This document shows positions 1-64,000 of a stretch of DNA of 64,000 bases, piece by piece (position 1 is the first letter of the stretch; every line of letters starts with the position of its first letter). The notes under the pieces were generated by a model. The model saw only the letters and a program-made list of their open reading frames with translations. It had not been told where the DNA came from and searched no databases. A program made the position numbers and the translations under genes. This DNA is from Toxonevra muliebris (taxonomy: Eukaryota; Arthropoda; Insecta; Diptera; Pallopteridae), in contig OY829327.1 of NCBI GenBank assembly GCA_963691655.1, positions 83,774,019-83,838,018 on the forward strand, written 5' to 3'.

Positions 1-1650
1 CAAATTGGAAAAACGTCATAAAAAATTAAAAATTTTATTAACAAACGATAAATTAATGTAAATATTTGGCAAGGCAAAAATCAATATGTACACACAAACA
101 CACGCAAGAGAGCAGCATACACATACACATTCGCATATGAATTATTTATTATTATTAAAAAACAAAATTCAAAAAATTTAAAAAAAAAAAACGTAAACGC
201 GCATTTTGCATTTAATTAATTTCTTTTTGCTGTAATTACACAATGTAGAAATTAATGCTTATATATTTATATGTATATATGTAGGTACGTACTTATAAAA
301 AAACTAATGATAAATCAAAATTGATATAATTCTGGTGTTTATTGTTGTTGTTATTGTTAAATTGTATTCGTGCATTATTATTTCAGCGCTTAAGTTTGAT
401 ATCAACGTTGCAATCAGAGGGTGAAATGTAAGTAGCCAAACGACATTTAAACATGTTTACTATTGCATACACAATCACACAGCTTCTGCATACCCTGCAT
501 CCATTCAAATTACAAATGGGAAACCGTACATGAGTGAGAGCAAAAAGTTAATGTTTGGTTCATTTTCAATTCTGCCGGCATCCGATTTGATAAACCGCTA
601 AAGTGAATACCGTTACAGATCAACGGAAAGCTCATTTAAGTGAGGAGTTAAAAAAGGTCTTCTAGTGTAAAATAAATCATAAATCATGGAGTCTTTGAAG
701 AATTAATAGTTTTAATGCCTCAACAACAATCAGGTTACAATATATGCAGTCATTAACGGATCTAAGGGCTTAGATTCGCTAGTGCACACTCGTATATATC
801 CATATACCTGATCAGCGTTTCTTTGTTAAGCAATTGAATTCACTTGTTACTGAGTAGGTGAAGCATATTCCATTTTACTCTTTTGTACGCATACACAAAC
901 AAATAGACATACTCATTCACAAACTCTGGCACTGTTATTTGAACTTTTCAATATCACTCAAGTCTCCACATAAAAAAGATTAAACTCATACATACATAAA
1001 ATGCAATAATGATGTGTGGAAATTTGTTGTCGCAAGGCCCAAGGCTAATTTGCATTGAAGGGTATAAAAAAAGGAAGTGAGGAAGAGTGGTGGTGAAAGT
1101 ATGGCAATAGTTAGTATAAAATGTAAGAAAGGATTATTAACGAAACATATGAGAGAGCTTGAAAGTGCTGGTCGAATTTTGAGTTTGCCAAAGAAAACGT
1201 AAGTGCAAATTTGTTGTTGTGGTGTGGTCAAATCAAATAAAGTGTGTGTGTATGTGATGTGAATGTACATATGTTTGTGCATAAGGTTATCTTTTTATTT
1301 TAGCACAGATTTGTAATAATGTAATATAAAGAGGGAGCTATGGAACTAAATGCTGCGCCATAGAAGGTATTACACTTCATTTCAGAGAGGATACACTTAG
1401 CACCTATATATTTAATTGTAGGGCAAACTGTGTAACTTTCATCTCTTATTGTAAATCAGACTATAGCATCAGACTATAGCGACAAGTTGCCGCGTATTTT
1501 TTACTATGTCTATTTTTCGAACAGACGAACAAAGAAATTTTTTTATTTAATTTAAAACATTAATAGATATTTTTTTGGTGTTAAAAAAATATTTGCAAGT
1601 AGGGAATTAATTTTATTTTACGACAAAGATAATACTTATGAGCAGTTCCC
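1..1650. other. Non-coding, no gene seen
   Basis: AT-rich intergenic DNA downstream of the minus-strand adhesion gene. Only short, low-complexity reading frames occur, and I see no splice-consistent exon or RNA gene. Confidence 0.6.
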
Positions 1651-1658
1651 TGTCAACA

Positions 1659-2265
1659 AAATCAAAGTTGTGGACGATGACAAAACTGGTGGAGCTAGGC
1701 TTTTTTGAAATGGATTTGTGTTAGTTTACTGAAATGGGATATCTCAGAAAGTTTTTAAGCGATTTGAATTAAACTTTTACATAATCAACAAAATTAAAAA
1801 CAAAACATTTGGTAAGAAAAGTTGAAAAAATATTTCCAACGGTTATTGATATTTTTGTGTTTTTATCTTGACTTTATTATTTAAAAAAAAATTAAAAAGT
1901 TTATCTTGAATTTAACATAAAATTTTGTTTGTGAGCTCATCTGGTTGGCAAGCTACGCCTATTGAACCGAGTTTGCTTCGAGATTGCATGACGCAGGCCT
2001 GCAAAAATTTGGGTTGTGCCAGTCCCAAAAACTAAAGTAGCTATTTCCCATGGATTGCTTTTTGCCGAATCAGAATCTGGCACCAGACTTTTTCTATCAT
2101 ACCAGGGTTTCAAAATATTCTAACTTAAAAGAGAAATTTTAAACTTCAATTCAGACTAGCTCCTACAATTTTAAACATAAAAATAAATAATAAAATAATA
2201 CAATATCCCACACTATCATTTCTGTAAGTTTCAATTAAATTGACATCATCCGCAACTTTGATTTT
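1659..2265. repeat. Imperfect inverted repeat (fold-back)
   Basis: An arm near 1659 (AATCAAAGTTGTGGACGATG) is mirrored near 2240 (CATCATCCGCAACTTTGATT), with about 550 bp between. It is probably a decayed MITE or fold-back element. Sequence just beyond it (about 2300-2400, containing TTTATCGGGACTA) recurs near 30833, so this is part of a dispersed family. Confidence 0.5.
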
Positions 2266-2369
2266 ATGTATTTTGAAAAAAAAACATTTTTTTTATTTTT
2301 CAATTTATCGGGACTAGCCGCTTTTTGGCCGGCTACTTATGTTCTTCGCGTAGACCCAAAACAATGACT

Positions 2370-2423
2370 CCAATTTGATCTTTGACTTCATTTACGAGTT
2401 CCAATTTGATCTTTGACTTCATT
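2370..2423. repeat. Short tandem duplication
   Basis: The string CCAATTTGATCTTTGACTTC is present twice about 29 bp apart, separated by ACGAGTT. This is a local duplication inside repetitive DNA. Confidence 0.7.
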
Positions 2424-2516
2424 TTAGCTTTCATATTTATTTTATATTCATTAATTTATATATGTAGTCGATTTTACACAATCACTGCATTGTTGTTGCA
2501 CACAACTTATTCTTTC

Positions 2517-3269
2517 CAGGGACCGTAATCATTATAAGCAGTATGAAAAAAATCAAAATTTAATGCTTATACTTGAATGTTATTCATTTGATCATCAATA
2601 AAATAATTTTTCCATTATTTTGTTTTTTTGCTCAGAAATTATAATAATTTTTTGATTTTTATCTGTTTGCTCAAAAATAATAATTTTCTGATTTTTTGAT
2701 AAAAACTCGTTGAACATTTTACGACCTACCTTAAAACCATAAAGCTGTGCAACCATTTGATTTTTTTCTTTCAATCAAAAATATAAAAATCAAACAATGA
2801 TTTTTTTTTCCTGAACATAAAAAAAATAATCTAAAAATAAGTATTATTTCTGAGTAAATAAATAAAAATCAAAAAATTATAATTTCTGAGCAAAAAATAA
2901 AAATCAACAGGTAAAAATTATTTTTAATTTTTAATGGTCACAAAAAAAATTTCTATTGATGCAAACAGAGCACTTGACTTTGTTCTCCGATATTTGGAAC
3001 ATATAGATTTTTTCATAAAAATATTTAAAAATAACACTGTATAATGGCTAAAAAAGTTCAAGAATTTTTAAAGTGGATCTTATATAATTCGAGTACGCTG
3101 AACATTTTTAGTTTTTAGTTTTTCTCTATCACGTCTAATTTCTTTTTTTTAACGGCTTAAAAAAATCATATTAAAAAATCGAATTATATAAGATCAACTT
3201 TCAAAACTCTTGAGCTTTTTTTTTTTGGTAAATTCCGTTGTGCAGTGTAATTGTTATTTTCGGTCCCTG
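2517..3269. mobile_element. hAT-like non-autonomous element
   Basis: The 753-bp element begins CAGGGACCG and ends CGGTCCCTG, a perfect 9-bp terminal inverted repeat. It is flanked on both sides by the identical 8-bp direct repeat ATTCTTTC (2509-2516 and 3270-3277), which is the target-site length made by hAT-superfamily transposases. The CAGGG-type termini also fit hAT. The interior is AT-rich, partly self-complementary and has no transposase frame, so it would need a transposase supplied in trans. P-type elements also make 8-bp duplications but normally have different ends. Confidence 0.85.
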
Positions 3270-3277
3270 ATTCTTTC

Positions 3278-4785
3278 ACTAGTATACAAATTCTTCTACT
3301 CTGAAGACGATATTAAGTCTATTAGAGTAATTGCTTTTGATGGATGAATTTTAAAACAATAAGTTTCTCAGCAAACTCAAAATCTCAAGCTCACTCCAAA
3401 ATGTTAGGAAATTTTCTACTGTTCCGCTTATATTGAAGATATGTGTGAGGTCAGTTATTTGTCAATTGGATTATACTTGCCATTCAGTATTTTATTATTC
3501 AAATATTTCTACCACCACTATGAAATATTAAACTTTTAAAGTATTACTACATCTGTATATCGAAGACCACAATTGCTGGCATATTTCAGGTGACAGACAA
3601 TTTGATTGCTTAAATTTATATCTGTACCTGCTCATTGGCACAGCCGCTACGGTAAAACCATAAATGATAAAGCTTAACAAAGTAAGTAGTTCAGTTCTAC
3701 AAAAGTTTTTAGATTACTGGAAATTCTTCAGTTTGTCTACATACATCAGCTGCCAAAAATTATTCGTTTCGTTTTCGGCAGCACGAACAAGGATAAGTAT
3801 TCGAAAAATAAATTGTAAACCAAAATTAAATACAAATAAAGAGCAGAATAACAATAAAACCAGGAACGCAAAAATGACAAATGGGAGAATGAATGAAAGG
3901 AAAAAAACCTATAGTAGAAAATAGCTTTTTTGCCTTTGGAATTAATACAATGACGTGCCGACAGTAGTTTGGGGTGGTGGTACTAGAGGCGGCTACGGAA
4001 GTAATGCATTTAAATGCAACATGTCAGCGTTAAAGCGCCGGAAATGCAAATAAATTATGTTAGTTTTGGCTGCTCTGTTTTAACAGTGTACTGTTGTTTT
4101 TATTGTTGCTGTAAAGTTTTGCTTTACTCACACATCGCGGTATGAATTTTCAGGATTTGCTGAAAGCTCAACTTATAGTGTAATTTACAGTTACGGTGCT
4201 GTAGTTATTGTTGTTTGCAAAATCGTGTAATGACGTAATAAATTTTTTATTTTTGTTTGTCATTGATGTTGTGAATTTTATAACAAAAAAAAAACGCATA
4301 TACAGTACGTTAAACAAATTACCAGCACGTTGATGTCAAATGCAACAACAACGACAATGGTAAATATGGCTATGAGGGCAAATAGCAAGAGCAACAATAA
4401 CAACTGAAATTGTGCTGAAAATAATTTTGAAAAATAGTTTTAATGGGATTTTTTTAAGCTTGGAAATGAATTCTTAGGCTACAAAGCTATGGACTGAACT
4501 ATGAAAAAGCGCCTGGTAAAGATAATAATTGCGCTGAGTTCTTGACTTGCCTCCCAATACTGAGAAAAAATATGAACTGAGGAGGTAGGCCTGAGCTATT
4601 GGAACGAAGGAATACTTGCCAAATTTTCACAAAAAGGGGACTACTCCGATGACAACAACTATACGAGTATTACACTAATATCCATCCGAGCATACGCGAA
4701 AATCAATATGGATTCAGATCGGATTGATTGAATAAGTGGTCTATATACCATATTCCTAGTAATATACAAGAGAATTAGTTAATAA
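3278..4785. other. Non-coding, no gene seen
   Basis: Nothing recognisable. An 86-codon plus-strand frame at 3664-3924 is Lys/Asn-rich, matches no family I know and has no splice context. Confidence 0.5.
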
Positions 4786-6090
4786 CACTGTTCTACAAAT
4801 GGAAACTTTTGAAAACGAGCAGAGACGGGACAAACGCAATTAGAGTAATGGGCAATGAGCAATTCGCTGATTCCGAATCCGTGGTCCGTTTTGCTCTGCT
4901 ACTTCACAATTTTTATTGACATCAAAATTTTTGAAATTGAAAAGAAAAAAATTAAAAATGCAGTTCATATTTTTTTTCATCAAAACATCCATTTTTACAA
5001 AAAAAATTTTTCGATTTTCTTTATTTTTTAACTTTAAAAATTTTGTTAAAATTTTTTTTTTAATTAATCTCCTTTTTCGTAATTTTTTTCATCCTCGTTA
5101 TCGTCTTTCACTTTTATCTCACTGTTATCTTAACCCAGTAATGCCTGGCGATGCCATATGACAAAAAAAATTGTTTCTCATGTTACTTTCTTGATCTATC
5201 TACTTTGGTTCCCGGTCATCCTTAATGGGCTAAAGAAATGATGGCCAAAAGTGTACTTAACCCTCTAACGGTCAAAAGTTGAAAACGAATACATAAGAGT
5301 CGGGAATTCAAAAGCCTATTTTTCACATCAAAATGAGCATAAAATAAAGCAAAAGCTTTGAAATGGGTTCAAAACCATTTTAAATTGTCAATAAGATAGT
5401 GATAATGGAGGGCAATATTGCTGAAATAAAAAAACTTTAGACTTTAGCGTATTTTGATTTTAAAGGATAGCTGTCCTGAGGCCGCTTTAACCGTTAGAGG
5501 GTTAGGTGTAAAATGAGCAAAATGAATTGGCGTACTTGAATAAGAAGTTCAGTACGTAGTTAGAGAAAGAAAGCAACAACAACAGCATAAGTTGTACCGT
5601 TTTTAAAGGAAACAAATATTTGTAGGTATACACAAAGAAATTTTTAGGATTTAATTGTTCATGAACACAAAGTAGATAGATCAAGAAAGTAACTTGAGAA
5701 AAGAATTGTTTTTGAACCTAGCTCAGGAATGGCTCAGCGACAAAGTGCCATATGTCACCGCTAGGCATTACTGAGTTAAGCTAACAACGAGATAAAAGTG
5801 AACGATGATGATAAAAATTACGAAAAAATAAATTAATTAAAAAAAAATTTTTTTTTTTTTTTAAATAAAAAAAATCTAAAAAATTTTTTTTTGTAAAAAT
5901 GGATGTTTTGATGAAAAAATATTAACTGCATTTTTAATTTTTGTTTTCTTTCAATTTTAAAAATTTTGATATCAATAAAAAAAATTGTGACGTAGCAGAT
6001 CAAAACGGACGACGGATTCCGACTCAGCGACCTCCCATTACCCTAACTACACTTGTCCCGTCTCTGCTCATTTTTGGCTGTTGAACAGTG
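4786..6090. mobile_element. Long palindromic element, copy 1
   Basis: The element starts CACTGTTC and ends GAACAGTG. The two halves are near-complementary for several hundred bases: the left CAGAGACGGGACAA pairs with the right TTGTCCCGTCTCTG, and CTTTCTTGATCTATCTACTT pairs with AAGTAGATAGATCAAG. Transcribed, it would fold into a giant hairpin. There is no transposase frame. The short frames at 4916-5161 and 5502-5684 are parts of the repeat, not genes. The flanks are AT-rich and I could not fix a target duplication. Two related copies lie at 30015-30704 and 47939-49920. Confidence 0.8.
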
Positions 6091-7199
6091 TAATTAATCA
6101 GAAAAAACGTGTAGTCAATATATTGAAATGAAATAAAAAGTAACTACATACATAAGTTTAACATATAATTGATATTATTCTTGCAATTATATTTCATTGC
6201 GATATAAAAATTTACTTTTATTTATTTACATTCAGAATTGATCTTTATAACGAGCTTTAAAAAGTAACGGAAAGAAAACAGAAAATGCGAAACAAAATAT
6301 AAATTTAATTAAATGCAAAATCACATTCCACCTAAGCCGCCGGGCTCCATACTTTACCATACTTCATATACATGTATGCACGCACATATGCAAAAACAAA
6401 AAGAAACAAAAAGAAAAAATCGTACTCTTGCAATTCGTAACACAAAATATACTCTTATGACATGGTCGCAAACGGAAAAAACGGAAAAACAAGTTGAGAA
6501 GTGGTAGTGGAATACGCAAAAAGTGTAACTAAATGAAATTAAGGAGAGAATCACACTGCATTAGCATGCCAAGTTTATGCTTACGCCCCTCAGTGTTTGT
6601 AATGTTCATCACAAAAAGTAAAAATGAATCAATGAAAATTAATAAATACTTGGTATTTACTTAACAAATGCTAAATTATAGAGCAAATAATTTCTTTTTT
6701 ATATCAAAACATTAGCACATAGAAAGAAAACCAAACAAACCAACAACAATAAACATTAGCAAGGATTTTTCGGCCTCAGTTTTTTTGGTTTTCTTTGTAA
6801 AAACGTTCGCAGTTTCTAATCCTATGGAAATAAACTAATAAAGTAATAAAAGTAGTAAAAAAGGGGGAAAACACTAAAAAGTAGTGGGAAACAGGAATTT
6901 GTTAATTTTTATGAAAAACGAAACTTTTATGTAAATTTCTTGTAAAATGCACAAAATGCTTGGAAAATGTTGAAGGGTAAATATTTGTTTCCAAAGAATT
7001 TAATTAAATCAATATGAAAAATTATAAATGTAAAGCTACCGAAAAAATTAAGAAAATTATAATTACAGAGGCATAAATTGAACTTAAATGCCGGGACAAT
7101 TCACAAAACAATAATAACAACAACAAAAAATACCAAATATAAGAAAAAAAGGTTAAGAATATAAAATAATTTATTTCAACTTTCGTAGGCTTTTGTCTA
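6091..7199. other. Non-coding, no gene seen
   Basis: AT-rich DNA with A-runs. The overlapping frames on both strands near 6313-6554 have biased Cys/Phe or Lys composition and no family resemblance. Confidence 0.5.
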
Positions 7200-7409
7200 A
7201 ATATGTAGTATTAAGTAGCAAATAGTAATTATATGCATATTTGCTGTAGTCAGAGCATGTAGCGCTGGGTTTGTCGAGTTACGTTCAAGATCAGTACTGT
7301 GGCTAATATGTAGTATTAAGTAGCAAATAGTAATTATATGCATATTTGCTGTAGTCAGAGCATGTAGCGCTGGGTTTGTCGAGTTACGTTCAAGATCAGT
7401 ACTGTGGCT
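7200..7409. repeat. 105-bp perfect tandem duplication
   Basis: Two head-to-tail copies, 7200-7304 and 7305-7409, appear identical by eye. The unit contains AGCGCTGGGTTTGTCGAG. Because 105 is divisible by three it creates a spurious repetitive minus-strand frame (7197-7517). The second copy ends exactly at the TA that flanks the neighbouring MITE. Confidence 0.9.
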
Positions 7410-7410
7410 A

Positions 7411-8057
7411 AGGGCGATATCACATTGGCAAGAGTTGTCGCAGAGACAAATGTGTTCCATTCGTGTTTTATTTTTTAAGCGGCTGTCGAGGGACACACTC
7501 AGGCCAGAATGGCCCATTGTGGTACCACATGCTTAGAGACGCAATGTTTAGAGGTCGCGCATCGGGTTTTTATGTTTCCCATATAAATAACACAGAGATT
7601 TCGTTCTGTAAAATTATAATTTTTTTTCTATCTTTTGGACCATAGTGCATTGGCCTACCAAGGTGTGTACTTGGTATAATTTTTATAATTCTCATACACT
7701 TCATATCGATAGTGGATATGAAGGTTATGAGAATTAACCGCCAGATCAAGACAGGATTCGATCCCGAACCTCCCGGGTGAAAATCTAGAGCACTAACCAC
7801 TAGACTATCGAGGTCGTCTAGTCCTTTGGTATATCACACTAAAGCGACAAGTGTTCCAGTACTTTTCTCATTTTTCTACAGTTGCCATTTTTGTACTTTT
7901 CTGTACAACTATTTGTACTATTGTATTATACTAACTGAACTGAAGTAAAAGAAAATAAATTATAGCGTGGCTTTTGCAGAATTAAAAAAATTGTATATAG
8001 GAAATAACAAAATTTCTGTCTCCTCAGCGACAAATGTTGCCAATGTGATACCGCCCT
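7411..8057. mobile_element. Tc1/mariner-type MITE carrying a SINE
   Basis: The left end reads AGGGCGATATCACATTGG and the right end is its complement with one mismatch, giving about 21-bp inverted repeats. Both ends are flanked by TA (7409-7410 and 8058-8059), the target of Tc1/mariner transposases. The interior contains a tRNA-derived SINE (7481-7818). No transposase is encoded. The frames at 7463-7645 and 7570-7800 are repeat sequence. Confidence 0.8.
7481..7818 (-). mobile_element. tRNA-derived SINE, copy 1
   Basis: Read on the minus strand from 7818, the head resembles a tRNA-Glu-like sequence. It has an A box TAGTCTAGTGG (7797-7807), a TTTTCACCC anticodon-loop-like segment and a B box region GGTTCGGGATCGAATCC (7754-7770). 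The body matches the second copy at 60943-61247, including the GTACTTGGT and CTGTCGAG segments. As a tRNA pseudogene it would be a remnant RNA polymerase III promoter. It sits inside the mariner-type MITE, so it arrived later than the MITE or was captured by it. Confidence 0.75.
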
Positions 8058-8059
8058 TA

Positions 8060-8837
8060 TGAAATGTTCCTTACGTATTGAAACAACAACACAACAATAA
8101 CAAAAAACTACGATTTTATAAAAAAAAAAAACGTGGTATATAAAAAAGTGTAAGGAAGAAGTACTTAAAATAAGTAGAAAGTATTTAGGTATGTTGCAAG
8201 TAGTTAAGTTTAAACAGCAGTACGTTTTTCAGTCAATAACTCGTTTAGTTTTAGTGTTTTGGTTTCTTTGTATTCATTTGTTTTTTAACAGTTTAACAAC
8301 TTTTTTTAACTCTTAACTGCTGGCTTCAACTACTTCTTTCTGTACGTTTCTTTTTGTTTTTGTTCATTGTTTTCTATGATTCAACTGGCAGTTTTTTGTC
8401 TAAGATGTTGTTTTTTTCTCGCCATTTGTTATCGAAAACATATTGTTTACTTCATTGCTATTTTAAGGCAACATGCTTGCTCCCCCTTTGTTGCTCTCGT
8501 TCCATTTCCGTTTTGAATTCTTTGGTAATGGCGGGAAAGTGGCTAGATAGGTTTTTGTTGATACAAAGTTGTCAGATAGATATCATTTATAGTTTGTGAT
8601 TGCGAATACTTTTAAAGCAGATAAATTACTCTACATAAAAAAAATTTGAGTTTTCGTACTTCTTTTTTACATCTTTTTGTGACATTTATTAATTTGTCCA
8701 TTATTCCACACAAATAAAATAAAATAAAACGGTGAACGAAAAACGAGACCCCGTACGTATGTGTATTTATCAATCGAAAAAAAATCCAAAGGCAAGCGAT
8801 AATAGTTTCGTTTGGGCTTTTCACAACACAAAATGTG
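8060..8837. other. Non-coding, no gene seen
   Basis: T-rich sequence, no convincing exon. The plus frame 8354-8599 has no recognisable motif. Confidence 0.5.
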
Positions 8838-9222
8838 TGACATTGGCTGCATTTACGACACTCATCAATTGCTTAACAGTTGCCGCTCATCAATTTTCGT
8901 GTCGTGAACATGCTGCTACTTTTTGGCGTTAACTATTCTATTGTGAATAGTTTTTGCTATTTTTCGTCTTTAACAAAACCAAAAATTTAAATAATGACGA
9001 TTGACGATGCCGTTAATCAATTATAACAGCCATAATAAACAAAAGAATATATATAGAAAAAATAGATAAACATAAGCCGCTGTACAAAAATCATCCGATG
9101 AAAAGTATCATACAAATTTTTCGTTACTGAAAATGGCGCTCACTAAAAATGTTGCTATTCACAATAGAATTTTACAACTGTTTAGGAATTGATGAGTTTC
9201 GTAAATGCAGCCATTGTGTCAT
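8838..9222. repeat. Inverted repeat (fold-back)
   Basis: TGGCTGCATTTACGA with ATCAATTG and CTATTGTGAATAG (8838-8951) is mirrored by CTATTCACAATAG, ATTGATGAG and TCGTAAATGCAGCCA (9147-9222). This is probably a MITE-like fold-back. The minus and plus frames at 8612-8932 are repeat sequence. Confidence 0.65.
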
Positions 9223-9816
9223 TCCAAAACTACACTATGGTACAAAAAAGCAACTTGGTGCGTTACATAGTGCATATTGTATTTAAATCAAGCAAATGAA
9301 AAAAAATTTACATTTGAAATTTCCAATATACCCTCAAAATCTGTATTTAGGCCAAAAAAACGATTCTATAACTTCAGTAGTGTTCGCTTGATTTTCAATT
9401 TTTTATTAATTTCCTACAAAAAATAGCTGAATGCCTACGCTAAATATCTCGCAGACTGTTTTTTTTTTACTGCTTATCATTGATTCAAGAGTATATGCAT
9501 ACAAACTCAAATTGCAAAAACTGCAAAATTACTTTCAACGAGGTATAACTTTTCTACATTTGCATATTTTAATCTCTTTGATTTTTTTTCTCTTTCTCTC
9601 TTCTTACTATTTCAAACAAAAATCAGTTATAATTTGAGCGCAAAATCGAGCGAACACTATTGGGGCTATAATTTTGGTCCTAAGTCCAGATTTTTGGAAT
9701 GCGCACAGTTTTTTTTCTAGTTCACAGGACATACCTACAACATGTGCAATTTTTCACTGTAACGTTGTTGTTATCGAAAAAACCATGACGGAAGAGTGAG
9801 TTTAATACTTATACAT

Positions 9817-9893
9817 ACTAGTGGATCCTGAGAGGGCCAGGAATAAAACAACAAATTAAAACCCTGCCCTTCGCAAATGCCTGGATCCGCTTT
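9817..9893. mobile_element. Short MITE, ACTAGYGGATCC family, copy 1
   Basis: Starts TACTAGTGGATCC and ends GGATCCGCTTTTA, with inverted GGATCC-containing ends about 80 bp apart. Related to the copies at 46662-46820 and 57897-58043. The right end is decayed. Confidence 0.5.
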
Positions 9894-12520
9894 TACATAC
9901 TAATACTGAGAATCGTATATTATGAATGAATTTTTAGCTCTCCATATGGACACAAGTAAATTAAGTGGAAAAGTGTTGAAAATTATAACCGCAATGCAAA
10001 AAATAAAAATTAAGATATGTAGTTACACCTACATACGCGATCATATAAACCCAAAACTGTTAATACACATACAATTGAAAACGACACTCGAGCCTCTTAC
10101 GACAGAACATGACGCCAACGGTACACGGCGGACGACGAACGGCGAACAGACGACAAGCACGACGATGAGCAAAATCGACGAAATGTTATTTGCCAGAAGA
10201 AAATAACTCAACCGCAAATGAGATAAGTTGTTCGCAAAATAATTGGGCGTACACGTAAGTATATACGCAGTACAGTGCACACATATACACGCTTGCATAT
10301 GGTGTATGTACATGATGTACATGTGTGTTTGGGTATATGCACACCATGTATGCTTCTTTGCATGTACATACATATGTTTGTATGTATTTTTATGCATTCA
10401 TTAAGTTAATGTATTTTTGTAACTTCACTGTTGTAGTTGCAGTTGTATTTTACATACACACTCACATATACATACATAAATCCATACATATTAAAATGCA
10501 GTAATATACATAAAAATACTTAAAAATATTAATTTACATTTCATTTTACTTCGTTTTTTAATGTTATTTTGTTAGCAATTCTCTTTGTAGTTTTATGTGT
10601 TATGTTTAATATTTTTGTAATAATTCATTTACATATAACTATTTGGTACTTTTTATTTTGTACAGTAGTGGGTGGAAAAATGACGGTGCTATGGAATTTA
10701 TAATGGAGCGCTCGATTGAAAATTTAATGAAAAGTGAAAAAATAATCCAGTTGAAAATGAGGAATAAAAAATTTAAAAATTGTTAACAATTGGAAAATTT
10801 AAATTTTAATTAGTTAAAATTAAACAACTTAAAGGTTGAGTATATGAAAGTGGAACAAAATCATATAGATGCAATTTCTGTTTCCACAATACTTAATATA
10901 TTAACAGTACATGGCTTTTATTAATTTACACTGTACACGTTATACTCAGTTCCACCCAATGGGAGGTCCAGCCGTTTTCTTTTCGTTCCATATGAAAGTA
11001 AGCTCAGTAGATACTTGAAAGTAAACGCTCTTCGTTGTGAAGAAGTAAAACTCACAGTATGTGTCCCATTCATAATGTGAAATATTAAATTTTGCCGAGA
11101 AAGGAGAACAAATTTAAAATTTCGAATTTAAGTGAGTAGATTAATACTAGGGCAGAAATCAAAAATAGGAACAATCACTTCGTTTTGCGAAGTATGACCT
11201 TCCGGCTGATGATGGTTGACATTAAATTATATTATTTGCTACAAGAAACCATTCGGATTCGAAATTAACCTGGTAGGCTCACAATGGCGTTTTGTTTCAT
11301 TCCATATGCATCAATACTCCTCTCCCGAAAAACTCAGTGAGCGGACGAAATACATATTCTTTGCGTTTGTTGGCGATAAAACGCTTTAGCTGCCACTGGG
11401 GTTTTCGAATTTTTTTAGCACTGTTACAATTAATTTTAAAGCACATGTAGACGAATTTTATATGTTTTGAATGTATGCATATTAGTGAAAGTTTTATTAA
11501 TAAGTATATACGAATGTAGATAACTTGGAAGCTCAAAGAGATTTTTAAGTTTTAGTTAAATTACTATCAACATTTCATAAAGGAATGAAATGTTGCAAGC
11601 ACATATTATGTAATAATTTTTAATCTTTTCTATGTGTTTTTATAAATTTAATTTATATTTTATTTATTTCAATGCACAATTTACATTAATTTCTAAAGAT
11701 TTTTAATCATTGACATCAAAGAATATAAATATATCTTACATACAAACATTTGAAAAACACAAACAAAAACTTAACGTAAACAACATTTTTGTTACGTTAT
11801 GTGAAGAACATCAACGTTTTTTTTTTTTAAGTTTAGCTCGAAATTCAATTATTTTCACAACGATTTTGCAATTATGCTATTATTGACGAACGCTAATAAT
11901 TCAATTCATTACATAGTCAGTGGTTAGTAGTTAATTTAAAGCTTATATATTTATTAAATAGTCGATATATCTAATTTATTTATATGTAAGCATTCGTATC
12001 TATATGTAATGTGTGTGTCTATACAAATCTATTATTTTAATTAAAATTTTAATTGAATCTCATTATTGTCAGTAGTTTTCGATTTTTCTTCTTATGCTTG
12101 TAAATAATTTAATTTAAATTTTGCATTTGCATTTACCTAATATGATTTACATACTTATAATAATAATTTCGTAACTTTTATAATTACAAAATAATGCCAG
12201 CAAATATTTAATTTATTTAATTTTTTTAATTATAGAATTTATGTTAATATTTTTGGTACAAATAATTTTATATTTTTTACTTTACACTTAGAAAATACAA
12301 GTTGACGATTATTCTATACTTAAATTCCTTTGGGTTGTTGTTTTTTGGTATGTATGCAAAAAATTTATTTATTTTTTTTTCATTTCTTATAGCTTCTTTT
12401 CTTTTTGATTTTGCAAATATTTACATCTGGATTTGTTGTGCTGGAGTTTTCATCGCAAAGTTTCCATATACTACATTAATTTGATTCAGTGGCGTAAGTT
12501 AGAATTTTCCTTTAGAGGGA
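9894..12520. other. Non-coding, no gene seen
   Basis: AT-rich DNA with (CATA)n-like stretches at 10250-10490. The frames 9922-10206 (plus) and 10041-10397 (minus) overlap antisense to each other and show no family motif. Nothing else is supported. Confidence 0.5.
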
Positions 12521-12635
12521 TATTCAGCCATGTTCTGAATTTCACTTTCGAGTGAAATTGAAATCGAAACAGTGTAATTCATATCGTTGCAATTTCAATT
12601 TCACTCGAAACTGAAATTCAGAATATGGCTGATTA
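12521..12635. repeat. Hairpin repeat (MITE-like)
   Basis: The left arm TTCTGAATTTCACTTTCGAG pairs with the right arm CTCGAAACTGAAATTCAGAA across a short loop, with ends TATTCAGCCAT and ATGGCTGATTA. The whole unit of about 115 bp can fold on itself. It is probably a small MITE. Confidence 0.7.
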
Positions 12636-13924
12636 TTTGTTTTTTGTTTTAATTATTTAAATAATATTGTCAGACCAAGTTTTTTGCTATGTATTTTAGC
12701 CGCTGAGCTCGAAAATGTCAGACTTTTAAAAAATATGATTTTGATACTCCGATTTGAGATTTTCGAGTTTATGAAATTTCATTAAAAAAAAGTGCTATTA
12801 TGTTCCCAAATAACCTCATTCACTATCACGAGAAACAAATCAACCAAAATTTTTCAGAAAAATTCCCATATAAACATTTGAAAAGAGATATTTCGTAATT
12901 TCATACACCATGGTTTTAAAAAACACATCTGATAGTTTCATATATTTATTCACCGAATACCAACAAGCAGGGGAAATAACATAGATCAAAGTTTGCACAT
13001 TAGCGTAGATAAGTAGGGACCTGGGAGGACAAAGCCTTCCAGCTGGCTCTGGTCCCTCCCCAAAAAAAAAATAAAGTAAGAAAAGTAACATCCAAAGAAC
13101 GATTAATTTACGATAATCTATTTTTAGATTGTATAAAAATACTTGCATCAAATTTTGAAAATCTACGCAAAAAAGAAGTAATTTTCGTGTACTTTTCGTG
13201 TTTTTGAAAACTCTTGCAAAATAAATTAACAAAGACTTCTGTCCTAATTTATGTAAATTAGTGTTAATATCTAAAGAAGTTTTCCGCCATGAGCCATATA
13301 TATGGTTAAGAGCAACCATGCTAACTAAAACCACTGTCTCAGCAAGAATACATTAGAAAAATATTTGAAAAATAAAAATGTCAAAAAATTAATCGATTTT
13401 AAAGTGATTTTTCATCATTTTTTGGCAAAAAACCAAAATTTTTTTTTTCGTTTTTTCAATTTGAAATCATTTTTAATGCATGAAAATTAATAAAGATCAT
13501 ATAATTTTGAAAAAAATACATCGAAAAAAAAATGTTTGATATAAATTTAATCGATTTGAGCAACTTAGGAGTAATTTTCCATTATGTTATTCGCAATAAA
13601 CCAACAATTTGACGAAAAAATATGAAATATCACCGCTGGGTAAAAATCAATGAAACTTTGTACAGTCACTATAAATGTGAAAAGAAATGTCTAAGTTCTG
13701 TTTCATCTCTTCAGGTTTGGTCAGGAGAGACCATTCCGATTTTTCGACCACTGGCTGGATACCTATGCTTTTCGCACTCACCTGGTCCCAGCAAAAAAGC
13801 CATTTTTGCTGTTAATTATAATTCTAATAAGAGTTACGCCAATGCCATTGCATAAATAGATTTCTAATTGGATCAGTTGCAGCCAAAAAGTTTACTGTAT
13901 AATTTTATATGCTATAGTTTAATA
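12636..13924. other. Non-coding, no gene seen
   Basis: The longest frame is 12840-13334 (minus, 164 codons). It contains 'FFFGEGPEPAGRLCPPRS' and hydrophobic stretches, but no domain I can name. The GC-rich patch GGGACCTGGGAGGACAAAG near 13016 may be the end of a decayed transposon. I do not call a gene. Confidence 0.4.
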
Positions 13925-13932
13925 GGACGAGC

Positions 13933-14986
13933 CAGGGCCGTAGCCAGAAATTTTTTTCGGGGGGGGAGGGGGGGTTTCATTCGAAGAAAATATTCATAAA
14001 TAATTTTTATCAAATTGATTTTTAATTCAATAAATTAAATCGGTGATACATTTGATGGACCCTATAAAATTAAATTTTTGGAAAAATTTTCCGATTTTTT
14101 TAATCTTAATCTCAAAAAAATGGCCAAAAGTGTAAACAAAATTCCCACAATAATCAAATTAAATTTTTTCAAATAAATATTATTCAATATGGATTCTAGT
14201 GCATTTTTTTTATCGTGAGGGACATAATTTCATTAACTCATTGACTTCCCACTACTGATAATGCACCCAACCTCAAAAAAATTACCAAAAATTGTAGAGG
14301 CTAATTTTTTTCAAATGATCATCATTGCGAATTTGACCAATTATCAATGATAAGGAACCCGGATGAGGTTGGCTTATATTCCCTAAATTCGTGAAGTCAC
14401 AGCATTGAAAGAGGTCTTTCTAGTTGTGGTGCTTTGAGCAATAATGCGTTAAAAAATTAATTATATTTTAAAATTGCCTCCTAAAACTGCATGGGTTTTG
14501 CCAATAAGATGGAATTTTTGCGAAAGAATTTTTCACGTTGAACACGAATGAGGTCAAAAACTTCCCATCACGTCACGTTTTAGGAAAAAAATGGGGTTCA
14601 AGCAAGTCTTATTTTACAAGGATCCGATAATTTTTTGTATTTTTATTAATTTTTAAACTTTTCAAACTGATTCAGGACGAAAGCTTAAATCAAAAACAAT
14701 TACTGACCTAGAAAAACTATGAATGCAGGAGTGCTCAGTACCACCTTCTCTTTTTGAATCCGTAGTCAAACCTCATGTCGAAGAAAACAAATCGGATTTG
14801 ATCGCATAGTGTAACTAAGATTTCAAATTTATTTTTTATATTTGATTTTTTAAAAAATATCGTTAAATAGATTTTATTTTGACTTTTTTCCATCCATTGA
14901 CAATTAATCTCAAAAATTAGAATAAAGTTTTCACATTTCGGAGGGGGGGTCAGAACTTTCAAAACCTCCCCCTAAATACGGCCTTG
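13933..14986. mobile_element. hAT-like non-autonomous element
   Basis: The left end CAGGGCCGTAGCCAG and right end TACGGCCTTG are inverted repeats with one mismatch. The identical 8-bp sequence GGACGAGC flanks both sides (13925-13932 and 14987-14994). The 8-bp target duplication and CAGGG terminus fit the hAT superfamily. The 1054-bp interior has no transposase frame, and near both ends there are G-runs or C-runs. Confidence 0.85.
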
Positions 14987-14994
14987 GGACGAGC

Positions 14995-16820
14995 TGTAAA
15001 AGAAAGCAATTAAAAGAGGGTATAAAGCACAAATGAACCATGAACAATGATTGAGTTATTGACTCTAGAATACAAAATGCAATTAGAAGTTTTTTGGAGA
15101 CAGTTATTCATTTAACAAAATTCCAAATTTTGACTGCTACTTTAATGTCATTTGGAGTTACTTGAATACACTGGGAATTCGAAATCCAGTTTTATTCACT
15201 TAATTAAGAAATTTATGTACTCTATGATGGCATTTCCAACTACATAAAGGTCGAAGGTTGAAAAAATAAATTGGAAAAAAGAGAAACAAATTAGATCCGC
15301 CACTGCCTATATTGCGTTTTGAACGGTGAAATCTTCTGGGATTAATGCTTCTTATAATGGGGTATTTCGCGAAAAGGTGGCGTGAAGAATGCGTCATTTT
15401 AAACATTTCGAAGGGTAGGAGAAAGTTTAATCGTTAATTCAAGTATAAATTTCTCATTTTGGCTCTCAACGTTGGCTACGTTGTCAATTTCTCGAACATT
15501 CGTTTGATTGACCTTAGAGAATGTATTTGTTTGACGAAAGTCGTAAATTGTCTCAAAATGAATTTCATTGTTCTATGAATGTAAAGTTTATGTTAAAATG
15601 AAATGATTATAAGGAATCGTAAAATAATTTTATGGAAAAGAGGAGTAAGTGCACGGAGTTGGAGATCGTAAAGTGGGAAAGCTAAAACGTGAAATGCGAT
15701 ATGCGATTTTAGTATAATCATTTAAAATTGTCTTTTCCCGGGTATTTCGGTGGTTTGTAGTAAAAGAGAAAGTTAATCCCAATCGGTGGGGAGTTTTTTT
15801 TTATAAATTTTACAAGCTGCAATGGATGCCAATTCCGGGAGTCCGGAGCTGCCGTTTCAGGTTTTGTTATCTTTGAGTAAAGAGTAAATTTTTGTCATCG
15901 ATTAAGTTTGTGACATTATATTTTGTGATAGTAGTCGTATTTTTTCCATACTTCAATTAAGCGGATTAGGATAAAAATGACACAAACGCATTTCGTTAAT
16001 TAAAAAAAAAACTTTCAGTTGATTTTTTTACTTTTTAAATTTTAATGTGAAAACAACATGGAAACTTTGAATTAAATAATTCTGTTGAATATTTCTTGAA
16101 TATGCCAAAAAATATTTATTTGTTTTTGATGTGGATTGTCTAATTTTAGAATAAAATGTTTTATTTGTTGTGTTAAATTGAAAGTGCAACCCAAAAATTT
16201 AACAAGTTCTCACTTTTATTAAAAGAGAACTAAATCTTTACCTAGAAAATATTTTAAATAAACTTAGAATAGGTCAGGGATTGCAAAAATGTAAAGTGAA
16301 AAAATCTGGTACTTTTTCATATATTTTTTCCTACTTGAAATGTCAAATTATTTTTTGTGTTGTCGGATGGGGCACGAAAAACTTAAAGCGTATAGTCGAC
16401 GTAAAAGAAATCTTTTATTGTATTTTTTGCGCTTTACTGCTGACAAAGTCTTTTACACCTATATTAAAGCGCATTTTTCGAGGATTAACCCGGAATGCTT
16501 AAATCAACCGAAAAACTTATTACTATACAAGTTCTAGCAAGAATTTCTCGCTGAATTTATACAAAGCGCGGCAAATACATCTATTATAAGTGACATACGA
16601 CATTGTACATTCCAGGCAAAATTTCGTAGAACAAAGAAAATAATATATCACAAAATAAACTATCAGAAACTTAGTCGGCATTAAGCAATAAACGATTTGG
16701 AAAAAATTTTCGCGCCTCAAAGATAATAAAAACTGCAAAAATACGCCATCCTAATGTACATGTGGTTAAATAAACATAATTTTTTTTTAAGTCTCGAATT
16801 TTATAACTAATTTTTCAGTT
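14995..16820. other. Non-coding, no gene seen
   Basis: AT-rich. The overlapping frames at 16281-16738 on both strands lack family motifs. The part below 17038 should include the 3' UTR and 3' flank of the minus-strand gene. Confidence 0.5.
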
Positions 16821-16826
16821 TTTATT
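16821..16826 (-). terminator. Candidate polyadenylation signal AATAAA
   Basis: On the minus strand AATAAA lies about 210 nt beyond the distal stop at 17038, a normal 3' UTR distance. It is chosen only for position. Other AT-rich sites nearby could serve, and the transcript end is not visible from sequence. Confidence 0.35.
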
Positions 16827-17037
16827 TTATATTAGATGGGACCGGCATTTCATGTATGTATCCATGTAGCCTCATATTGTTGTAAAGTAATCATCACCAC
16901 CAGTAGACCACCTCATTCCTCACCTCAAAAGTGCGAGCAAATAAATATGCGGTGGAGTTGTGTCTCCAAATCAGTTTAATAATAAATTTGAGTAGTGTAA
17001 ACGTGAATGCAATCAGCAATTCAACCATTCGATGATG

Positions 17038-20000
17038 CTAACATTCATATTCTAATATGAAGGTTTCACGTTCGCTGATAAATGTTGGATGCTGTTGCTG
17101 CCGATTTTGATGCTGTGCTGTTGATATGCTGGAGGCTGAGATTGTGGTTGCTGGTGATGATGATGACAACAACAACGATGTTGGTGGCTGCATATTTGCT
17201 GTTATTGAAATTTGATCTAAATTCGTTTGTGATGACAAAGTTGGAGCGGAGGAATGTGCGAGTTGTGATAGCGAAAATTTACTATTTGCTGTTGCCGCTG
17301 TACCGCCAGAGGCAACAGCATTGCCCGCGGTTGTTGTAGTGGAAGATGATGATGAGGAACAAGTGGATGATGAGGAATAAGATGAGGTGGTTGATGATGA
17401 GTTGGTATGATAGGAATATGGCTCTACACCAGCAACACCAACAGAGGGAGGTAGGCTACCGACGGCAGCACCCATGCCGTAATAGTTAAGCGTTGTAATG
17501 AGTGGTGCACCCGGAGCAGCAGGTGAGATAGCAATGTGACGTTGTTTTTGTTGCTGATGATGGCATTTATGTTGTTGCAACAACTGATGTTGTTGATGGT
17601 GTTGATGATACGTGGGCGTTTTTTGCTGTTTGTATGCGTTGGCGGCAGTGCGTTTTGCAGTGTTTTTTAAATCAGTGGCTTGTAAGGGGATTGTTGGTGT
17701 GGAAGTTGTCATTTCTGATGCATTCCCAACAATAACAATACTATCGTTTGGTGTTTGTGCCGGTGGTGGTGCATTATTGCGTATTGCAATGAAGGCGTCG
17801 AAATTATCTGAGGACGAAGTATTCGATGTGGTTGAGTTACGACGTGTATAATAATTGCTGATGCTGTGTGAAGAAGATTGTTGCAGTTGCAAGTATTTGT
17901 ATTGTGTGGGTGCGCTGCTGGTGGTTAAATTTAGTTTTGGTTGTTGCTGCTTCTGGTTGGTGTGTGACATCGACGAAGTCGATGATGAGGATGTCGATAG
18001 TGATGAAGAATTTAAAGAATTTGCGGTCGGATGTTGTTGTTGCTGGTAACAGTATTTGCGTAGATTTTCCAGAATGTAGCGATTATTTGCGGTTGCCACA
18101 TTGTTGACAACTGCATCATTGTTTGCGGATTTGTAGTGTTTACTACTGCTGCTGCTGTCGACAGAAGTAGCCGCAGCAAGCATGGCGCCCGATTCTCGAT
18201 TTGATGACAACATGGAATTTTTTGTTGGCACTGCATCCATTACATCCAATGCTGTTGTTGTTATTGCTGGCGCGAAAGGCATTATTTGAATTGCTGAAGT
18301 GTTTTTCGCTTTCGTAGCACCAATATTTGCCTGTGTTGTTACATTATCCTCAACAATGTAACGGTTTCCTTTATTGTTGCCAACACTGGTAGAGCCATTA
18401 ACACCAACTGTACTACCAGAAGCGATTGTCAACGAAGCGTCAAATAGCTGTTCTGAAATTACATTCCTTTTCGTTGTTGTTGTTTTTCGCATGGTTGATG
18501 AAGATGATGATGTTCTCGCCGATAATGTTGAATTTGTCGTCGTTGCTGTTGGTGTCGGTATCATTATCAATGTCGAAAAATTCTGACGTTGTTGGTGTTC
18601 CTGCTGCTGCTTCTTTTGTATACAGTCGTCTGCATAATGTTGATGCTGTTGTTGTTGCCGTGCAAACGTAGTTCCTTCCTTTATTGCTCGCAGCGACGAT
18701 GAGGCTACCGCTACTCTACTGCCACTTGCGAATGCCACAGCTGGTTCCATTAAATGGTTGGGGCATGGTTTTGATGACAATGTTGCTTCAAGCTGTAATG
18801 TACTCAGCAATTTGATGTTATCATCATCAATGTGATCTGCATTAATGCTACCAATGATGTTGTTTTCATCTTCTTCATGTTGTGCTTTGGTTGGCAAACT
18901 ATTGCCACCAAAGCCATAAAACTCGTGCGCGTCGCAATATGTCGTTGGATCTTTTCCTGTCTCTAACGCTGCAGTAGCTTCATAGCGATTGCGAAAATTA
19001 TGCGCCGCTGTAACATTAATTTGCGTCGAAGGAGCAACATCAGCTCCAGCGCCTAAGATGGCAGTTTGCCACAAATCAAAGCCTTCGCTGTAATCGCGCT
19101 CGTTATCATACTCGTCATCGTTGATTGAGTTGGCAGGAGATTTGCCTTTGTGCCGACGGTGAAAGTGTTCCAAGTAGTTTTCGAATTTCAATTTGTTTTT
19201 TTCCTCCTTTGTACTCTCATCGTCACCGTCAATTTGCTGCTGCTGCTGCAAATGCTGATTGAGCGAGCGATAAAAATTGCTCTCGGCTAAATTTTCATTA
19301 TATTCAAGGAAATTTCTGCGTTCATCATGATTATGCTGTAGTTGTTGATGCCACCACCAATCAGACGTAGTGGAAGCGTCTGGAAATTGATGTTCTTGCT
19401 TTTGCTGTTGGAAATCAATGTCGTGTTCGTTTTCTGCTTTGTTGATGAGCATACGCCGTATGCCCTCATCCAAATTGAATGAATGCGTATAATCAGCTTC
19501 ATTGTCATCAGTACCAGCGTCTCCACGGCTGGAAAACAAATTTGTCTCCTTGCCACTATCTGCAAATAAGATTTCTTTTTCTTGGGAATCTTCCAAATCT
19601 AGTGGAGGGAAACTTTCCAAATTACCGAAACAATACAGTGACATTTTGGGATGCTCATACCGTAATTTGGCCGCTTCTTCCTCTTCACAATTAAAGATAG
19701 TTTTTGGGCTCACAGCGTTGGCCCGCGAATGATCAGTGGAATTGGTTGTCGGTCCGCTGAATACGGAGGCGTAGTCAGAGCTGCTCAATGAGTCTGAATA
19801 AACATTACGCACCGTAGTGGGTGCACAATGACCTTGAGCAGTTGGGAGAGGCGTTCCGGGGTTGGCATAGTTCGTTGTAACTGCTTGCTTCTTATTTACA
19901 GTGGTTACAACTTTATTAGCGGACAGGCTTCGCTTGTGAGTTCTCATCGTCTGTTGCTCATGCCCTTCGTTCGACTGATGCAATAGCTCATGCTGTCGTG

Positions 20001-22431
20001 CAATTCGTCCACCCGCAGCCCTTCCTACCGAATGCGGCTCTTTTGATTTTTTTATCTCCTTCTGTTTCTTGTCAAAATTCTCTTCGAGATATGCGTCTAA
20101 ATAATGAAGATTTCTGGAAAGATCTATTTCAGACTTATAACTCTTGTAGATCGTTGCCTGCGGCTTACCTGCGGCGGCTGCGGCGGCAGCATTTACTGCT
20201 CCACATTGCGACTCATAGCTGTTGATATGCGCACGGTCGCTAATAAAGCGAAAGCTATCGTCCTTTGTTAGTGGGTTGAAGCCACTCGACGAAGAGGATG
20301 ATTCATGCGCGCCTCCTTGTTGCTTAAAGTTACGACGACATTTGTTACGTATCTTTTGGAACCCTTGCTTAGTTTTGGTCTGCAAACGTTCGAAATACGA
20401 CGGTGACGAATGGTTCTTCGATGACTGATTGTGAACAGCGTTGATCGCTGCTTGAAAAGAATGCGTTTGTTGCTCGTTGGTGCCACCGGTGCTGGTGCAG
20501 CTTCGCATGCTGTGAATGCTCTGAGTGCGATTTGGATACGTGATTTTTAATTTCTTCAACTGCGGCAATGCGGTACTTAAGTCTCTGCTTAGTGGTGGAG
20601 GCATCATTGTACCACTTGTCGTTGACTTATGTAATTTGCGTAGTGATAAATTTTTGAAAACGAACTTTGATTTTTTGCCAGACTTGCTGCCTTCTCTTAA
20701 AGTCATGGCATTACTTATGGAGTTGCTAAAATCCTGACGCTCAAATCGACTCATTGGTGGCATACCACCGTATAGATAATGATGCTGCTCCTGCATAAAT
20801 TGTCGCTTCTGCTGCTGATCCGACGCATCAAAGAGACGGCGTATGGAGCGCTCCGAACGATGGTGACGCTTTCTAGTCGATGCTGTATGGGAACTGTGCA
20901 AAGAAGCAGAACCAGTAATAGAAGTTGCTGTTCCCAAATGTGTATTTACACTTAGTGTGAGAATATCGTCGTCGTCGTGAAATATAGAAAAGGGATTAGT
21001 GATGACGGTGCTGTTGTCGTTATTACTGTCGATGGGATAACGCTGAGGCAAAAAATAGTTTCGCTTTCGATTGCTGTTGTTGTTGTTATTGTTCAGAGCA
21101 GCATCAACCACTGATGCCGTTATCCGCTCCGCCTTCGTTGTCGTTTCACTACTAGAGGGCATTATGTCTAAACTACTTAAAGATCTAGGCTTACATGCTA
21201 GCATTGACTTAGAATCTAATACAACTACAACGTTACCATCAGGCGCTGTCATTTTGACGGCTATTTCACCTTCACTCTCACGCTTTAGGTGCGAGCAGCG
21301 ATTTCCAATTAATATGTCCGTATCGGATTTTATTTTGCGTATGCATCGTTTTCCGCCCCGTATACCGTGACGCATCTCTTTCAGCGATATCGATTGCTTG
21401 CGGAAGCAATAAAATGGATTGTTTATACTTAACTTCTGTAGAAGCTCGCGACAATCTGTCGCGTCTTCGTCTTTATCGTAACTTTCGTTCCGCCAATGTA
21501 AAACGAATGACGAATCATTCATCTGCTTTAAATTATGACCCCCCTTCATTAATTGTAACTTATCATCATTATTACTGCTATTACTCCTTGTGCTACTGCG
21601 CTTATTGTCATTATTGTCATTGGACGACAGTTCTTTGGTAGTTATTTCAAAAAATGTTGGCCTGCTATTTTTCTCATTTGTCGCACTGTCAAGTGTTACA
21701 TTTAAATTTAAGCATTTGCTATTCGTACGCTTTACACAGTCCATATTATTCTCCCCTTCTATGCTTCTCATCCTATCATTCTTATTTTTATTTTTGTTAC
21801 TGTTGTTGTTGTTGTTAATATTTTTATTATTACTACTACTATTGCTATTGCTACTACTATTCGTTTGTGTGTTCGTACTTAAACTATTGGAGCTGTCTCT
21901 GCTGTTGCTACTTGTAATGCTGCACTGATTTTGATTTTCATTATGTTTAGTTTTGTTTTTGGTTTTTGTTGCATTTGTGTTTGTTGTATTTTTGGTTGTA
22001 GTTAAGGTCTTTGACTTAAGCGTTTTTTTATAACTATAGTCCTTCTTTTCTTCATCTATGTCATTGTTTGCTGTTTCTATTTTCGTATCGCTATCGTTTC
22101 CGTTCTCGTCGTCTTTATCATTTTCATTTTCACTACTACTGCTATAACTACTACTGACCGTTATTGTTGTTGTTGTTGTATTTTTCAATTCGCTTACATT
22201 GCCACTGCTTTTTGTTCTTATTTTGTCTGTCTTCGTCATCGTCGTCGTCGTCGTCATCGTTGCCGTATTTGTGGTACTAATTTCGGCACCACTTTTGTTT
22301 TCATCGTCATCCTTTTCATTTTGTGTTTGTGTCTCTACGTCTTCTTCATTGTTACCATTTTCGATTGCTGTTGTTGTATTTATATTTAACGTGTTATTGT
22401 TATTAGTCGTGGCGTTATTATTAATTGCCTG
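17038..22431 (-). CDS. 1797-codon in-frame extension of the five-Ig protein, after a TAG
   Basis: The frame continues directly from the TAG at 22434-22432 with Gln-Ala-Ile-Asn and stays open for 1797 codons to TAG at 17040-17038. The first in-frame ATG is only at codon 59 (22257). The 58 codons before it have the same Asn/Thr/acidic composition as the rest, so the frame does not look as if it starts at that ATG. The product is cytoplasmic if made by readthrough. It is mostly low-complexity (runs of Ser, Asn, Thr, Gln, a run of seven Ala), with more ordered-looking islands. Examples are the Cys- and Arg-rich stretch at about 21516-21165 (...FVLHWRNES... to ...LSSLDIM), a basic segment KSKFVFKNLSLRKLHKS near 20670, and a stretch near 20180-20050 (ATIYKSYKSEIDLSRN). 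It ends in ...FILEYEC. I see no catalytic domain or second membrane helix. It is probably a disordered signalling scaffold. It could instead be reached by splicing or RNA editing, or be an independent gene (less likely). Confidence 0.75.
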   Translation of the reverse strand, partial: QAINNNATTNNNNTLNINTTTAIENGNNEEDVETQTQNEKDDDENKSGAEISTTNTATMTTTTTMTKTDKIRTKSSGNVSELKNTTTTTITVSSSYSSSSENENDKDDENGNDSDTKIETANNDIDEEKKDYSYKKTLKSKTLTTTKNTTNTNATKTKNKTKHNENQNQCSITSSNSRDSSNSLSTNTQTNSSSNSNSSSNNKNINNNNNSNKNKNKNDRMRSIEGENNMDCVKRTNSKCLNLNVTLDSATNEKNSRPTFFEITTKELSSNDNNDNKRSSTRSNSSNNDDKLQLMKGGHNLKQMNDSSFVLHWRNESYDKDEDATDCRELLQKLSINNPFYCFRKQSISLKEMRHGIRGGKRCIRKIKSDTDILIGNRCSHLKRESEGEIAVKMTAPDGNVVVVLDSKSMLACKPRSLSSLDIMPSSSETTTKAERITASVVDAALNNNNNNSNRKRNYFLPQRYPIDSNNDNSTVITNPFSIFHDDDDILTLSVNTHLGTATSITGSASLHSSHTASTRKRHHRSERSIRRLFDASDQQQKRQFMQEQHHYLYGGMPPMSRFERQDFSNSISNAMTLREGSKSGKKSKFVFKNLSLRKLHKSTTSGTMMPPPLSRDLSTALPQLKKLKITYPNRTQSIHSMRSCTSTGGTNEQQTHSFQAAINAVHNQSSKNHSSPSYFERLQTKTKQGFQKIRNKCRRNFKQQGGAHESSSSSSGFNPLTKDDSFRFISDRAHINSYESQCGAVNAAAAAAAGKPQATIYKSYKSEIDLSRNLHYLDAYLEENFDKKQKEIKKSKEPHSVGRAAGGRIARQHELLHQSNEGHEQQTMRTHKRSLSANKVVTTVNKKQAVTTNYANPGTPLPTAQGHCAPTTVRNVYSDSLSSSDYASVFSGPTTNSTDHSRANAVSPKTIFNCEEEEAAKLRYEHPKMSLYCFGNLESFPPLDLEDSQEKEILFADSGKETNLFSSRGDAGTDDNEADYTHSFNLDEGIRRMLINKAENEHDIDFQQQKQEHQFPDASTTSDWWWHQQLQHNHDERRNFLEYNENLAESNFYRSLNQHLQQQQQIDGDDESTKEEKNKLKFENYLEHFHRRHKGKSPANSINDDEYDNERDYSEGFDLWQTAILGAGADVAPSTQINVTAAHNFRNRYEATAALETGKDPTTYCDAHEFYGFGGNSLPTKAQHEEDENNIIGSINADHIDDDNIKLLSTLQLEATLSSKPCPNHLMEPAVAFASGSRVAVASSSLRAIKEGTTFARQQQQHQHYADDCIQKKQQQEHQQRQNFSTLIMIPTPTATTTNSTLSARTSSSSSTMRKTTTTKRNVISEQLFDASLTIASGSTVGVNGSTSVGNNKGNRYIVEDNVTTQANIGATKAKNTSAIQIMPFAPAITTTALDVMDAVPTKNSMLSSNRESGAMLAAATSVDSSSSSKHYKSANNDAVVNNVATANNRYILENLRKYCYQQQQHPTANSLNSSSLSTSSSSTSSMSHTNQKQQQPKLNLTTSSAPTQYKYLQLQQSSSHSISNYYTRRNSTTSNTSSSDNFDAFIAIRNNAPPPAQTPNDSIVIVGNASEMTTSTPTIPLQATDLKNTAKRTAANAYKQQKTPTYHQHHQQHQLLQQHKCHHQQQKQRHIAISPAAPGAPLITTLNYYGMGAAVGSLPPSVGVAGVEPYSYHTNSSSTTSSYSSSSTCSSSSSSTTTTAGNAVASGGTAATANSKFSLSQLAHSSAPTLSSQTNLDQISITANMQPPTSLLLSSSSPATTISASSISTAQHQNRQQQHPTFISERETFILEYEC

Positions 22432-22434
22432 CTA
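22426..22434 (-). promoter_or_regulatory. Candidate leaky stop: TAG-CAG-GCA
   Basis: The stop codon is TAG at 22434-22432, followed by CAG GCA. The hexamer after the stop fits CAR-NBA, the generalised form of the tobacco-mosaic-virus type readthrough context (UAG-CAR-YYA being the strict form; here the fourth base is G, not a pyrimidine). Stop-codon readthrough of hundreds of genes is established in Drosophila. The long open frame behind this stop is what makes the context meaningful. Confidence 0.65.
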
Positions 22435-22642
22435 GACCCTAGTAGGCGGCTGTAATATCATTGCAGCCATTCGTACCTTCATTGCTTCGGGTGATCCATG
22501 GCCAACGGGATGCGGATGCTGCTGATGCGGATGATGTTGCTGTTGTTGATGATGAAATCCGGCTGGTGTGGTATAAATTGAATCACCTTGAGGCCCACCA
22601 CCACTTGTGCTATCGGAGCGTGACTTCAAATCAGCCTTTTCG
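22435..22642 (-). CDS. Five-Ig adhesion protein, last exon, short-form C-terminus
   Basis: The exon begins after the acceptor ...GCTAG at 22642. Its first base completes a Ser codon from the 34-nt exon upstream. It encodes visible residues 572-641: a Ser/Lys/Asp-rich start, QGDSIYTTPAGF (a possible tyrosine-phosphorylation site), a His/Gln-rich stretch, and the end AAMILQPPTRV. The terminal T-R-V is a class I PDZ-domain ligand (S/T-x-hydrophobic), as is common in cell-recognition receptors. The exon does not end at the stop but runs on into the 1797-codon extension. Internal AAG|GTACGA, 48 nt before ...TCTAGCAG, is a possible tiny optional intron. Confidence 0.9.
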
Positions 22643-23540
22643 CTAGCGTTCGATAAGTGAGGGAAGAAAAAATGTATTCGTATAATATATTGAATTACTA
22701 GTTTGGCAAAAACAAATATAACTTAAGCATAACATTTTATTGACGCGTTATTATATGGTAATTTTTCATAGTCGTTTTCCATTTTCTTCCCCATCCCAAT
22801 CTCATAAAGTTTTGTCAAAATAATGCGACAAATAGCTTTGACACCCTATGAGTGAGAATCAATCTCTGGTAGGAGATTGCTAAAATTGTTGTATTTATGA
22901 TTGTTCTTATAACTTTTATAATTTGATCGCATGCTGTGCACGGGGGAATTGAAACTAAATTTCCTGTCCATGTCGTAGGAGCATGATTACATTTTCGATT
23001 CCTTTGTCCAAAAAGACGGTTTAATATTTAATATTATGTTACGCTCAACCAAAAAATTTATCGAAAGTAAAAAATTGCAGGTACCGCCAAAAAAGTTTCG
23101 GCCTTTAGAAGCGCAATAATTCACGCCAAGTCATGCCTTTTTCGATTTGTAATAAAATAAATTGCAAAGGTGCGCGATGAATGCACAAAATACAAAATTG
23201 AAATGAAAAATGTATGTTTGCATGCTCAAGAAGCACCTCAATTCAGAATTGCATACATATATGTAGACTAGTGATGGCCATCCACACATGCACAATGATC
23301 GGCTGCGTTTTTTTCCTATTGACATGAACCTTGTACCGTACTATGGCGTGGCCATGCATGCAAATGTACTGTACTTTCTAATATTATAATAGAAGTGACC
23401 GAGCACACATCATAAATTCTCTTTTGGTTGGCGAGAGTTTGCAGAGGATGGGCGCTTTGCATATAGCGCCACCTGTTGTTATTGGTAAAATAAATAATGT
23501 ACAACAAAATTGTTGTTACACAAATATACATTTCGCTTAC
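22643..23540 (-). other. Intron between the 34-nt exon and the last exon
   Basis: Donor GTAAGC at 23540 and acceptor CTAG at 22643. AT-rich; nothing else seen. Confidence 0.8.
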
Positions 23541-23574
23541 CTGTCTTTGTCTGATGATTTATAACCGGAACTAC
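23541..23574 (-). CDS. Five-Ig adhesion protein, 34-nt cytoplasmic exon
   Basis: A micro-exon between acceptor TTGCAG and donor GTAAGC. It takes up the G left by the membrane exon and passes AG to the last exon, giving KGSSGYKSSDKDSEKADL across both junctions. It has ten whole codons plus two split ones. Skipping it would shift the frame (34 is not divisible by three), so it should be constitutive unless skipping is used to truncate the tail. Confidence 0.88.
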
Positions 23575-26500
23575 CTGCAAAAAAATGGAATGGAAAAATA
23601 TGAGAAATTTGCATAAAACTAATGTATGCATGAGCGAGCTGAAAAAACAAATATAGAAAGAAAAAGACGAAAAACATAAAGTAGTATACATATAAACACT
23701 TTCAATGGTGTGTCAGTGTGTGTGTAGTTTACACACAGCCATACATATGTTCCTGTTTATGTTTTTTTTTTTTTTTTTTGATAAATGTGCAATATTTACA
23801 TCAACAAAATACTGAACGTGAAAAAAGAAGATGTAAGTCTGTCAGTGTAGCAAATTGACGTTTCAAAAGAGAGGAAATATTTAACGCCGTTTTCTACATA
23901 GTACAGCGTGCAGAAGGAAATGTAGTATAAATTAAGTTTGGCAGAAGGTGTTATCATGTGTGCGCCGTTATGTTTGCTTGTGTGTATTAAAAAAGGGCAC
24001 AATTTGCACATCTGTCAAATTCAGTTTGGAGTTTCGTGTGTAAGGCAAGGAAGCTACGTTTTTTCTTACAACTCGTGAAGAGCAGCTAGCGTTCAATAAA
24101 CAACACAGGCAGGCAGACTCTGCGCTAAATTGACAGCTTGATTGACAGTTAAGGAATTAGTGAGCCGATCAATACATGTGGTGGCAGTGGTGTGAGTTGC
24201 TGACGGTTGTGCACAAAAAACTAAGTACTGAATTACAAAACGGATGCTGTTTGCTGCTCTTGTAGCAAAAAATATCTGACATGTACCTGCGGATGAGGCT
24301 TATAAATAGTATTGTTAGTATATTTTTTCAATGCCGTTGGTGGGGTTTTAACTTAAAATTTCGTTGCTCTTGATTTCTGGGCATTGGTAGTTAAAATTGC
24401 ATACATTTTTCTGTATGCTTGCTCAGTTTGACACTTTGATTGGTTTTTCACACACAAATGTGTGTGGAAGGTTTACAGTTAATTAAGAAGCAATTAAAAT
24501 TGTTACAACTGGAAAGTCTTAGTTCTCGTTGATAGTGGCATAAAATTATTTCAACTTTAATTGATTAAAGCGAGCTCAAGCGGCATTTGAACATTTCTGA
24601 AACTGAACTGTTGTTTTAGAACTGTGTCATTATAAAAACCGAAATGAAAATTCAGTTAAATGAATTAAGCAGTTGCTACGGCTTTAAAGTTGCAATGACC
24701 ACTGCTGCATCGTTACCACGTCGTTGGCGTATATTTGACGGAAATAGAAACAACAAATGGCGAAAAGCGGAAGGATAGCAGCAGCAACGTAAAGTTTTAA
24801 AAGTCTGCGAAAATTTTCATTTGGCTGCGGGCATTCTCCGCTTTAATGAACATTTTATAGGATTTATTTGCTTCAAACCGAAGAACTTTTCGTTGAATTT
24901 TTGTGTTTTTATTTGAAACTCTTTCAGTTTTTTCATTTCGTTTCATTCCGTTTGTTTATTTTAGATTTTTGTGTGTCCTTTTGTAATTAGCGAATGAACA
25001 GCAGCAAAGTAAAAGAGGGAAATGAGGAGGAAGCGGGGGGGAGGGGGGAAGGGCATGGAGGGTGAAAAGGATATTATTACTGCTGCTCTTTTCTATTCTC
25101 TGGTAGCTGAAGCAACATTGGTTACAGTAATTAATAAATGCTATTTGAGTTGTTGAGTTGTTGTTGGTGTTGATGCTTTTTGTGTAAATTTTTACTAAAA
25201 GGTGAATACAATTTAGTTCCAAAAAAAAATTTAATTGAAAATAAATGGAGAAATTTCCAAATTAAGGTTAAGGGAAATGAAGAATTTTTTAAATTTGATG
25301 AGGTTTTTATTCAAGCAAATGTTGGTTGTTTATAAATTATAACGGAGTTGTAACGGTGCCGTCCCGTGCTTCAGAAAATAGTCAAGTATAACCATCCCGA
25401 GAAAAATGTTCGCTCGTCCACCCAGCCCTATTATTAAATCTTATATTTCAATTATCTTTTTAAAGGCGCAGACCTATCGTGTGAATGCGAAAAGGGCTCA
25501 TATCTGGATTCTGAATTCTTTATATTAATAAAAATTTAAAGTTTCTTATGAATTTCTATGAATTTTGCTTCATTTTTGTAAATTCGAACTTCGGAAGGAA
25601 ATCTTGAAGAGGACCTCTTAAAGATAACGTTTATGTTTATCAATAAAAAATATTTACTTTATTTTTTATCTATTGTTTTCGGTTTTCTAACCGGAAAAAT
25701 ATTTTTGGTTATATCTCAATTCAAAAATTTTTGAAATTATAAATTTGTTTCTCCTGAATTTTCAGATATGAGTCCATTTCGAATTGACCCGTACATTTGC
25801 AAATCTAATTAAAAATATTTATTTTATCAATATATTTTATTTTATCAGCAATAAATTCAATATAATAATTGCACTCATCGATCATTCTTCGAAGCAAAAT
25901 GCGTTCAAAAGCAAGTCACGATAAGCCCGCCAAAGGTTTCTGGGTCATTGAAAAACGATTTATTTTTTGTACTCAGTTTACAGCGCAAAAATAATTTAAA
26001 TTTAAATGCACAAGGTGGCTTAAGTCAGCTTAAGTCATGGGCGGGTTGGGGCGGTTGTTGCTACGAAACGCGCATTTTTTAATTTTCTTAAATAGTCAAG
26101 CTTAAGAGAAAATGGGCTATTTTCTTGCCCATTCCGCGAGAACTCAAAAATAGTTATGCTTGACCTAAAAATAGTCATGCTTAAGAATGTCCCAGCAATT
26201 AGGGCTGTTACGGCACCGAGTAGTTAACAACTACATTCAATTGGACATACATTTTTACTGGCTGGGAGAAACCAATCGCGCATTTCATACGATAAAGATG
26301 TCGAAATCTCATAAAGAAGTCGTATAATATTCTATAGTCTATAATGTTTTACTAATATGAAATTTTGTGCTTTGTCATGATTGTCATTGCATAGCAGAGT
26401 CAGATGGTGAAATGTTTGCCACAAAAAAGGGGGGAAAAAACTTAAAAAGAAATAGTTACAAAAACATATCGTCGCCTGAGAATTGATTTGGCGTATGTGT

Positions 26501-26883
26501 GCACAAATTCGTATACCTATACGCCAAATAAATTCTCAGGCGGCGATATGCCGAAGTGATTCAGTACACAAATAATGAGGGAAGTGCATGAAAAAGAATT
26601 GCACACACAGCACCCAGAATTAACGTTAAGACTATAGAATCTCCCTTTGGCAATACTTTAGCCAAGCAATTTGATTTTCGTGTAGTAATTTTAATTTAAA
26701 TTTCAGAAAATTCTTCATAAAAATATAGAGAAATTAATAAAAATCATGCGCGAAAAAATGTAAAACAATCCAGAACATAACTTCGGAGGGGAGGCGAAAT
26801 GTTAATTAAATGTTACAAATACTTTTTTCTTGGTAGGGGTTAATTGTGGAGTGGATGGAAGGAAGAGTATATACGATACTTAC
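23575..26883 (-). other. Intron, 3.3 kb
   Basis: Donor GTAAGT at 26883. The intron contains the 86-bp hairpin at 26465-26550, and at 25350-26215 short inverted motifs GTAACGGTGCCGT and ACGGCACCG that may be ends of a decayed element. The Pro/Leu-rich frame at 24956-25222 is not supported as coding. Confidence 0.75.
26465..26550. mobile_element. 86-bp hairpin MITE
   Basis: CATATCGTCGCCTGAGAATT is mirrored by AATTCTCAGGCGGCGATATG, with arms of about 33 bp. The same terminal motif occurs inside the long palindromic element copies (near 30152 and 48490), suggesting that this small hairpin, or half of it, was captured by that family. Confidence 0.75.
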
Positions 26884-26997
26884 CCTTGAAACAGCATTTT
26901 TTGCTACGTATCGCATAAATGCAGAGGCAAATTAATATTAAAATGGCGGTCAAGCAACCGCCAGCTATACCAAGCAAGTAGCTCATCTCCAAAGGTT
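26884..26997 (-). CDS. Five-Ig adhesion protein, transmembrane exon
   Basis: Acceptor ACGCAG before 26997 and donor GTAAGT after 26884. The exon encodes visible residues 523-560. After EPLEM comes one hydrophobic helix of about 24 residues (529-552, SYLLGIAGGCLTAILILI continuing to ...CIYAI), then a basic stop-transfer RSKK and a Cys-Cys pair (KKCCFKG) typical of juxtamembrane palmitoylation. This fixes the topology: Ig domains outside, the 34-nt and last exons inside. The phase-1 boundaries match both neighbours. The frame running into 27067 uses intron sequence and should not be taken as exon. Confidence 0.9.
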
Positions 26998-27958
26998 CTG
27001 CGTATGTGGAGGAAGTGTGGCGTAAAGCGGTGCAATCCGTTGGTGGCGTTGATGATGGAGGCAGCAAATTCCAGGATTGTTTTCAATGTTGGGTAATTTC
27101 AACATTGAGTGGTTGGCATTCATTTGTTTGTTTTTTTGTTTTTGGTGTTGTCATGTACGATTAAAGTTCAAAAGAGAAGATAAAAATTGTATGCATTAAA
27201 AAATTTATAAAGTTTACATATTCAATCACGGAATTATGAAATACACATGCACACACATATGTCCACATATTTATATACAAACATACATACAAACAGTTGA
27301 AAGAGTACATTTATAATTTGACAGTAGACTCTCATATATGAAGCATGCAACACACTATAAAGGGCTTAAAGTATTTTGCTACTTAATTCATTATGCATTA
27401 CAGGTTTACTTAATTCTTTTCGGAAAGCAAAAGAAAAAATTTATTAATTAAAATTAAATTCAACGTGAAATTGTAACTTAACTGAATTTTTTATGAAATA
27501 GATATACATATACATATATGTATGTAAATGGAAATTAAATTGGTGGCGAGAAATAGCTGCTTTAGCAAATTTTGTCTTAATTGCATGCACACAAACATCA
27601 TGCCACACATATATACACAAGCACACAAGCTGTACGTATGTGACAATGCCAAATCCAAAATTAATTTATGCAAATTAAATTAAATTCAATTAATAAATTA
27701 TTTCAATTGATAAGTATTGATTCACAATTGAGAAGTGCGTAAGGAAGAAGTGAGTGGGTGAGGGGAAGTAAGAAATGTGGAATTGGTAGTGTACATAAAT
27801 TAAACACATATTAGTTGAAATGATATTGGATTTCTGTACAAACAGATGAACAGATAAACAGAGCACACTCGCACACACACAAACGTGTGTGTGTGTGTGC
27901 GTCAATTACATGCGGGCTCAACAAAATAAACAAAATAGCTCTGCACCTGCAAACGTAC
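26998..27958 (-). other. Intron, 0.96 kb
   Basis: Donor GTACGT at 27958. It holds (GT)n/(CA)n microsatellite near 27870-27900; no gene. Confidence 0.8.
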
Positions 27959-28123
27959 CCTCCACATTTAAATGAATAGCGTGACGATCGGTGCCACGTT
28001 CATTCTCGACAACTAAGTAATATGGACGTGAATCGTGCTCGTCGGTGCGCAGTATGTGTAGCGTGGATAGATAGCAGTCTTCGCGTGAATCCTGAAGCAC
28101 ATCATCTGCATGGAAACGGTCTG
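27959..28123 (-). CDS. Five-Ig adhesion protein, Ig5 second half
   Basis: Starts after TTGCAG (28123) and ends before donor GTACGT. It encodes visible residues 468-522, including RFHADDVLQDSREDC, YLSTLHILRTDEHDSRPYY and LVVENERGTDRHAIHLNVE. This is the C-terminal half of the membrane-proximal Ig domain. The usual Tyr-x-Cys of the F strand reads Tyr-Tyr-Leu here, while a Cys occurs earlier (EDCYLS). The acceptor is a NAGNAG (TTGCAGCAG), so the Ala-Asp at the junction could be shortened to Asp (start at 28120) by one residue. Confidence 0.88.
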
Positions 28124-30014
28124 CTGCAACATAAATGACGTCGACGGTATCAATCGGCCGATCAGGAACAAGCGAATGACAAGTTGAGCAAAGTTCAATG
28201 GTATTGATAGTGTTAATTCCATTGTTGTAATTTGTTTGCATCATCGATTTTATCGTTGTTGTTCCATTTTGCAATAATGTAATTGTTGTTGTAGTAGTAG
28301 TAGTTTATTTTTTGTTCCAATTATGAAATGAAAAATGAGTGAAGAGGAAAACGAGATTAAAATTTAAATTATTTATAATTTTTTTCAGTATAAAAATTAA
28401 AATCTTTAGAGCAATGCAAGAATAAAATAGAGAAATTAACGCACGCGAAACAAAAAAAAAACAGTCAACCAGTTTGACGTTGACAAAGATAAAATAAATA
28501 AATGCCATAAATTGTAGCATAGTTAGTTTTGGGGTCATTTGAATATATACATGCAAAAATACAAAAAATGCAATTGCGTAAATGTACGTATGCAATAAAA
28601 AAAATTATATTTGTGTTTAAGTTTACAACAGCTATGGGCATTCAATGTGAGAATATAGTCGGTTTGCTGACAATTATGCGATTTGGCATAAAAAATTTTC
28701 TGGTAATTTAAAACGAGAAAGAAAGCAGAAAAGGAAGCAGCATACATGCGAAAATACACACACGGAATGTTTTATTGTGGTCGTACCAATATGTCTGGAA
28801 TACCTGGTATATTGAGTTGACTGCAGCCAACCCAAGATAACACTGTAATTGATACATAAAATCTGCATTCAAACAAAGCCATAAAACAAACGTAAAAGTT
28901 TCTAATTTTCCTTATTTCAACGTCTTTATTTCAAGGAGTGTATCTCTTAAACGATACGTTGACTTATGTATCAGTATAAATTCTTGTTGAAGGCATTAAG
29001 GAGTGAAAGAATTGCGAAGTGCAAGATGAAATTAATCTAACGGGACATAATTAAATCGCCTTCATTCCCCCTTTCCTTCATTCCTTCCACATGGACGAAA
29101 ATCAGCGTAAATTGAAATGCCAAAAGTCCATGTTAGAAATCCTCAAATGAAATCAATCTATCGAAAAATGAAATGGATGAAAATATTTCGCTAAGTTTTC
29201 AGTTTTAATGTGGCATAGACGAGTACAAGCCAAAGGCGGTAGCGGAATTTAGTGTAGCGAGCAAGCTGCAGCAATAATTTGTGCTTGTTGCGCTTTTAAA
29301 AAGAAACCAACAATATCATTCATCTAGAAAAGCGAATGAGCTCAATTACATGTTACTGTTTCCTTTGCTCTCTATCTTTCCCTACCCATTCCGTGTGCTC
29401 ATTTGTGCCATTCGTTTTTCACAGCAGAATACCCTAAAATTGTGCCTCCACTTGGGCTCACTCTTTTTTACTTCCTTTGCGTGCATGTGCAACAGACGAA
29501 TAACGACGTCGAGACAGGAGATAGAGAGAGAAATGTTTGGTATACACACACAGTTTGCAAAACAGAACGCAAATAGTTATGTTTGTATATCTTTATGTTT
29601 GACCTCGTCCCCATTTAGCCAACTGAAAGTCCCCAAAATCCTCAAATAAATTTAAAAAATTCCTAAAAGTATATATTCAAATAAAATGGTTCTATAGTAT
29701 AACTACTTCTTTAGTAAAGTTGCAATATTATGTATATAGTAAGTACAACAATTATATTAGCAAAGTCGTTGAGTTATTTACGTCTTCGTACGCTTCATCA
29801 ATTTCTTTTTGGAGGTAAAACGTTTGATGGCTCGAAATCTTGGCAATATTCTCCAGAAAGATTGACAAAAGTTATAATACGGAGAATGGAATCTAAAGTG
29901 GGGTATACATACATCAAATTCAGTTTCAAGCATAACCAACATATAGATAAAACAATGACGGACGATTTCGTAATTTATATATTGTTGTTTCCTTTTTGAC
30001 ACGTTCACGTATTT

Positions 30015-30704
30015 ATTTTTGAACACATTGTATATGAAGATATAATATAAAATAAAAAACATAAGTACCTATGAACATAGCTATGCTTTCTTTCTCTAAC
30101 TACGTACTGAACATCTTATTCAAGTATGCCAATCGAATTCTTACATACTTATCGTCGCCTGAGAATTGATTTGGCGTATGTGCATACGTATTCGTATACG
30201 ATATGTATAAAGAGTTTAAAACTCATTTTGCACTTAAGTACACGTTTGGCCATCATTGCTTTAACCCATTAAGGACGAGCGGGAACCAAAGTAGATAGAT
30301 CAAGAAAGTACCATGAGAAAAAATTGTTTTTGAATCTGGCTCAGGAACCGCTCAGCTACATGGTGCCATATGGCACCGCTGGGTTAAAATAACAACGAGA
30401 TAAAAGTGAACAATGATAATGGGGATGAAAAAAATTATGAAAAAATGAAAAAAAAAATTTTTTTTAATTTTTAAAGTAAAAAAAAAAAAAAAATCAACAA
30501 ATTTTTTTTTTATAAAAATGGATGTTTTGATGAAAAAAAAATATGAACTGTATTTTTAAGTTTTTTTTTTTTAATTTTAAAAATTTTGATGTCAATAAAA
30601 AAACATTGTGACGTAGCAGAGCAGAGCAGATTCGGACTCAGCGACCCCCTATTACCCTAAGTACACTTGTCCCGTCTCTGCTCATTTTTGGCTATTGAAC
30701 AGTG
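30015..30704. mobile_element. Long palindromic element, copy 2 (half)
   Basis: Ends in CTATTGAACAGTG like copy 1, and shares TTGTCCCGTCTCTGC, AAGTAGATAGATCAAGAAAG and the TATCGTCGCCTGAG motif. The opposite CACTGTTC half is missing, so this copy is a truncated half-palindrome. The left limit is approximate (it begins near GAACACATTGTATATGAAG). Confidence 0.7.
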
Positions 30705-30946
30705 TTATCGAAAAAAAATTATTTGTGATTATTAAAAAAAAAAATTTTTATAATTGTTTGTTGGAGTTGAAAAGTATTATTTTTTACATATATGCAATTT
30801 GAATACTTAATAATTTTTAACTTTTTCATTTATCGGGACTACAACCTTTTTGATGGATCACCTATTTTTTCACTTCGATGACTCTAATTCGATTTTCGAC
30901 ATCATTTCCGAGTTTTATACATTAACGTTTTTGCGGAAAAAATACA

Positions 30947-31199
30947 CATATCGCTCATTTACAAAAAGACTGTCATAACTCAAAAAACGCGATTTTGCAG
31001 AAAACGCGTTTAAAGCTTTCAATTGACTCCCAATTCGCAGAAAAAAGAAGAAATCTTATAATTTTCACACGAAGAGTATACAAATTTTTACACAAATTTT
31101 TACACAATATGAAGCGTGATATAATGAATAATTCTGCATCATTAACTCAAAATTCGTGTTTTTTTACTTATGACAGTCTTGTAGTAAATGAGCGATATG
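30947..31199. repeat. Fold-back repeat, about 250 bp
   Basis: CATATCGCTCATTTAC plus AAGACTGTCATAA at the left is mirrored by TTATGACAGTCTT plus GTAAATGAGCGATATG at the right. It is a MITE-like element next to, but distinct from, the palindromic element. The frame at 30995-31264 is repeat sequence. Confidence 0.7.
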
Positions 31200-31984
31200 T
31201 ATACTCACGTAATTTTTTTTTTTTAATTTATTGTGATTATTTTTCTCGAGTTCTAGTAAAATAAAGAAACTAAATAAGAATTATGTTTTCTCTTAATTCC
31301 ATTAGAATTTAAGAAAAGTTACTAAAAAACTAAAATAAATTCAAAAATTAAAAAAATACGCAAAACTTGTAAAAAATATGAGACCTTGTTCACCGAAGAG
31401 GTTAAAATCAACCAATCCTCATATTTTTTAATACTAAAAAAATTGGCTTAATAACAGCCACAGTAATTTCCCCTGACCAGAAATCAGTTATATTAGGCAG
31501 AACTTTATCCAAAAAATGCTCAATCCAATATTAACATAAAGGGGTTGGACTAGTTTTAAAAAAATGCACAAAAAAGTGGTATAAAAAAAATTTACGAGAA
31601 AGAAATTTTACTGTCTTCAAAGGCCAAAATTGGTTCCGAGATTTTTTCTAAAATCACCAAAAAATAGCAAATCATCACATTTTGTAGCACTGTTTTGTAT
31701 CCATATTGTGGCGGTCTTTATTTCTGTATGCAGGTATGGAATTTGAAACATTTTTAGGTTTTGGGATACATTGCTACAAATGTGAGCATTTTTAATTATT
31801 TTCCTCGGCGTGTTTTGAGATACCAACGAGAGTTTTTATTATTTTAGAACTGTTTTCATACCTTATTGGTGAATTATATCTTCATTGTTGATTTTGTTTT
31901 TTAGGTTATGTAGTGTTTTTGTTTTTGTTTTATTTATAGTTATAAATTTAATAGTTTCCATTTTATATCAGTTTTAGAACTCAC

Positions 31985-32140
31985 CGATTGCAGATCCAGC
32001 TTCCAAACGCAATGAGCCCCATTCCCAGGCAACTCGATGCGGGTGCGGATCAGCGCATACAACCAAAGTCAAACTGGCGGGCTCACCACGTTTTACCGAC
32101 ACCGTATGCATTGAAGAATGACGTAAAACTTGAGGAGCAC
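31985..32140 (-). CDS. Five-Ig adhesion protein, Ig5 first half
   Basis: Acceptor TTTTCAG before 32140, donor GTGAGT after 31985. Visible residues 416-467: APQVLRHSSMHTVSVKRG, then LTLVVCADPHPHRVAWEWGS and LRLEAG. The Cys (B strand) and the Trp of AWEW (C strand) of an Ig fold are both present. The AWEW pattern with a following Leu-Glu-x-Gly recalls the fifth Ig domain of Kirrel proteins. The exon joins Gly (split) from Ig4 to this domain. The longer frame from 32435 runs through intron and is not exon. Confidence 0.9.
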
Positions 32141-34275
32141 CTGAAAATTGAAGAAATTGCAATAGAAAGAAAATATAGAAATGTAAAAAACTTGAGTAAA
32201 GACTAAAGAGCTTGAACAAGAAATGGAAAGAAACAAGTGAGAGAGGAAATTTGCAAAGCACTTGATATGCAAGCGACTTAAATTCAATTTCGTTCAATTT
32301 GCTCAACACAACTCTGCAAACTACAAACAACAAACGAGAGCATTTTAACTTTCTAGTGGCAGTGGCAGCGGCAACAATAACAACAGCTGCTGTTGTTCTA
32401 GTTGTAGTTATTGCTGTTGCAGTGCACGCTCTCAAATCAAATCTTCATTTTGAATGAAAAATGATGAAGCTGAAGCTGCTAGGTAAATTATTTTCGTTTC
32501 ATCCCTAACTTTTGCAAATGCAGAAATAAAAACACAAAACTAGTATTTAAATAAGTCGGAGAAATATGCACAATAACTAACTTCATCGCTACAGAGGCAC
32601 ATTCTCTTTTAGCTAACATGGAAAATTTTTTGGACCCAACAAAGTTGAAATTCTAAATTCGAATTCAAATGCTGCAGTTGCAACATCGTAACTAGAGGAG
32701 AAAACAGACAGCATAATTTATTGCCGAAACTACAATACAACAGCAGCAATGACACCTTTTTACCCTTTTGTTCTCTCATCTCTGAAAATACTACATGCAA
32801 TCATGTTCGAAGTTGAGATTCACAATATTAACGTATTGCTTGGTTGTTGTATATTCCTATATAAATAATTGAATCAGAAGATAGATTTATTGGTTTGAAA
32901 AATAGTTTACAACCTATCTAGGATACATGGGCGGCCCACAATAAGAAAGAAGTGATAGCTGAACTGCGGGGATCGTTGAATGCATTAGATTCAGATTATT
33001 GAAGATTAATGCGGTGAGTTTTCTTCTCGTTTATTCATCTAATTAATTTAATTAATGCCTAGGTGGAGCTGGGCTCGATCATATTCTTGCCACACTTTAG
33101 AGTTTTCGGTTGTAGGATATGCAAAAATAAGAATTGTGGCAAGTTAGTTATTGCATGTTGTAGTATGCATTGTGTGGTTACAAATATTTCGGCATGTATT
33201 TTTTTCATTTGGTTATAGTTTTGTATATCCTATGTAAAAATGGGTTTCGCTAACTAAATTATGGCTTTCTCCTTCTTTGCGGCACCATATTTTTCTGAAA
33301 AATAGTACAAAATATGTATAATGAAAAGAAAAAAAAAACAAAATAAAACAAACTATAATGAACTCTGGCTGAACTGAGTTGGTGTGAGTTGTGGCTGCAG
33401 CTAGCTGCAGTAGCTACGTCGTGTATGGTCAGTTGAGTAGAAAATTTATTTTGTTTCTACATACTACTACTTGCAATGTAAAGCCGGATGGGGGGCAAGA
33501 TTAGTCGGGTGGGGTGTATTTAGTAAGTGTGTGCGAGACGCAAGTACGAGACTGGCGATAACAGTACGACAACAAAAAGGTGCACATGAATATGCGAAAT
33601 ATACTTGCATGTTGTTACTTGTGCTGGTTGCAATGGGTTGCTGCCAGTGCTTTGCGCCTCTTGTTGGCAATAAATTATGTGCGTGCAACATTGGTGTTGC
33701 TACATCTGGCAGCAACTTTATACAACCAGCAGCAGTAAGTAACAGTAAATTTAAATATTTTTGGGTAATACTTTTTCGATTGCTTTTGGGTCAAAATTCG
33801 TTGTTTTATTTTTATTTTTTTTTAATTGAGCAAAGCTGAAGAAAAAGTTTTAAACTCCTGTAAATTTATGAATACAGTACTGCGTATGTATTGGTCCTGC
33901 GTTCCAATTATATTATAGATGCTCCTAAAAACTATAAAACAAAGACTGAAAAATAAAGGATGAAAAGTTGTTTCCACATCGCCTCCTTTTAACATGTTCC
34001 CACTGCCGCTCACATGCAGTCCGGGTATTTTCTGTGGTTGTGCTTGTTAAGCAGCAACAGCATTCAGCATTCATGCTTGCCACACAATTCATCCCTCTTC
34101 GTTTTTTATTCTCTTTGTTTCCACAATATTTGTTTCTGTGGTTTCGCTGAAATAAAGCAATATTTTTCGCGGTTGCGGTTTTGTGTGCTACATTGCGGCA
34201 TTGGCTTGCTTTCTTTTACGGAGACTAGAAAAGGAAAGGGAGGAAGGGGAAAAATGCATATTTTCATTAACTTAC
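32141..34275 (-). other. Intron, 2.1 kb
   Basis: Donor GTAAGT at 34275. No repeat of note and no extra exon is supported. The frame pair at 33467-33839 overlaps antisense and shows no motif. Confidence 0.7.
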
Positions 34276-34439
34276 CAACAACTTGCAGTGAAATTGGTTC
34301 CGAAACAGCCACACGCTCTTGTCCATTGATGTAGCTGGTTGCGCGACATTCATACTCCCCCTGATAATCATAGGTGACATTGTCGATGACGAGTCGTGGC
34401 TCATTGCCGCGTTCAACGAGTTTCGAACCATGTGATGTT
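34276..34439 (-). CDS. Five-Ig adhesion protein, Ig4 second half
   Basis: Acceptor CTTTTTAG before 34439, donor GTAAGT after 34276. Visible residues 361-415: TSHGSKLVERGNEPRLVIDN, then VTYDYQGEYECRATSYINGQ and ERVAVSEPISLQVVG. The D-x-G-x-Y-x-C F-strand motif (YQGEYEC) is canonical. It contains one N-glycosylation sequon (NVTY). The adjoining intron codons read as open frame (34106-34275) but follow a clear donor. Confidence 0.9.
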
Positions 34440-37400
34440 CTAAAAAGAAGTAAAAACAAAAGTGCATATTATCGATCACACAACCATGAAAAACGAGCTT
34501 AAACGGTTTCACTTTAGAAAGGTTTCAGTTTTCCTTAATTTCCAGGTTCTCTTCAAGTTTTCTCATACTTTAAAATTTGTTTTAAGATCTGAAGAAGCTT
34601 TGATTTTTCATTTCACTCTATTCAAATTTCCTTTTACGTCAATTTCGTCAATAAACATTCTTATATTTTTATTGTGTAAACAAAATTGTAAATATTCTTT
34701 TGAGAACACTCAATCACACACATACATACATACGTGCGTATACGAATACATATAAATATAAATACACTCAATGGGAATATTAAAAAATTCTTTTTGCTTT
34801 CTGGAAAATACTTATTTTATAAACGTTATTGATAAATGTGTGTATATTTTATGAAAACGCAATGAAAAAAATCATACATATGTATATGCTTTTAAAATAT
34901 TGCAATTGCTATTGCTGCTGGAGTCGGAGAAAATGAATGGAATAGTTTTTTAAATGTCTCTTCGAAAATGTTTTCAATGGAATGAATGAATGGTTTCTGG
35001 GAAACATTCTAAAAAAAAAATTTAAACTTAAGTAGATTTAATTCTCAATAGTAACGCGGGTATAATCTGCCCATGTTTTATTTTATTAGATTCATATTAT
35101 CCTTCATCGATTCGTGTTAATAGTGATTGTTCCTTACAAAAATCAACAAAGTATCCTTTGCTTTCATTGCAAATGAATGTTCAATTAGAAAATCACACCC
35201 ACACACATCTACGCACAGCTACACATGCATACATACAAACCTATGTATGCGAATACTTTAAATCCAGTTTTTGAATGTGAATCTCTGTGTTTCACAGAAG
35301 CAGAAAAAATTAATGCAAAAGTGGAAAACAGAATGAAAAATAGCAAAAACAAATTTATTTACATATCTGTGCTGCTTTTGAAAAATTGCAATTTCAAATC
35401 ACGTAAATAAGTGACAAGGCGGAGCAGTTTTTGTATGCTCTTTGTTTTTTTTTTCTTAGTACGAGAAAAGAAACAACGACGACACTGACAAGCGACTGAG
35501 GCTGAAGCGCACTGAACAACAGAGAAAAGGAGAAAAGAAAATGTTTGATTTCTACTTAATTTGAGCAAAAGTAAAAAATGAGAAGATGTAAAACAGTCAG
35601 ACTGACTGACTAACAGAATGAAGCTCAATAGGTGCAGTGTGGGTAACTGGCGATGGTGAAGGAACGATGTCACTGGAGACTTTGGTTTGCTGGTGAAGTA
35701 GAACATTTTTACTGCTTGTTTTATAAGTTGCAGAAATTAAATGCCAATTGAGCATCAAGAAGAAGAAGAAAAAAAATATTGAGCAAGAAGCAGACAAGTC
35801 GCAATCTGAAGCAAATTGGGTATGAAGGATATTCAGTGCGAGTGAACAAGTTCTTGGGTATGTGTGTGCCTGTGTGCACAAAGGATATGTAAGGACGTGG
35901 AAATAAATCTGTAAAAGTAATCGATTATACATACTCGTAATACTTGCAATGTTGAAAGAAAAATACCGACTTTTATTTGTTCTGGAAACGAATAAGGAAA
36001 AAATCTCCAATTGTATTTGCATCAGTTGAAAGTTAAAGGCAAAAAATAGAATTGTGATATGTAAGAGCTGCAATTCAGTTGCAATACATACGTAGGAACT
36101 CAACATTTCATAATAATACAGAAGTTGAAAAAGTTGTTATATAATTTGCGATAAACACGCGCGTATACTCGCTCTTCATTATGTCAACATGTCGATATGC
36201 TAGCTGAATTAGTATTCTTACTCATACATTCAAAAAACATTCGGCCTAGCAGCCGAGATGTGTATCCATATTGTAGAAGTACTTCTGATGCGCATCTTTT
36301 GATGCTCAATTCAAAAGAAAAACTTTCAACAATAAAAAGTTTGTTTACGCTATACAACAAAATGAAAAAAATTGCAATACCCTTCTACAAAGTGGATGGT
36401 TCGTAACGTTTTTTGGACCGCTGAATCCGAATCTGAAATCGGTTTTATCGCAACAACTTAGGTTTTCGAGATATAGCAAATTTTTTGATTTTTCCGACAT
36501 GGGTCGCCATTTTTATCCAAATTTCCAGTTTTTCGAAATGAAAAGTAGAGTATCTATATTTTTTCAAAAAGACGATGAAAGTGTCTTTAATATAAGTACT
36601 TTATTATTTCTCTATCTATTCCATATCTGTCAAAAAGCATAGAGATTCGAAATAGAAATTCTGACAAAAAAACGCTTTTTTGCGAATTATCTATTTTTTT
36701 GCCATTATTAAGTGTTGAAAGCTAAATAACCCATCGCTGAATTTTTTATGAATCGATAGCGCAAAATTTCCGAACTCTAGTTTGGGAGCTAGAAACAAAA
36801 ACAACGATTTCATTAATTTAAATACATCACATTGCTTTTAATTAAACAGAGAATTGAGTAGTTTTTACATTTTGTCTGTTTTTGGTTTTTGGAATCGGTG
36901 TCTCTAATGGTCATCCAACAATAACCGGCTAGCATTTCCTCATTCCATAAACTTTGATAACGAAATTCCATTGTTTTAAGGTCCTTAGGTTCACGCTGTT
37001 CAACACTCACTTCACCCAAGTTTGATGGAAAAAGTTTAGATGAGAATGGAGGAAATGCATCTTTAGCGACATATTAGCGCCAATATCTTTGAGCCAATAA
37101 CTATGAGAGCATTTTAAAAGGATTACTTAACGATTTCAAAGATGTTCACAGTTCAATAACAAGGTTCTGAAAGTGGATTCTGATAGAATTCAAGAAAATA
37201 AATTATACGTGTCTCGGCGTCTTAAAACTCGAGTCTAATTTCTTTTTACGCGGGCCTAAAGTTTGCCCATTTCTAACAGATTAAGTATAATATACCATAA
37301 TATAGTATCAAAGCTTGTTTGTATGTTCAGCAATTTACAGTAGAATTTTTCATAGAATATTTTCTTCTAACACATTTGGCGCCCACCATTATGGGTCTTT

Positions 37401-39776
37401 TTTGCCCTTCTCAAAAAAGTCGATAAGAATATCATTCGTTATTTTATTAATACTAAACTTTGTTTAGAGTTCCAACAAAGAATTTTTTATTCTTTGGCTT
37501 GTTTTGAGCTACTTTCCGTTTCATAATATGCCAGAGGTTCTCTATCGGAGTTAAATCCGGCGAGCTTTTCATAAAATTTTTGCTGAATTTCTTAAAACTT
37601 ACAAGCTTTGTGCATCTTTGCACCAATACACATTATCAGATTAGAAAATTCTTTTTACGTTATATTGAAGCTGTTGAATTTGAAAAAATTTTTGGCCAAA
37701 AAACTTAAAAAAAATCTTAATGGTCAAAATTTTTATTAAATGATTTCAAAAATTTGTTTTCACTTTTGTTCATCTAGGTGCCCCAAATATGTTCCTTTAC
37801 GTGATTTATTTTGTTACATAATATATTTGTAGTACGGCGAATTCGAAGCTTGTCTTAAGTGCTCCTAAATGAGTCATTTTAGAGGCGTAATAATTTGTAA
37901 CCATATACATTTTTACTGCTGGGTGTATACGTAGACAAGCGAATAATCATAATAAAACAACTATATGCCCCAAACATTCATTTATTTACTCACAGAACAC
38001 TTCAATACATGTATGTAAATACACGTAATTTTATACGCAAATGTAAGCTTAACAATAAAATGTAGAAAATGCGAGTGCCTCTTGGGCACACATTTCAACT
38101 ATGTACATGCATATACGAGTAAATGTATATGTATGTATTTATACAGATATAAATATGTGTGAATGTAGGGAGTTTTTAGCTGCTGCCATTGCCACTTTGC
38201 ATACTAATTAGTTACGTTGGCTTGCAATAATTTCTCCTCTACTTCTTCAAGAATGTTGAGACTTTCCAACTCATACTTTTGTACTCTTCTTTTGGTCTTT
38301 TTTCTCTCTCTTTCCCACCTATCTTCTACTTAGATTTTGTTGTTTCTTTTTATTACAATATTTTTGCACAATTTCCTGCGCAGCTAATTAAAATGACGCA
38401 AACATGTTGCCTGTGTCTTTCTGCCAAAAAAAAAAAAACAAAAAAAAAACGGAAAGAACACAAATTAGAAAAAATAGAAACCAACAACAGGAAACGGAAA
38501 CAAATAAAGGAAATGTATGTAAGTATATAAAAAACTCATTAATGTTTTTAATTTGGCGCGCTCACTTATAAATGAGACCCATACGAAATCCCAACAGACA
38601 AAAATCTTCATGTCTTAAACATCGATTCAAAATATCCTGTGAAACATTATTGAAACATGCGGGAACATATTTTTCTACTCTGGCATCCCATAAAAACAAT
38701 CCAATGCCCCGCCATTGCTACTCTAATGTTTCTGGGTTTTACTAGGATAGAAAATATGTACAGTGTTGTACAGATACCTGCGATTTGAAATGTACTCATA
38801 AGTATTTTACTAAATTTTATTGAAAATAAATTACTTATCCATGTATTTTCACTTATCCATGTAGTTTCACTGCAAATCTAACATTATCCATACCAATCTT
38901 TCCATCAAGCACTAAAAGCTTTAAAAAATTGTTTGAATATTTTCTTCAACTTCAACTTCAATTAAGCAACAATTTCGTAACAAACAAAAGTTTATTGAAA
39001 CATGCAACGCCAGTGGCGTAATTTGAAAACTGCTGCTCTGCTTTCCACCGAACTGATATTTTAGTTTTGTGTTTTTGGGCTTTTTTTATCATGTCACAAA
39101 TTTGCATTTTTATGTGCTTTTCGCTACTTGAAAGTAGCGTTGCGGGACACACGAAAAAGACAAAATCTACTACAAAATATTGTAAAATAAGAAAACAACT
39201 AGACGGAAATGCCGTACAACAAACGCTTCTAGAAAGAGAGGGAGAGAGATATGAGAGAGAGTGAGAGAGAGTGTAACGAACTAAGAGCAGTGGTTTTTGC
39301 GTTTTGCGAAGCTTAAACTTAGTTAGTTGGAAGAAGAAAATGTTAAAGAAAAAATTGTCACTAACTATAGGATGAAAATATGAATGGTTGAATGTTGGTT
39401 GAAGATAGCTCGAAGCGATCAAACGCGCAGAGAAAATTTCTAAATGGAAAATTTTCAGTTGGTTGCGCAGTTTTCGCTCAGGGCAATTTTTGTTGATGAT
39501 GTTTTCAAAGTGCGCCAGCGAAGAACAAGCGCTTCAACTGATGGTAAAAAGCCCACATCCCCTCTCTCTCTCTCTCTCGCTGCATACTAGCAGTAAGAAA
39601 AACACAAAGATGGCAAAGATACGCATAATAAATTTAATGAAAAGATTTCGTTATTAAATTTATGATTATGGTGATGATGATGAATTAAAATGTGTTGGCT
39701 TTAGAAAAGCTACCGAAGCGTTTAATTGTTTAGAGTCGGTATGAATATTTATGAAAAGCAAATAGCCTTAGCTTAC
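34440..39776 (-). other. Intron, 5.3 kb
   Basis: Donor GTAAGC at 39776. It holds a Tc1-like transposase relic (37380-37700) and GA-rich microsatellite at 39230-39270 and 39560-39580. Frames such as 35597-36106 and 38958-39422 lack motifs. Confidence 0.7.
37380..37700 (-). pseudogene. Tc1-like transposase fragment
   Basis: On the minus strand, 37570-37500 reads SPDLTPIENLWHIMKRKV. This is the hallmark SPDLNPIENLW block that contains the third catalytic residue (Glu) of Tc1/mariner DD34E transposases. Beyond that block stops and frameshifts break the frame. The fragment continues toward 37400 with FFVGTLNKV-like residues, then decays. No terminal repeats were found near it. It is not functional. 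Confidence 0.8.
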
Positions 39777-39897
39777 CTTTGGATCCATTTGTATGTTGGC
39801 ATCGGGTTGCCATCGGCGGCACATTCGAATGCGGCGGGACTAAATAGGGGCGCTGTCGTCAGACGATCTGGACCGGCAGAAATAATTTTTGGTGGAT
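39777..39897 (-). CDS. Five-Ig adhesion protein, Ig4 first half
   Basis: Acceptor CTCCACAG before 39897, donor GTAAGC after 39777. Visible residues 321-360: PPKIISAGPDRLTTAPLFSP, AAFECAADGNPMPTYKWIQR. The B-strand Cys (FEC) and C-strand Trp (YKW) are canonical, with the Pro-rich turn GNPMP between them. The intron to the next upstream exon is only 75 nt (39898-39972), typical of a compact fly intron. Confidence 0.92.
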
Positions 39898-39972
39898 CTG
39901 TGGAGAAGGCAAAAATCAAAAAGCAAATCGTTAATGTTTTCAAAATATTAATGCGCTTCAATTTGCACTTAC

Positions 39973-40084
39973 ACTTCACATCCAATTGCACCGAAAGTTG
40001 TTCTGATGTACCAACAGAATTTTGAGCTTGGCAGGTGTATAGCCCAGCATCACGACGACCAACTGGACGCAGTTGCAGTGTTTC
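39973..40084 (-). CDS. Five-Ig adhesion protein, Ig3 second half
   Basis: Acceptor GCCGCAG before 40084, donor GTAAGT after 39973. Visible residues 284-320: ETLQLRPVGRRDAGLYTCQA then QNSVGTSEQLSVQLDVK. The canonical R-D-A-G-x-Y-x-C motif of an I-set or C2-type Ig domain is intact. The final T and the AT from the next exon make the Tyr of the linker KYPPKI. Confidence 0.92.
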
Positions 40085-40377
40085 CTGCGGCAAAAAAGTA
40101 CAAAAAGCGATTTACTTTTTTATATAAACAAAATAAAAACAATTTCAGTTAACTTTTTATCTCTTCCCCACCGCCATTCCCTAAACGCAACCAAGTCACA
40201 TAAATTTTTTGGCATTCGATGTTGTTTTGCTACATTTCTATATACAAAGCTTAAATGTACGACTACTTGAAGCTCAGTGCGCGCACGAATCACGTGTTTT
40301 TGTATCTACTTTTATTTTTTTTTATTTTTCATTTTGCGCTTTCGTTTGTTTGCTTGTGCTCGTGCACTAGTACTTAC

Positions 40378-40526
40378 CTGCAAACTGGCAATTTCCGAGC
40401 GCCCTGCGCGTCGCCAAACGATACTTGCTGGTGGATTGGCATCAGCAACACAACGCAGTATAAGCGCATCCTTATCCTCTTCCAAGTCGATTTCCGGTGA
40501 ACCAATTAGACGAATGGTTGGAGCGT
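40378..40526 (-). CDS. Five-Ig adhesion protein, Ig3 first half
   Basis: Acceptor GTTACAG before 40526, donor GTAAGT after 40378. Visible residues 234-283: APTIRLIGSPEIDLEEDKDA, LILRCVADANPPASIVWRRA, GRSEIASLQ. The Cys of LRC and Trp of VWR are in the right places, with the DANPP turn common to Ig domains of the nephrin/Kirrel class. The plus-strand frames across this region are shadows. Confidence 0.92.
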
Positions 40527-40954
40527 CTGTAACAAAAAATAACCAAAAATAGCAGCAACGACAACAACAATGTTAATAACATCAACAAAACATGAAATGA
40601 AGAAAATTGCAGTTAATTTAATTGATTCCGAAGCAGATTACTTTTTACTTAGACTTGGAAGAGTCATGAATTGAATAGACGGATGGAATGAATGGATGAT
40701 GTTGTGACTTTGATGCTTTCAGCGTCGCTCACGACTATGACGATGATGATGGGACATTACTTTAATTGAGTTTTGAAAAAAATGAACGAGAACTGACGTA
40801 CATTTGGGAATTAACAAGAAGTGTGCAATAAATAAGTAAAACTTCAACTTTTCATAAAGAGAAGAAGCGACAGAAGACTGTGCAACATGTTGCTTATAAT
40901 TTTTGTTCGGGTTTCCCCTTGTCAATGTAGATTCTCCACAATTAAAGCTCTTAC

Positions 40955-41149
40955 ATTTAATATCCAGACGCGCTTCCACCGGCACAGATTTCACTGAATA
41001 TGATTCGTGAAAAGCCAAGCAGCGTAATATATCACCATGACGTTCCCTCATTGCGGTCGCCTGAACCACCGATGTGGCAGACCAAGTTCGCGCATTATCC
41101 GGCTCGGTTGAGTTTGTTTGCGGATGTATGGGAGCCATTTCCTGGTCAC
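40955..41149 (-). CDS. Five-Ig adhesion protein, Ig2 second half
   Basis: Acceptor TTCGTAG before 41149, donor GTAAGA after 40955. Visible residues 169-233: GDQEMAPIHPQTNSTEPDNA to HGDILRCLAFHESYSVKSVP and VEARLDIK. The second Ig cysteine is in DILRC. It contains a sequon (TNST). The longer frame down to 40719 is intron read-through after a clean donor. Confidence 0.9.
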
Positions 41150-41437
41150 CTACGAAATAAAACAATTTATTAAATAGACAACGATGTGGTGTACATGCAC
41201 GAGTATGTATATGTCGTTGTGTATTTAAATGAAGCTAATTAGATAACAACAACACATACATATGTACATACATAAATACGTAACAATATACTACTAACTA
41301 CTGTTTGCTATTGTACTCTTATGGTAATTAAACTAACGATAACAATAACAATTACAATCGTCGAGTATAGTAGCATGAATTACAATATCTAAATTACAAC
41401 AACTTCAATTACAAAAACAAAAAAGACGATATCTTAC

Positions 41438-41581
41438 CCAAATACCATTTAAGCGTCGCCGGCGGATTACCATAGTGGGAGACACATTTTACAGTTGCTA
41501 AGGCACCCGAGTCAACAGTTATGTTGTGACCAGGAGGAACATGAACACCTTCATACTCCAAACGAGGGCGTTGCGGCGCCA
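41438..41581 (-). CDS. Five-Ig adhesion protein, Ig2 first half
   Basis: Acceptor TGTTTCAG before 41581, donor GTAAGA after 41438. Visible residues 121-168: VAPQRPRLEYEGVHVPPGHN, ITVDSGALATVKCVSHYGNP, PATLKWYL. The B-strand Cys (VKC) and C-strand Trp (LKW) are present, with a sequon at HNIT. The linker RVAPQRP joins it to Ig1. It was recovered from splice sites and phase because it is too short for a long open frame. Confidence 0.9.
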
Positions 41582-42364
41582 CTGAAACATACGAGAAAAA
41601 TGTTTAGTATATATAAACATGTATTAGTTAACTATGTATGAATATGTAAAGGAAAATAATGCCAAGGAATGACACCACACAGCAAACTGATTTAGAAGTA
41701 TATATTAAACGTTTCTTAAAATAATCTGGTTTAGTATCAAGGAAACAGTAATAGTTTGCTGGGTAATGTCAAAAATCACACAGCAAGGATATATTTTGTT
41801 CATATATAAAGATACGCATACATGCATCAATGCTGGTTTGTGTGCGATGTGTGTAGGTGTAGTGAATAAGAATGCACTTTAATTAAAACCAAGAACGAAA
41901 TTGCTGCTGCTTCGGTTGCTGCTACTGCTACTACCAACTACAAAATTGGACTTGGCTTCACCTCCTTGGTAATCAGAGTCAAGTTAATTGTTTGCAGCAC
42001 AAATGCTAAAAGATTGTTCATGCGGTCAAGAACACACACACACAAACGGTTTGTTGCTTCTTCTTTACTAGTAAATTATCTGATTACCTGAGGTAATGAT
42101 ACGTATAGCAATATGTTGGAGCAGCAGAGCTGCAGAGCAGCTGCAATTGAAGTCAACGTGTTGGAAAATTGAATTAGATTTAAAATTAATTAAGATTTAA
42201 GCAAAATTTAATTTGGAAGACATCGTTAGGCTGAGCAAAAACTATTTGCTTATGTAGTAAAATGATTTTTAAAGAATTTATTAGTTCACTTTACTTGAAT
42301 ACCGAATAGTAATATTAATTATATTTCATGGCCGCACTCGAATCGGAGTTTCATTTCTACTTAC
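41582..42364 (-). other. Intron, 0.78 kb
   Basis: Donor GTAAGT at 42364; no gene or repeat noted. Confidence 0.8.
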
Positions 42365-42599
42365 CACGTACAACCAATCGCACCGGTTGACTGGTTAGCG
42401 CATCCTGTGTTGTAAAATCACTCGCTGTCACCTGACATTCCCAGAGACCATCATCGAAATCCAATGTGGCCGACCGTATCCACAGTGAACAGTCGCCACC
42501 GATTTGCATCGGTGGCGGATGCAGGTCCAAATGTAAACCGCTGCTTCCGCTGGAAGGACGTGCTGCCCACTCGTATTTCTTGGCATAGATACCGACAGG
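42365..42599 (-). CDS. Five-Ig adhesion protein, Ig1 second half
   Basis: Acceptor TTCTCACAG before 42599, donor GTAAGT after 42365. Visible residues 43-120: PVGIYAKKYEWAARPSSGSS, GLHLDLHPPPMQIGGDCSLW, IRSATLDFDDGLWECQVTAS, DFTTQDALTSQPVRLVVR. The V-set-like L-D-F-D-D-G-x-W-x-C motif carries the second Ig cysteine. The first domain of Rst/Kirre proteins is also V-type and mediates homophilic or heterophilic trans-binding; by analogy this is the likely ligand-binding domain. Confidence 0.92.
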
Positions 42600-44206
42600 C
42601 TGTGAGAATGGGAAGAAAGTAAGTAAGTGAAATTTGAGTTGCATATTGAGTGGGCAAAGAGGAGGGGGTGCGATGCATTTTTGTTTTAGAATTCTCTGTT
42701 GCCATTTAGTAATTTTACAGCATGGCTACATTTTGCTTAATACACGCTGCTAACTACATATGCACACACACACGTATATATGCATACAAACAATTATAGA
42801 GAGATACTGCATGTATAGAATGTTTAACTGAATCTGCAATAGCAGCAACTACAACAACAGCCAGAGTTGGTGTAGCGGTAGGACGTAGGATGGATGAAAT
42901 TTGTTTAGTAGCGCTGTCTTTGTTGTTATTGCTATTGTTGTTGTTGTTGTTGTTGTGCTTGATATTGTTATTGTCGTTACGTACGTGTCAGTCTTGTCGT
43001 GGTTGTTGCTGTTGTCGCTGTTGAATGGAGGATTTTAGAATTAGTTTGTTGCTAATTGGAAATTAAATTACAATTAGTGCTGCAAGCAAAGTTCAAATAA
43101 GACTATTTACTGTATTTTGTTCTTTTATTGCTTTTGGTATGTCTAATTGAAAATACGGTGCTTCTGGTTTCATTGTATTGGTGGAGGTTAATAAAATAAA
43201 TTAATAGAGTTAAAAGAAAAAGTATGCAAAGAGATTGAGGGAGAGAGAGAGAGAGAGTACGTTGTATATGTAGATGAAAAGATATAGCATAAAGTTTGTT
43301 AGGGAAGATAAAGTAAAAGTAATGTTACTTGTGTGAACACAGAAATCTTGCGGCTTTCCAAATTATTGAATCGTTAGATAAATATGAATTAGGAAAATAG
43401 TTTGAGAATTGGTTAAAAAAAAACCACGACATTAAAGTTACAAGCACTATATGCTAATTAAAATATAACATGAAAAGATCGGGTTTTGGGGGGCTCATAA
43501 CTCATCGCACCCTTTTGATATTGAAGCTATTTAAAGAAATTATAAATATATAAATATCGAATGAAGTTGACGTCACATAAATCAAATGTGTATTCAAAAT
43601 AAAAATGTTTTTGTGCAAAAAGATTAAAATAAATAAATAAATTCATTATATGGAATGCGGGTGGTATGAGTAATTTTAATTAAATATTCATTTTTATTTT
43701 AAACGATACACGAATATTTTTAGCGCATCTTTCGGAATATGGAATATATTGGATTTTCCCATGTGCGCACAGCTGTGTTGGACGGTGTTTTTTTTTGCCA
43801 GAAGTAGCAAAAAATTATTTCCATACAGAAGAGATTTTTTTTTAAAACGATCCATATTTTTTCATATTTATAATTGTTGGGAATCATCATTAAATAAACC
43901 GAGGTTCCTATCAATTCATTTATTAGTGTAACTAAATTTTTAAATAACAAATGAGAGAGAGAGAGAAGACTTCAGTAACGGCATTTCTCAGAATTATCTA
44001 ACGAATTATCTGCATAAAAAATAGCCCCAGTTATTGGGGCCTTACCGACTAGTTTAAAATGAATAGGCTTTGAATGAACATTTTTAGAGGGGTACAACAA
44101 AATCCTTTTTTTGTTTTTTTTTGTATGGCGTTCGGGCTGAAGTCTTTTTTAAGAGAGTACAAATGAAAAATCACCAAGACCTAAATCAGAAATCAAAATC
44201 AGAAAT

Positions 44207-44646
44207 AGGTTAGGTTAGGTTAGGTTAGGTTTAAATGCCCGCGTTTTAACAAAAACAGAGATGAGTTGGAGAAAGCCTTTGGAGAACCCCCTACAGAAAG
44301 GAATCTGACGACACAGATGTGTAACACAGCGGAAAAATGGAATACAGCATGCAAGGTTACTGCAGATATGATGACCACTCTGTACAATGCAGAACGTGCG
44401 CTCAAAGTCGAGCGCACGGCAAACACTACAAATACGGAGCCAACCGACGATAAAACCGAACAGAATTGGACAGAAACCAATACTAACGATTGAGCACTAA
44501 GCTCATTACGGCCTTCCGACGTAATACCTAACGGTGGTTCCGGGAGGAATATCCGTACGGACGAGAGGTGGTTTTAGCGTGTCACGCACTGACTGGGTGG
44601 CTTTTTATGCTTTCCTCCTCGTTAAAAAAATAAGGTTAGGTTAGGT
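44207..44646 (+). mobile_element. 3' fragment of an R1-like non-LTR retrotransposon
   Basis: A plus-strand frame (44266-44493, open upstream of its ATG too) reads ELEKAFGEPPTERNLTTQM, then AEKWNTACKVTADMMTTL. This resembles the extreme C-terminus of R1/LOA-type reverse transcriptases (Leu-Thr-x-x-Met...Trp-Asn). A short GC-richer 3' region and an A-run follow. Pentanucleotide AGGTT repeats lie on both sides: five units at 44207-44231 and about 2.5 units after 44633. The fragment is heavily 5'-truncated. Confidence 0.5.
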
Positions 44647-46661
44647 AGTACTAGCTGGCTGAAGCCACGCATAGACCTTTAGGACCTCAGCGGTACTAGA
44701 AGTTAAAGCGGTTTTAAAAATTTCATGAATGGATTTGATACTTTTTGTTCATCGTTGTCGTTGCAGTTGTCTCTCTTTGGAGGTACATAAATAGTTTGTT
44801 GGTAAATATTAGGGATTAATATGTGCCAGCTTCCATTAAGTTGTTTAATCAGTTTAGCTTTTTGCTGCAGCTTTCAGATGTGAATAAAACATAAAAAAGA
44901 ATTTTGTCTCGACAGGAATGCTAATTGATAAAAGGGATTATCTCCGGCCGTTGACATAGACGGCATCAAATTATGAATAATTGGCATCAATTTAAATAGA
45001 AATTTGTTTATGTGGATTAAAAGTGATTTACATCAATGGCAATTAGAACCACTGTATTTACTAGTTTTGATGAAAGTGTTGAAAGTGTTAAGCATTAGCG
45101 GTTGGAGCAATTTTTATGTATTCGGTTAGCAATTAAAGGGCTGCAGGCTAGTAGAAAATCTGTGGAAGGATAGAAGGTTTTGTTTACGATAATGACATAA
45201 GGAATTGAGTCTCTCAAGAGAGAAGCATATCCGAAACATACGAAAACACACATTGTTTTAACGTTTTTATACTTGTATTTACATATACATACATACATAA
45301 TTATAATACATACACTTAAAAAAAAAAATTCTATTAATCGCGAAAAACTTACCATTACTTTTTATACCATTAAATTAATAATGTTACAGCATGAAATCAA
45401 TAGTACTGTTCTTTGAAATTAATAGGATATACCATAATATGACTATATTATATCAAAAATGATAGCCTTAAAACTATTAAAACTATGGGAAAATACCATT
45501 GACCAAATCCTATTGAAAAAATAGGATTTTCATTTTGATTACATGTAATTTTTTTCTGAGTGTACATAGGTATGTAAACATGTTTGTATTTTTCCATGTG
45601 TGTTTGAATACAAATATTCCTTTCAAAGTTTACCAACATTAACACATCAAATTACCGTTAATATCACACTAAATTACACTAAATCGATTTTTACAAACTA
45701 CATTTCGGTATTTTCAAATACAATTACATTGACTCCATGAAGAATTATTGAGATGAGTGCAATTTTGCCAAATATACATATGCATATGTACATAGATTTC
45801 CAAATATGCGGATAAGGGTGGAGTGAAATGATTTTTTTCTTTGAACCACCCAGGAAAGATGACAGTAGTAAGTCGATGAATCTATTTTTCAATTTGAAAT
45901 GGCATTTTTTAATTAAAGTTGACAACGTAGAGAAACAAAAATCTGATGTTTTATTTCAAATTAATTTTACTGTTTCTGCAATCAATAAGGAACACAACCA
46001 AAATATCATTTATTAATTGATTGCAAACATCGTTAAGTATAAAATAAAGATACATCACTACAAAAGGGGAAAATGTTGTTGTTTTACTGGTTTTTACCTC
46101 TCTGCACCAAATTTGCCCCGTTCGATGAACAACAAAAACAAAGTTTTAAGTTTGTGAGACAATATTCTAAAAACTTAAAAACCCGGGTTTTAACTTTGGC
46201 AAAGAAGGTTTTAACCCTGTAAACATGTAACATAATTAGCTTCCAAAAAATTACTCTGGACCTGGTTTTGCCCCACCAGATAAAAAAAAATTTGCCTCAG
46301 TAATCGATTCGATTAAAAATTGACCAAATCCAAAATAAAAAAATTACCCACTTGCTACTGATATCAGATACTAAATTTTCAGCGCAGTCCTAAGAACAAT
46401 ATGTGGTTTCACTCCACTCTAATGTTTGTATGTATGAAGGTACATGTTTGCATATGTACATACCAGCAATTAACTTACACATTTATCTGCATTTCTATCG
46501 AAATACATATATGTATATGTAAGAGTATCTCTGCCTATGCAGTACTAAATTTCATAAAATACCAATAAAATTTCTATGCGAAATGAAAATATGTGTACAT
46601 TTGCAAATATTTGGTATTATTGATATTTTCTACCGCATGCTTATATTAACTCATAAATACG

Positions 46662-46820
46662 CACTAGCGGAACCGAGGGGAGAGGAGGGGCTGGGAATAA
46701 AACATGTCCCCCCATTACCGATGAAAATTTCATACATTTTGATGGTTGCTCATGATCCATAAAGGGACGAAAAAATTAAGCCACTCTCTCCCCTATTAGC
46801 GTTCTCCGGATCCGCTAGTG
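46662..46820. mobile_element. Short MITE, ACTAGCGGATCC family, copy 2
   Basis: Starts CACTAGCGGAACCG and ends CGGATCCGCTAGTG, inverted repeats of about 13 bp bounding 159 bp. This is the best-preserved of three copies in the window. No coding capacity. Confidence 0.7.
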
Positions 46821-47938
46821 CACTTACATACGTGCAAATATAGTCAGCTGCATGAATGTGTGTGAGTGCGTAAAGCAATGCAACGTTCTGCATAATCAAA
46901 ATAATTTATTTTTAGGTAAAATTATAGTTATGATTGCATTTCAATGAGGTGAGAGGGTACAACAAAAACGCTGCACATCCACATATACATACTTATTTTG
47001 GTTTTTAGCATGTATGTGTTTTGCATAAACAAATCAAAGTTTGCCAAAAAATTTATATATAAAATAATATTTCACTGTTTAATTCTAATTCAAATCAAGT
47101 TTTTGTTTTGTTTTTGGTTATCGACTATGATTTTTTTTGTTGCGTTCGGTAAAACAAATTATGTTTTTATTTATCAAAATGCGTAATAATAAATTCAAAT
47201 GTATAAATAGTTGTGCAACTTTTTTCTGAAATATTTCAAATATCTATTAAAATAATGGAAAAATAAAATATTTTGAAAGTCAATTTTCATTTTAATAAAA
47301 GTAAATAAATTGCTGACCAACAAAACGATTTCATTTGTGCAAACCACAACATGACATTTTAATAAATTGCCAAAAAATACACACAATAAAAAAATCAATA
47401 AGCAAGCGCAACTAACAGACAAACAAAAGCAATAGAAATGTCACTTTGAAAAGTCACTTTGGAATGTCACTCACTCAGTACAACATTGAACAAAGAGAAC
47501 AAAAAAAAAAAAAAACCAACACACTGTTTGAATTGGTAACATAAACTTTTACTTTACTCTTTTTAAGGGCGATATCCTCAATCAAATACTAATTCATGTA
47601 CATATATATATTTACATTTTCATACATACATATGCATGTACAATACATGAGTTGCAGTCTTAAAATCAACAAATGTCAACAACGCATATTAATACTCAAA
47701 CTGTATATTGACAGATATGTATGGTATGCTGGATTGATTGACAGATGTCAATGTTCAATGACAACTGTAGCCGAGATGATAATTGCATCACCGTGTTTTA
47801 CTTTTTACTAAAATTCGACCCCGAAAGCTATTAAGAGCAATGCACATTTCATTTTTGCCCAAACCTAAGTATATGCACAGGAAAGGAGGAGAAATAGATT
47901 TTCTCAATCATGTCAGGATTTTGGGATAATTTATTAAA

Positions 47939-49920
47939 CACTGTTCTACAAATGGAGACTTTTGAAAACGCGAAGAGACGGGACAAATGCACGTATGGTA
48001 ATGGGGGGTCGCTGAGTCCGAATCCGTTTTGCTCTGCTACATGACATTTTTTTTATTGACATCAAAATTTTTAAAATTGAAAAAAAAAAAAAATTAAAAA
48101 TGTGGTTCATATATTTTTTCATCAAAACATTCATTTTTCAAAAAAAAAAAAAAATTTCGATTTTTTTTATTTTTTACTTAAAATTTTTTTTTTTTAATTA
48201 ATTTATTTTTTCGTAATTTTTTTCATCCTCGTTACCATCATTCACTCTTCTCTCGTTGTAAGCTTAACCCAGTAATGCCTAGCGGGGCCATATGACACCT
48301 TGTCGCTGAGCCGTTCCTGGACCAGGTTCAAAAACAATTTTTTCTCAAGTTACTTTCCTGATCTATCTACTTTTGTTCCCGCTCGTCCTTAATGGGTTAA
48401 AGCAATGATGGCCAAACGTGTACTTAAGTGCAAAATGAGTTTTAAACTCTTTATACATATCGTTTACGAATACGTATACACACGCCAAATCAATTCTCAG
48501 GCGACGATATTTATGTAAAAATGCGATTGGCGTACTTGAATAAGATGTTCAGTACGTAGTTAGAGAAAGAAAGCAACAACAACAGCATAACTATGTTCAT
48601 GGGCACTTATGTTTTTTATTTTATATTATATTTTTATCTACAATGTGTTCAAAAATTAATACAAAGAAATTTTTGGGATTTAATTGTTCAAGAACACAAA
48701 GTAGATAGATCAAGAAAGTAACTTGAGAAAAAAAATGTTTTTGAACCTGGCTCAGCGACAAGATGCCATATGGCACTGCTAGGCATTACTGGGTTAAGCT
48801 AACAACGAGATGAAAGTGAACGATGATAACGACGATGAAAAAAATTACGAAAAAATAAATTAATTAAAAAATAATAGCCCAGTCGGTAGAGTAAAAAATG
48901 CACCAAAAGTTCATAAAAATTCTTAACTGCTATTTTTTTTTTTCAGTAATTGTTAGTGGGGGTATGAAAAATGGGAAAACCACAAAAATCAGTTCTGGGG
49001 TTGCAGAGCGACCCTCCCAAAATACCCCCTCTTTGGTGAAAAAAGCCTTTTTGTACTAATAACTGGTTAACCGTTGGAGATATCAAAAAATTACCTAGCA
49101 CACATAAAAAGCGTAAGTGTCGTATATGTCATAGTTTTCGAGATATTCAATATTTAAGAAATTGCAAAGTTAGTACTTTGGATGTACTGTGGATGCGCGC
49201 GAATTTTTGTTTATTTGAATTTTTGAGTGCGGAGCCTATAGGAAAAATTTAATTACTCGAAAGCCAAACAAGCTAGGAAAAAGAGTCAAAAAGGGTTTTG
49301 AAGAGGATATAAGGTTCAATATCCTCTGCCATTTTCATTGACAACGGATATTTTTTTGGATGCAAAAATAACAATATAGTATAGTTGCCTGTTGGTTTTT
49401 ACTACTTTTACTATTTGCGGGCCTAATAAAAATAACTGGTTTCACTATATGTTATAAATGTATTATCTTTTAGTTCAAGACATTACTTCTGAAAATCCTG
49501 TTAAAGTTAGAAATAAAAAAATTCAAAATTTGCAATTTTTGTGGTAAGAAATTTTTTGATATCTCCAACGGTTAACCAGTTATTAGTAAAAAAATGCGTT
49601 TTTCACCAAAGGGGGGGATTTTTTTTTGGGGGGGGGGGGAGTTGGGGTCGCTCTGAAACCCTAGGATTGATTTTTGTGGTTTTTAAATCTATCATACCCC
49701 CACTAACAATTACTGAAGAAAAACCTCAGTTCAGAATTTTTATGATGTAAGTCTTTATAATGACTGGACTAAATTTTTTTTTTGTAAAAATGGATGTTTT
49801 GATGAAAAAAAATATGAGCTGCTTTTTTAATTTTTTTCAATTTTAAAAATTTTAACGTCAATAAAAAAAATTGTGACGTAGCACCACAAAACGGACCACG
49901 CATTGCGGACTCAGCGACCT
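47939..49920. mobile_element. Long palindromic element, copy 3, interrupted
   Basis: Starts CACTGTTCTACAAATGGA as copy 1 does and shows both palindromic arms. It is interrupted at 48877-49769 by a different MITE and then resumes (TGGATGTTTTGATGAAAA, TTGTGACGTAGCA) until it is cut off at about 49920 in TCAGCGACCT, before the expected GAACAGTG end. The internal segment GTACTTGAATAAGATGTTC matches copy 2. Confidence 0.75.
48877..49769. mobile_element. Tc1/mariner-type MITE nested in the palindromic element
   Basis: Ends GCCCAGTC and GACTGGAC are inverted and flanked by TA on each side (48875-48876, 49770-49771). Inner sequences are also mirrored: GATATCAAAAAATTAC with AACCGTTGGAGATATC at the left, and GATATCTCCAACGGTT with AACCAGTTATTAGTA at the right. 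It has G-runs near both ends. It is non-coding, and the small frame at 49541-49750 is repeat. Confidence 0.75.
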
Positions 49921-52900
49921 AAATAATTCTTTTCCATGTTGAAAACTCACTCAAGGGGTTGCATATGTTCTAAAAAGTAAGTTATTTTTGACGAATATGG
50001 ATATGCCACTCAGAAGAGGGGAGAAGAAGTGTGAACATAGAGAACACGTAACAACATGTAAATCTACTAGTCCACAGAAGTGACACTTAAGTGCGAATGG
50101 TAATTGCATTCGAATCGCTCCTGAATGTTTTTTCTTGAACAAGAACAATTGTTAGCAATTGTTTTTGTTGTTGATGATTTTCTCTGTGTGCACCGCTCTG
50201 TTCCTTTTTGCCAACAAGACTTGCGTCAATCATGAACAAAAACTGAGATATGTTTTTTATTTATTCTCATTTAATATTTGTTTTTGTGGATGTTGTGAAT
50301 GAGTGTAAAATATGTACATTAACAGCATCACCTCACCTTTTGAATGGATATTGCAAATGCGGTTATATTCACATTTATGTATGAACTACTGTTTCTGCTG
50401 CTGCTGTTGTTGCTGCGGTTGCTGATATTACTGACTGTTGCTGCCCTTGCTCTTTGATTGGTGCACAAGATAACTACATCTACGTTTTAGATTTTACTAA
50501 TTTTACTAGTTATGGCCAAATATACTGTTGTACATACTTGTCATAAATTATTCCTTCATATTTTTTTTTTTTGATTTAAGGTTAGAGGCATGCCCAGAAA
50601 TTTACTCACTGAATTTACCTTCGAAAAATATTTGGTGTTGAAAGAACGTACATATATGTATGTATATTTAACTAATTATACCTTTGAAAAAATCAATACT
50701 CTTAGTATGTGGGGTTTTGAAAAGCACTTCTGAAAAATTCTTTAAAATGTTCCAAATTTCGGATGAGTAGTTTATGCTAAGTACGGCAGTATTGTTTCAA
50801 AGTCAAATTGTCTGTTGTCATCAACATACCATAAACTGTTTGCATAATGATAATGTGAGAAATGAAAATTTATTATGAAGCTCTTACTTTATGCACTTTC
50901 TCTGTGATTACAAAATTCACAATATTCAAGTAAACCTTTTCATTTGACAGCACTTGGTATTTATGTATGTGCTGTGTGTGCTCACATTCACACACGTAAT
51001 TACAAACGGAAGCACACATTTATATATCAAAACGAGAAAAATTTTCCTTTGGCAACCAAATCTGAAAAAAGAAAATATTTTGGACTGCGTTTTTTCCTCG
51101 CCCTCTCTCTTTTGGGCCGTGCGAGATTAAAATAAAAGAGATACCCAGAGAGATTGTAGTGATTTACAAGATATTTTAGTTTTTTAAATTGCAGATATTC
51201 ATGCCCTTCATGCTTCTTGCCCACTTCCTCTCCGCCTGACACAACACCGTGTCGCCTTAGTCACTTTGGCTTACAGTGTGCTACCAGGCTCCAACTCCAC
51301 TTCGACAAACCCTGCCATATCACACGTCCGATGCTTCATGTTTTTATTAAGATACTACGAAATTTTCTATGTTTTTCCTACACTGAATTTGTGTGTTTTT
51401 GTGGTTGTGGAAATACAAACAGAAAAAATGACTGCCAAAAATGTTATATGAATGTACTCTGTTCAGTACCGAGAGGTAAATGGGGAGAACAGGACGAATG
51501 GGCAAAATGATTCTAAAAGTAATAACAGTAATAAAAACTACACAGGGAAGAGCAAACAACAATAACAAGCAGCAAATAGAAAAAAACAAAAACAAAAAAG
51601 AAAAGGACCGCAGGTAAATACAAGCATCCTTGCATATTTGTTTGAATCCACACATGTTCACACATGCACATGCACACACTCCCTCCCACGTATACGCACA
51701 TGAATGGGATGAGCAATGAGATGGACACATGCTGAACACACTCTCGTGTGCATACATATGCAAATTAAAACGATTTCCAAACCAAATAAACTCAGCATCG
51801 GTAGCAACCAACAATAAGCAAAATTGGAGAAGAACTAGGAATAATAGAAGCGTGTGAGTATGAAGAATGAGGAGAAAGACAATGTAGCAAAATCTCTGGC
51901 AGCAGGTATACATACAAAAGAAAATACAGATAACAAACGGAAGTTGAAACGGAATGAATGAGAAATAAAGAGAAATGGACTCCGTGTGAAGCTCATAATA
52001 AACGTATGTACTTCTCTTGAATACAAATATGTACATATGTACAACCAACAGGTGAAAACGCTCAGAAAACTCTTTTGAAGTGCTCTCAAGTCAGCTGTAA
52101 GCGCTAGCTCCAGTTATAACAAGCACTTTACTTTTGCATTACGCGTGATTGGAAAAAGTCACTATTTTTTATGCTGTTGATCCTAAAAGCAGTGAAGTGC
52201 TTTCAAAGGCCATTTTGCACTTCACGCATTCCATCCAATGTTGAAATAAGAGAAACTAATAATAATAATTAATATAATGCTGACCTTGTGCTGCTCAGCA
52301 AAGCTGATGTGAAGCCGACCCGGTGGGTAAGGACAAACATAACGAAGCCACATTTGCAAAAACAAAACAAAAACTTCAACTGAGATGAGGTTAATTTAGC
52401 ATGGATATTGTTATTGTTTTTTGCAACAATATTGATGCTTGCGCATGTATATTTAGGCATACTAATAAAATAATGTAAATACAGGATGTGTATGCTACTA
52501 TAGAAGGAAAAAGAAATTTATAGTGAAAATTATAAGAGAATGCTGCAGCTTGGCTTCTTAAATATTCAAATGTAGCAATATCAGTTTTTGCTTTTACTTC
52601 CTATACTATATGAATGTTTTTTGTACAGCGGTTGTGTGAGTGTGTGTGTGTTAATGTTTGTATGTTTATTTTGGCCAAAATGCAGCCACAAATATATAAA
52701 CAATTTCTTCTTCATCGAGAATCAGCAAGAATATTTACATAGGTACGCATGTATTCATGTGCCTGTCCCTCTTTCATAAAAACATTTGTAGGTACATACA
52801 TACATATCTGTGTATGAATATAAAAGAACGTATGTATGTATACATATGTATGTATAACGTATCGTATCGTATACTATAGTATCGTATATGGCAAAAAGTG

Positions 52901-53002
52901 CTCACCCATGTCTGCTACAATGTGCCGCAGCAGAGCCGACAAGTCAACAATGTGCATATGTGTGTATGTGTATAGCTGTAGTTGGCTTTTACTTATAATT
53001 AC

Positions 53003-53130
53003 CTTGTTATCCTTTTGCCATGAGCATGTTCCACGCTTATCGATTACTTTGCATGTTAATAATGCGTCCTGACCCGGATTCACTTCGGTATACTTGGGCT
53101 GTTCCGAGAATCTTTGAAAGCAATTTATTC
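53003..53130 (-). CDS. Five-Ig adhesion protein, Ig1 first half, first exon found
   Basis: Acceptor AATTCCAG before 53130, donor GTAATT after 53003. Reading in phase gives visible residues 1-42, INCFQRFSEQPKYTEVNPGQ, DALLTCKVIDKRGTCSWQKD, NK. The first Ig cysteine (LTC) and the Trp of CSW are in place, and an extra Cys precedes the Trp. The text E-x-P-x-Y-x-x-V-N-P-G-Q is a typical Ig A-strand start. This exon expects one base from the preceding exon to complete its first codon. That exon, with the signal peptide and ATG, is not identified. Confidence 0.85.
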
Positions 53131-53380
53131 CTGGAATTGAAAGTAAAAAGCAAGAAGATATGAAGGAGAAAAATTAATACACAACAATGAAATGAGGACA
53201 ATAAATAAATTAAAGTAAAACGAAACGGACACACATACAAATACAAATGGCACATTTAATATATATTTATATGAATACTTTTGGTATTTGTAAGCAACCA
53301 AAGTAATCAGTATTCATTACGTTGGCTCTATTGAGGAATTTTTTACTGTTTCCTTAAGTATTTTGGTGCAAAAACATTAT
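53131..53380. other. Upstream intron DNA, nothing further
   Basis: The minus frame 53037-53255 runs through the exon in the wrong phase and through intron. No exon is supported here. Confidence 0.6.
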
Positions 53381-53635
53381 TGTAGGTACTTACATATCGC
53401 TGCCTTAATTTGCTAAAGCTCTAACACTAATTTTTCAACATTTACAGGAGAAGCAAAAAACGTTTTGGTATTTGAAGTACTGTTTCGAGAATTTGAATTT
53501 TTAACTAAAAGAAAAGAACGTAAGTTTTCGGGACAGATGAGAGTAGGCACGCTTTGTCATATTCCATCAAAAACTCGATATTGAAAAATTTGACGTTAGG
53601 GCCTTAGCAAATTAAGGCAGCGATATGTACCTACA
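53381..53635. mobile_element. Fold-back MITE, 255 bp
   Basis: TGTAGGTACTTACATATCGC with TGCCTTAATTTGCTAAAG is mirrored by CTTAGCAAATTAAGGCA and GCGATATGTACCTACA. A half copy occurs at about 61402-61445 (GGGCTTTAGCAAATTAAGG). Confidence 0.75.
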
Positions 53636-53839
53636 TATTTACAAGGGACAATTATTGAAGCATTGGTAATCATTTTAGTTTATCGTTATTTTAATTCTTG
53701 TTGTTATTTTTGTTACTTATTATTGGGGCACGTACATATTTCACTGATTTAATGACGCCACACCTTTATCGTGGCACACTTATTAAATCCGCATAGTTGA
53801 GTTTAATTACAAAACACGGAAAAGAATTTGATTAGCGAA

Positions 53840-55975
53840 AAACTATGAGGCCGAAATTTTTTTCATTCGATAAGAGAATATTTTTTAATCAGATTCAAGT
53901 TTGCTATTCCTCTCTCGAAAAAAGTTTACAAACTGCCATGGTATTCCAGAGACCTAAAGAAGCTCAAAAATCTAAGAAATAAGTATTACAATAAATTCAG
54001 GTCTACTAATATTCCGATTTTCAAGTTACAGTACGAGTTTTATATGAAGGAATTTAATTTTTTAAACAGATTTCTATGTAGGAATTATATCCTTAATTAT
54101 GAAGCTAACTTGAAATCCAATCTTAAAGCTTTCTGGCGTTTTATTAATTCAAAAAAATCTTCTTCAGATTTTCCTTCGTCAGTCTTTTTAAACGATAGGT
54201 GTGCGAACTCATCAGTGGAAATTTCTAAACTGTTTGCTGACTTCATTTGTTCAAATTTTGTTTCTGGCTCTGATTTGACTGTTGCGAGTGATTCCCCTCA
54301 AAACTCGGTATCATCAGTTAATTTTGGTTCACTCCCTCTCTCTTTGAATGACATCTATAAAGGTATCCTTAATATAAAACCTTCGTTCCAAGCTGATGCT
54401 AATAGTCTTGCTCCTGCTTTATTAAAAAAATGTACATCGCTAATTCAACCGTTGATGTTTATTTTTAATAAATCGCTTTCTTCTGGAGTTTTCATTGACG
54501 TATGGAAAGTTGCTTCGATTACTCCCATTTTTAAGAGTGGCAATAAAAAAAATCTAGCTAACTATAGGCCGATTTCCAAATTATCCACGGTTTCTAAGTT
54601 GTTTGAGTCCATTGTTAAAGAGAAACTTTATTTTGCCTTTAAGAGCTTGATCTGTCCTCATCAGCATGGTTTCGCTCCGGGTCGATCCACTATTTCCAAT
54701 TTAGCAATCTTCACTGATGATTGTATTGGAGCACTTCATTGTAGATTCCAAGTAGATGTTGTCTATACTGACTTCTCCAAAGCCTTCGACAAGATTAGTC
54801 ATAATATTCTTATTTCTAAACTGTCGAGCTTTGGATGCCACTCTATCTTTTTAGAGTGGATTAAATCTTTCCTGAGTAACCGCCTTTATATGGTTGAACT
54901 TGATGGTGTCTCTTCTCAACCTTTTACGGCATCTTCAGGAGTTCCTCAAGGCAGCATTTTAGGTCCATTGTTATTGATTCTTTTCATTAATTAGTTCTTG
55001 TTTTCCTCAGTGAAATATTTGCTTTATGCCGACTACCTTAAGATGTACTCTATCATTAAATGTCCTTTAGATTCTCAGATTCTTCAATCTGAACTCGATA
55101 ATGTTTATTCTTGGTGTGACAAAAATTCTCTGTCTTTGAATATTAATAAATATTTCCATTTGGCTTTCTCCAAATCACATACTTTACTGTCTACATCCTA
55201 ACGCATTGCTGCCACTTTGCTGGAAACTGTTGATGAAATTTCTGATCTAGGAGTAATTTTTGACCCTAAATTTACTTTTGTTAGTCATATAAACACTATA
55301 ATTAGGTCTTATTCAATGTTGGTTTTTATCCGCTGTAACAGTCAAGAGTTTTCTGACCCTTATACGCTCAAACTTCTTCACACCTCTTTCGTACGCTCCA
55401 AATTAGAGTATGCTGCTTTTATTTGGAGGCCTTATCACGCTTGTCACATTCTTCGTCTTGAACTCATTCAAAAGGTTTTTATGCGTTCTGCTCTTCGTTC
55501 TTTGAATTTCTCTGAACCAATTCCTTCATATACCTCTCGTTGCTTGCTTTTAGATTTAAAATCGCTGCAGAGTAGAAGGTCAGCCCTGTCTGTGTCATTC
55601 ATTCATGACGTCATAAATGGTGCTGTTAACTATCTCTCCCTTCTCGAGCGAGTTGCTTTTAATATCCCGGCTAGAAATCTTCGAGGGTTTGACATTTTTT
55701 ATATTGGCCATCATAGACCTAACTATGCTGTAAATTCTCATATTGTGAGAGCTTTAATCCAGCTCAACTTTATCGCACAATCGTCTGATAATGATTTTGC
55801 TAGTTCTAAATCTTCTTTTAAAGCTATTCTTAAGACTAGCTCCTTGTAATTAACTTATGTATAACTAACCCTTTAATATTTAATTTTGTTTTTTAGTCTG
55901 TAAGAATTTTTGTTTGTCAGAATTTTAGTCTGTAAGAATTTTGTATTCATAGACTAAGTTATTAAATAAATAAAT
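53840..55975 (+). pseudogene. 5'-truncated non-LTR retrotransposon, RT pseudogene
   Basis: Frames 54044-54994, 54998-55201 and 55217-55849 read as one reverse transcriptase broken by stops and shifts. In-frame sequence before 54044 (KLPWYSRDLKKLKN) shows that the ATG there is internal. Visible RT blocks are the YTDFSKAFDKISHN block with the first catalytic Asp, GVPQGSILGP, and LLYADYLKMYS. The last should be Y-A-D-D, but the second Asp is Tyr. The C-terminal region has FVRSKLEYAAFIWRPYHAC, common in Jockey/CR1-like elements. No endonuclease domain is present. It ends in an A-rich tail with AATAAATAAATA at about 55965. It is not autonomous. Confidence 0.85.
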
Positions 55976-56305
55976 ATGAAAATTAAAAAATTTAAGAAAA
56001 GAAAATTGATAGGTTCGATAGGTACTTTTTTATTTTGACCTTCCATAAAGGACAAACAAACATATGTAGAGGTATGAAATTTGGTGCCATGATTGTGGAA
56101 GTTCTAAGTACAAAATGTTTTCATCAAGCCTTATTCGGCCGTCAAAGAGTTAAAATGCTGCAGCACATTCGGGCATCAAGGAATGTTGGTATCACGTTTG
56201 AAATTTACCACTTTGAATAAAATTTATGCCAACTTCCTTTTTTGTAAGTACAGCAGCACTGCATAGAAGGAAATTATTTTTTTATTCTTGTCGCTTGTTA
56301 CTCAC

Positions 56306-56427
56306 AGTTCCAACTGAACAGCAGAAACAAAAGTTACAAAAATGCAAGCAACTTTAACAAAATTTATGTTAATTGTCGGTTGCTTGTTTGGTTGAGTAAT
56401 TTGGGCTAAATATTCTCCATCCTTCAT
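56306..56427 (-). other. Possible signal-peptide-like exon, phase does not fit
   Basis: On the minus strand ATG at 56427 opens 40 codons (MKDGEYLAQI...) ending in a hydrophobic stretch INFVKVACIFVTFVSAVQLE just before a good donor, CT|GTGAGT. It looks like a signal peptide exon, but it leaves two bases over while the first Ig exon needs one. A direct join gives the wrong frame. An unseen intermediate exon would be required, or it is chance. Confidence 0.15.
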
Positions 56428-57896
56428 CGTTAAGTTGAAACTTCACATGGTTTTTTCTTTTGTCTGCACTTAATTACACCAATTTAAGTGCAAATTATCA
56501 ACAACCGGATTAAAAATGGGGTAAGCACAATTTATGTTGCGTTTATATTGCTATCTGCAAATGAAGTACCAATGGTGGTGAGCAGAATATTTTAAAACAA
56601 TTAGTCTGTTGCACAGCGTTCAACATTGTTTTTTCCACAAATGCTAGTATCATTTTTGATTATCAAAGTGACAATAAGCATCATTGCTGTTGCCTTTGCC
56701 ACTCTCGCAACTTTGCAACTTTTTCTCCAAAATGCTTAGCTTTCTTCAGTATTGCCTTACACAAGAAGAGTGCAGCATTTAGAAAAAAAAGGACTGCAAT
56801 ATTTTGCATTTTTCGCAAAGCTGCTGTTGCAGTTTTGGGGGTTGCCGCTGTCATTGCTGTCAAATCGTTGTCTGTCTGTCTTGTATTTCTTCCTTTTTTG
56901 GTTTGTAAGGCAACAAAAAAGTTGTCGCATTACTTGTACGACAATATTGTTGACATGATAGCAATAGCTACTAGGTACTAGTGCAAAATACGACAACGAT
57001 GAATTGAATTCACATGTAAAATGCATAATGCAATATTCTCAACTCACAGCGAATACTTAAGTAGGCAACAACAGATACATCAACAACTACGACAGGAACG
57101 AAATATGAAGAAGTAACAGCAAAAGATGAAGCAGATACGCAACAACAAACAATGTTGCAACCTTTGTTGTTGTTGCTGCTGCGTTATTGATTCCATGTTT
57201 ATTTTGAAGTTGTAACTTTGGAGTTACTACTGCATACAAGTTGAGGACACAACAACAACGGAAAGGGGAGGCATTGTACAAACAGAAATTGGGATGTATG
57301 CGGGAATCGGTTGCTGAGGCCTTCTATTGATTTATGCGTTGCCAAATTCAAATATATTTTAAGTAGTGCATGCCCCCATATTGCTGTCAGCGGCAGGACT
57401 GTGTTTGGCAGCTGTGTGTCGTTGGCTGATGATGATGATGGTAGTAGCACAGCACATGTTGTTGATAGAATAAATTTTTTATTTTAATTTAAATTTTCAT
57501 AAAATTTATGCGATATTTACTAAAAATTATACAAAGTTTATTTACATATGGATTTAATGTGTGTAGTACATTTGAACGTGCGTGTTAAAAACGCAAAACT
57601 AATCGTTTTTTGCATAATGATTTAGTACGATGCTACGGGCAGGCATCTGTGACTGTATGGATGTTTGTGTGTGTGTGCGCGAATATACGTATAAATATAT
57701 ACATATCTGCGACACGTGACCACCATCACGCTGCACGCCATGATTTATTACGCGTGATTGACATTTGTGCTGCTTAATAGGTTATAACAACAAATGTTTT
57801 TGTTGTTATTGTTGGCGGTTTATTGTAATACAATTTGATTTATTTTGTTGTTGATATACATATATGCGAACATACATACGTACAAGCATCCATATA

Positions 57897-58043
57897 CACT
57901 AGCGGATCTAAGAGGAGATTTTGAGGCTTCCCTCCTTGCCGATGAAAATTTTATCGTTCGTCATGAATATATGAATGAATATTAAAATGTGCTAAAAACT
58001 AAAACCCCAGACTCCACGCTTAGGAAATGTTTGGATCCTAGTA
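57897..58043. mobile_element. Short MITE, ACTAGCGGATCC family, copy 3
   Basis: Starts CACTAGCGGATCTA and ends GGATCCTAGT. GATGAAAATTT is shared with copy 2. Termini partly decayed. Confidence 0.55.
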
Positions 58044-60260
58044 TTCAGAAGTATAGACATTGGCACATGCAGACCTTGCCAGAGGGGGGCAATTGCACCA
58101 CTCCCCCCTAATTCTCAAGCACACACTAAAATTTTACTGGTCAGTATTACAATTTGGTGAATAAACACTTAACAAACTGGGTCGCCCCCTCCCGGCTGAG
58201 ATTCCGCGTACGCCCATATGTATAGATATATACGTTTTGCATGGAAATAAGTAATAATTGCTGTCATTGTTGTTGTTTTTGTCATTGTTGTAGCTTGAAT
58301 TTTATTGGTGTTCGCGCTTTTATATTGCATACTTTATGGCGTTACGATTGTGCGCGAAATTTTTGCAAAATTTTCGTCGATTGTAGTTGATCAGCTACGG
58401 CACACTTTCTCAGTTTCAATGAGTTTTAAAAAAATAGCTGAATATTATTTATTGAAGTTTCATTTTTATCAAAATTATATCCACTTTAACTTCAGGCAGT
58501 TCGTCATATCCATCAAAATATTTATACGAGTATATCAAAAATAAATTTAAAAGTAAATACAGCCATAAAAATACATAAATTGAAATTGTCTAGATTGAAA
58601 AACAACAAATTTTTTGTCCTAATGCTGTTAGTTTCTCCAATCTGTTAAATAAAAAATTTGCTGCAATCAATTTACACAAACATTTTCATACTTAAAGAGC
58701 TGAAAAACACACAAACAAAATCGTATGTAAATCAACAAAGGAACGCTCGATGATTTGTTAAATTGTAAATTTAGTATAGTACAACACAGCAACAACAATA
58801 AATATTGAAGAAAATGAAAGGAAGAGAATTGGTGAGGTTTGAATGGCGCTTAGGAAAAAGAGGAGCGCAAATTTGAATTCATTGGTTTCCAAAACGTTGA
58901 ATTTATATTCGCCAACTCAACAGAAACAGAGCACTAGAGGAAAAACAGCGTGAAGTATGTGGGTGGGCTACACGGCTGCCATTTGGAATGTTAAGGTTGA
59001 GCGGAAATGATATATGTATTTATTTTGCCTTTCTAAAGTGATTCTTGATTTGATATTCAACAGATTTTGTCTGTTTTTGTGATAAATACTCACATTTATA
59101 TTTTATATGTTCGAAGGCAACTAAACATTTGGCATAAGTGTCATACAAACACAATAAGCACCAAATGAATATTGAAGTTGGTTGCTGTGACTTGTTCAAA
59201 ATTATTGATTTACACCCAATTGGTTCAAAACGTAGGCTATGGGGCTTCGAGACCCAATTCAAAATTGGGCACAAAGAAGTGCTGTGTGGTTGAATTGGCA
59301 GTTTTATGTGAAAGTAAGCAGCTTTTTACTTACGAAAGTACGCTGCAATTTTCGCCCTGACACACGTGTGTCACGACAAATTAACGTTGCTCATGCAAAT
59401 TCTTTAATATTTAGACAAAATTGTTATACTTATGTGATGTGGTTGTAATTTGCGTGCAATTCAATTGCATCCTGGATTAAACATATTTTTCAAAGATGAC
59501 CCTTGCACAAAAACAAAAATTTGAAATTTAGGATGATCGTCGTACCAGCCAATTCACACCAAACAATAAAAGAATAAGGTTTATAAAAAGTTTTGAAGTT
59601 TAAAGAAACTATATAGAAACTCAGGAGTCAATGCTTGCCGATTTTGTTCACAGAAAACTCCCTGAAAGTATTAGAAAGGAGATTAATAAGTCGTAAATAA
59701 TATTTGTAGCTACTGGTTTGATACTGTTAAGTATTACAGAAAATAAACCCATAAACTTTAATATCGATATGCTGATGTGGGGATGGATTTAAGGAACTTG
59801 CCCAAGTTTCAATTTAATATTGAGGCGAAATATCATCAACAGAATATAGATGACCTTTTGATAACTAGACGAAGAATTTGAATGTGTGCTTGTGTGTGGG
59901 TTTAAGCACTTAGTGATTACTAAGTCCAAATTAATTTTTTTATAGGATCCGTATTAATTAGCTTCTAGACAAATCAGACTTTTGATGATCCAGTTGAAAC
60001 GTATACAAATGTATTTATCAATCTGTTGTCTTTTTGAGTTTTGCCAGTGTTCGTAGCAAACTATTCACTGCATAAACTAGTTTCATCTCAGAAATTAAAA
60101 AAATGAACTTAGTGGATTCTACCAGAACGCCGACGATATGTACTTGTGCAACATAACCGAATTAAAGCACAACAATAGTGCACTATTTGCACATACCATG
60201 GATGTCTAGGGAAACATTGCATATGCTAGGAAAGTGGCAACTGGTTTAGTGCAGTACTTT
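58044..60260. other. Non-coding, no gene seen
   Basis: A GC-richer patch at 58070-58215 (GAGGGGGG ... CCCCTCCCGGCTG) may be the remains of another transposon end. Otherwise AT-rich. The antisense frame pair at 59020-59448 has no motif. Confidence 0.45.
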
Positions 60261-60636
60261 TAACCAGGGCTTTGGAGCAGAGCGCGGAGCTGGAGTAAGG
60301 AGCTGTGGAGCACACTGTTTTGGCCGGAGCTAGAGCTGGAGCTGGAGCAATGAAAATTTAACAGCTCCGCTTCTCCGATTCATAATTTTTCCAACTATTG
60401 TTGCTTGACATTATATTTGAAAACTTGCACACTATTACAATTACGGGTAATGCAGCTTTTCCATTACCATCTCCATTAATCAATGCAAATGGCAATGCTG
60501 AGTTGGAATTGGAATGAATTAGTACTAAAATAGATTCACTACATTTATTGATTAATTACTAATTCATTGCAAGGGATTTGAACTGAGTAGTGCCATTTCC
60601 ATTGCTGTAATGAAATGTACAATTTTAATTACAATA

Positions 60637-60783
60637 GTCCTATTCGCGATTTCGTGCAAATGGTCTTGCATCATTGCAAATGCAAAATAGTTCTGCTATC
60701 ACAATAACATATATATGCGATATGCAATAAAAATTTGCATTTGCAATGATGCAAGACCGTTTACATCATATCGTGAATAGGGC
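60637..60783. mobile_element. 147-bp Tc1/mariner-type hairpin MITE
   Basis: Ends GTCCTATTCGCGAT and ATCGTGAATAGGGC (inverted, mismatched at two places) are flanked by TA. Inner arms TCTTGCATCATTGCAAATGC and GCATTTGCAATGATGCAAGA are exactly complementary. The whole unit would fold as one hairpin. Confidence 0.8.
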
Positions 60784-60942
60784 TAATTTTTGTTAATAAT
60801 TCCTAATTTTTTTTAAAAGATGTCACTAAGAGTAAGGAGCTCACAATCTTAACTGGTTCTATTGCTATGACAGCAGCCTTTAAAACGATATAGCAACTTA
60901 GCATTCTATTTTTTCGTATCGAGTTTTTGGAGGATTATGATA

Positions 60943-61247
60943 GGTTAGGTTGGGTTGGAGTGGCTGTCGAGAGACACAGTTAGGCCTGAACGGCCCATTG
61001 TGATACCACATAGTTGGACCTACAGTTTAACGCCGATTCCGTGGCAATTTTTTATCGGATTGGTGGTTTTGCCATTACCAACCAATGTGTGTACTTGTAC
61101 ACTATCTTATAATTCTCATACAATTCATATTGATAGTGAATATAAGAAAGTAATGAAAATTAACCACCAGACGAAGACGGGAATCGAACCCGAACCTCCC
61201 AGATGAAAGTCTAGTGCACTATCCACTAGGCTATCGAGGTCGTCGTG
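60943..61247 (-). mobile_element. tRNA-derived SINE, copy 2, with target duplication
   Basis: Flanked by the perfect 12-bp direct repeat AGGATTATGATA (60931-60942 and 61248-61259). On the minus strand the head carries an A box TAGCCTAGTGG (61222-61232) and a B box GGGTTCGATTCCC (61180-61197 region), tRNA-Glu-like, and the element ends in a short AACCT-repeat tail. This is a complete LINE-mobilised SINE and is homologous to the copy at 7481-7818. Confidence 0.85.
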
Positions 61248-61776
61248 AGGATTATGATAAGTGGTGCTCACTTTCATCTGTACCGAAAAGTTTGAAGATG
61301 TACACCGAAAAAGTACGATCTCTTCCTTCAGCTCAAATTACAAATTCTGGAAGCAGTACTACAAATATCAAAATAATTTTCGCTTTTCCTGTAAAATTCG
61401 GAAATTGGGTGTTAGGGCTTTAGCAAATTAAGGTAGCGATATACATAAACGAATTTAAAATAAAAAAAATTATTTTTATTGAGAAAATTATATATAGTTG
61501 GAGCTCGGAGAGGAGCACGGAGCGGAGTTGGAGCTATACTTTAGAGGTCGGAGTGGAGCTAGAGCGGAGCAACCAATGAGTGCGTTAGATAGGCACTTCC
61601 TCTCGTTTGTTCACTACTTCGTGCTTACTTTAGTTGAGAGTGCTTACTTGAAATGAGAAAATGTTTAGTATTTGATTCATGCATTCTTATATCTTTATTG
61701 CTGCGTTATTTTAATTTATTTTTTCTTTTGTTCCTTTTTGTTTTAAACTAAAAATATATACATACATATGTAATTA

Positions 61777-63039
61777 CAGTATTTTCAACAAGAGCGTGTA
61801 CGTCCTAAGTCCTTCAAAAAATGCCCCAATCAAAAAAAAAAAAAAAAAAAAATCCCACATTATTTTTAAACATTTCTTTGTCCAATACGTTGACATAGTA
61901 TCAATATACTGTTACAGTAACCAACATTTTGAGTAATTTCGTGGAAACGAGAGGTCATATTATCTCTAGCTTTTCGGCGTACGATTGCGTCAAACGCCGT
62001 CATTTTGACTTAATTTGTCGTTTAAATTGAGCAATGCTCTTAGTATTTTTTCTTCTCATCTTAAGCTTAACAATTGCTTTAAAATTTTCAATGTGGTTAG
62101 CATCTGAAGATTGAGAGGCGCAGTCCAAAATTCTTATCTAATTTTCCTCTTTTCACTTACTTGCACAAGCGACTTTGATGTTTATGGTCCTGCTCTCTTA
62201 AACCACTCAATTACGATTTCTATTCCCAAACCAGTTATTGGCAAAAGGTAAAAGTCTATGCTGGTATAAATGGATTATGTACTGGATATCCAAATTTCTC
62301 GTAAACATGATTATCCTGTCGAAATTCTGTTTTCAAAAGCATTCCCAAACATGAGCTTTTCCTGGATGCTTAACTAATCTCAGAACCATCTTACTGCCCT
62401 TTATCGACAAGCCACGTTTTATGGTGCCTTCCGTCTAAAAAAAAGATTCGTCTGTAAAGGCCACATCGCTCCAATCATTATCCATATGTTCGACAGCCCC
62501 CTCCTGCCATTTTGTTTGTTTGTTTTGCCGTCAGTAAGAGTTTGGTTATGGTAGCAGAATTCAATTTGGAACTCATTTGAACGACTTTGGATTATACTAA
62601 GGGATATATTAGTGACCTTCTGCGCCAGTTTTTGTTGGGCAGCTTCAAGTGTAATGGTAGAACTGGCTTCAAAAACTCATGCTATCACCGAATCCTACTA
62701 CTGTGATGTTCCTCTAAAAGTACAATGATTAGGTAAGTCGTAAACATTCTGGTGTCTTAAAAAAAGTTGGTTCCATTTCTTTACGAATGCTTTCAACTTC
62801 TCAAGATATTTGCAGCACTTTCCTAGGACATGTGAACAAAGAATGACAGCTTAAAAACGTTTTACATACATGGAGCTTGTTTTGAAAAATTGCTTATACA
62901 ACGAAATTTTAATAGCGATTGTTTGGAAGGTAATACAGCGCCATTCGCAATGAATTGTTGAATGTAGAAAATAAAGTTCAACTTCATACTTAAAGTTGTC
63001 CGTACAATTAAGCCATACACGCTCTTGTTGAAAAGACTG
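61777..63039 (-). mobile_element. Tc1-like element with degenerate transposase
   Basis: Terminal repeats contain TTTTCAACAAGAGCGTGTA on the left and its complement at the right end (CACGCTCTTGTTGAAAAG). TA flanks both ends (61775-61776, 63040-63041). At 1263 bp it is close to full Tc1-like length. On the minus strand, transposase pieces survive: WSDVAFTDESFF (first catalytic Asp region, about 62476-62430), REQDHKHQSRLCK (second, about 62190) and SDANHIENF (third, Glu near 62088). Stops and at least one frameshift separate them, so the gene is dead, though the ends could still be mobilised in trans. Confidence 0.85.
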
Positions 63040-63041
63040 TA

Positions 63042-64000
63042 TATATATTTTTATTTATTTTTCACAAAAAAATATCCCTGAAATTCTGCAACCGCTTAGC
63101 TTCGCTGTTGCGTGAAGACTACACTCGCTTCGTTTTTTGCTCTATCAATCGTACGTAGCGTCTCGTGGAACGATACCCATTTTTATTGTTCGATTGAAAA
63201 CTTCATTTGTTGTTCGCATGGTTCAGAAGCACTTTTTAAGTTCTAACTTTGAAGCACTTGTCTTAACAACCGCTGGGAACATAGATGACCATTTTACGTT
63301 AAAATTTTACGCTTATATTGAAATTTTTAATTTTCACACATTTACACTTTTTTTTCATTCGACTTTATATAATCAAAATGGGTATTCACGCGTTGACGCA
63401 AAAGTGTGAAATTGCGAAAGTGCGACTTAAAGCACTAAAATGTGAGCGTTCAATGCAAATATTGGAGATGCGAAATAGTTTAACTGTCAAAATATTACGA
63501 ATTTGAAGGTAGAAAGGTGTCAAACTTCCGCAATCCGCACTTTCGCAACGTCGCAAGGGCAATGGAATTTTTGTTTTCAAAGCGCTTGTCTTCGCTGTTG
63601 ACCGACTGAAATCTTTTCTTTTATTACTATGCTTATTTATTCAACAAATTTGCCTATTCCAAAAATAGTATTCTCAAAAAAGGTAGAAGGCAATCAACAT
63701 TTGTAAGTCTTATTGTATTATGCAAAATCGTCGTGCAAATTCGGCAAAAATAATCGACGAAACGAAATTTTAACATCGTAAGAAATGAACAAATACAAAC
63801 GCAAACAATAATTCAACAAAAAATAAATATTTGAAATAAAAAATAAACACTTCTATTATTGGCACTTTCTGTTGCTGCCCATTGCAATTTTGAGTGGTTT
63901 GTTGCTGTTGTTGTTTTTGCTGTTAATATTTCTGAATTGCTTTGTTACGTGCCTTCGCATCCTTTTCAAGGATAACAATTACTTTAGTAGCTTGGAGCGC
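63042..64000. other. Non-coding to the window end
   Basis: It contains a small inverted pair, ATTGCGAAAGTGCG (63411-63424) and CGCACTTTCGCAA (63537-63549). No exon of the adhesion gene was recognised. Frames 63137-63580 overlap on both strands without motifs. Confidence 0.5.

What the first reader, a model, noticed from the sequence alone, without database searches (positions are those of the whole stretch)
17038..22642. Five-Ig adhesion receptor with a 1797-codon open frame behind a single leaky-looking TAG
Seen directly: the last exon reaches TAG at 22434-22432 after ...PPTRV, then the same frame remains open for 1797 codons to 17038. The 58 codons between the TAG and the first ATG carry the same composition as the rest. 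The context TAG-CAG-GCA fits the CAR-NBA readthrough consensus. Readthrough is well established in flies, but an extension nearly three times longer than the visible short form (641 residues) would be exceptional. The result would be a receptor that toggles between a short tail with a PDZ ligand and a giant disordered cytoplasmic scaffold.
Basis: partly seen in the sequence, partly recalled or inferred. Interest (0 to 1): 0.93.

Follow-up and report, generated by a model that had tools for sequence, protein, structure and literature searches.

The report
Giant receptor tail behind a stop
A fly cell-adhesion receptor gene carries a second, much longer tail-coding stretch directly behind its stop codon, probably reached when some ribosomes ignore that stop; it would be an unusually large example of something already known in flies.

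Summary
The last exon of a Roughest/Kirre-like five-Ig receptor ends SPEAMK-VRMAAMILQPPTRV-TAG, and the same frame stays open for 1797 codons. The stop is real: 14 of 126 fetched relatives end at the same PPTRV. The downstream frame is a real dipteran protein: 28 relatives, annotated as separate proteins in drosophilids and tephritids but fused to the receptor in four lower-Diptera models. In one, Ochlerotatus, the model runs PPTRV-Y-tail, with a sense codon where the stop would be.

UAG readthrough is the best-supported route but is not shown. Removal of a 48-nt intron is therefore a live rival, though its pyrimidine tract is poor and it lacks a branch-point match. Either route gives the same two receptors: a short PDZ-ligand tail or a giant disordered tail. 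Fly readthrough extensions of more than 1000 residues are already annotated (PMC4528330, passages), so this is an extreme member of a known kind. No genomic DNA of relatives could be read; conservation of the TAG codon itself is untested.

The parts
53003..53130 (-). receptor exon, start of Ig1 (first exon found; signal-peptide exon not found)
   Evidence: AG/GT borders and frame
42365..42599 (-). receptor exon, Ig1
41438..41581 (-). receptor exon, Ig2
40955..41149 (-). receptor exon, Ig2
40378..40526 (-). receptor exon, Ig3
39973..40084 (-). receptor exon, Ig3
39777..39897 (-). receptor exon, Ig4
34276..34439 (-). receptor exon, Ig4
31985..32140 (-). receptor exon, Ig5
27947..28120 (-). receptor exon, Ig5
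26884..26997 (-). receptor exon with the transmembrane helix
   Evidence: TM helix in the model of relative P0029
23541..23574 (-). receptor exon, juxtamembrane (34 nt)
22435..22642 (-). last receptor exon up to the stop, ends VRMAAMILQPPTRV (PDZ-type C-terminus)
   Evidence: same ending in 14 of 126 relatives
22471..22479 (-). splice-donor-like AAG|GTACGA inside the exon (intron side begins 22476)
   Evidence: scores 8.5, the gene's own donors -2.5 to 11.6; relatives switch tails at AMK
22432..22434 (-). TAG stop, followed by CAG GCA (22431-22426)
22429..22476 (-). candidate 48-nt intron of the rival explanation
   Evidence: acceptor score 4.9; pyrimidine fraction 0.5 and no YTNAY match
22255..22257 (-). 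first in-frame ATG behind the stop (codon 59)
21742..21744 (-). ATG at the place where drosophilid models start the tail as a separate protein
17041..22431 (-). giant tail frame, 1797 codons, mostly predicted disordered, ends FILEYEC
20074..20148 (-). most conserved tail block YKSYKSEIDLSRNLHYLDAYLEENF
19750..19797 (-). conserved tail block SDSLSSSDYASVFSGP
21382..21444 (-). tail block LLQKLSINNPFYCFRKQSISL
17038..17040 (-). second stop, TAG

Best explanation
One gene and one mRNA encode two receptors. Most ribosomes stop at the UAG (inferred) and make a Roughest/Kirre-like five-Ig receptor whose short cytoplasmic tail ends in a PDZ-type ligand, PPTRV. A fraction read the UAG as an amino acid (inferred) and go on through 1797 codons. 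This adds a giant, mostly disordered tail with conserved short blocks, buries the PDZ ligand inside the chain and ends in EYEC; the tail probably serves as a docking scaffold (inferred). Shown here: exons, stop, open frame, conservation of the short C-terminus and of the tail, and fused gene models in relatives. Not shown: translation of the stop, its rate or regulation, and the tail's function.
For: Stop conserved as a C-terminus in 14 of 126 relatives, so it is not an error. The tail frame's nearest upstream in-frame stop is exactly this TAG, and the first 100 and 200 codons behind it are open beyond chance. Tail blocks align in 13 dipteran tails, window included. Four lower-Diptera models join receptor and tail; in Ochlerotatus the frame runs PPTRV-Y-tail without a gap. 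The 19 drosophilid tail models are all stand-alone and no fused drosophilid model appeared, as expected if a stop and no standard intron separate the parts. C follows the UAG; a C behind the stop counts as a sign of readthrough (PMC5100048, section 5 part 1). Conserved residues lie before the drosophilid start Met, against an independent start.
Against: No RNA, ribosome or peptide data. A good donor lies 42 nt before the stop, and three of the four fused models jump from AMK to the tail instead of reading through. A CAG acceptor-like site sits directly behind the stop. The 58 codons behind the stop are low-complexity and only weakly distinguished from chance (P = 0.017). No significant RNA structure behind the stop; an 8-bp hairpin over the stop is matched by 26 of 200 shuffles. 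The Tyr in P0151 rests on one gene model. TAG conservation at DNA level is untested.
Confidence: 0.6

Rival explanations
1. A 48-nt intron inside the last exon (22476-22429) is spliced in some transcripts, joining PEAMK to AINNN in frame and removing VRMAAMILQPPTRV, the stop and one Gln. Retention gives the short receptor, splicing the giant one.
For: Donor AAG|GTACGA scores 8.5, like the gene's own donors, and relatives switch to other tails at this point. CTAGCAG|G is the best acceptor-like site in the first 900 nt in the right phase (4.9). The length is divisible by three. Models of Hermetia, An. farauti and Polypedilum jump from AMK to the tail. A minimum intron near 45 nt is stated for Drosophila (PMC2767349, passage).
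Against: Pyrimidine fraction 0.5 against 0.55-0.90 in the gene's 12 placed introns, no YTNAY branch-point match, and the shortest of those introns is 75 nt. At least 15 of 349 AGs in the scanned stretch score as well. The 19 drosophilid tail models are not fused. In P0151 the residues after the Tyr (Asn-Gly) leave no TAGCAG site there.
Confidence: 0.22
2. The tail is an independent protein started at a downstream ATG (22257, or 21744 as in drosophilid annotation) from its own promoter or a two-cistron mRNA.
For: Annotated as a separate protein in 19 drosophilids and 3 tephritids; D. jambulina has receptor and tail under consecutive locus numbers. The Met at 21744 is shared with drosophilids.
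Against: The frame is open for 229 codons before 21744 and 58 before 22257. Residues just before the drosophilid Met are shared by this window, P0021 and P0023, and P0001 and P0002 have Ile in its place. Four models are fused to the receptor.
Confidence: 0.1
3. A-to-I RNA editing turns the UAG into UGG (Trp) in some transcripts, joining the frames.
For: UAG can be edited to UGG (recalled, not from a call). A short hairpin covers the stop.
Against: The hairpin has only 8 pairs and is matched by 26 of 200 shuffles. Nothing else here tests it.
Confidence: 0.03

Closest known systems
Conserved stop-codon readthrough genes of flies and mosquitoes (328 FlyBase genes in PMC4528330; 353 A. gambiae and 333 D. 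melanogaster candidates in PMC5100048)
   Same: An open frame directly behind a conserved C-terminus, C behind the stop, and a long low-complexity extension with conserved patches; PMC4528330 describes long extensions that way, up to more than 1000 residues (passages).
   Different: The extension is 2.8 times the visible receptor part; no significant RNA structure behind the stop; a splice donor lies just before the stop. Whether this gene is already on those lists could not be checked.
drifter/vvl (dfr) UAG readthrough in Drosophila (PMC13170385, passages)
   Same: A UAG with a leaky downstream context in a fly gene; there the UAG is read as Gln.
   Different: dfr depends on a stem-loop behind the stop; none stands out here. 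dfr is a transcription factor, this is a receptor.
Roughest/Kirre/SYG-1/Kirrel cell-recognition receptors
   Same: Five Ig domains, one TM helix, PDZ-type C-terminus; Ig1-2 match solved Roughest and SYG-1; NCBI names many relatives kin of IRRE-like or irregular chiasm C-roughest.
   Different: The giant tail, which among the 126 receptor relatives was seen in 4, all Diptera.
Exitrons (introns inside protein-coding exons)
   Same: Donor and acceptor inside one coding exon, length divisible by three.
   Different: When retained it carries a stop codon, which the definition in PMC10985678 (start of abstract) excludes; weak acceptor and no branch-point match.

Membership tests
Fly stop-codon readthrough | open frame directly behind the stop, in frame with the receptor | tested here: met
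Fly stop-codon readthrough | stop conserved across relatives | tested here: inconclusive
   C-terminus conserved in 14 of 126 relatives, one relative with Tyr instead; DNA of relatives not readable
Fly stop-codon readthrough | protein-like conservation behind the stop | tested here: inconclusive
   met for the tail as a whole; the first 58 codons are low-complexity
Fly stop-codon readthrough | leaky context (C behind the stop) | tested here: met
   TAG CAG GCA; sign named in PMC5100048
Fly stop-codon readthrough | RNA structure behind the stop (found in some cases only) | tested here: not met
   z -0.4 to 0.8 in three folds; hairpin over the stop not significant
Fly stop-codon readthrough | splicing and downstream start excluded | tested here: inconclusive
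Fly stop-codon readthrough | translation past the stop seen | not testable with these tools
   no ribosome or peptide data
Roughest/Kirre family | five Ig domains and one TM helix | tested here: met
   model of the 91%-identical Musca relative P0029; Ig families in the window protein
Roughest/Kirre family | Ig1-2 resemble solved Roughest/SYG-1 | tested here: met
   E 4.5e-11 and 8.1e-12; other Ig proteins score higher over Ig3-4
Roughest/Kirre family | place in a family tree | not tested
   no tree built
Exitron | retained form has no stop | tested here: not met
   TAG inside the stretch; definition from start of an abstract
Exitron | spliced form seen in RNA | not testable with these tools
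   no RNA reads

The most novel reading that the evidence does not exclude
A Diptera-wide recoding switch: the receptor's giant tail is kept behind a leaky UAG in most flies, is joined permanently by loss of the stop in at least one mosquito, and turns a PDZ-anchored adhesion receptor into a scaffold. It would be among the longest translated readthrough extensions, the hidden part nearly three times the visible one.
Probability: 0.4. Interest if true: 0.65.

Novelty: new member of a known kind. Interest (0 to 1): 0.52.

Why it matters
If read through, most of this receptor is missing from its annotation and sits in databases as stand-alone, misleadingly named serine-rich proteins. It would be a clean case of a deeply conserved tail toggled at the ribosome, with a mosquito apparently locked in the long form. 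If it is spliced instead, the same two receptors exist, and a fly intron of 48 nt would be notable in itself.

Tried and rejected
Known domain in the tail: no Pfam family. Other tail exons of relatives inside the window downstream of 22476: none found by tblastn with 12 of 13 chosen relatives (one, P0057, could not be cut at the motif) or by short motifs; short exons could be missed. RNA structure behind the stop: nothing significant. Signal-peptide exon: no convincing candidate. D. melanogaster gene name: I recalled CG45263 as a possible match; two papers' passages describe it only as an Ig-domain or expressed gene and nothing links it to this sequence. Error in the TAG: unlikely. Already on a list? 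Searches listed no paper on readthrough of this receptor, but the 2011 list paper is not held and supplements could not be read, so it may be listed; the FlyBase extension above 1000 residues could even be this gene.

Full report
Observation. The last receptor exon (from 22642, minus strand) reads GSPEAMKVRMAAMILQPPTRV and stops at TAG 22434-22432; CAG GCA follows and the frame stays open for 1797 codons to TAG 17040-17038. The other sense frames hold 90 and 174 stops; 100 shuffles average 87. Close behind the stop the evidence is weaker: P(no stop) is 0.017 for 58 codons, 0.0006 for 100, and 0 of 5000 shuffles for 200. So translation must enter this frame within roughly the first 60 to 100 codons. 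The entries I see there are the stop itself, an acceptor-like AG three bases behind it (22428), and the ATG at 22257.

The receptor. Thirteen exons join into one frame, 644 residues from the second coding exon to the stop. Pfam finds Ig domains. The model of the Musca relative P0029 (91% identical over 94% of the query) shows five Ig domains, a TM helix and a disordered tail. Foldseek returns multi-Ig adhesion proteins, with a SYG-2 chain at rank 21 (chain name). Ig1-2 match solved Roughest and SYG-1, though other Ig proteins score higher over Ig3-4. Many relatives are named kin of IRRE-like or irregular chiasm C-roughest. I call it Roughest/Kirre-like; no tree was built.

The stop is real. 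I held 126 receptor relatives: the best 120 of 204 listed, five more, and Hermetia P0028. Of these 54 carry the AMK motif, 14 end in PPTRV, and one more (P0151) contains it and goes on. The 14 are seven Diptera (Musca, Glossina, Episyrphus, Drosophila, Anopheles, Bradysia, Diamesa), five named others (Tribolium, Harmonia, Cryptolaemus, the stick insect Bacillus rossius, Cimex) and two unnamed. The other relatives end differently or lack the motif.

A missed feature. AAG|GTACGA right before VRMAAM scores 8.5 as a donor; the gene's own donors score -2.5 to 11.6. Relatives switch at AMK to other tails: 22 of the 54 end in AEI or AEL (83 to 742 residues, and 1472 in Polypedilum, which also contains the giant tail) and 9 have a short PVL-x-x-F tail. 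I did not find those exons in the window.

The tail. A search with tail residues 250-1797 gave 28 proteins: 19 drosophilids (1049-1205 residues), 3 tephritids (1726-1829), a syrphid, 4 without names, and Hermetia, where the tail is fused to the Ig receptor. Some bear names such as serine-rich adhesin for platelets-like. D. jambulina has receptor and tail under consecutive locus numbers. A search with the long form, scored on the receptor part at E 1e-100, gave 7 proteins: 4 carry this tail (Hermetia, Ochlerotatus camptorhynchus, Anopheles farauti, Polypedilum), 2 tephritids carry another long tail, 1 is a fish hemicentin. Conserved blocks align in 13 chosen tails, window included, though some blocks are absent in the mosquitoes or Hermetia. 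YKSYKSE and SSDYASV occur in 31 of 154 fetched proteins; all named ones are Diptera. A 581-residue piece is predicted mostly disordered (mean pLDDT 47.7) with a few helices.

How the parts join. In P0151 the model runs PPTRV-Y-NGSTSPK without a gap; in P0028, P0152 and P0153 it jumps from AMK to the tail. I read the jumps as predictors stepping over a stop, but a real mini-intron would look the same. Here the candidate is 22476-22429, 48 nt. Its acceptor scores 4.9 (the gene's own -2.5 to 13.3) and at least 15 of 349 AGs in the scanned stretch score as well. Its pyrimidine fraction is 0.5 against 0.55-0.90 in 12 placed introns, it has no YTNAY match, and the shortest placed intron is 75 nt. 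A minimum near 45 nt is stated for Drosophila (PMC2767349, passage), so length alone does not exclude it.

Independent start. Drosophilid tail models start at MNRE, MNCE, MDCE and the like; this window has MDC at 21744. The residues before it are shared (ENN here, in P0021 and P0023; TNN in P0001 and P0002), and P0001 and P0002 have Ile instead of Met; P0003, P0004, P0008 and P0026 gave no clear match there. The frame is open for 229 codons before that ATG.

RNA structure. Three folds at or behind the stop give z from -0.41 to 0.78. An 8-bp hairpin covers the stop (-9.2 kcal/mol) but 26 of 200 shuffles fold as well; the 60-nt stretch around it has z -1.65, matched by 12 of 200.

Known cases. 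Passages of PMC4528330: 328 FlyBase genes with readthrough, extensions from 4 to more than 1000 residues, many long ones low-complexity with conserved patches. Section 5 (first part) and passages of PMC5100048: C behind the stop is a sign; splicing and downstream ATGs must be excluded. Passages of PMC4999894: a few extensions exceed their proteins. Passages of PMC13170385: a fly UAG read as Gln and helped by a stem-loop.

Verdict. Confirmed observation. Readthrough is likeliest (0.6), a 48-nt intron the main rival (0.22), an independent start 0.1, editing 0.03. The first two give the same two receptors. The kind is known; the size, the conservation across Diptera and the mosquito with a sense codon make it worth an experiment.

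Noticed in passing
53849-55846 (+): A broken retroelement in the receptor's intron: reverse transcriptase frame 53849-54991 (Pfam RVT_1, E 1.1e-22), with a further open frame at 55202-55846 that has no Pfam match.
   Followed up: partly
7200-7411: Perfect tandem duplication of a 105-bp unit, two copies, 100% matches.
   Followed up: no
relatives P0039, P0041, P0043, P0149, P0150, P0153: Several Diptera have another long receptor tail from the same AMK junction, with DLFSG and SQSF(I/V) motifs and an AEI or AEL end; the Polypedilum model chains both long tails.
   Followed up: partly
P0001, P0008 (relatives of 22431-17041): Tephritid tails carry automatic names such as pneumococcal serine-rich repeat protein-like and serine-rich adhesin for platelets-like, although they look like receptor tails.
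   Followed up: no
22440-22426 (-): A short hairpin, GCCU-A-CUAG-GGU-CUAG-C-AGGC, has the stop in its 3' arm; 26 of 200 shuffles fold as well.
   Followed up: partly
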